From NCBI RefSeq assembly GCF_000152825.2, contig NC_014414.1, forward strand, positions 1,116,001-1,180,000: DNA of 64,000 bases, read 5' to 3'. The first letter of the stretch is position 1, and each line of letters opens with the position of its first letter. The translations under genes and the position numbers were made by a program. Source of the DNA: Parvularcula bermudensis HTCC2503 (lineage in GTDB: Bacteria; Pseudomonadota; Alphaproteobacteria; Caulobacterales; Parvularculaceae). Below the pieces are notes generated by a model that worked only from the letters and a program-made list of their open reading frames with translations, searched no databases and was not told where the DNA came from. Below, in pieces: positions 1 through 64,000 of the stretch.

Positions 1-1388
1 CCGCTCTGGCTGCGGTGACCTTCATCGATCAAGACGATGATGTTCTCGCTGGGATTGTAGCACTCAGGCAGCTTCGACGCGGTTCCGAATTTGTTGATGA
101 TCGAAAAGATGATCCGCTCGTTGCCTTTGCCGATGCGTTTTGCGAGGTCTCTGCCCGTCGAGGCCTTAGCGCGGCTCTCTTCTTTCTTGCCGGCGCTTGT
201 GTTTCCCAAAGCGCCACCTGTCAGGAAGGTTCGGGCAAGCTGCTTTTCCAGATCGACCCTGTCCGTGACCACGACCACGCGGCATTCAGTCAGGTTTTGG
301 TGCAGGAGCAACGCCTTGCACAAAAAGACCATCGTAAAGCTCTTACCAGAGCCCGTGGTATGCCAGATAACGCCGCCTTCGCGTCCTCCGTCAGGGCGTA
401 TGTGAGAAATGCGGTCTATCAGCGCCTTGATCCCGAAGACCTGCTGGTAACGGGCGGCGATCTTTCCAACTTTCTTATCGAACAGGATGAAGAAGCGGAC
501 GAACTCCAGGAATCGATCTTTGGACAGCAGGCTGACCAACATACGGTCTTGGTCGGTAACGAATTGCTCGCCAGTCCACAGGCTACGAAAATGCTCCTGA
601 ACGGACTTCGGTTTATCGAAGAGCAGAGCATCACGGGCTTCGAGTGACAGAGGTTTGTTTTTCACTTCTTTGAAGTGCGCTTCCGACAGCTCTTCTTCTC
701 TCCAGCCCGCCCAAAACTTCTTGGGTGTCTTCGTGGTGGCGTACCGCCCTTCAAGACCGCTGATCGACATCAGCAATTGTGAGTAGGCAAAAAGCTCGGG
801 AATTTCGTCAGGCTTCTGATTGCGGATGTTCTGGCTTATGCCCTCGTCGATCATCGACTTGTTGGGATTGCCGGAATCGGGGCGTTTCGCCTCGATCACG
901 ACGAGAGGAATTCCGTTCACGAAACAGACGATGTCTGGGCGACGGGTGCGCGTACCATCGGTGGCAAGCACCTCAAATTCCTCTGTGACCGTGAAGTCAT
1001 TGTTGGAAGGGTCAAGCCAGTCGATCACTGGTATCGTTGGAGAGTGCTTCTTACCGTCGACGAATTCGGTCACTGTGATGCCGAGCGTCAGGGCATTGTA
1101 AAGGCGTTCGTTTGCCGTCAGCAGGCCTTCTTGTAAGTGCGGCGAAGTTAGATCGCGTACGATCTGATCGATCGCATTTGTCGACAGCGGATAAGATTGC
1201 CCTTTGTATTCGAAACGCCGCTTTTTGAGCTGCTCGACGAGAATTCCCTTCAGGACGACAGCCTTGTTGCCTTCACGTCGTTTCAGGCACTCGACGGTCG
1301 GCATGAATCTCCAGCCGAGGGAAATAAGCGTCTGCAGAGCGGGGACGTGTGCGGAATATTGCTCGGCGGTGTTCGGCGTATAACTCAT
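1..1388 (-). CDS. hsdR: Type I restriction enzyme R subunit, partial (3' end outside window)
   Basis: The motor and nuclease subunit of a type I restriction enzyme, which translocates DNA with ATP and cuts far from the recognition site. About 462 N-terminal residues are visible, starting at the ATG at 1388; the reading frame is still open at base 1. The N-terminal half has the PD-(D/E)xK nuclease pattern, with PD at residues 151-152 and EAK at 166-168. A Walker A motif (TTGSGKS, 344-350) opens the helicase domain and a DEGH box (LIDEGHRSQ) lies near residue 456, just inside the edge. The start overlaps the stop of the HAD gene by 4 nt (ATGA), so it is the last gene of the hsd operon. HsdR proteins are usually about 800-1,100 residues, so roughly half is missing only because the window ends. 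Confidence 0.95.
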   Translation of the reverse strand, partial: MSYTPNTAEQYSAHVPALQTLISLGWRFMPTVECLKRREGNKAVVLKGILVEQLKKRRFEYKGQSYPLSTNAIDQIVRDLTSPHLQEGLLTANERLYNALTLGITVTEFVDGKKHSPTIPVIDWLDPSNNDFTVTEEFEVLATDGTRTRRPDIVCFVNGIPLVVIEAKRPDSGNPNKSMIDEGISQNIRNQKPDEIPELFAYSQLLMSISGLEGRYATTKTPKKFWAGWREEELSEAHFKEVKNKPLSLEARDALLFDKPKSVQEHFRSLWTGEQFVTDQDRMLVSLLSKDRFLEFVRFFILFDKKVGKIAARYQQVFGIKALIDRISHIRPDGGREGGVIWHTTGSGKSFTMVFLCKALLLHQNLTECRVVVVTDRVDLEKQLARTFLTGGALGNTSAGKKEESRAKASTGRDLAKRIGKGNERIIFSIINKFGTASKLPECYNPSENIIVLIDEGHRSQS

Positions 1389-2221
1389 GACGGTCTATAC
1401 CCTTCCGCTCGGGCAATGCGTCCGAGTATCCCCTTCAGCAAGATGTCTAGATGCGCATTTTCGGAGTAGTCGGCTGGGGCGACGAAATTAACTCGACCGT
1501 CAGAAATCAATCGATGGATTTTCTCTAGGGCGCGAGAATCTCTTTTAGGGTCGTACGCCGCTATAGATTGCCCTCCGTAGTGAGAGGTCATCTTCATGGC
1601 GGGTATATCGGTGTCGCCGTCACCGATGAAGATCATTCTAGAAAACGGAATTGGGCGCTCAGCTTCAGGCATGAACGCGTTGATGGCATCGTTGTCCCAG
1701 ACGCTGTCGATCCCCTTGTTGATCCTAAAGAGAAACTGGGTCTTCGTAGTGTAGTTGATGGCGAGACTGGGCCACTCTGCTTCGCCATTTTCGTTGTAGA
1801 TGTATCGGGAGGCAAATATCCCCTTGAAGTCGCCCGCTATGGGTGATCCTTCGATCATCTCCTGTGTTCCAGACGAGACGATGTAGTGCTCAACCTGCAA
1901 GCCGCGCTCTGACGCAAACGCGTTTATCCGCTCGAACCAGCTATGATCTGCCAGGCCATCAAACAGCTCCGATGAGCCGCCGTGGGATTTCAGTTTGTCC
2001 CTAGTGACTCTCAATCCTTTGCGCTGGGCTTCCCGCAGCATCAGTTGCATGTAGACGAGGATTTCGTCCGCATCATGCTCTCTCGTGAGGCGCTTGACTT
2101 CCTTCCAGAATTCTTCGCGGGTTAGGTCGATCGCTGGCAGGAATGAGTTCTCCTGAATGTTTCCACGCGCGAGAGTGCCGTCATAGTCATAGATGATAGC
2201 TGTGCGCTTGAGGTCGCTCAT
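1385..2221 (-). CDS. HAD-superfamily phosphatase in the hsd operon
   Basis: A 278-residue haloacid-dehalogenase-fold hydrolase, probably a cytoplasmic phosphatase. All four HAD motifs are readable: DYDGTLARGN near the N-terminus (nucleophile Asp), SSGTQEM (motif II), the lysine in TTKTQFLF (motif III) and GDGDTDIPAM (motif IV acidic pair). The region between motifs I and II is helical and would form a C1-type cap. It overlaps hsdR by 4 nt and the TIGR04141 gene by 4 nt, so it is translationally embedded in the restriction operon. The substrate is unknown. Because type I enzymes need no phosphatase for catalysis, a regulatory role, or repair of cleaved ends or nucleotides, is inference. Confidence 0.85.
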   Translation of the reverse strand: MSDLKRTAIIYDYDGTLARGNIQENSFLPAIDLTREEFWKEVKRLTREHDADEILVYMQLMLREAQRKGLRVTRDKLKSHGGSSELFDGLADHSWFERINAFASERGLQVEHYIVSSGTQEMIEGSPIAGDFKGIFASRYIYNENGEAEWPSLAINYTTKTQFLFRINKGIDSVWDNDAINAFMPEAERPIPFSRMIFIGDGDTDIPAMKMTSHYGGQSIAAYDPKRDSRALEKIHRLISDGRVNFVAPADYSENAHLDILLKGILGRIARAEGYRPS

Positions 2222-3891
2222 GCCGCCTCCGCTTCGTCGTTATCGTTTCCGGCATCAGCTTCGTCGGTTTTCGACTTCCGCTTTTTCTTCTTCCCTTCCG
2301 AAGTTGGCGTTGCATCCTTGATGAAGGCGAACTCCGCTTCGATCCCCATGCGACGCAGGTCCTTCAGCGCACGCATGAGACTGATGCGGGAGAACAGCGG
2401 GAAGTTGAGCGCTTTCGCATCCGCGTCCTTATGGGTGACGATCTGGAATACGACCTTGAATTTGTCTTCGTCGATAGGTGCGGTGAACGCTTCCTGCGCA
2501 TTTGCAGGTGCGCCATCGGACACCAGCGCTTTTAGCTTGTCCCGCGCTTCTTTATCGTCGCGCAGAAGGTGGATTGAGTTAGTTCCCTGATTGAACAGGT
2601 GGCTGAGTTGCGCGGACAGCGTGGAAATCTTTACGTGGTGCAGTACCGCTTTGCCGCCCTGGACTTCATAGACATCGCAGGGCTCGACGGCCTTCTGCCC
2701 CGTCGGGGTAATGCTCGATTTGTCGAGGCAGATAAGTCCTGCGCCCGCTGCTGCAACAGCCTCGTTGAACTCGCCTTCATTCTCGTGCGTGAAGTCGGGG
2801 AAGCTGCTCGCGGTACAGAAGGGGTCGAGAAAAGTCGATAGCTGGGAGACGAAATCGGTATCAACCAGATACCAGTTGCCGTCACACAGATGATAGGTCT
2901 CACCTGACTCAGGAAGAGTCGTGTCAAAGATCAGGCACTTGTAGACCGAATGGCGCTCGCCACGCGGCTGGCCATCTTCATCTGTCAGGTTGAGGCAATG
3001 CTTTCGCAGCGCCTCGATATCGATTGTGTTTAGGGAAACGCCGCGAAGCTGCAGATAGTCGTAGTAACGCCCAATGAACACGTCGTCATAGATCAAGCCG
3101 CCCCCAGCGCCCGAAAAGGTCGCCCAGAGTCCATCATGGTAGTTTAGGATTTCAGGGACGCTCAGCGAAAGGCTGTCGCTCTTGTTGATCACGGCGTCCA
3201 ACAACAGGCCGTCCAGCGTGGCAAGCACCGAAGGATCACGCACAGGCGAGATGTTCTGCAGGCCAGGGAAAGTGGTCTTGTAGGCGTCGTCCTCATAGAG
3301 CGTGAGCAATTTCTCACAGAGTTCGGGAAGCCCGTCTGGAGTGACATCCGAGCTGACGCGGATATTGCTCGCCCCCGTCGCGTGTTTGAAAAGATTTTTG
3401 TGCTCGTCTTTCACCTTGCCGGTCAGGCTCTTCAGAATGGTCGTGTCCTGATCGAAGTCGAAGTAGGTAAGATCGGAATCCGTCGGCATCTGCGTGCGCT
3501 GACGCTTTGCGCCGCTGGGCTCAAGGATGTCGGTGCTTTTCAACTTGTCAGGATCGAGACAGTTGAGCGTCACGCGCAGCCCGAAGTCGTACTCGTAGCT
3601 CGTGTCGAGCAGGTTGTGGTAGACGTGCCCGAACGTGATCGCGAATACGCGATCATCGACGGGAAGAAAGACGACTGCACCCTTGAGAGCTTGCCTCAAG
3701 TCTTTCTGAATACCGAAGTATCCCTTCCACCAAGGCGGGGTCGGCGCGTTATCAAGCACAAACAGCGTTGAGCCTTCAGGAAGCGCTTCGCCCGCGACTG
3801 CGTCATCGAGCGCATGGTCATCTTTCAGCGCATTGGAGGCATCAAAGCCTTCCTTGAGCAGATAGATTGAAAAGGAACGGGACTTACTCAT
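2218..3891 (-). CDS. DUF6119 / TIGR04141-family protein of defence loci
   Basis: A 557-residue protein that I recognise as the 'sporadically distributed' TIGR04141 family (DUF6119). Family-like features are the N-terminal FSIYLLKEG start, a WWKGYFG segment near residue 55, the FGHVYHNL motif near 108 and a central IYDDVFIGRY-like region. No catalytic motif is obvious. The last 25 or so residues are a lysine-rich then acidic tail. The gene lies between hsdS and the HAD gene with 4-nt overlaps on both sides, so it is co-translated with the restriction system. Family members often sit in restriction or abortive-infection loci, but their biochemical role is not established. The ATG at 3891 overlaps the hsdS stop and is well supported by that coupling. 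Confidence 0.75.
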   Translation of the reverse strand: MSKSRSFSIYLLKEGFDASNALKDDHALDDAVAGEALPEGSTLFVLDNAPTPPWWKGYFGIQKDLRQALKGAVVFLPVDDRVFAITFGHVYHNLLDTSYEYDFGLRVTLNCLDPDKLKSTDILEPSGAKRQRTQMPTDSDLTYFDFDQDTTILKSLTGKVKDEHKNLFKHATGASNIRVSSDVTPDGLPELCEKLLTLYEDDAYKTTFPGLQNISPVRDPSVLATLDGLLLDAVINKSDSLSLSVPEILNYHDGLWATFSGAGGGLIYDDVFIGRYYDYLQLRGVSLNTIDIEALRKHCLNLTDEDGQPRGERHSVYKCLIFDTTLPESGETYHLCDGNWYLVDTDFVSQLSTFLDPFCTASSFPDFTHENEGEFNEAVAAAGAGLICLDKSSITPTGQKAVEPCDVYEVQGGKAVLHHVKISTLSAQLSHLFNQGTNSIHLLRDDKEARDKLKALVSDGAPANAQEAFTAPIDEDKFKVVFQIVTHKDADAKALNFPLFSRISLMRALKDLRRMGIEAEFAFIKDATPTSEGKKKKRKSKTDEADAGNDNDEAEAA

Positions 3892-5087
3892 GCCGCTGCC
3901 TCCTTTTCTACTTTCACACGGCGCTTACCGGTGAGGAGTTGCTGCATGAGAGCGGCTCTTTCGATTTGGAGATTCTGAAGCTCGATTTCGAGCTGGCGGA
4001 TGTCCCGCCTCGCCGTGTCCAGAATGTCAGCGATGGCCTCTTGCTCTTCGAGAGAAGGGAGCATGAGCGTGATCTGAGAAAGGTTGCGGGCATTGATATG
4101 AACGACGGAATTTCCCTGCCCGAACCGCGTCTTCTGCCGCACTACCTCGGACGAGTTGAGAGCGTATCCAAGAAAGTGTGCACACTGACCATGTTCGCGA
4201 AACAGGATAATATCGCCGCCTGCGAATGATCGATCATTCCCGAGGTAGGCGACACACTTCCCGATTTCGTCCGCCGTTTCCCCAGAACACGTGAAGAGAA
4301 TATCGCCATTGTTCAGCGGAACGCTTTGAGCGGCTGCTTCTTCAGAGATAAAGGAGGCAAAGGTCTCAACGATGAAATGGTGCGTGGTGTAAATTTCGCC
4401 GTAGCGAATTGCAGGCAATCCCGTTTCGACCACTTCGTCTCGCGGGATGCCCTTACCTTTTATGAAATCGCCCAGCTCTCCCAGTTGAACCTCGCGCCAG
4501 ACATCTGAAAAACGCGGAAGACGCTTCTTGCCTGTAAGCAGCTGCTGCATCAGTGATTTCTTCTGGGCTTGGCTGTTCGCGATCAATTTCTCCGTCGTCT
4601 TAATCGCCCGATCCCAGCTGGTAAGGATATCAGCAATTTCGTCCTGAACATGTTTCGGTGGAATCGGAAGTTTGACCGACTTCAACGCATTCAGCGACAA
4701 CACCACTTGCGAACTTCCAACCGCATATCCAGCGAACCGCTTTCTCCAAAAATTCAAAGCCGCCAAAAAGAAGTCGCTGTTGCCCTTGGGAAAGTCGAAG
4801 ACGGGATAGAAGTGACTGATGATTCCAGTTTGGCCTGTGTCGTTTCGATTGAAGAAGAAAAGACCGTCATCGCTCCGAGAGCGATACGTGAAGAATTGAG
4901 GCGGAATTACATGAAAACCCACGTTGTCGCGCGAGGTAATACGGCTCTCACCATAGTACTCGCTTTGCGGGATCAACCCCTCTCTGGAAGAGGTCAGCAC
5001 TGGGTACTGATCCTTTTCGACAGATTTTTCCCGATACGCCTCGATCCAGTTTCCGAGGCTTTCCATCTTCCAACCCTCAGGAACCAT
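3888..5087 (-). CDS. hsdS: Type I restriction specificity subunit S (two target-recognition domains)
   Basis: A 399-residue DNA-recognition subunit that gives the HsdM2S methylase and the HsdR2M2S nuclease their bipartite target. Two target-recognition domains are visible, each ending in a conserved helical spacer: IPPKHVQDEIADILTSWDRA with a following QQLLTGKKRL near residue 195, and LPSLEEQEAIADILDTARRD with QQLLTGKRRV near the C-terminus. The repeated QQLLTGK..R element is the usual half-subunit repeat of HsdS. It overlaps hsdM by 11 nt and the TIGR04141 gene by 4 nt. The length is normal for the family. The locus also has a separate single-domain S protein upstream of hsdM, which could compete or swap with this one. 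Confidence 0.93.
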   Translation of the reverse strand: MVPEGWKMESLGNWIEAYREKSVEKDQYPVLTSSREGLIPQSEYYGESRITSRDNVGFHVIPPQFFTYRSRSDDGLFFFNRNDTGQTGIISHFYPVFDFPKGNSDFFLAALNFWRKRFAGYAVGSSQVVLSLNALKSVKLPIPPKHVQDEIADILTSWDRAIKTTEKLIANSQAQKKSLMQQLLTGKKRLPRFSDVWREVQLGELGDFIKGKGIPRDEVVETGLPAIRYGEIYTTHHFIVETFASFISEEAAAQSVPLNNGDILFTCSGETADEIGKCVAYLGNDRSFAGGDIILFREHGQCAHFLGYALNSSEVVRQKTRFGQGNSVVHINARNLSQITLMLPSLEEQEAIADILDTARRDIRQLEIELQNLQIERAALMQQLLTGKRRVKVEKEAAA

Positions 5088-6591
5088 AGCCCAGCTCCTT
5101 CAGGTAGCCGTCCATCTGCGCTTCTAGGTCAGTGAGTTCGGCCTTCAGCTTCTCGCGCTCGGCCCGCACGGCCATCAGGTCGATTTCTTCTTCTTCTTCA
5201 AACGTGTCGACGTAGCGGGGGATGTTCAGGTTGTAATCGTTCTCAGCCATCTCCTCGGGCGTCGCGAAGTAGGCGTACTTATCGACGCTCTTGCGCGCCT
5301 GGTAGGTCTCCACGATCTTCGCGATGTGATTGTTGGAGAGTTGGTTTTGGTTTTTGCCGGAGATGAACTCGCGGCTTGCGTCAATGAACAGGACGTTTCT
5401 GTCGCTCTTCTTCTTGCGGAGTATGAGGATCGTGGCGGGGATGCCGGTTCCGTAAAAGAGCTTTTCCGGCAGACCGATTACGGCGTCCAGCAGGTTTTCT
5501 TCAACCAGCTTTTGGCGGATTTTCCCTTCGGTCGAACCACGGAAGAGAACGCCGTGAGGGGCAACGACAGCCATGCGCCCGCTCTTGGGTTTCATGGTCT
5601 CGACCATGTGCAGAATGAATGCGTAGTCGCCCTTGGTCTTCGGCGGAATGCCACGACGGAATCGACTGAACTTGTCGCCTTCCGCTGTGCCGTGACCCCA
5701 CTTCTCAAGCGAGAAGGGCGGGTTGGCGACAACCACATCGAAGTGCTTGAGGCTGTCTTCGCCATCCAGCAGTTTCGGGTTGCGGATCGTATCGCCCCAT
5801 TCGATGCGGTGATTATCTTCACCGTGCAGGAACATGTTCATTTTGGCGAGCGCCCAAGTGCTGCCGATCGCCTCCTGTCCGTACAGGGCGTATTTCTTGG
5901 ACCCCTTGTTTTCGATTTGCACGCGCTTGCCACACTTCATGAGTAGCGAGCCCGAACCGCATGTCGGATCGCAAATCTCATCGCCTTCTTTGGGCGCGAC
6001 CAGTTCGGCCATCAGCTCGGAGACTTCGGGCGGCGTATAGAATTCACCCGCCTTGCGGCCCGAGTCGGCGGCGAATTGTTTGATCAGGAACTCATACGCG
6101 TTGCCGATGATGTCGAGTTTGCCGATGCGGCTGGGACGGAGGTTGAGCTTGTCTTTCGCAAAGTCCTCAAGCAGCTCCTTGAGCAACTCGTTCTTGTGCG
6201 CTTCTTCGCCGAGCTTGTTTGAGTTGAAGCTGATGTCCTGGAATACGTCGCGCAGCTTGGCGATGTTCGCCTCTTCGATCGCGTGCAGCGCCTTGTCGAT
6301 GCGTTCGCCGTTTCCGGCTTCGTGACGGCGCTTATAGAGCGCATAGAAGTTGGCGCTCTCCGGCAGAACGAAGCGCTCGTTCTTCATCATCTCGTTGATG
6401 AGTTCGGGCTCGTCGCCATACTCCTTCTTGTATTCCTCATAATGATCGTTCCACACGTCACTGAGGTATTTCAGGAAGAGCATCGTCAGGACGTAGTCCT
6501 TATAGACTCCGGCATCGACGGTGCCGCGGAAGGTGTCGCACGCTTCCCATACGGCCTTGTTGATCTCGTCCTGTTTGACTTGTGCGTTCAT
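5077..6591 (-). CDS. hsdM: Type I DNA methyltransferase subunit M
   Basis: A 504-residue adenine-N6 methyltransferase subunit. The N-terminal helical HsdM domain (about residues 5-140) is followed by GEFYTP at 182-187, the SAM-binding motif I DPTCGSG at 208-214 and the catalytic NPPF at 290-293, all characteristic of type I M subunits. The C-terminus holds a glutamate-rich coiled coil (about residues 450-500) that normally contacts HsdS. It overlaps hsdS by 11 nt and the upstream half-HsdS gene by 4 nt. With HsdS it modifies host DNA; with HsdR it forms the restriction complex. The length is typical and no active-site residue is missing. Confidence 0.95.
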   Translation of the reverse strand: MNAQVKQDEINKAVWEACDTFRGTVDAGVYKDYVLTMLFLKYLSDVWNDHYEEYKKEYGDEPELINEMMKNERFVLPESANFYALYKRRHEAGNGERIDKALHAIEEANIAKLRDVFQDISFNSNKLGEEAHKNELLKELLEDFAKDKLNLRPSRIGKLDIIGNAYEFLIKQFAADSGRKAGEFYTPPEVSELMAELVAPKEGDEICDPTCGSGSLLMKCGKRVQIENKGSKKYALYGQEAIGSTWALAKMNMFLHGEDNHRIEWGDTIRNPKLLDGEDSLKHFDVVVANPPFSLEKWGHGTAEGDKFSRFRRGIPPKTKGDYAFILHMVETMKPKSGRMAVVAPHGVLFRGSTEGKIRQKLVEENLLDAVIGLPEKLFYGTGIPATILILRKKKSDRNVLFIDASREFISGKNQNQLSNNHIAKIVETYQARKSVDKYAYFATPEEMAENDYNLNIPRYVDTFEEEEEIDLMAVRAEREKLKAELTDLEAQMDGYLKELGYGS

Positions 6592-7202
6592 TGTTGCGCC
6601 CCCCTTAGGCGTGTGTGCAGGAGCCCGACAGCGAGCGCGTCGAGTTGCTGGTTTCGGTTTTGAATGAGCTGGTTGAGTACGGCGCGCTCGCGCTGGGCTG
6701 CGCGCCAGAATTCGACAATGACCTGCTGCTCGTGGACCGGCGGAATGGCGAGCGGGAGGTTTTCAAGCGCTTTGCGGCGTATGTTCTGGATGTATGAGCC
6801 AGTGGCCGTGCGCGAGAAATAGTCTTGGGCAGGCTTCTGATTGATCTGCCAAGCAAGAAAGGCGGGCAGCAGCTTCTCTGGGCGTTTCACCTTAATGACG
6901 TAGAACTGCGGAGCGCATACGGCGCGCGCAGGCGGATCGTTGATGGGGTAAGCCAGAGTTCGTGTGCCCCGCGCGGAAAAAATCACATCGTCTCCGCTGA
7001 GCCAGTCGGGCGTGCGCTTCGAGGGCAGCTCGACCGTCGGGACGTGTGCCCAGTCGATATCCGCATCGAGGCTCACATCCTTGAGCGCCAAGAAGTGCAC
7101 GTCGCCCGCCTTCAGGGCCTCGGCTGAGCCGCGCAGCGGGTAGCCCGCCGAGATTTCAGCGGCGCGTCCAAGGCTCTCGAAAATGATTGCGTCATCCGTC
7201 AT
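6588..7202 (-). CDS. Single-TRD type I specificity protein (half HsdS)
   Basis: A 204-residue protein with one target-recognition domain followed by one conserved helix. The segment NLPLAIPPVHEQQVIVEFW matches the end of an HsdS TRD, and the C-terminal helix runs to residue 204. A full HsdS has two such units. It is the first gene of the hsd operon and overlaps hsdM by 4 nt. Half-size S subunits can dimerise to recognise a palindromic-type bipartite target, so this protein could give the same M and R subunits a second specificity, or it may act alone on DNA. It is not a frameshifted part of the 399-residue hsdS, since that gene is intact downstream. Both M and R are needed for any activity. 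Confidence 0.8.
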   Translation of the reverse strand: MTDDAIIFESLGRAAEISAGYPLRGSAEALKAGDVHFLALKDVSLDADIDWAHVPTVELPSKRTPDWLSGDDVIFSARGTRTLAYPINDPPARAVCAPQFYVIKVKRPEKLLPAFLAWQINQKPAQDYFSRTATGSYIQNIRRKALENLPLAIPPVHEQQVIVEFWRAAQRERAVLNQLIQNRNQQLDALAVGLLHTRLRGAQQ

Positions 7203-7209
7203 GATGCGT

Positions 7210-7238
7210 TTCTACCGTGATCGGTAGCGCCGAGTCAA
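7210..7238 (-). promoter_or_regulatory. Candidate hsd operon promoter with inverted repeat
   Basis: Read on the minus strand, TTGACT (7238-7233) is followed after 17 nt by GTAGAA (7215-7210), directly ahead of the half-HsdS start at 7202. A perfect inverted repeat CTACCG-tgat-CGGTAG (7212-7227) covers the spacer and -10 region, so a repressor bound there would block transcription. The -10 match is weak. No strong Shine-Dalgarno precedes 7202. Confidence 0.4.
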
Positions 7239-7306
7239 GAATTTATTTTTGCATGAAGTCGAATGACGCAATTCATTCCGTTGTCGTTTGACAGCTGTTC
7301 CCGCGC

Positions 7307-7717
7307 TCAGCGCCGCATTGCGTCGATAGAGACGAGCTTTCCCGAAGACGGATCGCGATACTTCCAATTGCCGTTCCAGACGTTTTCAGGTCCGGCGGCG
7401 ATCGACTCGTTGAGCTGATTGAGGGTCGGAAATCGCTCATTCGTATCGGAGCGCAGCCATGCCCCCTGGGTCGCAACCGCCCGATATTCCTGTCGGCGGT
7501 AAGTGCGAATGATTTCGAATCCTTCAGGGAAATGAACGTCGTTGCGGGCATCGTGCACGCCACCCGTATCGGACCGGGCGCTCGCGCCGTTGACAGCCTT
7601 GCTGGGCGCGCAGCCGAGTATTCGCCCGAGAATGGCGCTCTCTGTTTCCTCCCCTGCCTGACGGCTGGCCCAGATTTTGGCGTAGACGTCAGTACTCACT
7701 TGAATCGTTCGGCTCAC
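7307..7717 (-). CDS. Small putative regulator with RHH-like N-terminus and RAMA-like C-terminus
   Basis: A 136-residue protein with a GTG start at 7717, chosen because AAGGAG lies 7-8 nt upstream. The first 35 residues (TIQVSTDVYAKIW then a helix) resemble a ribbon-helix-helix or SeqA-type DNA-binding module. Residues about 65-130 have the pattern FPEGFEIIRTY..., a YRA strand, FPTLNQLN and GPENVWNGNWKY, which resembles the RAMA fold found next to adenine methylases. Both assignments are by eye. It sits upstream of the hsd operon on the same strand and divergent from ardA, and an inverted repeat overlaps its own -10 box. An autoregulated, methylation-sensing controller of the restriction system is a reasonable inference but unproven. 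Confidence 0.55.
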   Translation of the reverse strand: MSRTIQVSTDVYAKIWASRQAGEETESAILGRILGCAPSKAVNGASARSDTGGVHDARNDVHFPEGFEIIRTYRRQEYRAVATQGAWLRSDTNERFPTLNQLNESIAAGPENVWNGNWKYRDPSSGKLVSIDAMRR

Positions 7718-7731
7718 GGCGTTGCTCCTTT

Positions 7732-7775
7732 CTATTATTTTCTAGATAATAGAGAATAGTGCTATATTGAGTCAA
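7732..7775 (-). promoter_or_regulatory. Promoter and operator of the small regulator
   Basis: On the minus strand TTGACT (7775-7770), an 18-nt spacer and TATTAT (7751-7746) form a good sigma-70-type promoter for the gene starting at 7717. A 7-bp perfect inverted repeat CTATTAT-N7-ATAATAG (7732-7752) sits exactly on the -10 box, which suggests autorepression by a dimeric regulator. Confidence 0.6.
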
Positions 7776-7800
7776 GAAGATTCTTGCTGGCGCGCCCGTG

Positions 7801-8036
7801 CGGGTCGGGCTCGCGTGAACCGAGCCCGCCTAGGCGGTCTCGGCCATGCGGCTTTGATCCCTCGCGCGTAGGCTTAGGGGCCAGCCCCTCAGCGCACTTC
7901 AGAAAAAATAGATCGGTCTCCCGAGGCTCGGCTGCGCCTGCGCCCGCCGCCGATTTTTTCTTCCGTTTGCACACCCCGTTCTCGGCGAAAGCCAGGGTTG
8001 CATGAGCAACCCATACCCAACGAAAGGGGTGAACAG
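7801..8036 (+). promoter_or_regulatory. Structured leader of ardA, shared with ardC
   Basis: A 236-nt region upstream of ardA with several potential hairpins, including GGGCTC...GAGCCC, GCC-ta-GGC (in 7826-7835) and GGGTTGC-ATGA-GCAACCC (7995-8012). Three blocks align with the leader of ardC 50 kb away: 7801-7870, 7923-7947 and 7992-8036. The last hairpin ends 24 nt before the start codon in both. The arms differ between copies in a compensatory way, so the structure itself appears conserved. It could be a single-stranded-DNA promoter of the Frpo type or a cis-acting RNA leader. Confidence 0.7.
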
Positions 8037-8555
8037 ATGAAACACGAGGAGTCCGAAATCAGAATCTATGTCGCGTGCCTTGCCGCGTACAACAACGGCA
8101 TCCTGCATGGGCGTTGGGTCGATGCGACATTGGGGGCAGATCATATCCGCGAGCGCATCGCCGAAATGCTTGCCTCCTCACCAATTCCTGATGCTGAGGA
8201 ATATGCCATTCACGACTACGAAGGCTTCGAGGGGGCGAGGATTGAAGAATACTCCGGCGTTGATCACGTGGCTGAAATCGCCGCCTTCATCGATGAGCAT
8301 GGAGAAATAGCAGGCAAGCTGATGGAGTACTTCTGCGACCTTGAAGACGCGCGGGAGGCGATCGAAGATCGCTATTGCGGCTCATACATTTCGCTTGCCG
8401 ACTATGCGCAGGAGATCACTGAGCAGACCATGGAAGTTCCACAGAGTCTGCAATTCTACATCGACTATGAAGCGATGGGTCGCGACCTCGAAATCAACGA
8501 CGTGTTGGCTATCGAAACGGGCTTTGAAGTAGTCCATATCTTCTGGAGGGCATGA
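8037..8555 (+). CDS. ardA: Antirestriction protein ArdA
   Basis: A 172-residue acidic protein that mimics B-form DNA and blocks type I restriction enzymes, protecting incoming plasmid DNA. The start at 8037 follows AAAGGGG. The sequence shows the ArdA pattern: IRIYVACLAAYNNG near residue 8, EEYAIHDYEGFEG near 55, a run of acidic helices, and FIDYEAMGRDLE-type residues close to the C-terminus (here YIDYEAMGRDLE). The net charge is strongly negative, as expected of a DNA mimic. It is expressed away from the hsd operon and converges on the relaxase gene, the usual plasmid leading-region setting. Its targets would include the type I enzyme encoded just upstream. Confidence 0.93.
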   Translation: MKHEESEIRIYVACLAAYNNGILHGRWVDATLGADHIRERIAEMLASSPIPDAEEYAIHDYEGFEGARIEEYSGVDHVAEIAAFIDEHGEIAGKLMEYFCDLEDAREAIEDRYCGSYISLADYAQEITEQTMEVPQSLQFYIDYEAMGRDLEINDVLAIETGFEVVHIFWRA

Positions 8556-8558
8556 GCG

Positions 8559-8717
8559 ATGCGCGCCCTCACACGACAAGACAAAAAGCAGGCCTTCATC
8601 AAGGCGACCCGCCACTTCCCCGAGCGATATGCCGAGCAGATCGCCAACGGCTTAGATGACAACGAGTTGGCGGCTTTGCTGAAGCGCTATCTCGGGATCG
8701 CGGGCGGCTCAGGTTAA
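8559..8717 (+). CDS. Small conserved-looking protein downstream of ardA
   Basis: A 52-residue ORF that starts 3 nt after the ardA stop and is therefore probably co-transcribed. It is basic and helical (RQDKKQAFIKATRHFP at the N-terminus, then LDDNELAALLKRYLG). No domain is recognised. Similar very small genes commonly follow antirestriction genes on mobilizable elements. The same frame continues past its TAA in a coding-like way, so the natural product may once have been longer. Confidence 0.5.
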   Translation: MRALTRQDKKQAFIKATRHFPERYAEQIANGLDDNELAALLKRYLGIAGGSG

Positions 8718-8966
8718 CGCGATCAGATCAGCATCGCCTATGAAGGGTGTGGCTTGAAAATCTGGGCATCATGGGGAACGCCGAACGCGGTTCTGGACGC
8801 CCCGATATTTGCGGGGTCGGAGACCATCCGCATGGCGCGGATGGTCTATCAGATTTCCGATCCGACAGACGATCAACTGCGCATGTTCTAGGTTCAGACA
8901 GAGCGTCGCAGGATCAGGAAAGCGGCGCAACTCGCGCCGATCCCGAACCAGAAGCCTTGGGTTTGA
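8718..8966 (+). pseudogene. In-frame continuation of the small ardA-linked ORF, interrupted by stops
   Basis: After the TAA at 8715-8717 the same frame reads 57 coding-like codons (including LKIWASWGTPNAVLDAP and ETIRMARMVYQISDP) up to a TAG at 8889-8891. It then reads 24 more codons up to a TGA at 8964-8966. There is no ATG and only a TTG at 8754 could start the second part. It may be a decayed gene or a TTG-started 45-residue peptide. Confidence 0.25.
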
Positions 8967-9014
8967 ATGAGTGTTGCGATGTCCGCTATCACAGGTTTTC
9001 CTTTCTTTTATTCA

Positions 9015-10316
9015 TTAGAGATCAAGCGACCGGCCCTCGCGACGGGCGCGCGACCTCTGTAGTTGCTCGCGTTTTTCCGCGAGTTCCTCGCGCCGCGCTT
9101 CGTTCAGGTCCTTCTGAGGCGATTGCTGGCGAATATCGGTACGCAGTTCGCGCATGACCTCGGTTTGACGTTCACGTTCGACAGTTCGCCTCTGATCGAG
9201 CGCCTTGCGCTCATCGAGGTGGCGGAAAATCAGAGCGTCTTTCTCGTGACGATCTCGCAGCAGGGCGTCGTATGCCTCAGCGCGATTTTGTTCGGCTACG
9301 CGTTTACGTTCACCTGTGATCCGATCAAACAGGCCTCGCAGGCCTTTGCTGAAGCGTTCTTGACGCTGAGTATTCTCCATTGCCGCTCGAGCCTGTTGCT
9401 GCTCCTCGAGAAATCTTCTCTCGGCGCGCTGCGCAGCGATAAGTGAGCGCTTCTCGGCAGCAAGGCGAAGGCGTTCGGCCTCCGATCGCGCATCCTGCTC
9501 CCGCTTCAACTCGTTGAGGCGACGGTTCACTTCATTGGCGTGTTCGGCATGGCGTTCCGTAACGCTGGGCAGCGTATCTGGCTCGCCCAGGCGGGCGCGA
9601 ACATCTCGCGCTTTAACGCCGACCCACTTGGAAACCGCATAGGCTTCGCCATCGCGATTGACCCCGACGAAGCCGCGTCGATCGCCCTTGGCGAGTTTGA
9701 AGCCTCTCGTCTCCAAAGCGCTGGCGAAGGCCTGCCGCGAATCCGAGATCGCCCAACTATCCTGAAACGCGGACTTGATGGCGGCCACATCGCGTCCCGC
9801 GCGTTTGGCCTGTTGCCATTCTTCCAGCGTGAAATTCTTCGGATCGCGCTCATGCGTTTCGGCCAGCCCTCGCGGCATTTGCCAGCCATGCTCAAGGAAT
9901 AGCTCGCGGGAAACCGCGTTGAGCTTGCGATGGTCGAACGAAAGCTGGACGGCTTTCATCCGCTGCGCATCGATACGCGACCAGACCGCATGGGCATGGC
10001 GTCGGCCTTCCTTCTCGTGGAAGACGATCGCTCGCGGTTGGCCGCTCAGTCCAAGACGCTCTTCGGCCATGTTGATCGCGGCCTCGAAGTCCCGCGTCGA
10101 AACATGTTCGGAAGGCGGGGGATTGAGGGATAGCGAGTAGAGAAACTTCGCGCAGCGCGTTCCTCGGCTTTGCGCGTACGCTTCGTTGAGCGCGCCCACG
10201 AGGTTTTCGGAAGCGAACCCGCGCAGCTCGTGTAGCTCAACGTGGTCGTTCTCGTCTTTCATCAGATGTAACGCCAGATCGCGCGCGCCGCCGCGTTGAC
10301 TGCCTTTCAGGATCAT
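9015..10316 (-). CDS. Relaxase / mobilization nuclease, copy 1
   Basis: A 433-residue DNA relaxase that nicks and pilots the transfer strand at oriT. It begins MILKGSQRGGARDLALHLM, the signature start of this relaxase group, and carries the metal-binding histidines in GRRHAHAVWSRID (H107 and H109). The region after about residue 250 is a long charged coiled coil. It overlaps mobC by 4 nt and is preceded by a putative oriT at 10820-10861. A second relaxase with the same N-terminal layout lies at 60296-61723; the two differ clearly in sequence and in their C-terminal regions, so they are not a recent duplication. Confidence 0.88.
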   Translation of the reverse strand: MILKGSQRGGARDLALHLMKDENDHVELHELRGFASENLVGALNEAYAQSRGTRCAKFLYSLSLNPPPSEHVSTRDFEAAINMAEERLGLSGQPRAIVFHEKEGRRHAHAVWSRIDAQRMKAVQLSFDHRKLNAVSRELFLEHGWQMPRGLAETHERDPKNFTLEEWQQAKRAGRDVAAIKSAFQDSWAISDSRQAFASALETRGFKLAKGDRRGFVGVNRDGEAYAVSKWVGVKARDVRARLGEPDTLPSVTERHAEHANEVNRRLNELKREQDARSEAERLRLAAEKRSLIAAQRAERRFLEEQQQARAAMENTQRQERFSKGLRGLFDRITGERKRVAEQNRAEAYDALLRDRHEKDALIFRHLDERKALDQRRTVERERQTEVMRELRTDIRQQSPQKDLNEARREELAEKREQLQRSRARREGRSLDL

Positions 10317-10753
10317 GAGCCGTCCTCCGGCTTCACGCCCAGAGCAGCGACCAGATCGCGGCGCATTTCCTGAACGGCTTCGCAGGCCTCCTTCAACTCG
10401 CGCTCAACCTCGGGGCTGAGTGGAAGCGTCCCCGTATTGGCAGCCTTCGCGAGCTGATTGAGATTTGAGGCAAGACGGGATTGGCCGAGCCCGCCGAGCA
10501 TATGGCTGAGCACAGCAAGCTCCGCAGAGGGCTGCCGTCGCCGCTTGGTCGAGCGCCGCGATCTCGGCATATCGTCATCAAAGAGCTTGAGGCGAATGTA
10601 GGCAGCTAGAGAAAGCGCTCCAGCGGCTCGATCGAGCCTTGAGCGTTCCTCATCGGTAAAGCGGATGGAAAAAGGCGGTGAAGCCTTCGGTCGGCTGTTT
10701 CTGTAGCCGTGGGAGGCCGTGTTGAAGGTCTGCACGTTCGTGGAGCTGGTCAT
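10313..10753 (-). CDS. mobC: MobC-like relaxosome accessory protein, copy 1
   Basis: A 146-residue oriT-binding accessory protein of the relaxosome. The N-terminal part (PPFSIRFTDEERSRLDRAAG) is a ribbon-helix-helix-like module. The central SRLASNLNQLAKAANTGTLP is the conserved MobC motif (R..NLNQLA..AN.G), and the C-terminus is helical. It overlaps the relaxase gene by 4 nt, so nicking and accessory functions are translated together. The paralogue at 61720-62103 has the same motif. It would bind the inverted repeat upstream and help melt oriT. Confidence 0.85.
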   Translation of the reverse strand: MTSSTNVQTFNTASHGYRNSRPKASPPFSIRFTDEERSRLDRAAGALSLAAYIRLKLFDDDMPRSRRSTKRRRQPSAELAVLSHMLGGLGQSRLASNLNQLAKAANTGTLPLSPEVERELKEACEAVQEMRRDLVAALGVKPEDGS

Positions 10754-10819
10754 AGGCTCAGCTCCTCAAAATCCGGAATTTCGTGCTTTAGCTGGTGCTC
10801 CCAGTCCTCTAGCGCTTCA

Positions 10820-10861
10820 AAGAGAGAGTTTAAACTTTCTCTCTCGGGGCGCGCCATTTTC
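10820..10861 (-). other. Putative oriT upstream of mobC copy 1
   Basis: A palindromic stretch centred on GTTTAAAC (10828-10835), flanked by AGAGAGA and CTTTCTCTCT, lies 13 bp before GCGCGCCATTTTC (10849-10861). The same architecture, with the same 34-nt span from palindrome to ATTTTC, is found upstream of the second mobC at 62199-62232. An inverted repeat next to a GYGCGCC core resembles MOBQ-type nic regions. Confidence 0.55.
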
Positions 10862-10977
10862 TCCTTATAGTTCAGGTTGTTGAGCCGACCTCAGTCGAGC
10901 ATGGCAGTACTACACCGCCGCGTTGCGCGATCACTTACTCCTGTAGGTTAATGACGGCAGTAAACACACGCGCCACT

Positions 10978-11889
10978 TCAGAACCTGTCCCACTCTGGGT
11001 GATCCGTCCCTAGATGCTCGACAATGAAATCGGTGAACGCACGGACTTTGACGGGCAGGTAGCGCCGCTCGGGGTAGATGACGCTGAGCGGTTGGCTTGG
11101 CATTTCGAAATCGCTCAAGAGGTGGTGGAGTTGCCCTTGCGCAATTGCAGGTCCCGCGATGAACGTCGGCAGACGTGCTATTCCGAGGCCGCCGAGGACG
11201 GCATCCATCAGCGCTTCGCTATTACTGGTCTGATAAGATCCGCGCGTCTCAACCCGAACGGTGGGCTCACCCGGTTTACGGAACGACCAGTGGTGTGCGT
11301 CTGATGCGTGGGCGAAGTGCAGGCAATTATGCTTGTCGAGGTCAGCAGGAGCGCGCGGCGGCGCGTGCGAAGCCAGATATTCCGGCGAAGCGCAAAGCAC
11401 ACTGTGAAGGTCTGTAAGTTTTCGGGTGATCAAGGTAGGGGAGTGCAATTGGCCCGCCCGGACAGCCACGTCAAATCCCTGCTCAACAAGATCCAGATGT
11501 CTGTCGTCTAGAGCGAGATCGGCCTCGATATCTGGAAACTCCAACAAGAAACCCGCCATCAGCGGCGCGATGTGCAGTCTGCCGAAGGACATGGGTGCCA
11601 GTATCTGGAGCCGACCGGCTGGACTGTCCTGAAGCGCTGTCGCAGCGTCTTCGGCTTGCTTGCCCGCCTCCAGTGCAAGGGCCGCGTGGGCGCGATACCT
11701 CTCCCCAGCTTCGGTGAGTGTCATGGCGCGGGTCGAACGGGTGAACAGCTTGACGCCGAGCTGCGCCTCGAGCTGTCCAATCCGCTTGCTTACCGCTGAT
11801 TTGGTGACACCCAGCTTGCGGCCAGCCCCGGCAAAACTCCCGGCTTCGGCGACGGCGACAAACACTGGAATCGCGTCAAAATCTCTCAT
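10978..11889 (-). CDS. LysR-family transcriptional regulator
   Basis: A 303-residue LysR-type regulator. The N-terminal winged helix-turn-helix is clear (FVAVAEAGSFAGAGRKLGVTKSAVSKRIGQLE, residues about 9-40). The rest is the periplasmic-binding-protein-like effector domain (for example GRLQILAPMSFGRLHIAPLM). It is divergent from the EamA permease with 87 nt between them, the classical arrangement for a LysR regulator and its target. The inducer is unknown. It lies outside the mobilization module and may be cargo or host sequence. Confidence 0.93.
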   Translation of the reverse strand: MRDFDAIPVFVAVAEAGSFAGAGRKLGVTKSAVSKRIGQLEAQLGVKLFTRSTRAMTLTEAGERYRAHAALALEAGKQAEDAATALQDSPAGRLQILAPMSFGRLHIAPLMAGFLLEFPDIEADLALDDRHLDLVEQGFDVAVRAGQLHSPTLITRKLTDLHSVLCASPEYLASHAPPRAPADLDKHNCLHFAHASDAHHWSFRKPGEPTVRVETRGSYQTSNSEALMDAVLGGLGIARLPTFIAGPAIAQGQLHHLLSDFEMPSQPLSVIYPERRYLPVKVRAFTDFIVEHLGTDHPEWDRF

Positions 11890-11976
11890 GGCCTATATAT
11901 AGGTGAGAAAATCTCCACATGAAGTAGAATGGAGATACGGTTGTATATTTTTGGGATACGCCACCATTATGTGGGT
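11890..11976. promoter_or_regulatory. LysR/EamA divergent intergenic region
   Basis: This short region contains TCTCC-N14-GGAGA (11910-11933), a dyad that could be the LysR binding site, and an AT-rich TATATATAGG near the LysR start. The exact permease start is uncertain (11977 or 12034), so its promoter cannot be fixed. Confidence 0.35.
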
Positions 11977-12948
11977 ATGTTACAGCCCGACAGTTCTACT
12001 TCGCGCCAATCATCCTCTCCTCGAACCACGAGCATGGCGCCATCGCTCACGATCATGTCCATCGGCCTGATCGTCGGAGTCAGTTTCGCGCTGACAAAGA
12101 TCGCGGCGCTCGCAGGTATTTCCGCCATCGCCGCCCTGTTCTGGTCGTTGGCGCTTGCAGGAATCATCCTCCTCGGCGTTTTGGCCGTTCGGGGCGAAAG
12201 GCTGAACCATGACTGGGCGCATCTGCGCTACTACCTCTTCGCCGGGCTGTTGGGCGTAACAGGCCCTAACTTCATCGCCTTCACTGTGCTCGCGCATGTT
12301 CCAGCAGGGCTTTTCACCGCCCTGGTGATGCTTTCCCCGCTTGCGACGGTCGCTGTCTCCGCAGTGCTCGACCGGGCATTACCGGATGGCCGCCGCAGCC
12401 TTGGCATCTTGACAGGTCTCGCCGGATTGATGCTGACAATTCTCGTGGGCGCCGAGATCGGAGACTTCGATGCGAGATGGCTGATCATTGCTTTGGCCGC
12501 GCCATTATTACTGGCTTGCGGAAACATTTACCGAAACCGGGCGTATCCGGCGGGCTCAAAGCCGATCGGGCTGGCTGCCGGCATGTTGGTGTCCCAGGCA
12601 ATAATCTGGTGGGGCTTGGTACTGGCCACGGGCGAAACCTATTCCCCTATCGGCCTCTCCGGGCCTGAAGACCGTGCACTCTTCGCGATAGGTGCGTTGT
12701 CTGCGGTCAGTTACATTTTGACGTTTGCAGTTCAGCGGCGCACGGATGGCGTTGGGTTCAGCCAGGTCGGCTATTTCGCGACTCTTTCGGGCATCGCCTG
12801 CGGTGCCATTCTCTTCGGGGAGACCTTGAGCTGGTCGCTCGCCGTGTCTCTCGCTCTGATCCTTCTGGGTCTCGGTATCACGAACGGACACCTGAGATTT
12901 CCGGGAAGACGTGCCGGTGGGAACAGGCCGGGATCAGGCATGCAGTGA
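11977..12948 (+). CDS. EamA/DMT-family inner-membrane transporter
   Basis: A permease of the drug/metabolite transporter superfamily with about ten hydrophobic segments arranged as two EamA repeats (for example LTIMSIGLIVGVSFALTKI and LAVSLALILLGLGI). It sits in the inner membrane and probably exports a small metabolite or toxic compound. The likely start is the ATG at 11977 (323 residues); an ATG at 12034, right before the first membrane segment, is also possible. The LysR gene next to it on the opposite strand is its likely regulator. A second LysR gene overlaps its stop codon (GTG at 12945), which links the two. The substrate cannot be predicted. Confidence 0.88.
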   Translation: MLQPDSSTSRQSSSPRTTSMAPSLTIMSIGLIVGVSFALTKIAALAGISAIAALFWSLALAGIILLGVLAVRGERLNHDWAHLRYYLFAGLLGVTGPNFIAFTVLAHVPAGLFTALVMLSPLATVAVSAVLDRALPDGRRSLGILTGLAGLMLTILVGAEIGDFDARWLIIALAAPLLLACGNIYRNRAYPAGSKPIGLAAGMLVSQAIIWWGLVLATGETYSPIGLSGPEDRALFAIGALSAVSYILTFAVQRRTDGVGFSQVGYFATLSGIACGAILFGETLSWSLAVSLALILLGLGITNGHLRFPGRRAGGNRPGSGMQ

Positions 12949-13958
12949 CGCTAGTTGGCGATTCTTTGCTGCGTGGAAGGATACCGGTGCGTGATGTGAC
13001 AAACTCCGATGTCGTAAGAAATGCTCCGCTCGTACCCGAGACGTGCAAAAGCCTAACGATACGGGACCTGCAAACCATTCTCCTGGTATCCCAAGCCGGT
13101 AGCATTCGCAGAGCGAGTGCAAGCATGGGAGTTGGTCAGCCAGCGGTGACGAGACGAATTCAGAGATTGGAAGACGCTCTCGGCGTATCAATTTTTGAAA
13201 GGAGCCAAACTGGCGTAAGGTTAACAACGGCAGGTTGGGCCTTAAGCGCGCAAGCGCGGCGACTGGTCGGGGATTTTGGTTTGGCTGTTGAGGCAGCACG
13301 TGCGGCTGGCGAAGGGCAAAGTGGTCATTTGCAACTTGGCCTGATCGCTTCGCTGTCACAGGGCACTCTGCGAGACACTATCTCGAAGTTTATCGATCTT
13401 CATCCCTGTGTCGATTTGACTTTTCTTGAGGCAGATAGAGGAGAACTGATGACGCTCCTAAGTCATCGGGCATTGGATGTCGTATTTGCGTCAGGTGGAA
13501 TGGACTTGGCCGGTGGGGATGCTCTGCTGCTCACTCACGAGCAGATTTATCTTGCTGTTGCACGAGACCACCCACTAGCAGGAAAGACATTGACGCGCTG
13601 GACAGACATTGAAGACGCTACCTTCGTTGTGAGTGCGAATGAACCGGGACCAGAGATTTCCGATTATGTTCGTAGAAGAGTAAGCGATCTTGGTCGGCAG
13701 GTAGTCATACGTCGGCATGGGCTTGATCGCGAAGGAATTATGAACCTTGTCGGACTAGGGGTCGGCATGAGCCTAGTGTGTAACCATTGGCGTGGGATCA
13801 GTTATCCAAACGTAGCGTTTGTACCGCTGGTGTGGGACGGAGTTGGTGAATCGATTCCATTCAGTCTGGTTTGGCGCCCCGAGAACGACAACCCTGCGCT
13901 TAGGCGGTTTCTGAGTTTGGCTCGGAACGAGGCGAAGCGGAACGGTGTTCTTTCCTGA
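12945..13958 (+). CDS. LysR-family transcriptional regulator, 3' end at a recombination junction
   Basis: A LysR-type regulator of up to 337 residues. The helix-turn-helix begins around residue 38 (LTIRDLQTILLVSQAGSIRRAS), so the true start may be later than the GTG at 12945, for example a GTG at 12987. The effector-binding domain follows (GHLQLGLIASLSQG). The last 59 nt overlap the convergent DUF2274 gene. The final residues (NEAKRNGVLS) read antisense to the unusual tail of DUF2274, which suggests that a recombination event near 13.95 kb fused the two loci. It follows the EamA gene with a 4-nt overlap, so it may be part of that transcription unit. Confidence 0.85.
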   Translation: MTLVGDSLLRGRIPVRDVTNSDVVRNAPLVPETCKSLTIRDLQTILLVSQAGSIRRASASMGVGQPAVTRRIQRLEDALGVSIFERSQTGVRLTTAGWALSAQARRLVGDFGLAVEAARAAGEGQSGHLQLGLIASLSQGTLRDTISKFIDLHPCVDLTFLEADRGELMTLLSHRALDVVFASGGMDLAGGDALLLTHEQIYLAVARDHPLAGKTLTRWTDIEDATFVVSANEPGPEISDYVRRRVSDLGRQVVIRRHGLDREGIMNLVGLGVGMSLVCNHWRGISYPNVAFVPLVWDGVGESIPFSLVWRPENDNPALRRFLSLARNEAKRNGVLS

Positions 13959-14157
13959 GCTTTGCAAATCCCCTGTCCGTGGCCATAAAGCGCGCCAGCA
14001 TGGGCGCGATGAGCTTTGCAGGTTCATTCTTCTGTCCGGCCTCGCGCGCCAGCACATCCGCATAGGCGACAAGATCGCGATGGACATTGGCGGGCAGCTC
14101 GATGTTCAGTTTAACCGGTGTATCGTCGGGAATGGCGCTCAATTTCAGCTTGGTCAT
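13900..14157 (-). CDS. DUF2274 protein of the trb conjugation operon
   Basis: An 85-residue protein of the DUF2274 family, which nearly always follows trbI in alphaproteobacterial trb-type conjugation operons. The hallmark start is MTKLKLSAIPDDTPVKLN, then ELPANVHRDLVAYADVLARE and FMATDRGFAKLRK. Family members usually end soon after the DRGFA motif; here about 18 extra residues run into the LysR gene, in line with a junction. It lies 3 nt after the trbI fragment. Its role in conjugation is unknown. With most of the trb operon gone it is probably non-functional for transfer. Confidence 0.85.
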   Translation of the reverse strand: MTKLKLSAIPDDTPVKLNIELPANVHRDLVAYADVLAREAGQKNEPAKLIAPMLARFMATDRGFAKLRKEHRSASPRSEPNSETA

Positions 14158-14160
14158 GGA

Positions 14161-14847
14161 TCAACTCCGATAGGGTTCGAGGACGAGGTCGTGCGTGACC
14201 ATGACGCGCACCGGAAAACCGGGGCGGATGGTCAGGGTCGGCGAGATCGAAAGCTGACGCCGGACGATCTCATCGCCCGCGCGGCCGATCGTGTCCTGCG
14301 TTCCCTCGCGAATGGCGCGGGCGATCTCGTCGTCGTCATCGGCGCCAAATTCCGCGCCGATATTCAGGACGGTGGCGAGACCGGCGGCCATGAACAGCTT
14401 GCCCCAGTGGTTGTTGACGCCGTCTTCGAGTCCGGCATAGCCGGCTTGGTCTGCGCCGGGCTGGCGTTCGAGAACGATGGAACGGCCATTGGGCAGGATC
14501 AGCCGTGTCCAGGCTAGTAGCACGCGGCTCTGCCCAAAGGCGACACGGCTGTCGTACTCACCGATCAGACGCGAGCCTTGGGGGATCAGAAGGAACCGTC
14601 CAATCGGGCTGTCATAGACATTGGACGTCACCTGCGCGGTGACCTGTCCGGGAAGGTCCGAGCGCAGACCCGTGACCAACGCGGCCGGAATGATCGCACC
14701 GGCCTGGACCACATAGGGGCTTGGCGGGTCAGTCAGCCTGTCGACGCTCGTCGTGCGTCGATCAACCGGCTTGTTCAGGAATGCCTCTCGCCTGTCCGTC
14801 GCATCTGGTGCGGCGCCAGTTGCGGTCGCCGGACTTCGGGCAGCCAA
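14161..14847 (-). pseudogene. trbI: trbI fragment (VirB10-like C-terminal domain), 5' deleted
   Basis: The open frame encodes 228 residues of the C-terminal TrbI/VirB10 domain, the outer-membrane-complex scaffold of the type IV secretion system. Conserved stretches include YVVQAGAIIPAAL, SDLPGQVTAQVTSNVYDSP, LLIPQGSRLIGEYDS and HWGKLFMAAGLATVL. Full TrbI is near 380-420 residues with an N-terminal membrane anchor; neither the anchor nor the proline-rich periplasmic stalk is present. The frame is fused at its 5' end to the 3' end of parB (overlap 14775-14847), so the segment holding the rest of tra/trb has been deleted. This is the scar of an inactivated ICE. Confidence 0.85.
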
Positions 14848-16751
14848 CCGGTTCCTTCGAGAAGCTCTTCGGCCGCCGCGACCATATCCTGTTTCTTGAG
14901 ACCGGCGATGCGGTCGGCTGCATTCTCGCCCTTCGCTTCGCGCACGGCCTCCAGAATGCGGGCCTTGGTGACGCGAGCGAGATAGATCTCGCCCGTCGGC
15001 GCCCAGCCCGCCGCCGCCATGTCGAGCCCGAGCGCCGCCGCCAGCACATCGGCATGGGCGAGCGCCCGCGGACGGCGGTTGTACGGCTCATGGACGGCGT
15101 TGACGGTCATGGCGATGCAATGCGCGAACAGCGCCTCGCGGCTATCGTTGTCGAACCCGACCAGCGCCCCCCACAGATCCTCAGGCGCTTTCGGCAGCAC
15201 CCCTAGCCAGCTCGTCGTGCGAGCGTCGATGCTGAGCGCGTAAGCCGTGTCGCCAAGGTCCGGCGCCTGGGCGCCGAAACCGGCGCTGTGCGGCGTGATC
15301 TCGACGCAGCTATCCAGCGGATAGTGATAGAAGAGCCGGAGGGTCACCGCGTGCAGGGCGGCGAGGAACGCCGTCTGCGGATCGTTGCCGAGCGCGTCGC
15401 GAAGGGCGAGCGTGCGATGCGCCGTCAACTCCATGATGAGGCGGTCGGAGAGCGGCTTCAGGCCATCGTCTTCCTCTTCCGCCTCTTCGCTGGCGTCGGG
15501 GGGCGGAACGTCGTCGTCCTCCTCGGCAGACGCGTCGATCCCGTCGACCTCGTCCTGTCCGTCGGATTGGACGGAAGGTTCATCCTCGGGACGGACATAG
15601 CCGCGTTCGACACGCAGACGGCCGTCATGGCCGATGCTGACGAAGACGCCGGCCACGGCGATTTCGTCCGGCTCGAAGCGGACGGGCCGCTCCTGCAAGG
15701 CTTCCATCGCCGTTTCGATCTCGCCGAGCCGGGTGTCGATATCTTCCGGGAACTCCTCGGCGTCGGCGTACTCGTCTTCGAGCTTGTCGTATTCGGCTTT
15801 CAGTGCGTGGAAGCTCGCGATCTCGTCCTCGCTCATCGGCTCGGTCTCGCCGATGATCCGGCGCAGACCGTAGGTGTGGCCGTAGGGAAAGTCCGTGCCG
15901 ATCTCGATCCATTTCCAGCCCTCAGAGCGGATTGCTTCCGCATCGGTTTCAAGCTTTTCGTCGACGAGTTTCGCAAGCAGGCCAGCGTCCTGCAGCCATC
16001 CGCCATCGTCGGACTGGAACAGATCGCGAAGGATGGCGCCGCCGGCCGCCTCATAGGCGCCCAGCCCGACGAACTGCGCCCGCCGGTCGGAGGCGCGCAC
16101 GGCGCCTTCGGTCAGCATGCGGCGGATCTCATAGGGCTGTTTCGCGTAAGTCCGTTTGATCGACTCCCAGACCTGTTCCTGACGCTCATGGTCGGGATTG
16201 ACCGTGAAGGCCATGAGTTGGTCGAGGGTCAGTTCCTCCTCGGCATAGGCGTCGAGGAGCGATGGCGCGATAGCGGCGAGCTTGAGCCGCTGTTTGACAA
16301 CATTCGCCGAGACGAAGAAGGCCGCTGCGATTTCTTCCTCGCTCTTGCCTTTCTCGCGCATGGCCTGGAAGGCGCGGAACTGGTCGAGCGGATGAAGCGG
16401 CGCACGCTGAACATTCTCGGCGAGACTGTCTTCTTCGGCGAGGCCGTCCGTGCGCACGATACAGGGCACGGGCGCTGTGCGGTTCAGCCGCTTCTGCTTG
16501 ACCAGAAGTTCGAGCGCCCGGTAGCGGCGTCCGCCGGCCGGGATCTCGAACATGCCGGTTTCTGCGCCGGCCTCATCCAGCACCGGCCGTACTGTGATCG
16601 AGGACAAAAGCGTGCGTCGTGCGATGTCCTCGGCGAGCTCCTCGATCGAGACGCCAGCCTTAACGCGGCGGACATTGGACTGGCTCAGCACCAGCTTGTT
16701 GAAAGGGATGTCGCGCGAGGCGCTGAGGGTGATTTTCTGAGACTTGGTCAT
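14775..16751 (-). CDS. ICE-type ParB/RepB nuclease-like protein, altered C-terminus
   Basis: A 658-residue ParB-superfamily protein of the kind carried by alphaproteobacterial ICEs and plasmids. The N-terminal ParB/sulfiredoxin fold shows IPAGGRRYRALELL and the box II-like AENVQRAPLHPLDQFRAF, then a helix-turn-helix (SEEEIAAAFFVSANVVKQRLKL written here in two parts: SEEEIAAAF and VSANVVKQRLKL). A long acidic linker (about residues 340-430) leads to the C-terminal domain. The end, EELLEGTGWLPE, is family-like, but the last 20 or so residues (RRPQLAPHQM...) look like out-of-frame trbI sequence. It probably helps maintain or partition the element. A 38-bp leader upstream is repeated before the DUF932 gene. 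Confidence 0.85.
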   Translation of the reverse strand: MTKSQKITLSASRDIPFNKLVLSQSNVRRVKAGVSIEELAEDIARRTLLSSITVRPVLDEAGAETGMFEIPAGGRRYRALELLVKQKRLNRTAPVPCIVRTDGLAEEDSLAENVQRAPLHPLDQFRAFQAMREKGKSEEEIAAAFFVSANVVKQRLKLAAIAPSLLDAYAEEELTLDQLMAFTVNPDHERQEQVWESIKRTYAKQPYEIRRMLTEGAVRASDRRAQFVGLGAYEAAGGAILRDLFQSDDGGWLQDAGLLAKLVDEKLETDAEAIRSEGWKWIEIGTDFPYGHTYGLRRIIGETEPMSEDEIASFHALKAEYDKLEDEYADAEEFPEDIDTRLGEIETAMEALQERPVRFEPDEIAVAGVFVSIGHDGRLRVERGYVRPEDEPSVQSDGQDEVDGIDASAEEDDDVPPPDASEEAEEEDDGLKPLSDRLIMELTAHRTLALRDALGNDPQTAFLAALHAVTLRLFYHYPLDSCVEITPHSAGFGAQAPDLGDTAYALSIDARTTSWLGVLPKAPEDLWGALVGFDNDSREALFAHCIAMTVNAVHEPYNRRPRALAHADVLAAALGLDMAAAGWAPTGEIYLARVTKARILEAVREAKGENAADRIAGLKKQDMVAAAEELLEGTGWLPEVRRPQLAPHQMRRTGERHS

Positions 16752-16772
16752 GTCAGTTCTCCGCGACGGGCT

Positions 16773-16810
16773 GGCCGAAAGCCTCTCTCTCGACCTCCAA
16801 ACCCGTCACG
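16773..16810. repeat. 38-bp leader repeat, copy 1 (upstream of parB-like gene)
   Basis: Starts GGCCGAAAGCCTCTCTC and ends CAAACCCGTCACG. It matches 37 of 38 positions with 18097-18134. Both copies lie about 20 nt upstream of a gene start in the same orientation, so it is probably a shared regulatory or translation-control site. Confidence 0.75.
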
Positions 16811-16876
16811 AAAAACACGGCCCGCCTCTTCCTCTTGAGGAAGCGACGGACCGGAGAGGTGGAGCGCTGGCCGCAG

Positions 16877-18073
16877 CTACGCTGCGCGCTCCAGGAGCTT
16901 CTTCGCCTTGCCCTCCATATCGAGCCGGGCGTCCTGCTGCGGTTTCGACCGGGCGACGGCGGTGATGCCCTGGACGAAGTCGAACACAGACTCGGGCGAT
17001 CGGCCTTCTTCGGCGAGGACTGTTTCGACGATTCTGGCCGTCTCCGCCTTGGAGAAACCCCGCTTGCGGAGGAAGTCGGTGCGATCGTCATCACTGCGCG
17101 CGACGATCCGCTCGCGCGCGGCACGGATGCCTTCGACGAAGGGTCGTGGCGAGGAATCTGCGAAGCGGGTCAGAGCCGGCGCCGCCTCGTGTGCGAAGCG
17201 ATTGGCGGCGTATTTGGAATGCCGGATGCTGATTTCCTGGAAGTCCTCGGCGCCCCAGAGATTGCGGTTCTGGCAGACGGCGCGCAGATAGAAGCTGGCG
17301 ATGCCGAGCGTCTTCGCGCCGACTTCCGAGTTCCAGCAATAGAAGCCCCGGAAATAGAGATCGGGAGATCCGTCGGGCAGCTTGCCCGCCTCGATCGGGT
17401 TCATGTCGTCGACCAGGAAGAGGAAGACGTCTCGGTCGGAGGCGTAGAGCGTGGTCGTGTCCTTGGTAATGTCGACCATCGGGTTGTAAACGCCGCTCGA
17501 CCAGTCGAGCGTGCCGGGCACTTTCCAGCGCGTATCGCCAGTTCCGTTCCCCGCGATCTTCCGCACGGCGGCGATGAGCTCATGATCGTAGATGCGGCCA
17601 TAGTCAGGTCCGGTGACGGCGCGTAATTCCGTGCGCCCGTCTTCGGTTTCCAGCGTCTTGATCTGCTCGGCGCGGTGCGAGGTGAGCCCGTATTGCAGGT
17701 TGATGCCCGCAAGCGGCGCCGGGAGCTGGCGCAGATAGGCAGCCGGCGCGCTGACCAGGCTGGCGAGCTGTCCGAAGCTCCAATGGGTCGGCGCGACCGG
17801 CGCGTCGGCTTCGGGCAGGATGAGCGCCAGGTTTTCCGGATCGTCGCGATGGGCTTCGACGCGGATCGCCGCGCTCTCGACCGTCCGCGTGCGGCTGCGC
17901 TCGGCGCGGCCCTTCACCGAGGTGTAAAGCTCCGACAGGGACAGATAGCGCTCGTCATCCGGCCGCGAAAACCATTCCGAGGAGACGCGGCCGATCCGCT
18001 CTCCGCGCGAGATATCAACTTTGTAGCCGCCGCTCGCGTCGCGCCGGCCATCCTGGGTTTCAAGGTTCGTCAT
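16877..18073 (-). CDS. DUF932-domain protein of ICE/plasmid backbones
   Basis: A 398-residue protein of the DUF932 family, common on conjugative elements and phages and sometimes called a plasmid-related or phage-like protein. Recognisable parts are SEWFSRPDDERYLSLSELY near the N-terminus, HWSFGQLASLVSAPAAYLRQ around residue 97, DRDVFLFLVDD and FYCWNSEVGAKTLGIASFY in the middle, and RKRGFSKAETARIVE toward the C-terminus. No enzymatic motif is known. It is upstream of the ParB-like gene and shares its 38-bp leader, so the two form the maintenance segment of the ICE. The length is typical for the family. Confidence 0.88.
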   Translation of the reverse strand: MTNLETQDGRRDASGGYKVDISRGERIGRVSSEWFSRPDDERYLSLSELYTSVKGRAERSRTRTVESAAIRVEAHRDDPENLALILPEADAPVAPTHWSFGQLASLVSAPAAYLRQLPAPLAGINLQYGLTSHRAEQIKTLETEDGRTELRAVTGPDYGRIYDHELIAAVRKIAGNGTGDTRWKVPGTLDWSSGVYNPMVDITKDTTTLYASDRDVFLFLVDDMNPIEAGKLPDGSPDLYFRGFYCWNSEVGAKTLGIASFYLRAVCQNRNLWGAEDFQEISIRHSKYAANRFAHEAAPALTRFADSSPRPFVEGIRAARERIVARSDDDRTDFLRKRGFSKAETARIVETVLAEEGRSPESVFDFVQGITAVARSKPQQDARLDMEGKAKKLLERAA

Positions 18074-18096
18074 GGGTCAATCTCCGTGGGCGGGCC

Positions 18097-18134
18097 GGCC
18101 GAGAGCCTCTCTCTCGACCTCCAAACCCGTCACG
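18097..18134. repeat. 38-bp leader repeat, copy 2 (upstream of DUF932 gene)
   Basis: Starts GGCCGAGAGCCTCTCTC and ends CAAACCCGTCACG. It is the second copy of the 16773-16810 repeat with one mismatch and sits at a similar distance from the DUF932 start at 18073. Confidence 0.75.
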
Positions 18135-18484
18135 GCGAAAGCCGCCGAACTCTTACTCTCTGGGGGCGCCCACGGCGTCTCCCCGCAGAAGGGGTAGGCC
18201 GAGACCTGGGCTCGGACGCAGGGGAAGGCTTTCCCCAGGCAGACTTCCAACCAGCGGTCAACGAGATGCCAATTAGCGGAACATTGACTCCGAATCAGCC
18301 GAAGCGGGGCTTCCGCTCCGGCGGCAGCCCGGCCTGGAGGGCGACGTCGTCCCTTCTCCTGGCGCCCTGGTCCAAAGGCCGATGGTTAACTGGGAGGCTG
18401 CCCTGATCTACATCGCGTTAATGATACAAAACCTCACGCTATGGGCTCCAAAGTGTGGGGATACCTATCAGCTGCCCAGGCGCT
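18135..18484. other. Non-coding stretch between DUF932 and AbiEi
   Basis: About 350 bp without a convincing gene. It has short GC-rich dyads (for example GGGGAAGGCTTTCCCC at 18221-18236) and is likely the upstream control region of the DUF932/ParB unit. Confidence 0.4.
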
Positions 18485-18557
18485 GTCCGAAATTTGCATA
18501 CAGATTTCGGACGTCACACTTGCGAGCTGTCCGAAATACCACTACATATTTCGGACA
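18485..18557 (+). promoter_or_regulatory. AbiEi operator pair and leaderless promoter
   Basis: Two inverted repeats with the same half-site TGTCCGAAAT: GTCCGAAAT-N10-ATTTCGGAC (18485-18512) and TGTCCGAAATA-N8-TATTTCGGACA (18528-18557), with centres 44 bp apart. TTGCGA (18520-18525), 17 nt and TACATA (18543-18548) form a promoter inside them, predicting transcription from about 18556, essentially at the ATG (18557). AbiEi antitoxins are known to bind inverted repeats in their own promoters. Confidence 0.75.
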
Positions 18558-19210
18558 TGACAGACACTGCATCAGATTTGAAAACCGCGATCCTGAAGCG
18601 CATCGAGAAGGGTGCGACAAGAGGGGTTTGGACGCCGCGAGACTTCCTCGATCTTGGCGCGCGGGACGCCGTGGACAAGACACTGCAGCGGCTGACACGC
18701 GCTGGAAGTTTGCGGCGGGTGGATCGAGGGCTTTACGACAAGCCGTCATTCAACAGTCTGACACAGAAAAGCAATCCTCCCGACCCAAGACAGGTTATCG
18801 AGGCCATCGCTCGGCGGGACCAGATCCGCGTACTCGTCGATGGCATGACTGCCGCCAATGATCTCGGACTTACGAATGCGGTTCCTGCAAAAATCGTCGT
18901 GCACGCGGATGCGCGCCTCAAATCGGTCTCGCTTGGCCAACTCGGAATCACGTTCAAGCCTACCGCTGCGAGCAAGCTGTACTGGGCCGGCCGGCCGGCC
19001 ATGCGCATCGTCCAGGCATTGCATTGGCTACGGGACACCATGGGCCAGGTCGATGACGACGCGATTCTTAAGCGTCGTCTGAACGCAATTCTTCATGATC
19101 CGAAAGATGGGCCAGCGCTCCGGGCGGACCTGATGTCGGGCCTGTCGACGCTGCCGAGCTGGATGCAGAGCCTGTTGCGGCCGATGTTGAAAGAACAGGC
19201 TGGCACATGA
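18557..19210 (+). CDS. AbiEi-type antitoxin / transcriptional repressor
   Basis: A 217-residue AbiEi-like (DUF6088) antitoxin. The N-terminal winged helix is clear (GVWTPRDFLDLGARDAVDKT then RLTRAGSLRRVDRGLYDKP), followed by a C-terminal antitoxin domain. In type IV AbiE systems this protein represses the operon and counteracts the nucleotidyltransferase toxin without binding it. It overlaps the toxin gene by 4 nt. The ATG at 18557 is inside the second operator half-site and has no Shine-Dalgarno; promoter geometry predicts a leaderless mRNA. The two following STAND genes overlap in turn, so this repressor may control all four. Confidence 0.88.
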   Translation: MTDTASDLKTAILKRIEKGATRGVWTPRDFLDLGARDAVDKTLQRLTRAGSLRRVDRGLYDKPSFNSLTQKSNPPDPRQVIEAIARRDQIRVLVDGMTAANDLGLTNAVPAKIVVHADARLKSVSLGQLGITFKPTAASKLYWAGRPAMRIVQALHWLRDTMGQVDDDAILKRRLNAILHDPKDGPALRADLMSGLSTLPSWMQSLLRPMLKEQAGT

Positions 19211-20304
19211 TGAACCCCGCATTCGAACAGGTCATCGCAGCAGACGATGAGACAAGGTTGGGTCTTTATACGACGACGGCCCAGCGCCTCGGCACAACAC
19301 CCCAGAATGTTGAAAAAGACTTCTGGGTCTGTTGGACCCTTGATGCGCTCTTCAATGGATTGGCAGACCGGCCACGCTTGCTGTTCAAGGGCGGCACATC
19401 GCTCTCCAAAGGGTTTGGCCTGATCAAGCGCTTCTCGGAAGATATCGATGTCACTGTCTTCCGTGACGATCTGGGAGAAGCAGTCTCTATCACGGAACTG
19501 GAAGCTCTCAGTGGTAAGAAGCGCGGCAAAGCTCTCGATGCGATCAAAGCGGCGTGTGAGGCTTACATAAATGGCCCGTGCCTAGCGGGGCTGTCCGCGA
19601 TCACAGGCGAAACGGCCAAACGCAATGGGTTGAGCACGGAACAGCTCCGCATTGAGCCTGACCCCGAAGACAGTCAGGCGCTCTATGTGCGTTATCCGAC
19701 GGCAACACCCGAAGATGCCCCCGAAGATGCCTATGTCGGCAAGGCTGTAAAGATCGAGTCCGGCGCGAAGTCGGCTCTCGATCCAAATTCGGATCGCGTC
19801 ATCCGGCCGTATCTGGAAAACGATATCCCAGATATCGACTTGGGTGTCGGTAACGTCACAACGGTCGATCCGGAACGGACCTTTTGGGACAAGGTCGTGA
19901 TCCTGCATGGGCTGCGGCGCTGGTTCGACAATCGCGGAGAACTCAAAGGAAACGGCCAGCGGGTCTCGCGCCACTACTACGATCTACACCAACTGTTGGC
20001 TTCAGATACCGGACAAAGGGCGTTGAAAGATCGCGAACTGGGCGCCGACTGCGTGGCCCATGCCCGCATGTTCTTCAATCGCCCAGCCTTCGATCTCGCG
20101 ACGGCAACGCCCCCCACATTCTCTCTTCGCCCCGAGGGCAAGATGCTCGACGACCTTAGCCGCGACTATCGCGCCATGTCGGGCATGATCTTCGGAGAAG
20201 CTCCGGCCTTTGAAGAGATTATCGACGATATCATTGAACTTGAGACGGCTCTGAATGCTCCGACGGAAGGGGCTGAAGAAAGCGATGGCCAGGAACATGG
20301 CTAA
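19207..20304 (+). CDS. AbiEii-type nucleotidyltransferase toxin
   Basis: A 365-residue AbiEii/AbiGii-family toxin with a DNA polymerase beta-like nucleotidyltransferase fold. The motif GGTSLSKGFGLIKRFSEDID is present (GG-T/S then SEDID, with the catalytic acidic residues in DID), as is the family motif near the N-terminus, EKDFWVCWTLDALF. Related toxins transfer nucleotides to tRNA or bind GTP and stop growth on phage infection. It follows AbiEi with a 4-nt overlap and overlaps the nuclease-STAND gene by 20 nt, an unusual extension of an AbiE locus. The length is normal and no catalytic residue is missing. Confidence 0.9.
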   Translation: MMNPAFEQVIAADDETRLGLYTTTAQRLGTTPQNVEKDFWVCWTLDALFNGLADRPRLLFKGGTSLSKGFGLIKRFSEDIDVTVFRDDLGEAVSITELEALSGKKRGKALDAIKAACEAYINGPCLAGLSAITGETAKRNGLSTEQLRIEPDPEDSQALYVRYPTATPEDAPEDAYVGKAVKIESGAKSALDPNSDRVIRPYLENDIPDIDLGVGNVTTVDPERTFWDKVVILHGLRRWFDNRGELKGNGQRVSRHYYDLHQLLASDTGQRALKDRELGADCVAHARMFFNRPAFDLATATPPTFSLRPEGKMLDDLSRDYRAMSGMIFGEAPAFEEIIDDIIELETALNAPTEGAEESDGQEHG

Positions 20305-23300
20305 AAAGACAAAAGGCCCGAAGCCGCGCCGAAATCCAAAGCCATCGTCCAAACCGGCCAAGGCTGCATCCAGGGCCGGATCCAATGCAGGCCGGGGTTT
20401 TCGTTACCAGGATGCCGTGTCCGCTTGGTTGGCGGTAGAAATATGGGCTGGTCAGCGAGCGCCTGCCATCGTGATCCCGGAAGGTGGTGACGACATTGAG
20501 CTGCGTGGCGAAGAAGGGAGCTTTGTCCAGGTCAAGAGCCGGCGGGAACACCTTGGGGACTATACGGAAGGCGAGACGGTTGGACACATTGAGGACCTGT
20601 GGAATCGGTCGCTTGGCTCCGCACCGCAGCCGCAGCTACTGGAGCTCGTTCTTGAGCGGGAGGTGGCGGGCCTCAGTCCCCTCGACGACCACCCTGCCGC
20701 TCGTTTGATCGAAGGTCCGATCAGCACCAGACTTGCAAAACTCAGTGGCGCCTCCGATCTTCTCCCAAGAACATCGATCATCGTGACGACCTCACCGCAG
20801 GAATGGGCGATCAGCCTGATCGTAGATCGATTGAACTGCGCCCCAATTGCAGCCCAGATGTGCTTTGCCGATCTGCTGGTCCGCGTGGGTGCCCTGGCAG
20901 ACGCCAATGGCCGGTTGGCGCCGGAGAACTATCGTGGCGTTTCGATCTCCGACACCGAAACGTCAATCCGCGATGTCTTGGCCGCTATCGACATTGACGC
21001 GATCGAACGCGCCCTCAGGGATGGCGTCTGCGAACCGGTAGATTTCCTTACGCCTCTCGACGACCCAAACTTCTATCTCGGGGTCGATGTAGAACCCGGT
21101 CACATCGCGGCAGGTTTGGTGGCCGAACGCCCCCGAAGCAGGTCGGCTTTGGTGGATGGTATTGAACAACGCCGTGCCGCGTTGATCGTCGGACCGTCAG
21201 GGGCCGGAAAATCCGCTTTAATGTGGGAAGTCGCCAACACGTTGCGCCATACGGTGCGGTGGTTTCGTATCCGTCGTCTGAGCGCGGAGGATATTCCATC
21301 TCTGCGCCAGTTGATCCGGACGTTTCGCGCTTCAGAAGACAGTCCCCTGGGCTTTGTCATGGATGATGTTGGCCGGAATGGGCCGGAAAGCTGGGGCGCC
21401 TTGCTCAAAGAAGCGATGTCTGTGCCCGGCGTCGTCCTACTCGGTTCGGTCCGGGAAGAAGATGTCACGCTGATTGCCGAGCGCGCCCGTGCAGCTGAAA
21501 TACGCGCCGATCCCGACGATGAACTCGCAGAACGACTCTGGCGAGAACTGCGCGAAGTCGAAAAGACGGACTGGGTAGGTTGGCGCGAGCCGTGGAAGAT
21601 GAGCGACGGCCTTCTTCTAGAATATGTCCATATCCTGACGCGCGGACAGAGGATGCACGAACTCCTCGCCGATCAAGTCGCGGCCAGGATTTCAGATCCG
21701 AAGCGTTCCCTCGAACTTGATATTTTGCGATCGGGCGCCTGGGCAGGCGCAGCGAATGCTGAAGTTGATGCATCGCGATTGGCGGGCGCTCTCTCGGTCA
21801 GTGAGGCCGATCTTTCATGCGCCTTACAGCGCCTCATCCAGGAACATCTGGTTCGTTCACCTGCTCCGGGCGCGGTCACCGGCCTACACCAGCTTCGATC
21901 CGAAGAATTGCTGCAGCTCACGCACCAGACAACATTGCCGACCCTCGAAACGAGTTTCGAACGGACGATCGTAAGTGTGCCAGCCGCCGATCTCGAGCCG
22001 TTGGTCGCGGACACGCTATCTGCGCGGCGCTTGCCTGTCCCGGCCGTGCTCAATGGCTTGATTACCCGCGTGGAGGGCGAACAGGACGCGCGGGCGTTGG
22101 CGTCAGCGCTCCGGGGGTTGGGCTCGGGCCGGGTTTCTTCGGGCGTTGACGAATGGCTGGACACGCCTGAAGCGCGTGCGCTGCCGCGAACGCAAGTCGG
22201 AAGCGCCGCAATGTTCGGGATCGCGGGTATTGATCTGAGTAGTCTCAGCATCATCCCGGAGGTCCAGGCCGCGGCGGATCGACTCTCGCAGATCAAAGGT
22301 TCGCCGGAAGATGACCCTCGCCGCCTGTTGATGGAGCGTATGTCACCCTCTGTCTTATCTGCCCTGATCGAGACGGCGGATTTGGCGAGCTTAGATGAGA
22401 TTCTCGCAGCGTTGGTCGGAATGCCATTGCCAGCCGCGGTGCGGACCAGTCTCATGCAGGCTCCCGAAGGCCTCTTGAATGCCAATCTCGATCTCTTGGG
22501 GTCTCTGATGGGCACCTTGTCCGCCCTGGATCGTGAGATCGCCAGTGATTGGGTCGCCGAGGTCGGGCAAGAGGCGCTGTTCGCACGGGTTCAGGCAGAG
22601 ACAGCTTGGGCCGGGCCTGTAACAATCGAAGATGCCGATGATGGAATGATCGTCCGTTGCGATCTTTGGTACGTTGCCGGCTCTGTACAGAAAAATCCGC
22701 ACGACGCGGTTGTAAGTTTGTGTGAGCGGATATTGGCACTGTGTCCGCCGGCTGACATTGCGGTGTCCAACGCTATTACTGCAAGTGGCGAATTGGCAGG
22801 CCTTGCCCAGTTGCCGCTCGCAACAAAGCGGATTCCCCGAGAAAATCTTCCCCCACCGTCAGTTCCTCAGTGGAATCGGCGGTGGGGTCATCTGATTTCC
22901 CGCCGCGTCGCCGCTCCGAGCTATAGCGACTATCTTGCCAGAGGCGTGGCAATTCTCGATGCCCTTGTGCCGACGTTGGAGAAGGTCTTCGACGCGCATT
23001 TTCGAGGAAAGGATGCACTCGGCAACCTCGCCGACAAGCTGAATTCACTCAATGCGGATACTGAAGAACTGACGCCTCCCGCTGTTTCATCATTGGAAGC
23101 GTCAGGCGCGGGGCGCGGAGAGGCTAACACCGCCGTCACCAAGTTCCAGAACCTCCTGCACAGCGCAAGCGTCAATCTCGTCAAGAGGTTCGCAATACTG
23201 CCCGACCAAGCTGGTGCATACATTGCCTGGTTGAGCGATCTCATCGCCGATGTCGACATTGCAATTGCCGAAGAGCCTTGGCATCTCGTCGCCGACGGTC

Positions 23301-24235
23301 CTCCACCGATGCTTACCCGACTTAAGACGCTATTGGAGACGTTGCGAGTTCTGGCCGGAGAAGCCCATGAAAGGAAGCAAGCGCCAGCGGTAACTTGGGC
23401 GGCACGAGGCAAAGGCGCGCGAGTAGGCAACTCCGTTCGGCTCGTATCCCTCTCTGCCAAAGCTGCCGGGGAAACACGACTAGCTCAGCGAAAGGCAGAA
23501 ATTGAGCGCCTGGCAGAGGAAGCCGGGACCGTCGCACAGTTCCACCTTCGTGTTAACGCCAAGGGTATTCTACCGTGGCCGCCAGCAGACGTTCTCGCGC
23601 TGTTGCCCGTGCCCGACATTGCAGATGCGGTGGTCACGCTCGCTGAACAAGCCGAACTCGTGCGGTCATTGGTGGATTCGTCGATCCACCTGACGATCAT
23701 GCCTAACATTGAGGGTGTCGCGTTCCCGGCGCTCGCAAAGTCTGGTTACCAGACCCTCCTTCCGGACGTGGAAGGTGCTGCCTTCTGGGCTGAACAACTC
23801 GGATTGCCACAAGCCCCATCTGTTATGGCAAGCATGTTTGGGGAGGTGCTGAGCCTTGCCAGCGAACTTGGAGCAATGGATCAAAAACGGCTCGGCAATG
23901 AGCCTCGTCCCGAAGAAGAGGTTGCTGCCCGTCGGAGCTTGGAGGCCACCTTCGCAAGAAAGTACGAAGAACTGACCCGACGGCTCAATGCTTTTGACCA
24001 AGCCCTGCAATCGGATGTGTCCGAATTGATCGAGCATCTGCGAACTGGGGACGTTGATTTCGCCGCAGAAGCGCAGGCTGCGATTGGCGGGACTTCAAGC
24101 AATATCGCCGAGGCGGCGGGATATGTGTCTCTGCTCTTGATGTCAGCCGAGATCGGCGAAATGCCCATCGATGGGCAAACTATCAAACGTGTTCACACGA
24201 CCGAATCCGAGCAAATCGTCGATGACCAAGAGTAA
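20285..24235 (+). CDS. Large STAND NTPase with N-terminal PD-(D/E)xK nuclease-like domain
   Basis: About 1,316 residues, probably a cytoplasmic phage sensor-effector. After a basic tail (residues 1-35, Lys/Arg/Pro-rich) comes a Cap4/Mrr-like nuclease fold: GFRYQDAVSAWL (38-49), acidic GGDDIEL (67-73) and FVQVKSR (80-86), which gives the D...QxK catalytic pattern. A P-loop NTPase follows, with GPSGAGKS at 303-310 and Walker B LGFVMDDVG near 355-363. The remaining 900 residues are helical and contain no obvious enzyme motif; they would be the sensor or repeat region. The ATG at 20285 overlaps abiEii by 20 nt; an ATG at 20297 is possible. The gene overlaps the HNH-NACHT gene by 14 nt. It is close in plan to Avs-type proteins, but the family is not one I can name. 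Confidence 0.8.
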   Translation: MARNMAKKTKGPKPRRNPKPSSKPAKAASRAGSNAGRGFRYQDAVSAWLAVEIWAGQRAPAIVIPEGGDDIELRGEEGSFVQVKSRREHLGDYTEGETVGHIEDLWNRSLGSAPQPQLLELVLEREVAGLSPLDDHPAARLIEGPISTRLAKLSGASDLLPRTSIIVTTSPQEWAISLIVDRLNCAPIAAQMCFADLLVRVGALADANGRLAPENYRGVSISDTETSIRDVLAAIDIDAIERALRDGVCEPVDFLTPLDDPNFYLGVDVEPGHIAAGLVAERPRSRSALVDGIEQRRAALIVGPSGAGKSALMWEVANTLRHTVRWFRIRRLSAEDIPSLRQLIRTFRASEDSPLGFVMDDVGRNGPESWGALLKEAMSVPGVVLLGSVREEDVTLIAERARAAEIRADPDDELAERLWRELREVEKTDWVGWREPWKMSDGLLLEYVHILTRGQRMHELLADQVAARISDPKRSLELDILRSGAWAGAANAEVDASRLAGALSVSEADLSCALQRLIQEHLVRSPAPGAVTGLHQLRSEELLQLTHQTTLPTLETSFERTIVSVPAADLEPLVADTLSARRLPVPAVLNGLITRVEGEQDARALASALRGLGSGRVSSGVDEWLDTPEARALPRTQVGSAAMFGIAGIDLSSLSIIPEVQAAADRLSQIKGSPEDDPRRLLMERMSPSVLSALIETADLASLDEILAALVGMPLPAAVRTSLMQAPEGLLNANLDLLGSLMGTLSALDREIASDWVAEVGQEALFARVQAETAWAGPVTIEDADDGMIVRCDLWYVAGSVQKNPHDAVVSLCERILALCPPADIAVSNAITASGELAGLAQLPLATKRIPRENLPPPSVPQWNRRWGHLISRRVAAPSYSDYLARGVAILDALVPTLEKVFDAHFRGKDALGNLADKLNSLNADTEELTPPAVSSLEASGAGRGEANTAVTKFQNLLHSASVNLVKRFAILPDQAGAYIAWLSDLIADVDIAIAEEPWHLVADGPPPMLTRLKTLLETLRVLAGEAHERKQAPAVTWAARGKGARVGNSVRLVSLSAKAAGETRLAQRKAEIERLAEEAGTVAQFHLRVNAKGILPWPPADVLALLPVPDIADAVVTLAEQAELVRSLVDSSIHLTIMPNIEGVAFPALAKSGYQTLLPDVEGAAFWAEQLGLPQAPSVMASMFGEVLSLASELGAMDQKRLGNEPRPEEEVAARRSLEATFARKYEELTRRLNAFDQALQSDVSELIEHLRTGDVDFAAEAQAAIGGTSSNIAEAAGYVSLLLMSAEIGEMPIDGQTIKRVHTTESEQIVDDQE

Positions 24236-27200
24236 CAATAGGGACGACTTCAGTCAGGCGACCAAGAATCGCCTCGCGAAGCAAGCCCGGTATCATTGTA
24301 GCAATCCTAGTTGCAGGAAGCTGACGTCAGCGCCGACCAGCGATGGCTCAAAGGAAATGAATATTGGAGTTGCCGCTCATATCTGCGCTGCAGCCCCTGG
24401 AGTTGGTGCGCGCCGCTATCGCGCCGATATGACGCCCGACCAACGGAAATCGCATGAGAACGGGATTTGGCTTTGCCAAGACTGTGCAAAGGCAATTGAT
24501 TCAGACGATCCCATTTTCACCGAGGCATTTCTGCTCTCTTGGAAGCAGAAGCACTCTGAGGACATGTGGCGCAGCGTTATCGACAAGCTTCCCTTCGGCC
24601 CGACCATGCCGCCGACCGTTTCGGAAATCAGTGCACGCTTTCAAAAAGCTGCCGCTGCGGACTTGGCTGTGTTCCGTCGAACACCCAAATGGCCGGGCAC
24701 GAACGTGGCGCTCACGCTGACGTTAAAGGTGAAGCATGTGAACGAGGCGCTTAGTACGCGCGCGCTTGCTGACGCGGTGACCACACTGGATGACCTCATC
24801 CTTGTCGCGGCGCCCGGAATGGGAAAGACGACAACTCTCTTTCAGGTCGCCGACGGTCTGTTGGAAATCGGCAATGGCACGCCGCTTATCGTGCCGTTGG
24901 GAGATTGGGCCACCGAAGGCGACGCATTGCTCGTATCCATCCTGAAACGCCCCGCATTCAACGGAATTTCCGAGCAGGATTTCCGCGCCGTCGCGGCGAA
25001 CCCCGGCGTCGTGCTGCTTCTTGACGGCTGGAACGAACTGGATGCCGCCGCACGCGAACGCGCGCGCGTGCAAATCACTGCTCTCAAGGCTGAATTGCCG
25101 GAGCTCGGTCTTGTCATTTCCACACGCAAGCAGGCGCTCGACATTCCGTTCGGCGGGACGCGGGTCGACTTACTGCCACTTGATGACGATCAGCAAATGG
25201 AGATCGCGCACGGCATGCGGGGCGACGCTGGCGCACAGCTCGTCGATCAGGCGTGGCGGACAGCGGGTGTCCAGGATCTTGTGACCATCCCACTCTACCT
25301 CACGGCACTTCTTTCGCTGCCAGAGGGCGCGCCTTTTCCGACAACAAAGGAAGAAGTGCTACGGCGCTTCATTGCCGCACACGAGCAGGAAGCCCGCCGT
25401 GCGGCGGCGCTTCATGCCGTGGCTCTCGGCTTCCAGCAGGATTATTTGGATGACCTCGCCGTGTTTGCTACGACAACGGCCAACACGGCGATCACGGACA
25501 GCAACGCGCGCAAATCGGTCGCCAACACCGCGCGGGTTCTGGTGGACGACGGACAAATCACCATCTCCACACAGCCCGACACGTTGCTCGACACGCTTGT
25601 TAGCAATCACGTTCTGACGCGCTCCGGCGACACGCCGGGCTACTCGTTCCAGCACCAGCAATTTCAGGAATGGTACGCCTCGCACTACGTCGAACGACTG
25701 ATGCTACAGGCCGTCAGCGATCCGGCAGCACGCGAGAAACTGAAGGTCGACGTGCTCGATCAGCGTCCGTGGGAAGAAGCAGTTCTGTTCGCAGTCGAAC
25801 GGAGCGCACGCGGAGACGCCATATATAAGACCGCATGCAGCGCCGCCATCCGCGCAGCTTTTGAAGTCGATCCTGTCCTCGCGGGCGAGATGATCTTCCG
25901 CGCCACCGACGAGGTATGGGCACCGATCGGCACCGAAATGCGGAGCCTCGCCGAGCAGTGGCACGCGCCAGGCAAGGTGGATCGCGCGGTGCGTTTCATG
26001 ATCACGGCCGGCAGGCCGGAATTCGCCGATTTTCTTTGGCCGCTTATTTCGCACGCAAACACCCAAGTGCACCTGCCCGCCCTCCGGGCGGCGAAGCGAT
26101 TTCGCTCATCCGTGCTTGGGAACGACGCGCCGGCGCGCATCGCAGCGCTGCCACCGGAAATCCGCAAGAACGTACTGCATGAAATCGCATCGCATGGCGG
26201 GATCGACGGCCTCGACCTTGCGACCGCAATCGCGAAAACTGACAGCGATCCGGACGTGAAGGCGACAGTGGTTGATGCGCTCTCATTTCGACGGGCGGAT
26301 CGCCACGTCGCCGACTTGCTCGCTGACGCGGGCGACGCGACCTACGATATCCTCGCCGAAAAGGGTCACCTCGACGACATTGCAGTCGATGCCGTCCAGC
26401 AGGAACTTCGGCGAGCGCGCGAACGGCGCAAGGTTGCTGGAATTTCGCACTTTCAGCGCCTGCGCACGCTCGTTCACGCGCCGGTCGAAGATGACCACGA
26501 TACCGAGATTACTGAGATTGTTGCCGAAATGGAGATCGACCGGAAACGCGATCGCGAAATGCACTTGTTGTATGAAGCGCGAAAGCGATATCCGGAGGCT
26601 ATCGCTGAGGGGCTACTGCGCCGCGTGCGCGAGCACCGCGAACTCTTCTACGGCGCGGACGATATTCTTGCGGCCGCCGGGTTTGTCCATGAGGACGACG
26701 CGCTGCTCGGGATCGCCCTCGAAGAAACAAGCCGGCACGACGACCGCGCCGAGGCCGCCGCTTCAGTGCTGGGACCAAACGCTGTTGGCCGGCTGATCGA
26801 CGCGTATCTTGCAGCTGGGAAAGTCCTACGCGACGCCAGCGGGAAGTACAACCAGGCGGCAGGTGATCGCTATCACGATCTGCGCGCCCGTATCGGCCAC
26901 ACGCCGGGCGCAAGTTTGGTGGCCGCCGTTCAGGCGCGGGCGGTAAGCGCTGACAATGAGGAAATCGTCCAACTGGCCGAGCTGTTTTCCCGTGAGACCT
27001 ACGGCGACGAAGAGCGGGCGCGACCCTTCAATGTGGAAGGCTTGGCCGCAATCGGAGTGCTGGCGCGCGAATGGGCAGCGCGCATGCTCGCCGCTGGGGA
27101 TGAGAAGCGTTCGCGAGTGGCTACCATTGCAACGATGATGAGCCACGCACCGTCCGTCGCGCATCTTCCACTCTTGAAGAGAATGCTTGACGACAATTTA

Positions 27201-28601
27201 CGTCGCTATCGGGCTTTCCGCGAGAAAGCTACCGCGAGCGGCTGGAAGGATCGCGACGCTGTGCACGAAGCGCAGCATCCACACATGCATGAGTACCAAC
27301 GTGCGTTCTTGGCGATCAATGCGCCGGTGACCGCTACGCTGATGCGTGAATACCTGACGGATGAGCATTTTGGCGAGCTGGCTGCGCGTGTGCTGGCCTT
27401 CCAGTGGTTCGAGGCCAACGAACCCAAGGACGACAAGAAATTCCGGAGCGGCGAAGATTTCTCGCGCGTGGAAGAGCGCCGCGAAGCCCGCGCCGTCGAT
27501 CCCGCCGCGACATCAGCCGAGGCGGAGGCGATCTTCGACGCAATCGACACGTTGATTGTCGATGGTTCGACGGATGCGCAGATGAAGCTGGGGGTTGCGC
27601 TCGGCGTTGTCGGATCGCGGCTCCCCCACGGCCAGCGTGACGTGACGATCCAGAAGCTCATTTCTCTCGCGCCGAGGCAGGCGCGCGCAGCCTTGCTGTT
27701 GTCGCTGATCCTCTCTGGCGAGGACATCGACATCAAGCTCGTGGCCGACGGCATAGCTGAGACCTTTGAGGCGGCCAAGAAGGAGACCTGGATTCTGACT
27801 CAGAGCGACGCGTATCAGCTACGTGCTTGGTTGCGCCTTTTGCCGTTCGCCACGCCTGTCACCGATCTGCCCGCCATCGTGCGCGGCATGCCGGACGCGC
27901 AGCGCGACCCACGAATGCTCGAAGAGATGGTCGGCGGACTCAACAGTTCGTGCTCGGACGACGCAGAAGGCGTGACTTTCACGCTCGCAGAAGAAGACCC
28001 GCGTCTCTACCAGAACCATCAGTGGCGCGCGACCGCGTTGAGGTTCGGCACCGTATCCGCCGCACGCCGCCTTATTGACTTGACGATCAGCGGCGCGCTC
28101 GACGGCAAGTCATACGACGGATGGCATTGGCAACGCGAATTGGGTGGATTGATTTCGGAGTTCTCCGAGGTCCGCGCCTATGTCTACGACCTCCTGAAGG
28201 ATGGGCCGGCAACGAAGCAGCTTGCCTTGCTAGCTAGCGCGGTTGCTGAAGACCCTGGCACGGACGGCGTACTGATGCTGATCGATTTTGAGATGAAAGC
28301 CGGACGTTCGTTCATGACGTGGCAGTCGATCCAAAGCGCTGTCACGGAGCACGTCCCGGCAGAGAACTGGGAGGGTGCTTACAATGTCGTGCCCGTCCCG
28401 GCGGCCGAACTGCGCCGGAAGCTGCTGGCGATGACGAGCAGCGGCGGCAAGGATGACCCCGCCGCCCGCTGTCTCAACCTTATAGACAAACTCCGGGACG
28501 AATACGGTGCTCCAGAATCGGAACCACGCCATCCCAATCTTGCGTCGGGGCGCCCCTGGCCGATCTTGGTCCCTGATCCCGATGCAGAGGACGGGAATTG
28601 A
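24222..28601 (+). CDS. HNH nuclease-NACHT STAND protein with HEAT-like repeats
   Basis: About 1,459 residues. The N-terminus is an HNH-type zinc nuclease: Cys26 and Cys31 (HCSNPSC), AAHI with His53, then HENGIWLCQDC (79-89) with the second CxxC. A NACHT NTPase follows, with AAPGMGKTT at 196-204 and a Walker B VVLLLDGWNELDA near 263-275. Helical winged-helix and alpha-solenoid (HEAT-like) repeats extend from about residue 480 to the end and are probably the ligand sensor. This is the layout of bacterial NLR-like defence proteins that cut DNA when a phage protein is sensed. The start at 24222 overlaps the previous STAND gene by 14 nt. It is the last gene of the AbiE-STAND operon. Confidence 0.85.
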   Translation: MTKSNNRDDFSQATKNRLAKQARYHCSNPSCRKLTSAPTSDGSKEMNIGVAAHICAAAPGVGARRYRADMTPDQRKSHENGIWLCQDCAKAIDSDDPIFTEAFLLSWKQKHSEDMWRSVIDKLPFGPTMPPTVSEISARFQKAAAADLAVFRRTPKWPGTNVALTLTLKVKHVNEALSTRALADAVTTLDDLILVAAPGMGKTTTLFQVADGLLEIGNGTPLIVPLGDWATEGDALLVSILKRPAFNGISEQDFRAVAANPGVVLLLDGWNELDAAARERARVQITALKAELPELGLVISTRKQALDIPFGGTRVDLLPLDDDQQMEIAHGMRGDAGAQLVDQAWRTAGVQDLVTIPLYLTALLSLPEGAPFPTTKEEVLRRFIAAHEQEARRAAALHAVALGFQQDYLDDLAVFATTTANTAITDSNARKSVANTARVLVDDGQITISTQPDTLLDTLVSNHVLTRSGDTPGYSFQHQQFQEWYASHYVERLMLQAVSDPAAREKLKVDVLDQRPWEEAVLFAVERSARGDAIYKTACSAAIRAAFEVDPVLAGEMIFRATDEVWAPIGTEMRSLAEQWHAPGKVDRAVRFMITAGRPEFADFLWPLISHANTQVHLPALRAAKRFRSSVLGNDAPARIAALPPEIRKNVLHEIASHGGIDGLDLATAIAKTDSDPDVKATVVDALSFRRADRHVADLLADAGDATYDILAEKGHLDDIAVDAVQQELRRARERRKVAGISHFQRLRTLVHAPVEDDHDTEITEIVAEMEIDRKRDREMHLLYEARKRYPEAIAEGLLRRVREHRELFYGADDILAAAGFVHEDDALLGIALEETSRHDDRAEAAASVLGPNAVGRLIDAYLAAGKVLRDASGKYNQAAGDRYHDLRARIGHTPGASLVAAVQARAVSADNEEIVQLAELFSRETYGDEERARPFNVEGLAAIGVLAREWAARMLAAGDEKRSRVATIATMMSHAPSVAHLPLLKRMLDDNLRRYRAFREKATASGWKDRDAVHEAQHPHMHEYQRAFLAINAPVTATLMREYLTDEHFGELAARVLAFQWFEANEPKDDKKFRSGEDFSRVEERREARAVDPAATSAEAEAIFDAIDTLIVDGSTDAQMKLGVALGVVGSRLPHGQRDVTIQKLISLAPRQARAALLLSLILSGEDIDIKLVADGIAETFEAAKKETWILTQSDAYQLRAWLRLLPFATPVTDLPAIVRGMPDAQRDPRMLEEMVGGLNSSCSDDAEGVTFTLAEEDPRLYQNHQWRATALRFGTVSAARRLIDLTISGALDGKSYDGWHWQRELGGLISEFSEVRAYVYDLLKDGPATKQLALLASAVAEDPGTDGVLMLIDFEMKAGRSFMTWQSIQSAVTEHVPAENWEGAYNVVPVPAAELRRKLLAMTSSGGKDDPAARCLNLIDKLRDEYGAPESEPRHPNLASGRPWPILVPDPDAEDGN

Positions 28602-28640
28602 TACGGCGAGCAAACGGAGTGATCAAATGCAGGGTCCTAA

Positions 28641-28687
28641 CTGTCATATATGACAGATAAATTCGGTTTGGCTGTCAGATATGTCAG
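28641..28687. promoter_or_regulatory. Paired 16-bp palindromes between the STAND operon and integrase
   Basis: CTGTCATATATGACAG (28641-28656) is a perfect palindrome. CTGTCAGATATGTCAG (28672-28687) is a close but imperfect copy. Their centres are 31 bp apart, about three helical turns, so they look like two operator sites for one dimeric protein. They lie just 3' of the integrase gene, and could also be recombinase-accessory or arm sites. Confidence 0.55.
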
Positions 28688-28722
28688 TTAGCAGACTGAC
28701 GAGACGTGATCGAAAGCATCCT

Positions 28723-30045
28723 TTAGGTGCACGGCCGTGCCTCGATCAGCATGTCGTCGATAGCATTCCGCCGTGTCTGCCGGTCGAGCGTGTACGTGTT
28801 TCGACTGAATTCGATCCCATCGAGAAGCGCCTTCACGTAACCCGATACGGTGTCGGCGGCCATGATCAGCGTCGAATCCAGCGTGTGAACGTATTTGCTC
28901 GTGACCGAGCCCTTTGCGTGCCCGATAAGCGCGGCGATGGTGATTTCGGTAAAGCCGAGATCGTTGGCAATGCTGGCGAAGCTGTGCCGCAGGACATGCG
29001 GCGTGACATCCCAGAGCGGTGTATCGGCGAAGAGCTTCTTCCAGCTCTGCGGGAAGTTTCCGACCGCGTTGTCCTCTCCTTGGCCGGGGAAGACGAACGT
29101 ACCGTTTCGCTTCGAGCGTGCGGCCTCCAGATAGTCAATGACCGGCAGGCCGACCGGACGCACGGAAGCACCTTCCTTGCTATCTTTCAGGCGTAGACAG
29201 CTGCCCTCGATATCGACTTCGCTCCACCTTAGTCCGATGATCTCGCCACGCCTGCAGCCAGTCAGGGCGATGAGGCGCAGGATCTCGGCGTGGATGCCGT
29301 AGTGGCTGTCATCCTGGACCTCCTTAAGAATGTGACCCAACGTCCGATACTCGGCTTCACTCAGACGTCGGTCACGGACCCTGTATCTCGGCTTCTTGAG
29401 GCCGTGCGTTGGGTTCTGGTCGATGATCCCGGCTTCGATCGCGTAGGAAAAGATGCCGCCGAGAAGGCCCATAGTGCGGATGGCGGTGCCGCGGCCGCCG
29501 CGCACGATCGCCTTGCCGCGCAGCTTCTCTGTCTTCATCACGACGCGCGTCTTCCCGGCGATGATGTCCTTCATCAGGTTGTTCATGTCCGGTTTGGTGA
29601 TGTCCTTGATCCTCCGTGTACCAAGCAAAGGGATGATGTGGCGGCGGATGCGGCCGACGTCGGTCGCGACCGTGGTGGCCTTCTTGGGGCGACCGCCTTT
29701 CCCAAGAACGAGGCCCGCCTCCATGTCGGCGATGTATTGCTCGCAGAGCTCGCGAACGGTCACCGCGCGACGCTCTTCCTCCCGCTCTGCTGCGGGGTCA
29801 TCGCCCTGGGCGACGTCACCCAAACGGATCTTTGCCTCGCGCCGGGCAGTTTCCGGGGTCCACACCCCGTGCAAGCCGATCGAGTAGCGGCGTGACCGCC
29901 CGCGCGCTCGATACTGAATGAGGTAGCTGCGCTTGCCGGACGGGAAGACGCGCAGCCCGAAGCCAGGCAGTTCATCGTCCCAGATGATGTAATCCTTGGT
30001 CTGCGCTTCAGCGCTGTCTACGGTTCGTTTCGTGATCTTTGCCAT
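28723..30045 (-). CDS. P4-type tyrosine integrase of the ICE
   Basis: A tyrosine recombinase of about 440 residues that integrates at tRNA genes. The N-terminal DUF4102-like arm-binding domain is followed by a SAM-like core-binding domain and the catalytic domain. Active-site residues are visible: Arg in TGCRRGEIIGLRW, HVLRHSFAS (H-x-x-R), GHAKGSVTSKYVH with the histidine and the nucleophilic Tyr. The ATG at 30045 is preferred (MAKITKRTVDSAEA). The attachment fragment at 30226-30270 is 180 bp upstream of the start, the usual layout. The gene marks the right end of the ICE remnant. It is followed by the paired palindromes. Confidence 0.92.
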   Translation of the reverse strand: MAKITKRTVDSAEAQTKDYIIWDDELPGFGLRVFPSGKRSYLIQYRARGRSRRYSIGLHGVWTPETARREAKIRLGDVAQGDDPAAEREEERRAVTVRELCEQYIADMEAGLVLGKGGRPKKATTVATDVGRIRRHIIPLLGTRRIKDITKPDMNNLMKDIIAGKTRVVMKTEKLRGKAIVRGGRGTAIRTMGLLGGIFSYAIEAGIIDQNPTHGLKKPRYRVRDRRLSEAEYRTLGHILKEVQDDSHYGIHAEILRLIALTGCRRGEIIGLRWSEVDIEGSCLRLKDSKEGASVRPVGLPVIDYLEAARSKRNGTFVFPGQGEDNAVGNFPQSWKKLFADTPLWDVTPHVLRHSFASIANDLGFTEITIAALIGHAKGSVTSKYVHTLDSTLIMAADTVSGYVKALLDGIEFSRNTYTLDRQTRRNAIDDMLIEARPCT

Positions 30046-30172
30046 CGTCCCGGTCCCAGTCGGACCCGGATTTCGCGTAAGCACCACGTAAGCACTTGGG
30101 AGCAAATTCCGGGGTTGTCGCGGGATAGAGTCTTCGGATCGCGATTTTGGAAAGTCTATTGGAAACAGTACT

Positions 30173-31798
30173 TTATCGTGCTCTGGCGTACTCTGTCGCG
30201 CAATTCGGAAAGGCCATTAGGCCAGCTCCGAAGGCAGAGGCCAGAGGTTCGAATCCTCTCGGGTGCGCCATCTCCAAATTCCCACTGCAAATATCCTCTA
30301 ACATCTTGAATGGTAAGGATATTTCTGGTGTTCGAAAACCACTTTCACGGTCATACGCCAGTTGGTCCGCAAACGCGAGTTTCAGCACTGTTTGACGATG
30401 CTCAATGCTGCCATTTTCCCAAATTTTCCAAGGGTTTGCCAGAAACGTCATCGAGTGTTCGAACGTCTCCTCATAGGTAGCCAGCGGTGTGCCGCATTTT
30501 TCGATCCGCTCGCGGATAATCATGCGATCCGTTTCTAGATCACCGATGCGCTTCTCATAGGCTCGAATAACGGATTCGCTGTCAGCTTCCATAAGCCGAT
30601 CCATAAGCTGAGCGATCTTGCGCTCGATCTGCGAAAGCTCGGCCTTCACCGACTTGCCTTGCTCTTTCATCGTCTTGGCACGCTGCTCCCACAGGTCACG
30701 GAACAAAGACGAAGCCCACTCGAAAAGCTCTGCTGATGGCCTCAGCGCCTTTAGAAGCGCTTCAAACTCTTCTTCAACAAGCTCGCGGCGGATCGACTTG
30801 CCTTTCGCTGCACAGTCCTTCTGGCGGCAGAGATAGTAAGGGTAGTGAGCGGCCTTCCCCTTTGACCAGTTCGCAGTAAGGGGCGTACCGCAGCAGCCGC
30901 ATAGGACGAAACCGCGAAGCGGAAAATCTTGGCTTATGTCTTTGCGCGCGGGTACGCGGGCGGTCCCGTTCAAACGGTTCTGAATGGTCTTGAAAGTTTC
31001 AAGACTGATAAGCCCCTCGTGCTTTGCAGGACGGAATGAGACATCCCATTTCGGAAGCTCCAAGTATCCCGCATAGAGCGGCTGCGTCAGAAAATCATTG
31101 ACCCGTTGGTTCGTGACCTCGCCGCGCGGTGTCTTTGGAAACTCGGGTTGCGCTTCGAGGAAACGTTTCACCTCAGCCTGCGTCGAGAAACGCTCGCAGG
31201 CGTAACCCTCCAAAGCCTCTCTCAGGATCGATGCGCAAGGCTCGTCGGGAAGCAGAACCTTCCCTTGTCCACTGACACGCTCGTACTTGTATCCAACGGG
31301 GGCATGGAAGACCCAGTAACCGTTGAGCGCCCGCGCTCGCATGCGGTTGAGAGTTTGTTCGCCGTTCTTCTGGCGCTGGTGCTGTGAAACGCTTGCGAGG
31401 AGGTTTTCAATGAGCTGGCTGTCACTGTCTTCGCCGAATTCGAGCGTCGGGGATTCAAGGATGCCGCCCGCTTTGCTGATCGCTGCACGAAGTTCGAGAT
31501 GAGCTTGGATGCCACGGGCTAGGCGGCTGATATCGTCGATGATCACAACATGCGGCTGGCGACGGTTCTGACGGAGGAAAGACAGCATAGCTTGCATGCC
31601 TGGGCGATTGATCAGCCCGCCGGATGCGTCATCGGCAAATACCTGAACGACGTCATGGCCACGGAAGGAGGCGTACTCTCGGCATCGTGTTTCCTGAGAG
31701 TGTAAGCCAGTGCCGCGCGTGGTCTGTTTGGTGTCTGACACACGGCAATAAATTACGGCTTTGCTGCTTCCATTCTTGCCTTTCATCGAATCCATCAT
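30173..31798 (-). CDS. Large serine recombinase
   Basis: A site-specific recombinase of up to 541 residues. The N-terminal resolvase domain shows AVIYCRVSDTKQ (nucleophile Ser) and DDISRLARG. A recombinase domain (GYWVFHAPVGYKYE) and a zinc-ribbon (FVLCGCCGTPLTANW, then CRQKDCAAKG) follow, and then a long coiled coil. The last 30 or so residues (from AHPRGFEPLASAFG) are antisense to the tRNA-Arg fragment, so the natural end is probably shorter. It overlaps the upstream 86-residue gene by 4 nt. It is the likely integrase of the second element, which extends rightward from about 30.2 kb, and faces the tyrosine integrase across the attachment fragment. Confidence 0.9.
   Translation of the reverse strand: MMDSMKGKNGSSKAVIYCRVSDTKQTTRGTGLHSQETRCREYASFRGHDVVQVFADDASGGLINRPGMQAMLSFLRQNRRQPHVVIIDDISRLARGIQAHLELRAAISKAGGILESPTLEFGEDSDSQLIENLLASVSQHQRQKNGEQTLNRMRARALNGYWVFHAPVGYKYERVSGQGKVLLPDEPCASILREALEGYACERFSTQAEVKRFLEAQPEFPKTPRGEVTNQRVNDFLTQPLYAGYLELPKWDVSFRPAKHEGLISLETFKTIQNRLNGTARVPARKDISQDFPLRGFVLCGCCGTPLTANWSKGKAAHYPYYLCRQKDCAAKGKSIRRELVEEEFEALLKALRPSAELFEWASSLFRDLWEQRAKTMKEQGKSVKAELSQIERKIAQLMDRLMEADSESVIRAYEKRIGDLETDRMIIRERIEKCGTPLATYEETFEHSMTFLANPWKIWENGSIEHRQTVLKLAFADQLAYDRESGFRTPEISLPFKMLEDICSGNLEMAHPRGFEPLASAFGAGLMAFPNCATEYARAR
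30226..30270 (+). other. tRNA-Arg(CCG) 3' fragment: attachment site
   Basis: Begins at the anticodon loop CTCCGAA and continues through the stem, the T-arm AGAGG-TTCGAAT-CCTCT and the acceptor strand CGGGTGC-G-CCA (end 30270). The 5' half (starting GCACCCG) is absent, so this is not a working tRNA. It is the att repeat left when a tyrosine integrase recombines in the anticodon loop. The intact tRNA and other att end are not in the window. Confidence 0.75.
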
Positions 31799-32055
31799 CC
31801 TTCCGTCAGCGGCGCTGCGGTTTCTTCTTCGCCACGTTGTTTTTGCTTTGTTCTCAGCTTATCACACTGAGCCTTTGGGAGAAGGACTTTCTTACCTTCT
31901 GTTTTCGTTCCTAACTGGGCAGGATGGACTCCCCAAGCGGCATCTATGAATGCATTCATGATCGCCGATACTCTGTGGATAACGTCTTCGGCTTGATCTT
32001 TGGAGTAACCAAGCTTCGTCACAGCGTCGCGATGCTTATCAATTAAGTCTTTCAT
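31795..32055 (-). CDS. Small protein upstream of the serine recombinase
   Basis: An 86-residue, charged, mostly helical protein (KDLIDKHRDAVTKLGYSKDQ then a VIHRVSAIMNAFID helix). The ATG at 32055 has GGGGAG about ten nt upstream; a TTG at 32082 is less likely. Its stop overlaps the recombinase start by 4 nt, so it is co-translated and may be a recombination directionality factor or a regulator. No motif confirms this. The function is unknown. Confidence 0.6.
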   Translation of the reverse strand: MKDLIDKHRDAVTKLGYSKDQAEDVIHRVSAIMNAFIDAAWGVHPAQLGTKTEGKKVLLPKAQCDKLRTKQKQRGEEETAAPLTEG

Positions 32056-32249
32056 GAGGGCAAACTCCCCTCCCTTCAGCAATGCGCTGCATGCTGATCA
32101 GTTTCATTTCCTTTTCGGACAATAAATTAGCTCTTCACCCCATTAGGGGTGATTAGCGCAGATATTTCTGCGCGAGCTGAATATATACTTTAATTGTACC
32201 TTACCTGTGTCCTGAAACGCAAACTCAGCAAGGGTTTCGGGCAAAAGAA

Positions 32250-32278
32250 GGCCCGATCCTGTTACTAGGGATCGGGCC
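32250..32278 (-). terminator. Rho-independent terminator for the coupling-protein operon
   Basis: A perfect 10-bp stem GGCCCGATCC / GGATCGGGCC with a 9-nt loop (32250-32278). On the minus strand it is followed by TTCTTTT, so it ends the leftward transcript of the genes up to 35484. Confidence 0.75.
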
Positions 32279-32310
32279 ATATCAAAGAGTAATCTTCTTT
32301 CCTAATTCCG

Positions 32311-32580
32311 CTATCGTTCGTTCTTAAATCGCGCTTTCGCGTATCCGCTGAGCCGTGCAAACGTGTGCTGAGCTTCCAGCCTACTCTGAGCGCTGGCGAG
32401 TGCGTTTCGCAGCCTTGCTATGCGAGAGTGCCTCTCTTCATTGCCTTGTCGTCTCACCTCATTTCCAAGGTGGCCGTCGAGATCAAGGGTAGCGGCGCAC
32501 GCGGGCTTGCTGCTCTCGCGCAATCGCCTCAACAGCTCCTGCTTGGTGCAGATCGATGAATGAACATCTCTCGACGACAT
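32311..32580 (-). CDS. Hypothetical 89-residue protein in the coupling operon
   Basis: A basic, helical protein (ERHSRIARLRNALASAQSRLE near the middle, written as ERHSRIARLRNALASAQSRL). It starts 5 nt after the preceding gene and is followed by the terminator at 32250, so it is the last gene of the leftward operon. No family is recognised. The ATG at 32580 has only a weak GAGCGAT upstream and probably depends on coupling. Confidence 0.45.
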   Translation of the reverse strand: MSSRDVHSSICTKQELLRRLRESSKPACAATLDLDGHLGNEVRRQGNEERHSRIARLRNALASAQSRLEAQHTFARLSGYAKARFKNER

Positions 32581-32585
32581 CCGTG

Positions 32586-32921
32586 CTATCGCTCCCGATT
32601 GTCGCGGCTTCTTTTACGGTTTCCGGTCCGCACTTCCGCCAGCCTGTCGCCGTTGCTTTGTTCGTTACGCCTTTGCGCAAGGCGCTCTTCTTGGCGAAGC
32701 GCCCGCGACTGCTGATAGGCCTCCTGTGCCAGGGCGCCGACTTTCAGAAGGTCGGCCCCTGAAAACGCGTTCGTATCACGCAGAACGCCCGACTTCTCGT
32801 CGCGGTAGGTGCGGCTGAAAGACGTGGTGAAGTAGTCACCGTTCTCGCCAGCGTTCCGCCATGTCGTTGCTTTGACCGACCCATCGCGGATCGTAAATTC
32901 AGGTTTGTCGCTCACAATCAT
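32586..32921 (-). CDS. Conserved-looking plasmid-type protein (111 residues)
   Basis: The start is set at the ATG at 32921 because AAAGGAGA lies immediately upstream; a longer frame upstream is antisense-type noise. The N-terminus (KPEFTIRDGSVKATTWRN, then a YFTTSFSRTYRDE strand pair) has the beta-rich OB-like pattern of small plasmid proteins. The C-terminus is a charged helix rich in Arg and Gln. It follows the coupling-protein gene by 10 nt. A single-stranded DNA-binding role is conceivable but not shown by any motif. Confidence 0.6.
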   Translation of the reverse strand: MIVSDKPEFTIRDGSVKATTWRNAGENGDYFTTSFSRTYRDEKSGVLRDTNAFSGADLLKVGALAQEAYQQSRALRQEERLAQRRNEQSNGDRLAEVRTGNRKRSRDNRER

Positions 32922-32931
32922 TCTCCTTTCT

Positions 32932-34539
32932 CTATGAAGGGCGAAAGCCTTCAACGTAGGACCACATGCCGTTCGAATATTGCGGGTAGTCCGAGAATTG
33001 CTGCGGCACGCGCTCATGGATGACCCTCGCACGACGGCGACCCCATCTTGAGGGGATAGACACGGAATCGTGGGGCGGATGAAACGGATTGGGCAGGAAG
33101 CGCCCAGCAAAGTCTGACCGTTCGTAGTACGGATGCTTTTCGGCGAAGATGGGCTTGAGGTTCTTGCCCGAAATGAAGAGCAGTTGCCTGTCCTCAGGCA
33201 TCGATAGGATTTCTTCTGGCATCATCAGTGCACGCGCCTGTTTGGTGCGATGCTCTTCGCCATAGGCGTGATACTTCATGTCGGCGTAGGCCGAGAAGGG
33301 ATCGCTGCCGTTCATGATGCTCATAGCGGCGTTCATCTTTTGGCGCTTGGCGTCCGCCTGTCTCAGGCTGTCGTCATATTCGAGCGTCTCGGTGCCCAGC
33401 ATTGAGGACACCATCTGAGCTGTCTGATAGTCGCGCACACCGAAGAACTGGCGTAACGCGGATGAACCCATGAAGCCCTGAAGGGCAGGTGCGCCGAAGT
33501 TTCTGACGATCTGGCCGACATCCTGAAACAGCGCCCAGACCTGAACGCCAGCGCCGCGACCAAAGGTGAAGGCGCGTAGCAGGGCTTCAAAATTTCCGAG
33601 CTGGCCCGCCTCATCGATGATCATCGTGACGCGTGGCGCGGAAGGCGCTCGCGACTTGTAGAGCATCTGCACGGTGAACATTGTGCGCAGGATCGGAGAC
33701 CATAGACCTACGTATTCTATCGGTACATTGATCGCCCAGTTCGTCGGCTGGCTCGAATTGCAGGTATCGGCCAGCGAAGCATCGGCCCCCTCAAGCGCGG
33801 CCTGAAGCATCGGATCATCGAGGAAGTTCAGGTGCGCGTAGATTTCGCCGAGAATGCTTCCGAACTCTTTCTCGCTTTCCTGTTGCTTTGCCAGCATCTC
33901 GCCAGCAGTTCGTCTGACGCTGTCCATCGAGGAGCCGAGCATGGCTTCGAGACAGTCTGCCCAGGCATTGGAGTCAGCTTCGATCCAGTTGATAACGCGG
34001 TAGAGTGCGGGGAAGCTGACCTTGCCGTCTCGCTCGACCAGCATCTTGATGATGTTCTCGATCCACTCGCGGGCACGCAGCTCGAAGTAACGACCGTTCG
34101 ACGCGCCGCTTGTCGGGATCAGGCTTTCGGCGATGAACTTGCAGTCCGCATGGAAGTGCGGATCGTCCAGGCGAAGGATATCGAGCGGGTTCATGCGATG
34201 CTGCGGGAGGCCACGCATCCCCGTCGGGTTCCAGCAATAAAGGTAGCTCCGATTGAGAGCGAAGTTCACCATCGTAACAGCGGCGATCTCGCCGCGTGGA
34301 TCGAGGATGAAATTTCGGTTGCTTGCGTTGCGGGCCACTACAAGCGCGAGAAGATCGCGCATTTTGCCTGAGCCTGCGCCTGCGACCGTGATAATCGGCG
34401 CGTCGGTTTCGAGGCAGATCGGCTTGTTCGCGCTATAGCCGATCTGAAGGCCGCGAGCGCCTAGCAGTCCGGCCCGCCTGAGTTTGCTCTCGTCAGACCA
34501 AGATGCTGATCCGAACCGATACTCTTCATTGCTCATCAT
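32932..34539 (-). CDS. Type IV coupling protein (VirD4/TraG-like), soluble form
   Basis: A 535-residue ATPase that would link the relaxosome to a type IV secretion channel. The nucleotide site is GAGSGKMRD near residue 54, a Walker A variant with Met after Lys. The Walker B-like VTMIIDEAGQLGNFEALL lies near residue 310, and VQVWALFQDVGQI is the typical TraG motif. There is no N-terminal transmembrane anchor, unlike VirD4. The three small membrane proteins encoded upstream might supply membrane attachment. It is in the same operon as those genes. No type IV secretion channel genes other than the trbI fragment are present, so transfer would need a helper. Confidence 0.88.
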   Translation of the reverse strand: MMSNEEYRFGSASWSDESKLRRAGLLGARGLQIGYSANKPICLETDAPIITVAGAGSGKMRDLLALVVARNASNRNFILDPRGEIAAVTMVNFALNRSYLYCWNPTGMRGLPQHRMNPLDILRLDDPHFHADCKFIAESLIPTSGASNGRYFELRAREWIENIIKMLVERDGKVSFPALYRVINWIEADSNAWADCLEAMLGSSMDSVRRTAGEMLAKQQESEKEFGSILGEIYAHLNFLDDPMLQAALEGADASLADTCNSSQPTNWAINVPIEYVGLWSPILRTMFTVQMLYKSRAPSAPRVTMIIDEAGQLGNFEALLRAFTFGRGAGVQVWALFQDVGQIVRNFGAPALQGFMGSSALRQFFGVRDYQTAQMVSSMLGTETLEYDDSLRQADAKRQKMNAAMSIMNGSDPFSAYADMKYHAYGEEHRTKQARALMMPEEILSMPEDRQLLFISGKNLKPIFAEKHPYYERSDFAGRFLPNPFHPPHDSVSIPSRWGRRRARVIHERVPQQFSDYPQYSNGMWSYVEGFRPS

Positions 34540-34541
34540 GA

Positions 34542-34844
34542 CTACTTTCCTTTAAAAATACGGTCATGTGTCGCCATGACTTTTGTTTTTTCGGGAGTGG
34601 TGAGGACGTGCGTGCCCGCATCGGGATGGAAGCACTTGATGAAGTGCGAGCGGATTTCATGGGGCTTTACGGTCGGATGAAATGCGTTGATCATCCGTAT
34701 CCAGACGCACACCTTCACGTCTGAGGGAATGTCTGATTTGACCGAGCTAGGCGCGAATATGAGTTTGAAGCGATCAAATATTGGCTTCATCTCGGGTTCG
34801 GTGAAAGAAATTTGGATATTGTCCATCTGAATTCTTCTCGACAC
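34542..34844 (-). CDS. Hypothetical protein upstream of the coupling protein gene
   Basis: 100 residues from the GTG at 34844, or 94 from the ATG at 34826. The sequence (ISFTEPEMKPIFDRFKLIF, then DVKVCVWIRMINAFHP) looks like a small mixed alpha/beta fold. No family is recognised. It lies 2 nt from the coupling-protein gene and abuts the 44-residue membrane gene, so it is part of the operon. Confidence 0.55.
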   Translation of the reverse strand: MSRRIQMDNIQISFTEPEMKPIFDRFKLIFAPSSVKSDIPSDVKVCVWIRMINAFHPTVKPHEIRSHFIKCFHPDAGTHVLTTPEKTKVMATHDRIFKGK

Positions 34845-34979
34845 TTAGTCCCAACCAAAAATCGCACTTAGGACCAGCAAACCGATGAAAAGGAATGGTC
34901 CATAACGTTCCTTGTAGTCCTCAATCCGCTGCGCAAGTTCCTCGCGCGCTTCTAGGAATTTCCCATAGAGGTCTTCCAT
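34845..34979 (-). CDS. 44-residue single-pass membrane protein
   Basis: A short gene with a strong Shine-Dalgarno (GGGAGG, 34988-34983) before the ATG at 34979. It encodes an amphipathic, charged N-terminus (EDLYGKFLEAREELAQRIED) and one hydrophobic segment (PFLFIGLLVLSAIFGW) at the C-terminus. It could be a membrane tether for the soluble coupling protein. Its stop abuts the next gene. It is preceded by a perfect 12-bp hairpin at 34995-35022. Confidence 0.6.
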   Translation of the reverse strand: MEDLYGKFLEAREELAQRIEDYKERYGPFLFIGLLVLSAIFGWD

Positions 34980-34994
34980 GCTTGCCTCCCGAGA

Positions 34995-35022
34995 ACCTGA
35001 GCTCTGTCCTCAGAGCTCAGGT
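34995..35022. other. Perfect 12-bp hairpin
   Basis: ACCTGAGCTCTG / CAGAGCTCAGGT with a TCCT loop. It has no T-run on either strand, so it is more likely an RNA-processing or stability element between the 40- and 44-residue membrane genes than a terminator. Confidence 0.6.
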
Positions 35023-35044
35023 CAGTTTGGGTTAAGGGCCTTGC

Positions 35045-35167
35045 CTAGCCGCCTAGCGATCCCAGGATCGCTAGGCCGACGAAGACCCAGAAAATGACCG
35101 CAGCGACTGCGCCCCAGTCAGTTTCTTTCTTGTAGATGCCGCCGACGCGGCGATGCTTCGTGAACAT
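35045..35167 (-). CDS. 40-residue single-pass membrane protein
   Basis: The ATG at 35167 follows a good Shine-Dalgarno (AAAGGAG, 9 nt). It encodes a basic N-terminus (FTKHRRVGGIYKKET) and one hydrophobic helix (WGAVAAVIFWVFVGLAILG). Its 3' end holds a perfect 12-bp hairpin (35051-35076, loop CA) inside the codons for the last residues. It is probably a small membrane component of the conjugation or coupling machinery. Confidence 0.6.
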   Translation of the reverse strand: MFTKHRRVGGIYKKETDWGAVAAVIFWVFVGLAILGSLGG

Positions 35168-35187
35168 TGTCGAACTCCTTTCGTGGT

Positions 35188-35484
35188 TCACAGAAAGCGG
35201 GTCGCGAGTGCGAGCCCGCCCATCACCAGCGCCGTCGATATCGATGCGCGGGAGATGAAGAAGACCAGGGCGGCACAGACACCGCCCCAGACGAGGGCCG
35301 TCACATCTTCGAAGCCGTAGCCATAGTGACGAACCGCAAAGGCCTGCACCCAGCCGATCGAATTGCTGTAGAGAGGCGGCGCGCCCAAAAAGGTAACGAG
35401 CAGCGCCAATGTGTTTGCGAGGCCTTGGATGGACGACATGAAGATCGACCGGCCCGCATCTTGATGCTTCTTCATAAATGACAT
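35188..35484 (-). CDS. 98-residue membrane protein of the coupling operon
   Basis: Two or three hydrophobic segments (ANTLALLVTFLGAPPLY, ALVWGGVCAALVFFISRA and STALVMGGLALATRFL) follow a short charged start. The ATG at 35484 could be replaced by the ATG at 35475, where the stop of a 19-codon upstream ORF overlaps (ATGA). It is the first recognised gene of the leftward coupling operon and is not clearly TrbC/VirB2, since no pilin signal is seen. Confidence 0.55.
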   Translation of the reverse strand: MSFMKKHQDAGRSIFMSSIQGLANTLALLVTFLGAPPLYSNSIGWVQAFAVRHYGYGFEDVTALVWGGVCAALVFFISRASISTALVMGGLALATRFL

Positions 35485-35599
35485 TCGTAGACCTTGATGT
35501 TGCCGTCGAACTTGATTGCCGACGATTGCATCCTGCCAAAGTCCGAACGCTGATCAGGGGGAGTAAATCGATTTTCTTGTATAGTTCATCAGCACGCCC

Positions 35600-36040
35600 T
35601 CAGTTCTGAGCCGACGGAGGTCTATTGTCGTTTGCCGCCCGCACTCCCCACAACTCTGCTTCGAATGCGAACTGTGTTGAGAGGATCGTTCCCAGGAGTC
35701 TGATGCGTTCGCGACTTTCTTCTCGCAGTCTGGGACGAACTCCGTCAGGCACGGGTGTACATGCCCAGTCGCGAAACCATTCGCGTATGCTGTCCGTCTC
35801 GAACTCTTCGGTGTTCAGAAACACCTCGTTGCCGTTCGAGACGATCCGCCCTCTATAGTCCCTGTACAGGTTCAACAAATAGTCGTGGAAGTGGTCAGCG
35901 CTGATCTCCAAACTCGCAGCAAAGTTGCGCAGGTCGCGTAGGTATTCTGGGTTTTCCAGTTGCGCATCACGAACAAGCTGGCGTGTGCTGTTCTTGCAGT
36001 AGCCCAAGGTAAGGCAATGCACGCAAAGGGAATACTTCAT
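35600..36040 (-). CDS. Hypothetical protein, cysteine-containing N-terminus
   Basis: 146 residues from the ATG at 36040, set by AGGAG 8 nt upstream. The N-terminus CVHCLTLGYCKNSTRQL has a CxxC...C cluster that could bind a metal. The rest is helical and acidic (ISADHFHDYLLNLYRDY, then DSIREWFRDWACTPVPDG). No family is recognised. It diverges from the 378-residue gene and lies upstream of the coupling operon. Confidence 0.5.
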   Translation of the reverse strand: MKYSLCVHCLTLGYCKNSTRQLVRDAQLENPEYLRDLRNFAASLEISADHFHDYLLNLYRDYRGRIVSNGNEVFLNTEEFETDSIREWFRDWACTPVPDGVRPRLREESRERIRLLGTILSTQFAFEAELWGVRAANDNRPPSAQN

Positions 36041-36159
36041 GATCTTCGCTCCTGTCACTTCGGCCCGCGTGGTCACCGCTGCGTTCGATTGACGACGGGA
36101 CGGGTTCCGCCGAGACTGTCGAAAGGCAGAATTCAAACGAACCCTCCGGCAGACGCGGT

Positions 36160-37296
36160 ATGTGTGACGATAGTGAAGCGAAAGATCAGAACTTGCAGGG
36201 CAATGTGTTGCCGCTGTTTTCAAGAGATGCGTTCAAAAATGGCGGCAAGGAATTTGCCGCAAATAGTAAGTCCGAACCTGATAGTAGTTTCGAGATGCGC
36301 ACTGTTCGGTATTATCCTGATGCCCAGAAGGAGTATTCCCGCAATCTGCTCCGACGCTTGATGTCAGAGAAGGAGCTTTCTCCACAGGCTCTGCGCGATG
36401 AAATTATGGAGCGCGAAGATGCCGCGTTGATTGAGGCTTCAGGCTGGAAGCCGCAACGAAAGAACGCCGCGCCCCCACGCGAGGATCGTTTGCTTTCTCG
36501 TGCCGACCTCAAGAATTGGCTTGGGGAAAACGCAACGCACCAGATAGGCGATGATAAGTTCTACTTTGTAGATCGGTTCATTGAGACCAAAATTCCTGTT
36601 GAGCAGCGTCAGGCGCTCGACGCTTCAATCAGGGACTCGAAACGCCAATATCAGCTTCAAGCATTTCGTGACTTCGGCAGCCACAGCCAAAATACCGATA
36701 CCGCATGGCAGCGGGCCGAAATTTCAAACTCAGTATGGCTTTGCATCCGAGACGGTTTTCACACCAGCCAGGATGACCCAACTCTAGGCTACCATTTCCT
36801 TCTCCTGATCGAAGAATTCAGGCAGGGCGTTGCACCCGTCACGCTCGCCTTTGGCAGTAGGACTTACGCTGATCAAATCATAAATCATGAGCGTGCCAGT
36901 GATGAAGCCATGCCTGCGGAATTTTTGAAGCGATATGATTGGCAAAGCGATAAGCTGAGCACGTTTGTCACTGGGTATGCATTCCAAACATCCTGTTTCA
37001 TCGAAGATGTCGATGACGAACTGGATACGATGAAATGGTCATTCAGCATCGTTGCTCGGCGAGATCATCGTACCGTCCGCGAGTCCTTACCGCTCGTCTT
37101 CAATGAGCCCTTGAAGGGCATCTATCTTATCCTTTGGTCTCAGAATTTTCGGGACGGCGAGACGCCGAGGATGTCCCATGGCGAAATTGGTATGTTCAAC
37201 CATCATCAAATCCAAAACGAAGAGCACTCGATAATACGCACAGATATCGACCCCTCGGAGATCGCAAAGTTTGTAAGGGGATACAGTTTTGGGTAA
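36160..37296 (+). CDS. Unknown 378-residue protein upstream of an ankyrin protein
   Basis: A soluble protein with no recognised domain. Residues 46-75 (YYPDAQKEYSRNLLRRLMSE) look helical. The central region has a mixed pattern (KWSFSIVARRDHRTVRES, LKGIYLILWSQNF). An alternative start is the ATG at 36295. The 8-nt overlap with the ankyrin gene shows they are co-translated, a common layout for a toxin or effector and its partner, but nothing in the sequence identifies an activity. Its promoter would lie in the 119 bp shared with the divergent gene at 36040. Confidence 0.6.
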   Translation: MCDDSEAKDQNLQGNVLPLFSRDAFKNGGKEFAANSKSEPDSSFEMRTVRYYPDAQKEYSRNLLRRLMSEKELSPQALRDEIMEREDAALIEASGWKPQRKNAAPPREDRLLSRADLKNWLGENATHQIGDDKFYFVDRFIETKIPVEQRQALDASIRDSKRQYQLQAFRDFGSHSQNTDTAWQRAEISNSVWLCIRDGFHTSQDDPTLGYHFLLLIEEFRQGVAPVTLAFGSRTYADQIINHERASDEAMPAEFLKRYDWQSDKLSTFVTGYAFQTSCFIEDVDDELDTMKWSFSIVARRDHRTVRESLPLVFNEPLKGIYLILWSQNFRDGETPRMSHGEIGMFNHHQIQNEEHSIIRTDIDPSEIAKFVRGYSFG

Positions 37297-37642
37297 AATA
37301 AAAGATGTAATGCCGAACGATAGATCGGGCACAGAACATGTGCCGCCAGATATATTTCGTGCTGCTGAAAACAATGATCTAGAGGAGTTGGCGTTTGCTC
37401 TGCAAAGCGGACAACGATTAGACCATCAGCGAGAGCCAGATAAGATGACGCCCGTGCACGTGGCGGCGGCGTTGGGTCACGCTGACTTCGTTCGGGTATC
37501 CATGGAGATACATCCCCAAGTCGCATGGATTCGAGATGAGATGGACCGACGACCCATCGAACACGCGAATGCCCGAAATGATCACGTTATCGCAGGGTAT
37601 CTGAAGGAGGCGATGTTTCAGCCCCCAGAGAACGCCCTCTGA
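37289..37642 (+). CDS. Small ankyrin-repeat protein
   Basis: Up to 117 residues with two to three ankyrin repeats (DIFRAAENNDLEELAFALQSG, then DKMTPVHVAAALGHADFVR and RPIEHANARNDHVIAGYL, quoted in parts). The start is a TTG at 37289 that overlaps the previous gene by 8 nt, or the ATG at 37310. Ankyrin proteins usually bind another protein; here the partner is probably the co-translated 378-residue protein, for example as an immunity or adaptor factor. Confidence 0.7.
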   Translation: MGKIKDVMPNDRSGTEHVPPDIFRAAENNDLEELAFALQSGQRLDHQREPDKMTPVHVAAALGHADFVRVSMEIHPQVAWIRDEMDRRPIEHANARNDHVIAGYLKEAMFQPPENAL

Positions 37643-37735
37643 GCAACAGCCCCAAGCACGCCACAAAATCACTCCTTCCGCATCGACCACATCGAAACAC
37701 CTTTTTTCCCAACTTTATCAATAAGTCCGACCCGC

Positions 37736-38175
37736 AAGATGTGCGGTGTACTACACCGCAATCTTGGCAAGGGAGCCCGCTGCGCGCTCCCGTTGCATCC
37801 CTCCGGCCTTGGCTCTTCCTGGGTATTGAACCCATCCAGAGCCATCAGAACGTTTCGCCGTTCCATCACTCGCGGGAGACTTCGCTCTCCCTGCACCCAT
37901 CGATCAAAGGGGCTATCGCGCCCCTTGTGAAATCCACTCATCAGGGTAATAGCCCCCGACACCTGCCAATCAGGGAGGCGTTCCTGCTCCCACCGATACC
38001 CCCATGACCATTTCATGGAGACGCTTTCAGCGGGACCAACCCTGCGCGGTTTGGATGCCGATCAGGTCTGTCGCGACCCGATACCTACGACCAAGAGCCT
38101 CCCCGTGCTCTTTGGAAACATGGGCCAACCTTGCGCAGGTTGGATGCGCGCCATTTTCGCCTGCATGGATCATGC
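37736..38175. other. Array of about thirteen short hairpins (non-coding)
   Basis: A gene-free 440-bp stretch packed with perfect or near-perfect stem-loops: 37736-37765, 37771-37791, 37811-37843, 37848-37863, 37874-37891, 37907-37926, 37973-37991, 38002-38018, 38036-38054, 38065-38078, 38091-38115, 38125-38143 and 38163-38175. Several loops share NNTCGC or NTGCGC (TTTCGC, CTTCGC, TATCGC, TGTCGC, CTGCGC, TTGCGCA). No protein frame is convincing. It lies between the convergent ankyrin and DUF499 genes. Confidence 0.7.
38125..38158. other. Possible third oriT-like core at the end of the hairpin array
   Basis: The hairpin CCAACC-ttgcgca-GGTTGG (38125-38143) is followed two nt later by GCGCGCCATTTTC (38146-38158). 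This is the same 13-mer as in the putative oriT at 10849-10861. No relaxase gene is adjacent. Confidence 0.35.
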
Positions 38176-38187
38176 CTCACAGGACGA

Positions 38188-41100
38188 TTATTTTACCAGC
38201 TTGTCGATAAATCCCAATGTTGTGGCATTCTCCAGGAGCGTCCGAACTTTGGCTCTATCAAGTCCTTGAGAAACTTCTGCGTCGATCTCAAGCTTGAGAG
38301 CCACCTCGCTGCCTGGGATCGTGGTAAGCTGCTCAACTATTGCCTCGACAATCTGGTGAATATCGCGAGCGGGTCGATCGGCGGATATCATCACCGTTCC
38401 CATAAACCGCGTCGGTTTAGGCTCTTGCTGCTCTTTGCTTGCATCTTCGCTGAACCCATCAGCTTGGCGCGCGTCGGTTGCCTGGTCCGATGGATGGGCA
38501 GAAGTCTGCAATGATGCCATGTCTGCTTGTTCCGCGATTGGAGCAGGTCTGTGAGCTTCAGCAACATCCGGCTTTAGGATAACGCTTTCACTGCTGACAA
38601 TGACATGCGGCTCATGCGCTTTCTCAATCAGGAGGCCCGCATATTTGTCTGAAGCTTCATCCCAACTCTCTGCATAGGCGAACGGACCTGCAACGATTCC
38701 AGTCACTGCGGCTTGGATTGCCTTCACCAGAACCTGCTGGTTCTTTACCCTCGGCAGATACAGATATCTGTTTAGGTAGTCCCAGAGGTCTTTGAGGTGC
38801 AAGTGCGGCTTTCCATTCCAAATATACTTCTGGAGGTCTCTATCCAACCGCGTGGGTCCAAGCTCAGGCAGTAGCGCTTCATCGCTTACAAGCTTTCGGC
38901 TAGCGCGAGACAGCAGCCCATCCTGTGCTGGGATTTTCCCAGAAGACCAATCAAAATCTGCGTGAGCATTGTCTTGATGGGGGTAGAGCAAGTAGCTCCA
39001 ACACTCCTGCAATCGGGTGCGCATAGTATCTTTGGATTCGTCTCGCTTTGCTTTTGCCAGTGCGCTGTCGCTTTGCGTCAGGTTTAATCTTTCGATATCT
39101 CGAACGATCTGTTCCCAACCTAGAGCGGCGCGTACCGCTTCCTTCAAGCTTTCGAGATGTCGGGCTTCAGCGGCAATGAAAACCAACGTATTCCGATAAA
39201 CGCGAGGAACAGTGCCCCTTTGCAACAGAATTTCTCTCGCAGCCTTCTGAGCTTCTGATCCATCACGGCCATTGTGGGGATGCGCGACGCCGAGAATAAC
39301 CGCCCGAACGCCGCCAGCCTCGTCAGGAACATCTGCTGAGCTGGCTGGTGCTACCTGAATTGCATCAAAATGTCCACGATCAGTAATGCCGTTGATGTAC
39401 TTGTTGAGCTCTTGGTCGATTGTAACCAATACAAGTGCTTCTTCGAGTTGCGCCGCTTTGTCCGCTGCGAGGCGATTCAAGCTCGGAGACATAGAATACC
39501 AGTATCGACCCAGATCGCTATGCATGTACTTCGCTTGGTTAGTCAGGCGTCTTAGGGCATCTCCAAAGATCGCAGGGCGCTCACCAGGCTGAACAACGCC
39601 AAGATTGATTTGCTTATCGTCAAGACCTTTGTTCTTCTGGGCATGCGTCGGCGCGGAACCCATAAAGATCGCTCGTGCCACCCGCCGTGTTGCAGAATAT
39701 CGGTTTAGATTGGGTGCGGATTGGTCGATCTTGTATGGTGTGGATGCGGTTCCATCTACGTCGCCAGCAATGATCGATTGCCAGTTCACATCAAGATAGT
39801 GAAGCAGTTCCGGTTCTACTCTCGCAGAGCTTATGGCAACGCTCCCAGGCATGATCATGATCGATGGATCGTTGCTCATCCAAAGCTCGTGAATGACCTG
39901 CGCCATTAGGCGCAACACGCCACGCGTCCGCTGAAATTTCTCCAATGAACCCCAGCTCGTATACAGCTGATCAAAAAGCTCCGGATGTATCGGATAGGCT
40001 TTTTCTAGTTTCCGACGGTAGTCTTCATCTGCGCAACCCTGTGGAAAGTCATTGCTGTTTTCGCGATACAACTTTCCAAACTGCTTTAGCGCGTTGTCCT
40101 TGTGATGGTGCTTATCGCCGGGAATGGATTTGAAAAGCCTGCGGCGAACAATCTCGTAGCTTTCTTCTTGAGAAGCTGGTCGCCACGAAGACTCAACACG
40201 AGAAAAGGTCTGCTTCAGTCGCGACAGTGCTTCCTGACCACCTTCACCTCCGACCTCAATTTGAGATGCGGGGAGAGATGCAACGAGCAGAGTTCCAGGG
40301 CTAGCCTTGACCGCCTCGGTCAGCGACTGGACGAAGGAAAGGTTCGCATCGAAAGAGCCTGAAGGCAGTCCATCGACCTTGTAGATTTGTCGCAGGTAGG
40401 CGACCCACTCATCGATAAGAATAAGACATGGTGCATACTTCTTGAAAATTTCTTCCAGGAGATTGGAGCCAGGCGCGATACCCTTTTCATCATTCTCGGC
40501 AAGCATTTTGTAGGCTTCTGCTCCGCCAAGCTGCCAAGCCAATTCACCCCACGTCGTCCTGATCTTAAGGCCATCTTCGGTATTGAGCACATCTTGAGGG
40601 CCGCGCGAGGTGCCGACCAGTACTGCGCGATTGACCTTGGATGGCACAGCCAAACCATGCTCTTTGAGAAGCTGGTCCAATCCGGGCAAATCTTGAGCGG
40701 GTGTTCCGCCCACCATGTGGTAAAGCCCGAGCATGGAGTGCGTTTTGCCGCCTCCAAAATTGGTCTGGAGCTCAACGACTGGATCGCCGCCTGTATCAGA
40801 AAGACGTTTGGCGGCTCCAACCAATAAGTTGCTGAGCCCGTCGGTTAGGTACGTTCTGCTGTAGAACTCTTTTGGATCGCGGTATTCAGATGGCGCACTG
40901 CCCGAATGCACTTTACCGAGATCGGCGGCAAACTCGGCCTGTTTGAATTCACCCGTAGCTACGTCATTGTGAGGCTCGATGACTTCTCGCCAAGGCAATA
41001 GTCCTGCGACCGTTTCCACGGAAATCGAGAGCTTTTGAGACTTTCTGCGCTCTTCGTTGCGCTGTAGTTCCGTATACTTCGTTCGCAGAATAGTGTCGCG

Positions 41101-41496
41101 CATCTTTCCGATGCGCTCTGCAACATCGCCCGCACTAATAGACTCCATCAGACGCCGCATCGAGTCTAAAGCGCGCTCAGCATCGTCATAGGTAAAAGTC
41201 TCATTGTGCGACAGGCGATTTCTCACATCCAAAAGCTCTGACACATATGATCGTTCGGGATGACCTAACACCGTCGAGAAGGCTTCCTTCCAGAAAGCCA
41301 TCATTGTTTTTAACAACGCTTGCTGGTCCCAATTGATGTTTCCACCATTGGCTTTTATGCCAGCGACTCGCTCCACAACTTCGACTTGCCAGTGCCCGCT
41401 TATCGAGCTGTCCAGTCGCTTTTCTACAAACGGCGTAAGCGCCTCCGGCAGAAGCTCCATTCCTTCAAAAACATAATGTCGTGTACTCTTCGCCAT
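38188..41496 (-). CDS. HEPN (Swt1-like)-DUF499 AAA+ ATPase
   Basis: 1,102 residues. The N-terminal Swt1-type HEPN domain carries the RNase-like motif RNRLSH (R92, H97). A DUF499 AAA+ ATPase follows, with Walker A NFGGGKTH at 246-253 and Walker B CLILIDEWVAYL near 357-368. The C-terminus has a long acidic/proline-rich linker and ends VEAIVEQLTTIPGSEVALKLE plus a short tail. DUF499 proteins (COG1483) usually neighbour DUF1156 methylases in predicted defence loci; the HEPN fusion adds a possible RNA-cleaving effector. It is 10 nt after the DUF1156 gene, the last of the WYL-led operon. Confidence 0.85.
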   Translation of the reverse strand: MAKSTRHYVFEGMELLPEALTPFVEKRLDSSISGHWQVEVVERVAGIKANGGNINWDQQALLKTMMAFWKEAFSTVLGHPERSYVSELLDVRNRLSHNETFTYDDAERALDSMRRLMESISAGDVAERIGKMRDTILRTKYTELQRNEERRKSQKLSISVETVAGLLPWREVIEPHNDVATGEFKQAEFAADLGKVHSGSAPSEYRDPKEFYSRTYLTDGLSNLLVGAAKRLSDTGGDPVVELQTNFGGGKTHSMLGLYHMVGGTPAQDLPGLDQLLKEHGLAVPSKVNRAVLVGTSRGPQDVLNTEDGLKIRTTWGELAWQLGGAEAYKMLAENDEKGIAPGSNLLEEIFKKYAPCLILIDEWVAYLRQIYKVDGLPSGSFDANLSFVQSLTEAVKASPGTLLVASLPASQIEVGGEGGQEALSRLKQTFSRVESSWRPASQEESYEIVRRRLFKSIPGDKHHHKDNALKQFGKLYRENSNDFPQGCADEDYRRKLEKAYPIHPELFDQLYTSWGSLEKFQRTRGVLRLMAQVIHELWMSNDPSIMIMPGSVAISSARVEPELLHYLDVNWQSIIAGDVDGTASTPYKIDQSAPNLNRYSATRRVARAIFMGSAPTHAQKNKGLDDKQINLGVVQPGERPAIFGDALRRLTNQAKYMHSDLGRYWYSMSPSLNRLAADKAAQLEEALVLVTIDQELNKYINGITDRGHFDAIQVAPASSADVPDEAGGVRAVILGVAHPHNGRDGSEAQKAAREILLQRGTVPRVYRNTLVFIAAEARHLESLKEAVRAALGWEQIVRDIERLNLTQSDSALAKAKRDESKDTMRTRLQECWSYLLYPHQDNAHADFDWSSGKIPAQDGLLSRASRKLVSDEALLPELGPTRLDRDLQKYIWNGKPHLHLKDLWDYLNRYLYLPRVKNQQVLVKAIQAAVTGIVAGPFAYAESWDEASDKYAGLLIEKAHEPHVIVSSESVILKPDVAEAHRPAPIAEQADMASLQTSAHPSDQATDARQADGFSEDASKEQQEPKPTRFMGTVMISADRPARDIHQIVEAIVEQLTTIPGSEVALKLEIDAEVSQGLDRAKVRTLLENATTLGFIDKLVK

Positions 41497-41506
41497 CGTC
41501 CACCCC

Positions 41507-44356
41507 CTAGATATTCATTGCCGTTTGGCGGTCGCCTGTAATCTCGTAATCCGAGATTGTTGCCGCCTGACGCGTTAGTTCAGTCCAAACCGCGATCAGC
41601 GCGTTGTAGGAGGTCGCCTCCTTCGCATCCTTCCGCTTGTTCGAGCAGATGTCGTAGAGGCTGTAGGCCAGGTCTTTGACGGCCTCGGCCTTGTCCGCGC
41701 CCATCTTCTTCAAAAGCGTTGCCGCTGCGTGTTCCCCCTCATTCTCCAAAGCTCGAATCAAGTACTGGCAGCACTCCCATACAGTAAGGTGCGGATCAGT
41801 GTTTGGGTCCCAATCGTCTAAGAGCTCTTCACGCTTTAGAATTCGAACTTTTCCAGCTGCACTCTCCGCCACACCTGCATGCTTAACGCTCTCCACAGAG
41901 ATTCCGCGTGCGCGCGCCAGGTTGTCGGCATCCCCAAAAGCTCCGCTCTCATAGCCATTTTGTGCAAACCAATGCAGTGCAAACCTTGTGTCCGCATCAA
42001 ACTCGCCTTCCTGTTCGGAAAGGAATTCATCCAGTTGTTGGTTAATTATCTGAAGGGCGCTCTTGACCGTCATTTGACTGTCATCGCTTTCCAGAACCGA
42101 CTCATACCTACTAAAGATTCCAATACCTGGGCCAATTGATGCTTGAGGAATATCGACTGGAGCAATGTTTGCCCTCTGCATCTCCTTCATGGCGGTAGGA
42201 AGCTCGCGCTTCAATGCGCGCATGAATTCTGATCGGGTCACAACTTCGGCAGACTCAGAACGCTTGCGACATGACAGCACAACAGATGTCGCTAGTGCAT
42301 TGCGGTTCTTCTTTAGGTTTCCAACTAGTTCAGTTCGCACAGGCCAGGTCGCATCAACCTGATATCCGGCTGTGATTACCGATTGAAGAAATGTGGCCCA
42401 TCCTTTCGAAGAGGTGCCGCCTTCATCAACTTCTCCCTGTCTGAATGCATAGTAGATTGCTGCAGGAACATCTTTCCGCCCTTGCTCCGCCATGTGGCGC
42501 ATCACATTCGTCATGCCATCCAGGAAAAAACCGTCGGCGGGATCGCGTCCTTTGTGCCGTTGGTGATCAGCCACGAGTTCTTCCGCCTTCGGAACAAGAA
42601 CCGTCTGAAATAGGTCTGGATAATGATCTTTCAACGCGCGGCGCAGCCAGACATAGAAGAAGTCTGATAGGTCAGCATAGGGGACATTGTCGTAATAAGG
42701 AGGGTCGGTCGAAATGACGAAATTGTTAAAATCTACAGTTTGAGCATCCTTATGAACTTCTTTTCCACCAGGCTGCTGCGAAGGTAGCGTCCCAATGGCC
42801 TTCGCCAAATAATCTATTTGACCGATAAAGTTGCCGGAGGAATTGGAGAAGGGATTGCCCTCAGCAGTATCCCATCGCATTGGGAGGGCCTGCATCGCGA
42901 ACACTTGCTGGACTTTCTCTGATCCATTGTCCCAAAATGTACTCGTTGACTGACGATTTGCTAGCCGACTTACCCCTAATGCAAGGTACGTTGCGATTGC
43001 TTCCTTATATTCTTCACTAGCATCAATCTGTTCTATGACTTCAGGGATACAATTTGAGAATGCGTTGAGTGCAATAGTCTGACGATCCATGAAGAGGTCC
43101 GATACATTTTTCGGGCCGTAATTTGTCACACTCATGTACTGAGGGTGTTGAGACAGAGGGTACTCTGGTCGCCAATCTGGTATTTCACTGAAGGCCGTTT
43201 TGATGTGTTGTGGATCTGGTGACACGTAACGTCGTCCACCCTTGCCCTCGGCTACGATGCCGAGCAGTTGCCACCCCATTCGACCGGCCATACCTTCTTT
43301 TTTGACGTAGTCCGCGGGCACCGCATCCCCGGTAAGAAGGCACGTGAAATTCGCGCCCCTTCCAACCTTTGTCCCAGCGGCCACGGCGTTAGGGTCTCTC
43401 GGTTCGCCGTAGTTGACATCGAATGTAATTCTAGTGCCTTCAACGTTTGGAACAATCCAAACTTTCTTTTTGGGTTTTCGGCATAACCAGTAAGTGGAAA
43501 CGAGAGGAATATGTGCCCCTCCAACAGCTGGGTTTGGGCTTGCTACGGTCCTAGCCCAAAGCCAAGCTAAAACGGTTGCCTCGCCACCCCCATCGCGTTG
43601 TGAGAGGGTGATTTTTGGGTAGAGGTGACCAATTTTTTCCCACGCTTTATCGCGCAGAAGCTTCGAGTAATAGCGAATGTCCTCAGCCAGCCCTTCAGCT
43701 CCGCGATAAGAAAGGTTCTCTTTTGTGCCAGGGTGCATCGGTGGTTGATTGGCAAATTTTGGCGGTATCTCGATCATTGCCTTGCCGATCATTACCGCGA
43801 CAGGGTTCAGGTCAGAGCCATAGGCGGGAAGACCGAGTCGCTGTGCTTCTAAGGGAATAGAACCACCGCCTGAGAAAGGGTCGTAAACTGGTGGGAGTTC
43901 ATCACCGCAACACCGTCGGATTTCTGCACGGGCGCGCTCAAGCACTTCTTCGTTGGTGCTGTTTTCCCACCTAACGAGTTCTTCGATGATCTTGAAGAGA
44001 CGCGTTCGTTCGAGCTCAATGGCAATGTTTTCGAGGCTCAGCGGCTTTTCATCTGCCGGGATCGTCTTGCCATCAACCTTGTCCTGCTCACGCTTTTTCT
44101 TCCGTGCTTCAAGCTCCGCCTTTGCAGCCTTCAGTGTTTTTTCATCTGCCAGCAGCTCATCAACATACTCGGACGGATCATCGACCAGTTGACAGAATAG
44201 TATGGCGCGGCATGCGGCTAGCGGGCGGCGTGCCCACCAGAGATGCAGCGTCGAGGGGTGTCCGCTATGAATGTGTTTTTCGTGCGCCGAGGCGGCGTTA
44301 ATGGCTTCAAGCGGAATAGCCACTTCAATGAGTTTTTTCTTATAGTTGTTTTTCAT
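41507..44356 (-). CDS. DUF1156 adenine-specific DNA methyltransferase
   Basis: 949 residues of the COG1743/DUF1156 family. The N-terminus has the DUF1156 signature (LIEVAIPLEAINAASAHEK and GHPSTLHLWWARRPLAACR). Motif I is DPFSGGGS at 159-166 and the catalytic motif is DPPYYDNVPYADL, near residue 556. A long insertion lies between them. It would methylate host DNA to mark self. It overlaps the GHKL gene by 17 nt and is 10 nt before the DUF499 gene, with which the family is commonly paired. The length is typical. Confidence 0.88.
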   Translation of the reverse strand: MKNNYKKKLIEVAIPLEAINAASAHEKHIHSGHPSTLHLWWARRPLAACRAILFCQLVDDPSEYVDELLADEKTLKAAKAELEARKKKREQDKVDGKTIPADEKPLSLENIAIELERTRLFKIIEELVRWENSTNEEVLERARAEIRRCCGDELPPVYDPFSGGGSIPLEAQRLGLPAYGSDLNPVAVMIGKAMIEIPPKFANQPPMHPGTKENLSYRGAEGLAEDIRYYSKLLRDKAWEKIGHLYPKITLSQRDGGGEATVLAWLWARTVASPNPAVGGAHIPLVSTYWLCRKPKKKVWIVPNVEGTRITFDVNYGEPRDPNAVAAGTKVGRGANFTCLLTGDAVPADYVKKEGMAGRMGWQLLGIVAEGKGGRRYVSPDPQHIKTAFSEIPDWRPEYPLSQHPQYMSVTNYGPKNVSDLFMDRQTIALNAFSNCIPEVIEQIDASEEYKEAIATYLALGVSRLANRQSTSTFWDNGSEKVQQVFAMQALPMRWDTAEGNPFSNSSGNFIGQIDYLAKAIGTLPSQQPGGKEVHKDAQTVDFNNFVISTDPPYYDNVPYADLSDFFYVWLRRALKDHYPDLFQTVLVPKAEELVADHQRHKGRDPADGFFLDGMTNVMRHMAEQGRKDVPAAIYYAFRQGEVDEGGTSSKGWATFLQSVITAGYQVDATWPVRTELVGNLKKNRNALATSVVLSCRKRSESAEVVTRSEFMRALKRELPTAMKEMQRANIAPVDIPQASIGPGIGIFSRYESVLESDDSQMTVKSALQIINQQLDEFLSEQEGEFDADTRFALHWFAQNGYESGAFGDADNLARARGISVESVKHAGVAESAAGKVRILKREELLDDWDPNTDPHLTVWECCQYLIRALENEGEHAAATLLKKMGADKAEAVKDLAYSLYDICSNKRKDAKEATSYNALIAVWTELTRQAATISDYEITGDRQTAMNI

Positions 44357-47300
44357 GTTCGATCACCAGTCGGTACGTTGAGGGATGCAGCGCCAACACG
44401 CCGCGCTCCCGAAGTTCACTGAGCATCCGGCCGGACGCTTCAACAGGATTGTCATCAGTGTCAGCGAGGATCAGAGAGTAAATGTCTGGTTCACGTTCCA
44501 GGATGCCCCAGATGTCCGCTCCAAGTTGAAGGGGTTCGCGCTCCAGACAGTGTTCCTTGGGCAGCAGGCGTTTCGTCACGTCTCCCGTCGCATTTCGCAT
44601 TTCCCATGGGAAAAGGGAGCCTTGTGTCTTCGCAATTGTGTGGCCGTTGTCAGCAAAGAAATGACCGTCCTCATCTTTCTTGAAGCCTTTGGCGACGGCA
44701 AAACGCTCAATAAGCTGAGGCTTTGAATGCCTTGGCTTTACAGGACGGTATACGATCTCTTCTTCGGCATCATTGTCGTCGTCATTGTTCATAGACTGTT
44801 CGTCTTCGCCGTCATTTTCCTCTAAATCGGCTTCACACGTCACATCTGTCTGTGCGACCGCGTCCAAAGCGTCATTTTCTTCCTCGGTGGCAGTTGAAGT
44901 TTCTTCGTCCTCATGGTCGGAGACTGTTTCTGAATTGACTGGTCCATCAGTATCCCCTGACGGCTTTTCAATGTCGGCGCTATCTGGCTGGATTTGATCG
45001 CTAACTTCGCTTTCGTCGCAAAGTTCAAAGTTCTCTTCCATGTAAGAGCGTACAAATGCAGGTTCGCGATCAAAGCAGAGCTTGATGGCGTCGCCGATGT
45101 CCTGCCGTCTGAAAGCCTTACCCAGCTCTTGAGCTACTGCCTTCGCCAGTTTTGCGAGTGGCTTGTCCTCGGCATAAAGTGTATCGCCGAGCCAAAGGGC
45201 ATCGGCCTGCCGCGCTGTGCCAGCGGGCTTTCCGTCGATATACGGTACGATCTGGATACGAGGGCTGGTGAGCCACAGTGTGTTGGAAAGAGCGACCCCC
45301 AGTTCACGTATGCGAGACGCCTCTTGCTCATCGTCTAAATCGATGCGCTGCAGCAGCAGGCCAAGTTCCTTTAACCAGGCGCGCTGTGCTCCAGCTCCGC
45401 TTGGTTTTTCATGTTGATCAAAGCGCTCTTCGATCTGTGAAGATAAGGGGGTCAGGGTGCTGAACGGCTCAGCCTCGTTTGTCTCAGCCGAAAGCATCTG
45501 AAGGTCTGCTGTCTTTTCCCGGACCCATTGATGCAGATGGCTCCAACGCGTGAGCGTCTGCATGGAAAGAGCATAGGCGAAGCTACCTGTCGGAACCCAC
45601 TCACCCGCAAGGTTTAACCAGTGTCCGCATTCTTCCCACGCACTTATGGGGTAGCGCGCGACAAGCGTTTTGACACGACGCATCTCATCCGGTTGAACCA
45701 CCTTCCCGGAAGGAAGGGATTTAAGCCATTCAAGTGCGAGTTCGGCAGTAGGTCTATCGCCGACACCAATCTTGCGCCAAAGTGTGAGCTCGCGCACGCC
45801 AGCGCGTACGAGCGGAATATCCGGAATGTCTTCTTCGCCAGTTGAAAGGAAAGCACCTAAAGAGTTCTCCCAACTGTTTCTTTCTGTAAGAATAAGACGC
45901 TCTCGCTCGAAAGACGTCCGAATTTTCCGAAAGTCTTCCGTGGAACAACTATCAATCAATTGATCCAGGCGGCGATACCATTTTTCAACTTCATGCGCTG
46001 GTGGCGTTTGTGCCTGGGACAGGCCTCTTAGCCGTTGCAGAATTTTTTCCGGACCTGTTGGCGTGTCGGATACCCCTAGCTGCTTGAGCACAGGCTTGGT
46101 TGCTTCATTATCGAGTAAGCCGTGTACAAACGCCTCGACATCCATCAACGCTTCGGTGTCATGCGTTCGCATCAACAATTCAGAGGGCTTGCGAAGCACC
46201 CCGTTTGTGTCGGGGAGACAGGGCCTTTCTCTTAGCGCAGCGAGCCATTTCGGAGGCAGACCGTCCCGGATGATCCGTCTCTCATGACCGTTTGAGGCAA
46301 CCTCTGATACTGTTGCAGATAGGAAGTTCGTCCATTGTGATGGTGTCGCCAGCACAAACTCTGCAACGCGCGACCATACCGCGGGAAGTTCCTCTTCAAG
46401 TGCTTCCCAATGCTCCCAAAACTCGGCATCGAAATCCCAGTCGCTGATCAGGAATGACGGGTTCGAATAGCGTGTATTGTAGCTGCCCGCGTAGTGACGT
46501 TCCTTAAGTGTTTTCTGAAGTGACATCTCACTCCAATGACGCGATTGATCACGCTCCAAAGGAACAAAACTGTTCAGCCCTGATCGCCCGCTACTGATCC
46601 ACGCGACCCATTCATCTTTTGAGCATGACCAAAACGCTTTCGTGTACTCCGGGTGCAATAGGTGCTGTTCTGCCCATTCATTGGGAAGTAGAAGCTCCAA
46701 AGCGCCATCTTGATCGTAGATGACGGTCATACGGATTGGACGCAGTTTCTTGTCCTGGCACACAAACCTGAAGTGTTCCCCAATCTGTGCGCCGAGCTTT
46801 GCAGCTATGTGAGCAAGCCTAACAGCGTCCCTGAGCTGCACTTGTTGCTCAGCAAAGAATGCTTCCGCGACCTGATCAATAACTTTGCCTGTATCGCTCG
46901 TATCGCCAAGGCCAACCGCGTCCAAAACGCCTTCGGCGCGGTCAACGAGACTATCGAGCTTTTTGTCTTTGTGGTTCTCAGCATTCCTGCGCTGTTCGGT
47001 TAAGAAACGCATCCAGTTTTGGTTCAAGACTGACAGACGATCGCCCAAAAACGCCCAGTCATCGTCCGATGGGACCATCCGCTTTTCTCCAAGACGTACA
47101 ACATCCGATGCCGCCAGAAGAATATCCTTGCCTTGCACAGGCACGATGCGAAGTTCGTCCTCGGAACAGTAATACTCGTAGCTTTGAAGAAGTTTATCGA
47201 TATAGGCCCAGAGGCTTAAAAGCTGACGCCATGTGGAAGGCTTTGGAAAGTGTTTGCTCTGGAGAACATCCAGCACGTCCTGATTGCTGATCTCATCTAC

Positions 47301-48596
47301 GGCATTCCAGTTCTTCAGCTTCGCAACGTTCTTACCAGAGATGTGCTTAGAGAGGGGCAGCCTACCGTGTTCATCAAATAGAGCAGTCGCTTGCGCTTTC
47401 GGCCATACCTCAAAGACCTCTTTGGGCAAGACAACAGCGTGTTCCTTATCCGCTAATTGCCCATCGTCCGTGAGCAGCAAGTCTCTGTCTTGAATAGCTG
47501 CTTCGAAGGACTTTTCGACAATCGCACCGCAAACGCCTTCCAGGGCATTATTGCTGCGATCAACATCTGGCATCATATCATAGGCGGCAGCTCGTTCTTC
47601 GGGATGAATATTGGTATTGCCTAACCAATCAAGCATGACTTCGGCAGCAAGCCGTCCTGCCCGTTCCAAGAGCCAACGGTTGGTCGGTGACGTTTCGGGG
47701 TCTTTGATCTTCAGTCGTGCAGGGTCTTGGATAAACGGGGCATTGCAGGCGAATGGCAACTGTGTGTTCACACCAGTTGGCAAGACCACAAACAAGCGTC
47801 CTTCTACGCCGACTACTATTTCAACATGACACGGCGGAAGTGCCATATTCTGCTCAGCGCCAACCATACGTTCTTGGCGAATTTCCCTAAGGGCATCTTC
47901 AGGGAAATCTTCAGGAGCAGAACGAGCGAGAAGAAATTGCTTATCCGGGTTCTCCTGCAAAGCCAGCCATTCCGTTCCGTCTACAGGACCGTCGCCAAAG
48001 CTGCCCCAGTGGACTTCTTTGCCGCCGATCGTGATACGTCGAATGTTGCGGAAGAACAGTAGGGAGACCGGGCTCTTCAGCCACTCCTCTAGGTTCTTTC
48101 TGACTTCAGTCTCGCGGTGTTCATCAGAAATAGACACTCGAACGGTCGTTCGATCTCTGTTTACCGAGCCATTGTTCATCCAAAAGGGCTCGGTAAAGCG
48201 CTTCTGGTCAAAGCCTACAGAGAGAGTGGGTGTGTAAAGTTCAACGCGCTCGCCGAGGCTGAACGTGCTTTTGAAGCCGATACCTCGAAAGCCTATCGTA
48301 TGGAGCGCTCGTTTGTTCGAATACCCAAACTTACACAGCGAAGCGAAATGTTCTTCAGTGAAATCCTCACCATTGTGTGAGAACAGGAAGCTGCCGTCCT
48401 GGATATCCACCGATGCCTCAGTCGCATGTGCATCATCCGCATTCTGCAATAGTTCCGAGATGATATGGCGAGGACTCTGCACCTGCTTGAAGAGTTGATG
48501 CCATGGCGCAGCTAGCTCGGGATTACCGTCCAACTGCTCCCACATGTTTGCGGAATGCTCTCGGATCGACTCGAAGTATGCAGGCTTTGAATTCAT
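44340..48596 (-). CDS. Giant GHKL-ATPase protein (sacsin/NOV-like N-terminus)
   Basis: 1,418 residues. The N-terminus is a GHKL (Hsp90-like) ATPase: N-box ELLQNADDA (48-56), G1-like SHNGEDF and GFRGIGFKSTF. The middle is a long helical region without known motifs. A strongly acidic low-complexity stretch (about residues 1200-1280, many Glu/Asp/Asn) separates it from a C-terminal domain of about 120 residues. It overlaps the SNF2 gene by 4 nt and DUF1156 by 17 nt. A conformational ATPase or chaperone-like role within a defence complex is inference. Such a protein is unusual in DUF1156/DUF499 loci. Confidence 0.8.
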   Translation of the reverse strand: MNSKPAYFESIREHSANMWEQLDGNPELAAPWHQLFKQVQSPRHIISELLQNADDAHATEASVDIQDGSFLFSHNGEDFTEEHFASLCKFGYSNKRALHTIGFRGIGFKSTFSLGERVELYTPTLSVGFDQKRFTEPFWMNNGSVNRDRTTVRVSISDEHRETEVRKNLEEWLKSPVSLLFFRNIRRITIGGKEVHWGSFGDGPVDGTEWLALQENPDKQFLLARSAPEDFPEDALREIRQERMVGAEQNMALPPCHVEIVVGVEGRLFVVLPTGVNTQLPFACNAPFIQDPARLKIKDPETSPTNRWLLERAGRLAAEVMLDWLGNTNIHPEERAAAYDMMPDVDRSNNALEGVCGAIVEKSFEAAIQDRDLLLTDDGQLADKEHAVVLPKEVFEVWPKAQATALFDEHGRLPLSKHISGKNVAKLKNWNAVDEISNQDVLDVLQSKHFPKPSTWRQLLSLWAYIDKLLQSYEYYCSEDELRIVPVQGKDILLAASDVVRLGEKRMVPSDDDWAFLGDRLSVLNQNWMRFLTEQRRNAENHKDKKLDSLVDRAEGVLDAVGLGDTSDTGKVIDQVAEAFFAEQQVQLRDAVRLAHIAAKLGAQIGEHFRFVCQDKKLRPIRMTVIYDQDGALELLLPNEWAEQHLLHPEYTKAFWSCSKDEWVAWISSGRSGLNSFVPLERDQSRHWSEMSLQKTLKERHYAGSYNTRYSNPSFLISDWDFDAEFWEHWEALEEELPAVWSRVAEFVLATPSQWTNFLSATVSEVASNGHERRIIRDGLPPKWLAALRERPCLPDTNGVLRKPSELLMRTHDTEALMDVEAFVHGLLDNEATKPVLKQLGVSDTPTGPEKILQRLRGLSQAQTPPAHEVEKWYRRLDQLIDSCSTEDFRKIRTSFERERLILTERNSWENSLGAFLSTGEEDIPDIPLVRAGVRELTLWRKIGVGDRPTAELALEWLKSLPSGKVVQPDEMRRVKTLVARYPISAWEECGHWLNLAGEWVPTGSFAYALSMQTLTRWSHLHQWVREKTADLQMLSAETNEAEPFSTLTPLSSQIEERFDQHEKPSGAGAQRAWLKELGLLLQRIDLDDEQEASRIRELGVALSNTLWLTSPRIQIVPYIDGKPAGTARQADALWLGDTLYAEDKPLAKLAKAVAQELGKAFRRQDIGDAIKLCFDREPAFVRSYMEENFELCDESEVSDQIQPDSADIEKPSGDTDGPVNSETVSDHEDEETSTATEEENDALDAVAQTDVTCEADLEENDGEDEQSMNNDDDNDAEEEIVYRPVKPRHSKPQLIERFAVAKGFKKDEDGHFFADNGHTIAKTQGSLFPWEMRNATGDVTKRLLPKEHCLEREPLQLGADIWGILEREPDIYSLILADTDDNPVEASGRMLSELRERGVLALHPSTYRLVIEHEKQL

Positions 48597-51500
48597 CGCG
48601 GTGGCTCCGCGCTGTCCAGCAGGTGCTTCAGATCAAATTGCTGAGCAGTCACGCCAAAGGCGGGCTCTACGTCAAATGGTCGCCAGACATACTTTGGGCT
48701 ATGGACGAAGCCTTCAGCGACATGGACAACAGCTAGAATGTAATCTTCGGGCTTATTCAGACAGGTAATGATTTCGTTTCGTGTCACCATGATCGAGTTG
48801 GCTCCCTCGATCCGCCCCTTGACCTCGATGAAGCGTTGTTTTTTTGCTTTTGGATCGAAGGAAAGAATGTCGTAGCCGACTTTGCCTGCAGAGACATCGA
48901 TCGGCTCATTGCCAAGTTCCGTCTCGGCCTCCATTACGGCTTGCATAGCGCGCAGTTCGATTTTTTTCCTGGCTTCCGAATCCTCGGCGAAGCCTTTCGG
49001 CATACCTGCACCGTCTGATTTGGCGAGAAGTAGTCCTTTCGGAATGACGACCAGGCCTCCGCGAACAGCAGGCGGCGCGGCCTTGATGGTTTTCTCTTCG
49101 CTAAGTTGTAGCATGCGTTTCTGTAGCCGATCCGAAAGGTCTTCTGCGCGGCGCACCGCGTTCTCCCAATTCAGTCTGGTCTTCTTTCCGGCTTTCTCTT
49201 GTTCTTTCAGTTCGAAAGCTCGTGAGTCCCAGTAGTTGATCTCTTTCTTGAGACGCGCCTGAACTTCGCGTTCTGTCTTTTCAATTTCCGGGATGCGTCG
49301 TGCCTTCACCTCCTTCAAATGCTCTTGTGCGAGTTCGATAATGGCGAAGCCTTTCACTTTCTCTTCCAAGTTGCCCGACAGCCAAGGTTTTCCGAGGTCT
49401 TCCGCAACGAGTTCTAGTTCTTCTTGTGTTGCAGGACGCAGGTCGAGGTGAGGCGCGATACCCGCGCTCGAAACCGATCCGCTTTCGTTGATCGCCGCGA
49501 ACTGAAGGCGTTGAGAAACAGTCTGAGGTACGCCTTTACTTGTGCGACGTCCGTCTTCGATGCTGTGCTCCAATAGGAATACCGCGCTGACATCATCAGC
49601 AAGGTCAGCGTCATCAACCATGACAGCACCTTGCTTTAGCAAGTGACCATATTGTTCCCGCACAAGGCTGATCACGGCTTCGAGAAGCGGATGCCCAGGA
49701 CAGACAAATTCTGCGACTGGTTGTTGGTTGATGTATTTCTTGTCGAAGCAAATGCGTTCGTATCGTTTTTGGATCGGTGCTCCGGTCCCGATCAAACGGT
49801 CGCGCTCACGAATGCGCACAGGCACATGAGTGATCTCGAAGCGACCTTCTTCTCGCGCTTTCAACTTCCCACCAAGGTGTTCAAAAGCTTCTAGGAAGAA
49901 ACTCTGGATATGGTGCGGCTGCAAACGTTCGGCTTCTGCCCGTTCCATCTTAAGGCGGACTTCTTCGACGGTAGCTTCTGGCATCATATCGTTCGTGAGC
50001 TTGCGTTTGCTGATCAGCTCTTCGATGTGATTATAGTCTACTGCCCCATCAATCTGCTGGAACAACCTGGCTTTCACATCTTCGCGGTCGCCGTATTGGA
50101 TCGCCTGCCACAGCAAATCCTTCAGCGACGTCTCCTCGAACATCTCTCCCAACACATCATACACTCGCCCCTTGAGCGCGCTCCGGGCGGTCTCAAGCTT
50201 CTCTAACAAGCGACCGTAGACCTGACCCTCTCGGGTATTCGCCGCAACGAGATTCCAAAGATGACAAACCTCGGTCTGACCAATTCTATGAATTCGACCG
50301 AAACGCTGCTCGATTTTGTTCGGATTCCAGGGCAAATCATAGTTCACCATGAGATGCCCTCGCTGAAGGTTCACGCCTTCGCCTGCCGCGTCGTTCGCCA
50401 CCAACACCATGAGTTCACGGTCCTGCATGAACCGGCTAATGACTTTTCGTCGTTCTTCACGGCTGACGCCACCATGGATCACGTCCACTGCGTCAGCTTT
50501 GCCGAGACGTCCGATGATTTTATCCGCAAGGTACTGAAGCGTGTCCTTTGCTTCGGTAAAAATGATAAGTTTCCGGCGCACACCGTCACCATCAATCATC
50601 AACTCGTCATCAAGTATCTTGTCGAGCTGCGTCCACTTAGTGTCTTTACCGGACTTTAGGACATTTAGCGCTTGAAGCTCTAAGCTTTTGAGAGTTTCAA
50701 CTTCGATTTCGAGCTGCTCGATTGACTCCGCAGAGGTTGCGCTGGTCGAAATCGTTTCCTCAAAAACTTCAATATCCTCTTCGCTGTACTCGTCGATATT
50801 GGAAAGAACTTCATCGCCGAGCATTTCATTACGGGATGAAAGATCGTGCTTCTTCCCTCGCGCAATCAACCGAGCTTCATCGAGCTCGTTTTCAAGACGC
50901 TCACGGCGACGTTTCAAAGACTGATAGATTGCGGCGGGAGATGAAGCCAAGCGACGTTGAAGGATTTGCAGCGCGAAGCCGACGTTGTTTTTCTTCTTGC
51001 CATCTTCTTCGGAAAACCTCTGTACTCGGTTCATCTCTTCGCGAACGTATTCGGTCACGGCAGCGTACAGAGAGGCCTCTTCGTCGGAGAGTTCGTAGTG
51101 AACTGTGTAGGCTCGCCGCTCAGGAAAGAGCGGAGTTCCATCAAACTTTAAGAGCTCTTCCTTTGTGAGACGCCTCATCATGTCCTCGGTGTCAGCGTAG
51201 TGAACACCGTCCCGGAAACGTCCTTCAAAGCGATCGCCATCCAACAATGCCATAAAGAGCTGAAAGTCTGCTTCTTTGCCGTTGTGTGGAGTTGCTGACA
51301 TGAGAAGCAAGTGTCGGCAGATTTGCCCTAGCTTCTCTCCTAATTGATATCGCTTGGTCCTTTTGACTTCGTTCCCAAAGTAGCTCGCTGACATCCTGTG
51401 AGCCTCGTCGGAAATGATAAGGTCCCACTCCGTGGATCGAATAAGCTTTTCTTGAAGTTCATCGTTGCGCGCGAGAACGTCCAAGCGCGCTATAAGGTGG

Positions 51501-52114
51501 TTCTTGTCATTAAAAGGATTGCCGGATCGAGAGTGCTCGATCATGTCGCGCGTAAGTATATCGAATTCGAGGTTGAACTTCTCACCGAGTTCGTCTTGCC
51601 ACTGCTCCACCAAGCTTCCTGGAGCCACCACAAGGCAGCGCTCCAAATCACCGCGCGCAACCAATTCCTTGATGAGAAGCCCCGCCATAATAGTCTTTCC
51701 TGCACCGGGGTCGTCGGCCAATAGGAAGCGGAGCGGCTGCCGAGGAAGCATCTCGCCGTACACGGCTGTAATCTGGTGCGGGAGCGGCTGAACTAGACTT
51801 GTGTGGATAGCAAGGTAAGGATCGAAGTGGTGGGCGAGCTTGATCCTGTGTGCCTCAGTCACCAGCCTAAGCAACTCCCCATTCGCATCAAACGAGAATG
51901 CGGAACCTGTGTTCGCGACCCGGAGAGTATGCTCTTCGTCACGGTAAACGATACGATCTTGCACACCACCGTTCGGATCTTCGTAAACGACTTTTACAGC
52001 TTGGTCACCGAACCATTCGACGTTGACAATCTTGGCGTTTCCCGAGGTGGAAAGGCCCTCGATCAATGCACCGGATTTGAGGTCCTCAAGTCGTGCCTTT
52101 TGTGCTTCTGACAT
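48593..52114 (-). CDS. SNF2-family helicase with C-terminal DUF3883 nuclease-like domain
   Basis: 1,173 residues. A SNF2/Swi2 translocase (COG0553-like, as in DISARM DrmD) with Walker A DDPGAGKT near 134-141, ISDEAHRM and MSATPHNG, then the second RecA domain (IEQRFGRIHRIGQ). The C-terminus is a DUF3883 (NOV) domain with the EVKGRIEGANSI pattern of a PD-(D/E)xK-like fold. It would scan or remodel invading DNA. The ATG at 52114 lies 3 nt after the small 41-residue ORF, whose last codons hold its AAAGG Shine-Dalgarno. It overlaps the GHKL gene by 4 nt. Confidence 0.9.
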   Translation of the reverse strand: MSEAQKARLEDLKSGALIEGLSTSGNAKIVNVEWFGDQAVKVVYEDPNGGVQDRIVYRDEEHTLRVANTGSAFSFDANGELLRLVTEAHRIKLAHHFDPYLAIHTSLVQPLPHQITAVYGEMLPRQPLRFLLADDPGAGKTIMAGLLIKELVARGDLERCLVVAPGSLVEQWQDELGEKFNLEFDILTRDMIEHSRSGNPFNDKNHLIARLDVLARNDELQEKLIRSTEWDLIISDEAHRMSASYFGNEVKRTKRYQLGEKLGQICRHLLLMSATPHNGKEADFQLFMALLDGDRFEGRFRDGVHYADTEDMMRRLTKEELLKFDGTPLFPERRAYTVHYELSDEEASLYAAVTEYVREEMNRVQRFSEEDGKKKNNVGFALQILQRRLASSPAAIYQSLKRRRERLENELDEARLIARGKKHDLSSRNEMLGDEVLSNIDEYSEEDIEVFEETISTSATSAESIEQLEIEVETLKSLELQALNVLKSGKDTKWTQLDKILDDELMIDGDGVRRKLIIFTEAKDTLQYLADKIIGRLGKADAVDVIHGGVSREERRKVISRFMQDRELMVLVANDAAGEGVNLQRGHLMVNYDLPWNPNKIEQRFGRIHRIGQTEVCHLWNLVAANTREGQVYGRLLEKLETARSALKGRVYDVLGEMFEETSLKDLLWQAIQYGDREDVKARLFQQIDGAVDYNHIEELISKRKLTNDMMPEATVEEVRLKMERAEAERLQPHHIQSFFLEAFEHLGGKLKAREEGRFEITHVPVRIRERDRLIGTGAPIQKRYERICFDKKYINQQPVAEFVCPGHPLLEAVISLVREQYGHLLKQGAVMVDDADLADDVSAVFLLEHSIEDGRRTSKGVPQTVSQRLQFAAINESGSVSSAGIAPHLDLRPATQEELELVAEDLGKPWLSGNLEEKVKGFAIIELAQEHLKEVKARRIPEIEKTEREVQARLKKEINYWDSRAFELKEQEKAGKKTRLNWENAVRRAEDLSDRLQKRMLQLSEEKTIKAAPPAVRGGLVVIPKGLLLAKSDGAGMPKGFAEDSEARKKIELRAMQAVMEAETELGNEPIDVSAGKVGYDILSFDPKAKKQRFIEVKGRIEGANSIMVTRNEIITCLNKPEDYILAVVHVAEGFVHSPKYVWRPFDVEPAFGVTAQQFDLKHLLDSAEPPR

Positions 52115-52117
52115 AGA

Positions 52118-52243
52118 TTAACCTTTCCAAATCTGGCTCGGACGCCAAAAATTAATAGGAGCCCTCAATTCATCTTGGTGGAATCCGTCCAACATGAACG
52201 CGCACGCGGTTTCTCGCTCATGATTTCGGAGAAAGCTCTTCAT
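52118..52243 (-). CDS. 41-residue small protein inside the defence operon
   Basis: A short ORF between the WYL and SNF2 genes. Its ATG (52243) overlaps the WYL stop as ATGA and its TAA (52120-52118) is 3 nt before the SNF2 start. The composition is protein-like (KSFLRNHERETACAFMLDG, then PINFWRPSQIWKG, with aromatic and charged residues). It has no known family. The exact packing suggests it is translated and may be a small subunit or a coupling leader. Confidence 0.55.
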   Translation of the reverse strand: MKSFLRNHERETACAFMLDGFHQDELRAPINFWRPSQIWKG

Positions 52244-53163
52244 TGCGCTACGACCCCAACGGAGGGCATTAGCGGGCCTAGTTCGCTGGGCGGCGCAGAT
52301 GCTTTTGCGAGGGCATTGTGCAATTCATCAGGATGGGCAGCAACGATATGCTGTCTTCGAGGGTCTTCTTTCTCTGGATAACCGAGAAGGCCCAGACGTT
52401 TTAATGCGTAGAACAGCATCGCCATTCTTACGGTAATGACGCCTTTGCCGCCGACAAAACCGTAGTCTTTGCCTACCACAAGCTTTTGGCTTTCAGTTAG
52501 TCCAGGATGAGCAATGATCTGGATGTCGAAGTGCTCGTGCCAAAGACCGTCGTCCGTGCCGAGAGCTCCAGGCGCAGCCATCTCTCCTACAGATAAAATT
52601 CTGGGAAGCAGGAAGTCTTTGAACTGACCTTGCAAATGACAATAAGCCCGCACGTGCCAGCGGAAGCCATCATAGCCGAACGCATGCGGAGTGACCCGAC
52701 GCCAAAGCGGGTCTGGCCGATCAGGACTCATCGACTGATACTCTATGTCGATGGACTTCCTTTCCCGTACAGACTGAAGGACCGCTCTGAGAGCGGAAAA
52801 ATCGATGTCCCTTCTTGGTGTGACGGCAATATCCGCTGCGGGCATAATGCCAATCCAAGAGTCATCTGCGAGACCGGAGTCTTCAGTTACCGATCGCAGC
52901 CTCGATAAATACACGTAAGGGTCCGGCTCAAGGTATCGCAAAGTAAAATCAGATTGCGCCACATACCGTTTGGCACGCGTGTCATACTCCATGTTCCCGG
53001 GCGCGCGCTCTTGATACAGGCTCAGGTCCTTCGATGCCTGCGGCACCGACACCCCGAACGTCTCAATGATGTCGCCCCGATTGATCGAGCCCTCCCAAAA
53101 GAGGCGGAACTCGATGAACTCCAATCGCTGCTCGACGCCCCACCTTAAGCCACCTGCCTTCTT
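52240..53163 (-). CDS. WYL-domain transcriptional regulator
   Basis: About 307 residues from the ATG at 53163, chosen because the predicted minus-strand promoter (-10 at 53198-53193) lies upstream of it; the ATG at 53247 is upstream of that promoter. An N-terminal helix-turn-helix (QRLEFIEFRLFWEGSINRGD) is followed by a WYL domain (YHCL-type residues: WHVRAYCHLQGQFKDFLL) that senses ligands, and a C-terminal WCX-like part. Such regulators (BrxR, DrmR-like) repress defence operons. It diverges from the DUF2188 gene over a symmetric operator and is co-translated with the 41-residue ORF and SNF2 gene. Confidence 0.88.
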   Translation of the reverse strand, partial: KKAGGLRWGVEQRLEFIEFRLFWEGSINRGDIIETFGVSVPQASKDLSLYQERAPGNMEYDTRAKRYVAQSDFTLRYLEPDPYVYLSRLRSVTEDSGLADDSWIGIMPAADIAVTPRRDIDFSALRAVLQSVRERKSIDIEYQSMSPDRPDPLWRRVTPHAFGYDGFRWHVRAYCHLQGQFKDFLLPRILSVGEMAAPGALGTDDGLWHEHFDIQIIAHPGLTESQKLVVGKDYGFVGGKGVITVRMAMLFYALKRLGLLGYPEKEDPRRQHIVAAHPDELHNALAKASAPPSELGPLMPSVGVVAQ

Positions 53164-53192
53164 CATATCCTCGCTCAATGCGCCCCCATGTG

Positions 53193-53239
53193 TATAGAAA
53201 CTATATTGACCATTGTGGTCATTGCGTATATAAACTATA
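53193..53239. promoter_or_regulatory. Symmetric divergent promoter/operator of WYL and DUF2188 genes
   Basis: TATAGAAACTATA (53193-53205), TGACC-attgt-GGTCA (53207-53221) and TATATAAACTATA (53227-53239). The central palindrome supplies both -35 boxes: plus strand TTGACC-N17-TATAAA (53206-53234) and minus strand TGACCA-N17-TCTATA (53221-53193). The outer 13-mers differ at one position. A WYL dimer bound here would control both directions. Confidence 0.7.
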
Positions 53240-53276
53240 CCCATCACCTATCAACGTCAAGCCGAAAGGAAAATCG

Positions 53277-53513
53277 ATGGCCGACAGATACGTAACGAAA
53301 CACCCGAAGGGTTGGGCGGTCAAAGCGCCTGGGGGAGAACGCGCCAGCAGCGTTCACGGCACACAGCGCGAGGCCGAGACGGCTGCAAAACGCACAGTAC
53401 ACAACCTTGGCGGAGGCGAAGTGAGAATCCAGGGGCGCGATGGTCGCTGGCGGGATTCGGACACCGTGGCGCCCGGACGTGATCCAAATCCGCCTCGCGA
53501 CAAGAAACATTAA
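53277..53513 (+). CDS. DUF2188 protein
   Basis: 78 residues of the DUF2188 family: the N-terminal pattern YVTKHPKGWAVKAPGGERAS and HGTQREAETAAKRTV, then a basic tail rich in Asp and Arg. The ATG at 53277 follows AAAGGAAA. Members are small proteins of unknown role often found near phage or restriction genes. It is divergent from the WYL regulator and shares its operator. No catalytic residue is known. Confidence 0.8.
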   Translation: MADRYVTKHPKGWAVKAPGGERASSVHGTQREAETAAKRTVHNLGGGEVRIQGRDGRWRDSDTVAPGRDPNPPRDKKH

Positions 53514-53561
53514 TAGCTGAGCGAATCGTATGATGGCCCAAACTGGAGACAGAGCAGACCT

Positions 53562-53642
53562 ATGTTCACCCTTCCAAACGGTGGACGTGCTCGTCTGGAA
53601 TGTGTGGGCTCATGTAACTGCAGCGACCGGAGGCTCTTTTGA
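53562..53642 (+). CDS. Possible 26-residue leader peptide before the SMEK gene
   Basis: The ATG at 53562 opens a 26-codon ORF with three cysteines (ECVGSCNCSDRR) whose TGA (53640-53642) overlaps the TTG start of the next gene. It may only mediate translational coupling, or be noise. Confidence 0.25.
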   Translation: MFTLPNGGRARLECVGSCNCSDRRLF

Positions 53643-55087
53643 AACACATTGAACTACTCAATCAGTTCCGAGAGGAGGTTTCAAAGCTCGCACTGGAGAT
53701 CGAAAGCTCTACAGCGATGGGCCATTTCGATATTAACAAGATTTGTGAAGACCTTGTTTGCGGCCTCATTCGAGAACTTTATGGGTTTGACGGCCTGCGG
53801 AACCTTAATGCGGAAGAAAAACAAAACTTCCCAGGAATTGATCTTGCGGACGACAGAGCGCGTGTCGCGATTCAGGTTACGTCCGATAGGTCTTTGGATA
53901 AGATAAAGGATACGCTGGCGAAGTGCGTCAAGTATAAGCACTACGAAAAATACGACCGTATAATCGTTTACATTCTGACAAAGAAACAAGCTTCATATTC
54001 TAGCGATCCCATTGATGCCATTTGCGCAGACAGGTTCGACTTCAGTACTCGAAATGACATACTGGATTCGCGAGATATCTCTACGAAGGCTGCGACTGCC
54101 GAACCTAACAGGCTCAAAGCAGCCTACGAGTTGCTTTTGGCGTATACACGCGGCAGCGATGTCGGGTTAGCTGACCAAGATTTTGATCCCCCACAGGAGC
54201 CAGAAGAAGTACTTAGCACGAACCTGGTTGAACTGTATTTTCCGCCTACGCTCTTTATCGCCGAAATCCGCCCAGAACTTCTTGAGAGTGCCAAAGGCCG
54301 GAAGCTCAAAAACCACCGTAAGGCGATCAAGGATTATTGTAGAAAAAACGGTATCGGCACCCCGTCTGATTTTGAAGCAAGCAGCGGGAGGTTGATCACT
54401 TTTCATGATCTCGAGGCCGATGATTGTCCATTCAGGCATTTAATAGATGAGGGCACAATCGAGCCTCTCGCCCCGAGCGATTACTATGCGATCGATGAAC
54501 CGCACGAACGTATTTTCAAGTCACTTTTGCGGTTTGTGCTCCAGCAAAAGCTCTATCGGCACGGCGTTCTTTGGCAGCACAATGAGGGAAAGTTCATTTT
54601 CCTTCCGCACAAGCCCCATCAGAATAAACGAACAGAAGCTTGGGTTGGCCAGAAAGCATCTTCGAGGATGGTTTTTGAGCGGAAGTTCAAGACCGCAAAG
54701 AAGGGCGATGTTCTGTCCACGCGCCATCTTGCCTTTAGTGTGGACTTCCTGCTTCTGGACGCTGAGTGGTTTGTGTCTCTGACGCCTGACTGGTTCTTCA
54801 GCTACGGTGATGATTACCGACGCTCCATATACGGAGACAAGCCTTTGGCAGGTTTGAAGCGTATGGAAAAGAACCGTTCAGTCTATGATCAATTCCGATT
54901 TCTTGCCTCATGGCTGGAGAGCATCGACAGAGAGGACCTGTTCTCAGATGACTCTGAGTCATCTCCTTCCCTCAGCTTTTCGTCCCCACTGAAGATTAAG
55001 GGAGGACGGTCTCTGGATGAACAGCTTTGGGAGCCATTGCACGTTCCTGCCGAAGATGTGGGTCAAGAGAGGCTTGGTGCGTTTTGA
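53639..55087 (+). CDS. SMEK-domain protein with APAZ-like C-terminus
   Basis: 482 residues from a TTG at 53639, supported by GGAGG 7 nt upstream. The N-terminus (about 1-140) has the SMEK pattern: Gly-Ile-Asp (FPGIDLA, D68) then AIQVTSD (79-83), a PD-(D/E)xK-like layout. Residues about 190-480 resemble the APAZ-type partner domain of short Argonautes (FPPTLFIAEIRPELL; AFSVDFLLLDAEWFVSLTP, quoted in part). It overlaps the pAgo gene (TTGA), so the two are co-translated. In known short-pAgo pairs this protein is the effector; here it would be a SMEK-type nuclease or NTP-dependent effector, by inference. Confidence 0.75.
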   Translation: MKHIELLNQFREEVSKLALEIESSTAMGHFDINKICEDLVCGLIRELYGFDGLRNLNAEEKQNFPGIDLADDRARVAIQVTSDRSLDKIKDTLAKCVKYKHYEKYDRIIVYILTKKQASYSSDPIDAICADRFDFSTRNDILDSRDISTKAATAEPNRLKAAYELLLAYTRGSDVGLADQDFDPPQEPEEVLSTNLVELYFPPTLFIAEIRPELLESAKGRKLKNHRKAIKDYCRKNGIGTPSDFEASSGRLITFHDLEADDCPFRHLIDEGTIEPLAPSDYYAIDEPHERIFKSLLRFVLQQKLYRHGVLWQHNEGKFIFLPHKPHQNKRTEAWVGQKASSRMVFERKFKTAKKGDVLSTRHLAFSVDFLLLDAEWFVSLTPDWFFSYGDDYRRSIYGDKPLAGLKRMEKNRSVYDQFRFLASWLESIDREDLFSDDSESSPSLSFSSPLKIKGGRSLDEQLWEPLHVPAEDVGQERLGAF

Positions 55088-56502
55088 AACTCGACTTTCT
55101 ACCAGAGCCACGCCTCATTTTTGCCAATGGTGAGCACATATGTCCGCGACGAGGCATTGCCACCTATGGGGTCTTTGATCAGACCCAGGATACGCGCCGT
55201 AGCGAGGTACATGTTGGAGGCGTCGGTTCCTCCGAATGCATGGAGATGCTTGGAGATTGGCTAGAGCGTTGCAAAGCGGGTATTGAGGCACCGAAAGATG
55301 CCAAACAGGAACGGCTGAAACTTCCGTTTTGTGGCTTTAACAAGAATGCGGGTTTTGGCGCCGATCTAAAGTATTCTGAAAGTCTGACACGTTCTATTAG
55401 AAATTCAGATATTGCGGAGATTGTCGCTATTGCATCTCGGACTGAACGTGTGAAAGCGGCAGTCGATCTCTATCTGGAAAACATTAAGTTCCTCGCGCAG
55501 AACCGGCACGTTGATGTGATCATCTGCGTCATTCCTGAGAAGCTATACAAAGTCATCTCGACCGAAGGAGGGGGCGCGGAGGATACACTGGAAGATGCCG
55601 ACCAGAGTGAGGAGCTGAATTTTCGTCGCTCGTTGAAGGCTCGCGCGATGCCCTTGGGAAAACCCCTTCAACTCATAAGGCAAGTAAACATCGATAAGAC
55701 AAAGTCGGCAGGTCAGCAGGATGATGCCACTAAGGCGTGGAACTTTTGTACGGCATTATACTACAAGTCGGGACCGACAATTCCCTGGAAGCTTGAACAG
55801 GAGTCATCTCGCGGGACTTCGTGTGCCGTTGGTATAGCATTCTATCGCAGTCGCGACAGGCAAACGCTTTGCACCAGTCTTGCGCAAATATTTGACGAAC
55901 TCGGGAATGGGCTGATCCTGCGCGGCACACCCGTCGATATCGATAAAGACGATCTTTCCCCACGCCTGTCCACTCAACAGGCCTATGATCTGATCAAAGC
56001 TGCTTTGACAGAGTACCGGGTGGCGATGCGGAATTTTCCGGCGAGGTTGGTCATTCACAAGTCGTCCAACTTCACCGCCGAAGAGTTGGACGGCATCGAG
56101 TCGGCGGCTCGCGATCTACACATAGACGCGGTCGATTTTGTCACGATCCTTGACTCGCGGTTGAGGCTGTTCCGTGACGGCAATTACCCACCTTTCAGAG
56201 GTACGCTTGCACGCGTCGAGGACAATAGGCTCCTTCTCTATTCGCGAGGTTCAGTTTGGTATTATCAGACCTATCCTGGAATGTATGTGCCACAGCCAAT
56301 TGAATTGAGGGTCGTCAAATCTGAAGAGTCTCCGCTGCTCATTGCCCGAGAGATTCTGGGGCTAACCAAGATGAATTGGAACAACACGCAGTTTGACGGC
56401 AAATACCCTGTTACCTTGGGCTGTGCCCGAAAGGTCGGCGAGATCATGAAATATTTGTCCGAGGCCGATGTCCCGCAAATCCGCTATGGGTACTACATGT
56501 AG
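55084..56502 (+). CDS. Short prokaryotic Argonaute (MID-PIWI), catalytically degenerate
   Basis: 472 residues from a TTG at 55084 that overlaps the stop of the previous gene. It matches MID-PIWI without PAZ and N domains: a MID-like VDVIICVIPEKLYKVI, then TSCAVGIAFYRS, LVIHKSSNFTAEEL, and the C-terminal KMNWNNTQFDGKYPVTLG. The first catalytic Asp (normally GxD in this strand) reads GIA, so the DEDX tetrad is incomplete, as in other short pAgos that signal rather than cut. It would bind a guide and target nucleic acid and activate the SMEK partner. The downstream DUF2779 gene is 5 nt away. Confidence 0.85.
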   Translation: MKLDFLPEPRLIFANGEHICPRRGIATYGVFDQTQDTRRSEVHVGGVGSSECMEMLGDWLERCKAGIEAPKDAKQERLKLPFCGFNKNAGFGADLKYSESLTRSIRNSDIAEIVAIASRTERVKAAVDLYLENIKFLAQNRHVDVIICVIPEKLYKVISTEGGGAEDTLEDADQSEELNFRRSLKARAMPLGKPLQLIRQVNIDKTKSAGQQDDATKAWNFCTALYYKSGPTIPWKLEQESSRGTSCAVGIAFYRSRDRQTLCTSLAQIFDELGNGLILRGTPVDIDKDDLSPRLSTQQAYDLIKAALTEYRVAMRNFPARLVIHKSSNFTAEELDGIESAARDLHIDAVDFVTILDSRLRLFRDGNYPPFRGTLARVEDNRLLLYSRGSVWYYQTYPGMYVPQPIELRVVKSEESPLLIAREILGLTKMNWNNTQFDGKYPVTLGCARKVGEIMKYLSEADVPQIRYGYYM

Positions 56503-56507
56503 GCGGC

Positions 56508-57923
56508 ATGATGAGACTCACTAAATCGGATTTCATTAGCTTCCTTCAATGTCCCAAATCGTTTTGGTTGCTTAAGCGTCACCCTGATGATTATCCGCAT
56601 GGTGAATTCTCGGCCTTCCTCCAAAAGATCACCCGCGAAGGATATGAAGTAGAGCGCTACGTACGGGAATTCTTAGGGACTGATGCCGGTAGAGCCATCA
56701 GCTTCCAGCGTGTTTTTGAAACTGAAGATGGGCTTTTTGCGCGCGCAGACGCATTCGAGGAGACTGCGGATGGGCGGTTCATCCTCTACGAAATCAAGTC
56801 ATCGACCAGTGTGAAGACGGATGCTGCTCACAACCATTTCAAAGATGCCTGCTTTCAGAAGATTTGTGCACAGAGGGCAGGCCAGCAGATCGATGCAGTG
56901 TTCATCGTTCATCTCAATGGAGAGTATGTTCGGGACGGAGATATCGATCCTGCTTTGATGCTCACATTCGTCGATGAGACTGACCGTGTGGCAGCGATTG
57001 AAGATGAAACAGCAGCAGAGATCGACCAAGCCTTGGCCTTGTTGGCTCAAGAAGAACTGGATCAGGCGGGCTGTCTATGCCTCTATAAGTCTCGCACGCA
57101 TCATTGCGATACGTTCGCTTTGTTCAATCCGGATATCCCGAAGCCATCAATCTACAGTCTTCCTCGCCTTAGCGAGAAGAAGCGAACAGAGCTCGTCAAC
57201 GAAGGGGTCTTCGATGTGCTCGATATTGGGGCGAGTTTTCAACTAACACCTAACCAATCCGTTGTCGTTACAGCAGCACAGGAGGGCACACCTGTTGTTG
57301 ATGTAGGGGCCATCCGCGCATTCTTGTCCGAATGGCAGTTTCCTCTCTATTTTTTCGATTATGAAACGTATGCGTCAGCCGTCCCTATGATCGACCGCAC
57401 AAGCCCGCATAAGCATTTTCCCGTGCAGTATTCACTGCACGTTCTTCGTGAGGACGGCACACTTGAGCATCATGAGTATCTCGAGCGGGAAGCCCGCCTA
57501 CCTGACCGTCTACTGGCAAAGCTATCTGGCGAGATTGGTCCAGAGGGCAGCATCGTTTCCTGGCACGCTTCGTTCGAGAAAACGCGCAACAGAGAAATGG
57601 CAGAGCTACTTCCCGCGTTTGCCGACTTTCTCATCGATGTGAACGAACGCACCGTAGACCTCGAAGACGCTTTCAAGACATCGTATGTCGATGCCCGCTT
57701 TGACGGGTCTACTTCGATAAAAAAAGTCCTTCCCGTCCTTTGCCCAGAACTCAGCTACGAAGGTATGGGCGTTCAGGACGGCGCATCAGCTATGGATGCA
57801 TGGGAGAAGATGATCCGCGCTGAGGGAGAGGAAGCCGACCAGATTGCGAAGTCGCTTCTCTCTTACTGTGAGTTGGATACGCTTGCGATGGTGGAAATCT
57901 ACAAGTTTCTTGCTGCGCTCTAG
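56508..57923 (+). CDS. DUF2779 protein: Cas4-like nuclease plus DnaQ-like exonuclease domain
   Basis: 471 residues. The N-terminal part is Cas4-like: KSDFISFLQCPKSFW with Cys15, PD-(D/E)xK residues D81 and E95-x-K97 (RADAFEE, YEIKSST), and a cysteine set C189, C191, C200 that could hold an Fe-S cluster. The C-terminal DUF2779 part starts with FFDYETYAS (D284-x-E286), then SWHASFEKTRN and YCELDTLAM, a DEDD-type exonuclease pattern. It could trim guides or targets. It is 5 nt after the pAgo gene, the third gene of this operon. This partner is not part of the SPARTA or SPARSA systems I know. Confidence 0.82.
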   Translation: MMRLTKSDFISFLQCPKSFWLLKRHPDDYPHGEFSAFLQKITREGYEVERYVREFLGTDAGRAISFQRVFETEDGLFARADAFEETADGRFILYEIKSSTSVKTDAAHNHFKDACFQKICAQRAGQQIDAVFIVHLNGEYVRDGDIDPALMLTFVDETDRVAAIEDETAAEIDQALALLAQEELDQAGCLCLYKSRTHHCDTFALFNPDIPKPSIYSLPRLSEKKRTELVNEGVFDVLDIGASFQLTPNQSVVVTAAQEGTPVVDVGAIRAFLSEWQFPLYFFDYETYASAVPMIDRTSPHKHFPVQYSLHVLREDGTLEHHEYLEREARLPDRLLAKLSGEIGPEGSIVSWHASFEKTRNREMAELLPAFADFLIDVNERTVDLEDAFKTSYVDARFDGSTSIKKVLPVLCPELSYEGMGVQDGASAMDAWEKMIRAEGEEADQIAKSLLSYCELDTLAMVEIYKFLAAL

Positions 57924-57949
57924 GCTGTTCTGAATTGGACGCATCCTGA

Positions 57950-58256
57950 CGGATCGGGCTCTCGTGAACCAAGCCAGCAAGCTGTCTCGGCCATTCGGCT
58001 TCGATCCCTTGCGCATCATCTGACAGCCCTCGCGGGCTGACTTCTTCCTTTTCGTTTCGAGGGCCTGCGGCCCCGTCCTCCGTCAAGACCAAGCCCTTCG
58101 CTTTGGCTTCGGGCGAAAGCCATGGCCCGTGGCTCGGCTGCGCCTGCGCCCGCACCTCTTCCATGGCTTTCGGTCTGGACGGCCGTCCCCCCGCTCATCG
58201 GCGCGGGCCTAGTCCGGTTGCATGCGCAACCGACTACCCAAGAAAGGGGGACACAG
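57950..58256 (+). promoter_or_regulatory. Structured leader of ardC, shared with ardA
   Basis: The copy of the ardA leader (7801-8036). Conserved blocks are 57950-58017, 58129-58153 and 58212-58256. Hairpins include CAGCCC-tcgc-GGGCTG (58024-58039), GGGCC-tgc-GGCCC (58061-58073) and CGGTTGC-ATGC-GCAACCG (58215-58232). The last ends 24 nt before the ATG, as in ardA. In two stems the arm bases differ from the ardA copy but keep pairing. Confidence 0.7.
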
Positions 58257-59156
58257 ATGAAAAGCGACATTTATGAAAGGGTTACCAACAAGATCATTGC
58301 CGACCTTGAGCAAGGCGAGCTGACATGGCTGAAGCCGTGGAGCGCAGGCAATATGGAAGGCAAAATCACCAAGCCGCTACGCCATAACGGCGTGCCCTAT
58401 AGCGGCATCAATATCTTGATGCTTTGGGGAGCCAGCATCGAGGCGGGCTTTCTGTCTCCGTACTGGATGACCTTCAAACAGGCGAAAGAACTAGGCGCGC
58501 ATGTTCGCAAAGGCGAGCGCGGCAATCTGGTCGTCTATGCGAACACGATCACCAAGACCGAGGAACAGGACGACGGCAGCGAAGAGGAACGCAAAATCCC
58601 CTTCATGAAGGGATACAGCGTTTTCAATGTCGAGCAGATCGAGGGCTTGCCCGAGCACTACTACACCAAGCCGAAAGCGATCATCGACCCCGCGCGCCGC
58701 ATTCTGCATGCGGAGGAATTCTTTACAAGCACGGGCGCAGACATCCGCCACGGCGGCAACTCAGCCCACTACAGCGGCGGCAGTGACCATGTGCAAATGC
58801 CGTACTTCGAGACCTTCAGGAGTCCCGAAGCCTACTATGCAACCTTGGCGCATGAGCTGACCCACTGGACCAAGCATCCCAAGCGCCTTGACCGCGGATT
58901 TGGCCGCAAGCGTTGGGGCGATGAAGGCTATGCCCGCGAAGAGCTTGTGGCCGAACTTGGTGCAGCATTTCTATGCGCTGACCTTGAACTCGCGCCCGAA
59001 CCGCGCGCCGATCATGCGGCGTATATCCAGAGCTGGCTTAAGGTCCTGCAAAACGACAAGCGCGCGATCTTCAGCGCTGCCGCCCATGCCCAGCGTGCCG
59101 CCGATTTCCTGCATGGGCTTCAGCCTGTCATCGAAGAAGTAAGCAACGTCGCGTGA
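58257..59156 (+). CDS. ardC: Antirestriction protein ArdC (ssDNA-binding plus zinc peptidase-like)
   Basis: 299 residues from the ATG at 58257, after AAAGGGGG. The N-terminal ArdC-N/DUF1738 single-stranded-DNA-binding domain (about 1-130; IYERVTNKIIADLEQGELTW) is followed by a metallopeptidase-like domain with HELTH at 199-203 and the third ligand region EELVAELG (228-235). ArdC protects transferred DNA from restriction in the recipient. The gene has the same leader as ardA and also converges on a relaxase module. The hairpin at 59173-59196 ends its transcript. Confidence 0.92.
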   Translation: MKSDIYERVTNKIIADLEQGELTWLKPWSAGNMEGKITKPLRHNGVPYSGINILMLWGASIEAGFLSPYWMTFKQAKELGAHVRKGERGNLVVYANTITKTEEQDDGSEEERKIPFMKGYSVFNVEQIEGLPEHYYTKPKAIIDPARRILHAEEFFTSTGADIRHGGNSAHYSGGSDHVQMPYFETFRSPEAYYATLAHELTHWTKHPKRLDRGFGRKRWGDEGYAREELVAELGAAFLCADLELAPEPRADHAAYIQSWLKVLQNDKRAIFSAAAHAQRAADFLHGLQPVIEEVSNVA

Positions 59157-59172
59157 CAATCAGGCAAAATTT

Positions 59173-59196
59173 GCGGCTGGCCTGAAGGCCAGCCGC
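59173..59196. terminator. Bidirectional terminator hairpin after ardC
   Basis: A perfect 10-bp stem GCGGCTGGCC-TGAA-GGCCAGCCGC. On the minus strand it is followed by AAATTTT and so can end the leftward transcript from 59386; on the plus strand it closes the ardC transcript, with no T-run. Confidence 0.65.
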
Positions 59197-59206
59197 GTTG
59201 ATGGCC

Positions 59207-59386
59207 TCATAGACCTGGCGGGCGGACCGCCAGTTCGGCCTCGATATTGTGCAGCGATGCAAGAGCATTGCTGCGTTCAATCGATCCGCGAGGAGCGGAA
59301 GCAAAGGCGTTGAAAGCCTCGCGTAAGAGGGCATGCAGTTCGGCTGTGCTGCGCGATGCTGCATCGAAGCGTGTGATGAGTCTCAT
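59207..59386 (-). CDS. 59-residue plasmid-type small protein
   Basis: The ATG at 59386 has a perfect AGGAGGTGACG Shine-Dalgarno region. It is a helical, mixed-charge protein (SRSTAELHALLREAFNAFAS, then RGSIERSNALASLHNIEAE). No motif is recognised. It is placed between ardC and the relaxase-linked small genes. Small genes of this kind are frequent in mobilization regions. Confidence 0.6.
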   Translation of the reverse strand: MRLITRFDAASRSTAELHALLREAFNAFASAPRGSIERSNALASLHNIEAELAVRPPGL

Positions 59387-59756
59387 CGTCACCTCCTGTT
59401 GATTGTCAGGAGGCCCCGAACCGTTCAGGGCCTTTCGGCCCTCGCACACATCATCCATGGCCCAGTGAAGGCGCTGATGGGTCGGGGTAACGCACTCGAA
59501 ATCTACTGGAAGGTGTCGCTGAAAAACGCGTGAACAGGCATTCGGTGTCGGCAGTTGGCGCAGCATGAATGGACCTTTGCCCGCGCATGGCTTGCAGCAA
59601 TTCGCCTTTCCCCTGACCGAACGCGGATCGCGCATCAATATCCTGCCCGCACCAGTTCGGCGAAGGCCTCACCCGTGTTGGACATGACGCGGCGATCCTT
59701 TGCCTTCGGTCTCATCGGGGGCGTTAGCAAGCCAACCCGAACAAAGGAGATCAATC
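59387..59756. other. 370-bp region with decayed coding-like frame
   Basis: No intact gene. One plus-strand frame reads coding-like pieces on both sides of a TGA (ALEIYWKVSLKNA; then HEWTFARAWLAAIRLSP, which resembles the tail of an ECF sigma factor). It could be a remnant gene. The start of the next gene at 59757 has its own Shine-Dalgarno (AAAGGAG). Confidence 0.3.
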
Positions 59757-60005
59757 ATGGCACGCAACAACACCCAAACCGCGCAAGAGCGCACACGCGA
59801 GTTCCGCGCACCGGAGTATCTGGCGTGGCACGTCACCCAGAAAGGCGACAAATCCTTCTGGAACAAAGTCGGCGCAGCCTGGATGCACAAGGACGCCAAA
59901 GGCTACACGCTTCAGCTCGAATCCCTGCCTGTCGGCGGTCGCATCGTCTTGCGAGAGCCGCTGGAAGACACGGCTTCACCCGCAAACGACGCGGGGCGCT
60001 CATGA
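59757..60005 (+). CDS. 82-residue plasmid-type protein
   Basis: The ATG at 59757 follows AAAGGAGATCAATC. The sequence (LAWHVTQKGDKSFWNKVGAA, then WMHKDAKGYTLQLESLPVGG) is typical of small conjugative-element proteins with a WNKVGAAW motif. It overlaps the following gene by 4 nt. The function is unknown, possibly single-stranded-DNA-related. Confidence 0.65.
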   Translation: MARNNTQTAQERTREFRAPEYLAWHVTQKGDKSFWNKVGAAWMHKDAKGYTLQLESLPVGGRIVLREPLEDTASPANDAGRS

Positions 60006-60289
60006 GCGCCCCCGTCACCAGTCAGATCGACTGGCGCGGTGTCGCGATAAGCATCACCTATCACAAGCGTCGTTGGAACTCGAACTTCGATCACATCGAG
60101 GTTCAAGTGATCGGTAGCGGAGAGATACCCATCACCGAGACTGGCTATCGGTCGCTCTTTGTGCAGACGTTATATGTTGCAGAATTCGGCGGACCTCAAG
60201 CATACGTGCACGCGTGGCTTGAGCACGAAGCGCAGACTCCGCAATGGAAGAAGCGCGAAGAAGCCGCGCGTCAGCTTTCATTGTTCTAG
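60002..60289 (+). CDS. 95-residue protein co-translated with the previous gene
   Basis: Starts at the ATG overlapping the previous stop (ATGA). It is a beta-rich protein (GVAISITYHKRRWNSNFDHIE) with helix-rich C-terminus (EHEAQTPQWKKREEAARQL). No family is recognised. It converges on the relaxase gene 6 nt away. Confidence 0.6.
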   Translation: MSAPVTSQIDWRGVAISITYHKRRWNSNFDHIEVQVIGSGEIPITETGYRSLFVQTLYVAEFGGPQAYVHAWLEHEAQTPQWKKREEAARQLSLF

Positions 60290-60295
60290 CGATTT

Positions 60296-61723
60296 CTATC
60301 GGTCGAGATCAGGACCGTCATAGGACGGTCCTTCTCTTTTTTGCTCGCGCAGTTTGCGCAAGCGATCCTGTGCCAACGTAGTGGAACGGGCCGGACGCTC
60401 GGGCTTACGCTCCTTGAGCTTGTCGAAGCGTGGACGCTCGGGCTGCTTTTTCGGTTCGGCTCGCAGCGTATCCAAACGCTCGAAGACTGTCTTCGCCTTC
60501 GGCTCTTCACCACGGCGCATCAGGCGATAGTTGGCAGCATCGTGATGCAGGGTGCGCAAGGCTTGCGCATGTTTGGTGCGCGCAGCATTGATTTCTTTTT
60601 GCAGCTCACCGCGCTCGCGCAGTTGCGCGTTGATCGTCATTTGTCGCTGATCCTGATCGCGGCGCAGCGCCCACATCACTTCAAGCTGGTTCTGTTTTTC
60701 AAGCTGAGCCCGCTTGCCTGTCAGACGATCCCACAGGCCCATCATGCCTTTGCGAAAGCGATCCGCTCTTGTGCGCGCTTCAGCTTCAAACCGCGCCTTC
60801 TGGCCTGCGTCCAGCTTGGCGCGTTCCACGGCATGCGCCTTCGCCATCTCCACGCGGCGCGCATTCAGTTGATCGAGTTCGGCACGGGCGGACGCGCGCG
60901 CTTCCTCTACATGCGATTTGATGCGCGGAAGTATATCTTCAGCAATGCGCTTGCGGGTTTCCTCAACGCTGTTCAATGCGTCCGGCTTTCCAAGACGAGC
61001 GTGCAGCTCTTTCGCTTTCTTGCCCGTCGCCCGTGAGATCGAAATGACTTCACCTTCGAAGGTGACAGCCACATGACCGCGCCGATCCCCGCGCGCCAGA
61101 TAGAAGCCGCGTTCTTCGAGAGCGTGCGCGAAAGTGCGAGCTGAGTCCGAAGTCGCCCAGGCTTCCTGAATCAGTTCTTTCAATTCGCCCGCATGACGTC
61201 CGATCCGCTTGGCCTGCTGCCATTCATCAAGCGAGAAGTTGCGGGGGTCGCGGTCCTTTGGGTCGATCAGGCCGCGCGGCATCTGCCAGCCGTTCTCAAG
61301 ATAGAGTTGGCGCGAGACCTCCCGCAGCTTGTTCTTGTAGAACGACATTGGCTTGGCGGTCATCGTCTCAGGATCGATCCGGCTCCAGACGGCATGACAG
61401 TGCCGCCGTCCTTCCTTCTCGTGTAAAACGACAACGCGTGGCTGGCCCGTCAAACCGTTTTTCTCTTCGATGGCTTCCAGCGCTTTTTCGAAGGTTCGAA
61501 CGTGGACACGCTCGTTCTCGGGCGGGTTCAAAGACACCGAAAACATGAACTGTCGGCACTTTGTGCCCTTTGCGATGGCTTCGGCTTCGCGGAGCGCGCC
61601 GACGACATCATCGGACATGAAGCCGCGAATATCGTGCAGCTCGACATGCTCGTTTTCTTCGGTCTTGAGGAGATGCAGCCCGAGCTGCTTTGCGCCGCTT
61701 CGTTGTGATCCTTTCAGGATCAT
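60296..61723 (-). CDS. Relaxase / mobilization nuclease, copy 2
   Basis: 475 residues from the ATG at 61723 (MILKGSQRSGAKQLGLHLL). The metal-binding histidines are in GRRHCHAVWSRID (H108 and H110). It shares the domain plan of copy 1 (9015-10316) with clear sequence divergence: a relaxase domain followed by a charged coiled coil and a Lys/Arg/Pro-rich tail. It overlaps mobC by 4 nt and would nick the putative oriT at 62190-62232. It is the likely mobilization enzyme of the serine-recombinase element. Confidence 0.88.
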   Translation of the reverse strand: MILKGSQRSGAKQLGLHLLKTEENEHVELHDIRGFMSDDVVGALREAEAIAKGTKCRQFMFSVSLNPPENERVHVRTFEKALEAIEEKNGLTGQPRVVVLHEKEGRRHCHAVWSRIDPETMTAKPMSFYKNKLREVSRQLYLENGWQMPRGLIDPKDRDPRNFSLDEWQQAKRIGRHAGELKELIQEAWATSDSARTFAHALEERGFYLARGDRRGHVAVTFEGEVISISRATGKKAKELHARLGKPDALNSVEETRKRIAEDILPRIKSHVEEARASARAELDQLNARRVEMAKAHAVERAKLDAGQKARFEAEARTRADRFRKGMMGLWDRLTGKRAQLEKQNQLEVMWALRRDQDQRQMTINAQLRERGELQKEINAARTKHAQALRTLHHDAANYRLMRRGEEPKAKTVFERLDTLRAEPKKQPERPRFDKLKERKPERPARSTTLAQDRLRKLREQKREGPSYDGPDLDR

Positions 61724-62103
61724 GACGGCTCCACATCGGTACGATGGCCGAGCGCGCGAAGTAGCTCCCGCCGCATCAGCGCCACGTCGACGCATGCGCG
61801 CCGAATATCGCGTTCCGTATCGGGGAGAACAGGGAGCGTGCCGAGATTGGCCATCTTGGCGAGCTGGTTCAGATTATTGGCGATCCTCGATTGCCCTAGC
61901 ATGGCGAGAACCTGCGCCAGCTTCTGTTCATCCTTGATCGGGCGACGGGACCGCGCCCGTGCGCGTTTCTTCTTGAGCCCCTGACCGTCAAAGACCTTGC
62001 GGCGGATATACGCTCCAAGCGGCATGTCGCCAGCGAGTTCTTCAAGTCTAGCGCGCTCTTCAAAAGTCAGTCTGAGGGAGAAGGGAGGTGTCTTTGCCGT
62101 CAT
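61720..62103 (-). CDS. mobC: MobC-like relaxosome accessory protein, copy 2
   Basis: 127 residues from the ATG at 62103, with GGGGTGG upstream (a GTG at 62118 is possible). The ribbon-helix-helix-like start (PPFSLRLTFEERARLEELAG) is followed by the MobC motif SRIANNLNQLAKMANLGTLP. It overlaps the relaxase gene by 4 nt. It would bind the palindrome at 62199-62206. Confidence 0.85.
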   Translation of the reverse strand: MTAKTPPFSLRLTFEERARLEELAGDMPLGAYIRRKVFDGQGLKKKRARARSRRPIKDEQKLAQVLAMLGQSRIANNLNQLAKMANLGTLPVLPDTERDIRRACVDVALMRRELLRALGHRTDVEPS

Positions 62104-62114
62104 CGCGCCACCCC

Positions 62115-62141
62115 GCAAATGTCCCGTTCGGGGGCATTTGC
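62115..62141. other. Hairpin in the mobC leader
   Basis: GCAAATG (62115-62121) pairs with CATTTGC (62135-62141), with inner CCC/GGG pairs. It lies just before the mobC start and may regulate its translation. Confidence 0.4.
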
Positions 62142-62189
62142 AGGGATTTGGATTGCGCTAAGCACCTGATTCCATTGAGCGAGAATATC

Positions 62190-62232
62190 GAACAAGGTGT
62201 TCGAACTTTCTCCTCCTAGGTGCGCCATTTTC
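62190..62232 (-). other. Putative oriT upstream of mobC copy 2
   Basis: The palindrome GTTCGAAC (62199-62206) and GAACA-agg-TGTTC (62190-62202) precede GGTGCGCCATTTTC (ending 62232). The 34-nt span from palindrome to core end equals that at 10828-10861, and the palindrome differs by paired changes (GTTTAAAC versus GTTCGAAC). Confidence 0.55.
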
Positions 62233-62406
62233 CAAATATAAATAAGTAATTTGAGTTGGGACGACCTTCAGTAGCACCTTGCTCAATAGTGGTGATCAGT
62301 TGGTCAGAAAACAGAGACCGCCGCATAGGATTGTGTTGGGCTCGGTACGACGTTCCAGACAGGCGCATACGATTTAGCTCGGATCGCGCGCGACTGCTAA
62401 CCAATT

Positions 62407-63270
62407 TCACGCGTCGATATCAGCCAAGAAACCGAGAAGGTCGTCGTGAAAACGTTCCGGAACCTCAAGGTGAGGCCAATGTCCGACACCATCGTAAGTG
62501 ACGACGCGTTGATCTGGCTGGGCGTCACCTAGAAAGGTATCGAACATTCGCTTGCGGCTGGATGGTTCGTCATCACCCAGGATCGCGAGTGAAGGGACTC
62601 GCACCTTGCTCCCGCATTCTGGTGGCAGCGGACGCCCAAGGCGGGCATGCCGATAATGGGCAACTGCCGCCGCGGCCCGATTTGTAGGGCTAAGGGCAGA
62701 CTTAACGCGCTCCATATGTGCTTCTGGCACATGCCAGTTCGGGCTCCACTTCCGGTAGCATGACTCTACAAAGGCAAGGTTCCGGCGGCGCAGCCACCAG
62801 CGGGCAATCGGCCCCCACGCAAGATACAGATTGTGCGGGCGCGCCAGCAGCTCACGAAGACTTGCGTGCACATAACGTGAAGGAGCAATCGCCAGCGCAA
62901 CAACGAATGCAACTCGTTCCGACCAGAGCGCCGCTGCCGCCCACGCTACAGATGCTCCCCAATCATGACCGATGATGCCGAAGCGCCCCAAACCAAGTGC
63001 ATCAGCGAGCGCTGCGACGTCCTCCGCAATCGTCGCGACAGAATAGTCGCCATCGGCGGCAAGGCTGCTCGGTCGATAGCCACGCAAATGAAGGGCGATG
63101 GCGCGAAAGCCGGCATCGGCCAATACAGGCAAAGTATCGTCCCAGGTTTCAGCGGTATCGGGAAATCCATGTAGAAGCAGCACTGGCAGCCCGTCGCCGC
63201 ATTCCCTAACAGCCAGGGATTGGTTGCCCACGGTGAATGTTCGCGTCGTGATGAAGTAAGGTTCTTCCAC
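62407..63270 (-). CDS. Alpha/beta-hydrolase (epoxide hydrolase or dehalogenase-like)
   Basis: 287 residues of the alpha/beta-hydrolase fold. Visible elements are the oxyanion loop LLHGFPDTAETWDD, the nucleophile elbow GHDWGASVAW (Asp in place of Ser, as in epoxide hydrolases and haloalkane dehalogenases), and the C-terminal catalytic His region (GVGHWPHLEVPERFHDD). Its substrate cannot be told from sequence. It is adjacent to a second hydrolase on the same strand, 25 nt apart, and is probably co-transcribed. It may be host chromosome or cargo. Confidence 0.88.
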   Translation of the reverse strand: MEEPYFITTRTFTVGNQSLAVRECGDGLPVLLLHGFPDTAETWDDTLPVLADAGFRAIALHLRGYRPSSLAADGDYSVATIAEDVAALADALGLGRFGIIGHDWGASVAWAAAALWSERVAFVVALAIAPSRYVHASLRELLARPHNLYLAWGPIARWWLRRRNLAFVESCYRKWSPNWHVPEAHMERVKSALSPTNRAAAAVAHYRHARLGRPLPPECGSKVRVPSLAILGDDEPSSRKRMFDTFLGDAQPDQRVVTYDGVGHWPHLEVPERFHDDLLGFLADIDA

Positions 63271-63295
63271 TGAGTCTCGCCTCTATAGAATTTGT

Positions 63296-64000
63296 TCAAC
63301 TCGCAGCATCGACATGCGCCGCGATTCGAGTGGCGATGGTGCCAGGGATGTCTTCCATGGAAAAATGGCCGGCGTCAGGAAGAAGCTCGAAGGTCGCGTC
63401 CGGAATCATGTCGGCAAGTCGGGTTCCTACGTCCGGGGCTACCCATCGGTCGTGTTCACCCCACAAGCATTGCGTTGGTATCCTGATTGTGGGGTAGAGG
63501 GTCTCTAGACGCTCAGTGAACGCGAAATCGAAATCCCTAAACGTCTTCACGTAGTGCTCTTGGCCTTCGGTACCGGCCCATTGTTGCAGATAGACGTTGT
63601 ATGCGTCCGGCGCGAGTTTGTGGAAAGTTGCCGTATCGAGATGCGCGCCTACCATGGCCAAATGCACGTATTCAGGCAGTTCCTGAAAGACATCAGGGTT
63701 GTCACGCACCAAATGGGCATAGGGTGTGCCCCACGGGTTAAGAGACACGGCGTCCAGAATCGTGAGGCTCTTGGCGGCAACTCCTTCGATGAGATGCGCA
63801 CCCAGCACTGTGGCGCCGCCGAAGTCGTGTCCAACGAGATGGGGGTGCCTTATGTCGCAATGCTGGCAAAGTGCCGATAGCGTGGCCGCATGACTCCGCA
63901 GCCTCTTATCCTGCTCAGGATTACCCTGTGATTGCCCGTAGCCGACAAGGTCATAGACGAGGACATTGAAACGCTCGGCGAGACGGTGCGCCACGTGCCG
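63296..64000 (-). CDS. Alpha/beta-hydrolase, partial (5' end outside window)
   Basis: At least 234 residues; the reading frame is open at the right edge. Visible parts are the nucleophile elbow GHDFGGATVLG (Asp), the catalytic Asp region (CLWGEHDRWVAP) and the C-terminal His (PDAGHFSMEDIP). This resembles haloalkane dehalogenase or epoxide hydrolase-like enzymes. It is the first of a pair with the gene at 62407. The window edge hides the N-terminus. Confidence 0.85.
   Translation of the reverse strand, partial: RHVAHRLAERFNVLVYDLVGYGQSQGNPEQDKRLRSHAATLSALCQHCDIRHPHLVGHDFGGATVLGAHLIEGVAAKSLTILDAVSLNPWGTPYAHLVRDNPDVFQELPEYVHLAMVGAHLDTATFHKLAPDAYNVYLQQWAGTEGQEHYVKTFRDFDFAFTERLETLYPTIRIPTQCLWGEHDRWVAPDVGTRLADMIPDATFELLPDAGHFSMEDIPGTIATRIAAHVDAAS

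Follow-up and report, generated by a model that had tools for sequence, protein, structure and literature searches.

A cloverleaf-like leader common to ardA and ardC of Parvularcula bermudensis is homologous to part of the F-plasmid Frpo regions and may serve as a single-strand promoter

Why do two different antirestriction genes of Parvularcula bermudensis HTCC2503 carry the same structured leader? The genes lie in a stretch of 64,000 nucleotides (the window) that forms part of a 2.9-Mb single-contig genome, and a first-pass annotation had named them ardA and ardC, which their Pfam matches bear out: ardA (8037-8555, + strand) matches ArdA at E 4.7e-47, and ardC (58257-59156, + strand) matches ArdcN at E 1.3e-43 and MPTase-PolyVal at E 2.9e-54. 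The two leaders, 7789-8036 before ardA (leader A) and 57938-58256 before ardC (leader C), are homologous, with pairing kept where the bases differ. A BLAST search of the genome with 7795-8038 as query recovers leader C in two pieces, at E 6.9e-13 (84% identity) and E 1.2e-6 (71%), together with a third match at E 3.5e-10. The alignment falls, as had been proposed, into a 5' block, a 28-nt block (7920-7947 and 58126-58153, + strand; direct repeat D5, 96% identical) and a 3' block. The annotation had also placed the leaders correctly, although not their 5' edges, as the 5' module begins about 12 nt earlier, at 7789 and 57938 respectively.

The 5' part of the leader, about 80 nt long, has a branched, cloverleaf-like fold that occurs across Pseudomonadota. 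Within the window it spans 7789-7869 in leader A (+ strand; covariance model R1, 74.5 bits, E 7.4e-16; a BLAST homologue of 57950-58016) and 57938-58016 in leader C (+ strand; R1, 82.9 bits, E 4.8e-18), both copies being members of the 18-sequence seed. In that seed 94.1% of the cells are paired, and double changes affect 29 cells compared with 8.7 in shuffles. The same pattern is seen in 113 distinct copies, whose alignment was fitted to the covariance model and is thereby biased towards the structure: 91.0% of cells are paired against 77.0% in shuffles, 286 cells are changed on both sides against 93.1, and the covariation score is 0.333 against 0.117, none of these three values being reached in 500 shuffles. 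Controls in which the pairing partners were slid give at most 49 double-change cells. Less striking is how many pairs show at least one double change (15 of 22 compared with 12.4 in shuffles, and matched in 32 of the 500). Columns 39/147, for example, read GC in 56 copies, CG in 50 and UA in three, and columns 70/105 read CG in 43, AU in 31, GC in 22 and UA in six. The best-supported helix of the family includes the exchange of GCC-ta-GGC for AGC-aa-GCT on which the original reading had drawn, and which is real; in leader A it lies in hairpin P4 (CCGAG-CCCGCC-TA-GGCGG-TCTCGG, 7820-7843, + strand), where seven of eight pairs are changed on both sides somewhere among the 113 copies. The fold of this module is under selection, as judged by covariation.

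Relatives of the 5' module are common in the order to which the organism belongs (covariance-model matches in 90 of 299 genomes) and are also found in samples of the class (18 of 289) and of the phylum (31 of 398). We had started from two copies in this genome, but there are five R1 matches, the ardA and ardC leaders among them. The match at 2902418 precedes a second ardC (ArdcN), which is reached across the contig origin, that at 667439 (- strand) precedes an ArdA homologue and a ParB homologue, and that at 2867118 precedes a 133-aa ORF with no Pfam match. Eighty stretches, picked from the best-scoring covariance-model matches listed, were fetched with flanks of about 7 kb on the upstream and 13 kb on the downstream side of the copy, some of them ending at contig ends. 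One of them, L136, holds four cloverleaf copies within 6.5 kb (at 6977, 9154, 9645 and 13402), the first of which precedes an ORF with a TIR domain.

In the window each ard gene faces a convergent relaxase gene downstream, beyond which lies a mobC-like gene: beside ardA a relaxase at 9015-10316 (- strand; Pfam Relaxase, E 5.5e-16) and a mobC-like gene at 10313-10753 (- strand; NikA-like at E 2.7e-4, and MobC at E 2.4e-4, which is below the cut-off of that family), and beside ardC a relaxase at 60296-61795 (- strand; E 6.5e-15) and a mobC-like ORF at 61720-62118 (- strand), recognised by its phmmer similarity (E <=1e-4) to the mobC-like gene beside ardA. For 106 of 115 copies we obtained a downstream gene by a crude pick, the longest ORF starting 20-700 nt downstream, and the commonest families were ArdC (22) and ArdA (17), followed by SSB (3), ParB-type domains (3) and DNA methylase (2). 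The covariance-model search thus turned up further copies before antirestriction genes, as the first reading had anticipated, and before other genes of leading regions, although many copies precede genes other than ard, which counts against a single-strand promoter. The orientation is fixed. A phmmer search with a small set of query proteins places an Ard homologue within 6.5 kb downstream on the same strand for 48 of the 115 copies, upstream on the same strand for 12 and on the opposite strand for none, and a MobC homologue within the same distance downstream of 30 (29 on the opposite strand, one on the same) and upstream of none; these counts are not independent, because copies in one stretch have genes in common and the stretches are themselves related. 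Not every ardC has the leader: ArdcN gave 38 match rows in 22 of 60 genomes, with a listed cloverleaf about 300 nt or less upstream in at least five of the 38, and that most ArdC loci have no leader also counts against a single-strand promoter. The window holds a second common leader, a 69-nt repeat (83% identical) at 16767-16835 and 18091-18159, directly upstream of a ParB-like gene and a DUF932 gene, both on the - strand, and there is no cloverleaf match there.

The leader ends in a short hairpin, GGGTTGC-ATGA-GCAACCC at 7995-8012 and CGGTTGC-ATGC-GCAACCG at 58215-58232 (both + strand), each of which stops 24 nt before the ATG of its gene (at 8037 and 58257), and the sequences and the spacing are just as first described. 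The 16-nt core occurs, with up to two mismatches, only at these two sites in the window (0.15 expected from shuffles), and with up to one mismatch its two occurrences in the whole genome are again the two leaders. Among 150 genomes of the order the pattern GGTTGCATGNGCAACC occurs 14 times in 11 genomes compared with once for the backward control pattern, and 12 of the 14 GGTTGC-ATGN-GCAACC sites lie 128-222 nt downstream of a cloverleaf among the matches listed. Allowing two mismatches and 400 nt, 27 of the 115 copies carry the hairpin, and none of 14 cloverleaf copies from eight enterobacterial plasmid records does. In the alignment of 20 of these 27 sequences (seven exact 24-mer duplicates were dropped) 94.0% of the cells are paired and nine are double changes against an expectation of 2.1, spread over four of seven pairs. 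The element is nearly invariant in sequence, loop included. Its length is too small for it to be the promoter stem; it may instead act as an operator or belong to the 5' UTR.

Between cloverleaf and 3' hairpin the leaders differ by type. Whole-leader alignments were made for 23 of the 27 (13 of the ardA type and ten of the ardC type; L107, L108, L110 and L162 were left out). In 11 of the 13 ardA-type leaders an AT-rich stem is present, which in the window is GAAAAAATAGATCGG...CCGCCGATTTTTTC (7902-7960, + strand). Its cells are 79.9% paired against 69.6%, with 13 double changes against 4.6 in seven of 12 pairs, although shifting the partners by -1 still yields 0.185 against 0.234, an effect of the A/T runs. 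This stem is present in the DNA fold of the complementary strand of leader A, and the complementary-strand arm carries CTATTTT in 11 of the 13 leaders, with no -35 element recognised by eye; it is a candidate promoter stem on that strand. The ardC-type leaders have GC-rich stems in this part, and no AT-rich stem was seen in the ten aligned. In leader C the middle hairpin is CGAAAGCCATGG...CCATGGCTTTCG (58114-58172, + strand), which from its sequence and folds is GC-rich, holds the 28-nt block in its apical part and lacks an AT-rich stem. The leader is a composite of cloverleaf, type-specific hairpins and 3' hairpin.

An ordinary double-stranded promoter upstream would have spoken against the single-strand reading. 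A consensus scan found no sigma-70-like promoter on the + strand of either leader; however, it also scores zero on the F Frpo regions and is for that reason uninformative. No strong terminator was found in either leader, the one candidate being a weak terminator-like match at 58024-58039. On the - strand, 7775-7746 resembles a sigma-70 promoter (10 of 12) that would serve the divergent gene to the left of leader A.

Searches of 72,556 plasmid records led from these leaders to the F plasmid. Leader C matches 18 records by BLAST, including Rahnella (E 3e-8), E. coli (4e-6) and Raoultella (4e-6), and leader A matches three; the named relatives of the leaders sit on plasmids of Tritonibacter, Bradyrhizobium, Azospirillum and Peteryoungia. 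With the Raoultella leader as query there are 4,114 records (7,793 places), mostly from Escherichia and Klebsiella, and in 28 of 40 evenly sampled rows the match covers one stretch of about 87 nt, which is the cloverleaf. To avoid circularity, a further covariance model (R2) was built from 18 copies of the organism's own class with no sequence from F or from enterobacteria. On the F plasmid (NC_002483; stretch L014) it finds the module at 8094 (E 1.2e-15), before ssb, and at 13482-13483 (E 1.4e-12 at 13483), before the gene at 14033, which we take to be ygeA. Over eight enterobacterial stretches R2 gives 14 matches, of which the weakest (L016) has E 0.041. Couturier et al. place Frpo2 before ssbF and Frpo1 before ygeA, describe both as needed for early expression in recipients and give a distance between them of about 5 kb (PMC9849209); the two F copies of the module are 5.4 kb apart. 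The F positions are the places described as Frpo2 and Frpo1, and the leaders in the window are, by sequence comparison, homologous to the F Frpo regions in the 5' module.

The likeness is limited to that module. Both in F and in the window a homologous cloverleaf-like module stands before a leading-region gene and points to the transfer genes, whereas the F regions (a 328-bp region in the description of Frpo in PMC7690428) contain about 250 nt more of hairpins and a long AT-rich stem with some 16 perfect pairs, and in the window leaders the AT-rich stem is shorter (ardA) or not seen at all (ardC), while these leaders have in addition the 28-nt block and the 3' hairpin, the latter not found in the enterobacterial copies. 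At the sensitivity of the R2 search the rest of the F region shows no homology to the window leaders. Thus the proposal that the leaders are Frpo/ssi-like stands for the 5' module and the layout. An F-type AT-rich stem is only partly matched in leader A, and that none was seen in leader C weighs against a single-strand promoter. Transcription at Frpo starts at the AT-rich stem. The F module is found about 250 nt before that stem, on the side away from the gene, and would not be transcribed if transcription does start there.

Other leading-region elements are more distant. The ColIb-P9 (IncI1) elements that we compared, presumably the published ssi sites, stand like the F regions before ssb and other leading genes. 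With F they have in common a block of 68-73 nt (86-94%) and an AT-rich stem region (76-81%), the long AT-rich stem of the two plasmids not being found in the window leaders, although the cloverleaf is only weakly recognisable in them (R2, E 0.044 and 0.34; no match in the other stretch). Support for these elements as ssi sites is given in PMC3817090. Two published surveys relied on BLAST: for leading regions, Samuel et al. took as queries five known Frpo/ssi sequences together with further candidates (PMC11541004), and a 2026 survey of PLSDB plasmids took the five known and 13 putative ones (PMC12826799). A literature search outside subscription journals and supplements found no paper in which 'Frpo' and 'Alphaproteobacteria' occur together, and for 'Frpo' with 'covariation' the sole match was an unrelated neuroscience abstract book. 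The CUP elements of the IncN plasmid pKM101 are likewise a repeated leader before ardA and other leading-region genes, and are described as repressor-controlled duplex promoters.

Mobilization modules related to that of ardC, about 90-95% alike over about 57940-62230, are present in L105, L107, L110, L112, L159 and L162. The start of related modules often coincides with the 5' edge of the leader (57940-57956 for L011, L105, L110, L148, L152 and L159, and also for L162), and in the six the homology stops abruptly at 62225-62232, which is probably the right end of the element. An oriT was not found in these mobilization modules. A motif before both mobC genes (an inverted repeat with GNGCGCCAT) resembles a nick site of the RSF1010 type, but was rejected, as its - strand reads as the first codons of a small ORF overlapping mobC. 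The homology of the six related modules also stops at this place, and the motif is probably coding and beside the element end. The small ORF (10757-10858, - strand) has a similar start before the second mobC (pattern MAxxxxES.N.LF). Relaxase genes are described as typically on the lagging side (PMC11541004), so that with the convergent relaxase-ard layout the ard genes could be late, which we count against a single-strand promoter.

Which molecule folds is a separate matter. Among 2,103 leader cells, from related rows and with helix P2 (two pairs) and pair 115/140 (not standard in 59 of 113 copies) left out, there are 48 G.T and 40 A.C mispairs, the counts with pair 115/140 included being 49 and 90; 28 tRNAs of the same genome (336 cells), kept for having at least ten of 12 standard pairs by a filter that itself lowers A.C, give 23 and none. 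As an A.C mispair here reads as G.T on the opposite strand, these counts weigh slightly against a constraint on RNA alone and agree with folding as DNA. Folded as DNA, the complementary strand has z -2.19 for leader A and -2.92 for leader C, compared with -5.16 for F, and the RNA folds have z -1.49 and -2.37; the fold energies of the leaders are thus only modestly low, which also counts against the single-strand reading.

The explanation that we favour, and consider moderately probable, is that these leaders are divergent members of the class that includes the F Frpo regions, and serve as non-coding, single-strand DNA promoters for the ard genes of mobilizable islands. It builds on the homology to the F Frpo regions, on the covariation (which, as the first-pass annotation expected, holds in the further copies), on the DNA context and on the fixed orientation. 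In this model the island would enter the recipient as single-stranded DNA, and the template strand of ardA or ardC would fold into the cloverleaf and the downstream hairpins, so that the folded molecule would be the entering DNA strand itself and the fold would act as DNA. RNA polymerase would recognise the fold and, by analogy with F, start at a double-stranded stem within it, such that antirestriction protein could be made before a second strand exists. Conversion to duplex would flatten the fold and turn the promoter off, making the structure transient. The 3' hairpin, 24 nt from the start codon, would then be either a part of the 5' UTR or an operator that works once the DNA is double-stranded.

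An alternative that we regard as unlikely is a structured mRNA leader behind an ordinary promoter, in which the RNA fold, chiefly the 3' hairpin, controls translation or termination. Covariation and a place before the start codon would suit RNA, as would the z value of the leader C transcript, but the window holds no Rfam family at gathering score, A.C is as common as G.T, unlike in the tRNAs (a control biased in that direction), and neither a + strand sigma-70-like promoter nor a strong terminator is seen apart from the weak match within leader C; in addition, the homologous F module sits in regions that act as single-strand promoters (PMC9849209). The one sub-threshold Rfam hit, RT-15 (RF03018) at 7809-7864, with E 0.0086 and 0.017 and 20.3 bits against a gathering score of 82, is a chance match that recurs neither in 18 related loci nor in 100 genomes, where the controls were silent too. 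Distinctly unlikely, in our estimate, is a double-stranded regulatory region in which the palindrome GGTTGC-ATGN-GCAACC is the operator of an element-encoded repressor and the rest is architecture. The near-invariance of the 3' element and its loop suits a protein site, and symmetric changes would be expected there as well, but this leaves unexplained both the branched covarying 5' module and its presence in F, where the palindrome is lacking from all 14 copies of the eight enterobacterial records. That the leaders are recombination or cassette junctions, folded single-stranded sites exchanging leader-plus-gene modules in the manner of integron attC, we hold to be most improbable: modules starting at the leader edge, several copies in stretches such as L136 and reported recombination between Frpo repeats (PMC3817090) all point that way, yet homologous recombination between conserved leaders explains the edges equally, and the Pfam tally of downstream ORFs shows no recombinase gene regularly adjacent.

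If the single-strand promoter reading holds, its reach may extend well beyond this genome. Frpo1 and Frpo2 have been studied experimentally as single-strand promoters (PMC9849209, PMC11541004), and experimental evidence for such promoters comes from a few enterobacterial plasmids. Divergent leaders can escape BLAST surveys such as the two described above. We suggest, tentatively and as a possibility rather than an expectation, that the cloverleaf is a previously uncharacterised DNA-level module of single-strand promoters, ranging from F plasmids to the chromosomal islands of another class and joined to various downstream stems. With its help even small mobilizable islands would be able to make antirestriction proteins from incoming single-stranded DNA in hosts that are no relatives of Escherichia coli. 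Protective genes may, by analogy with F, be switched on during entry as single-stranded DNA in islands far removed from Escherichia coli as well. Should the leaders fire on entering DNA, they would be markers of early-expressed anti-defence genes in many chromosomal islands, and would allow the generality of zygotic expression from single-stranded DNA to be tested directly.
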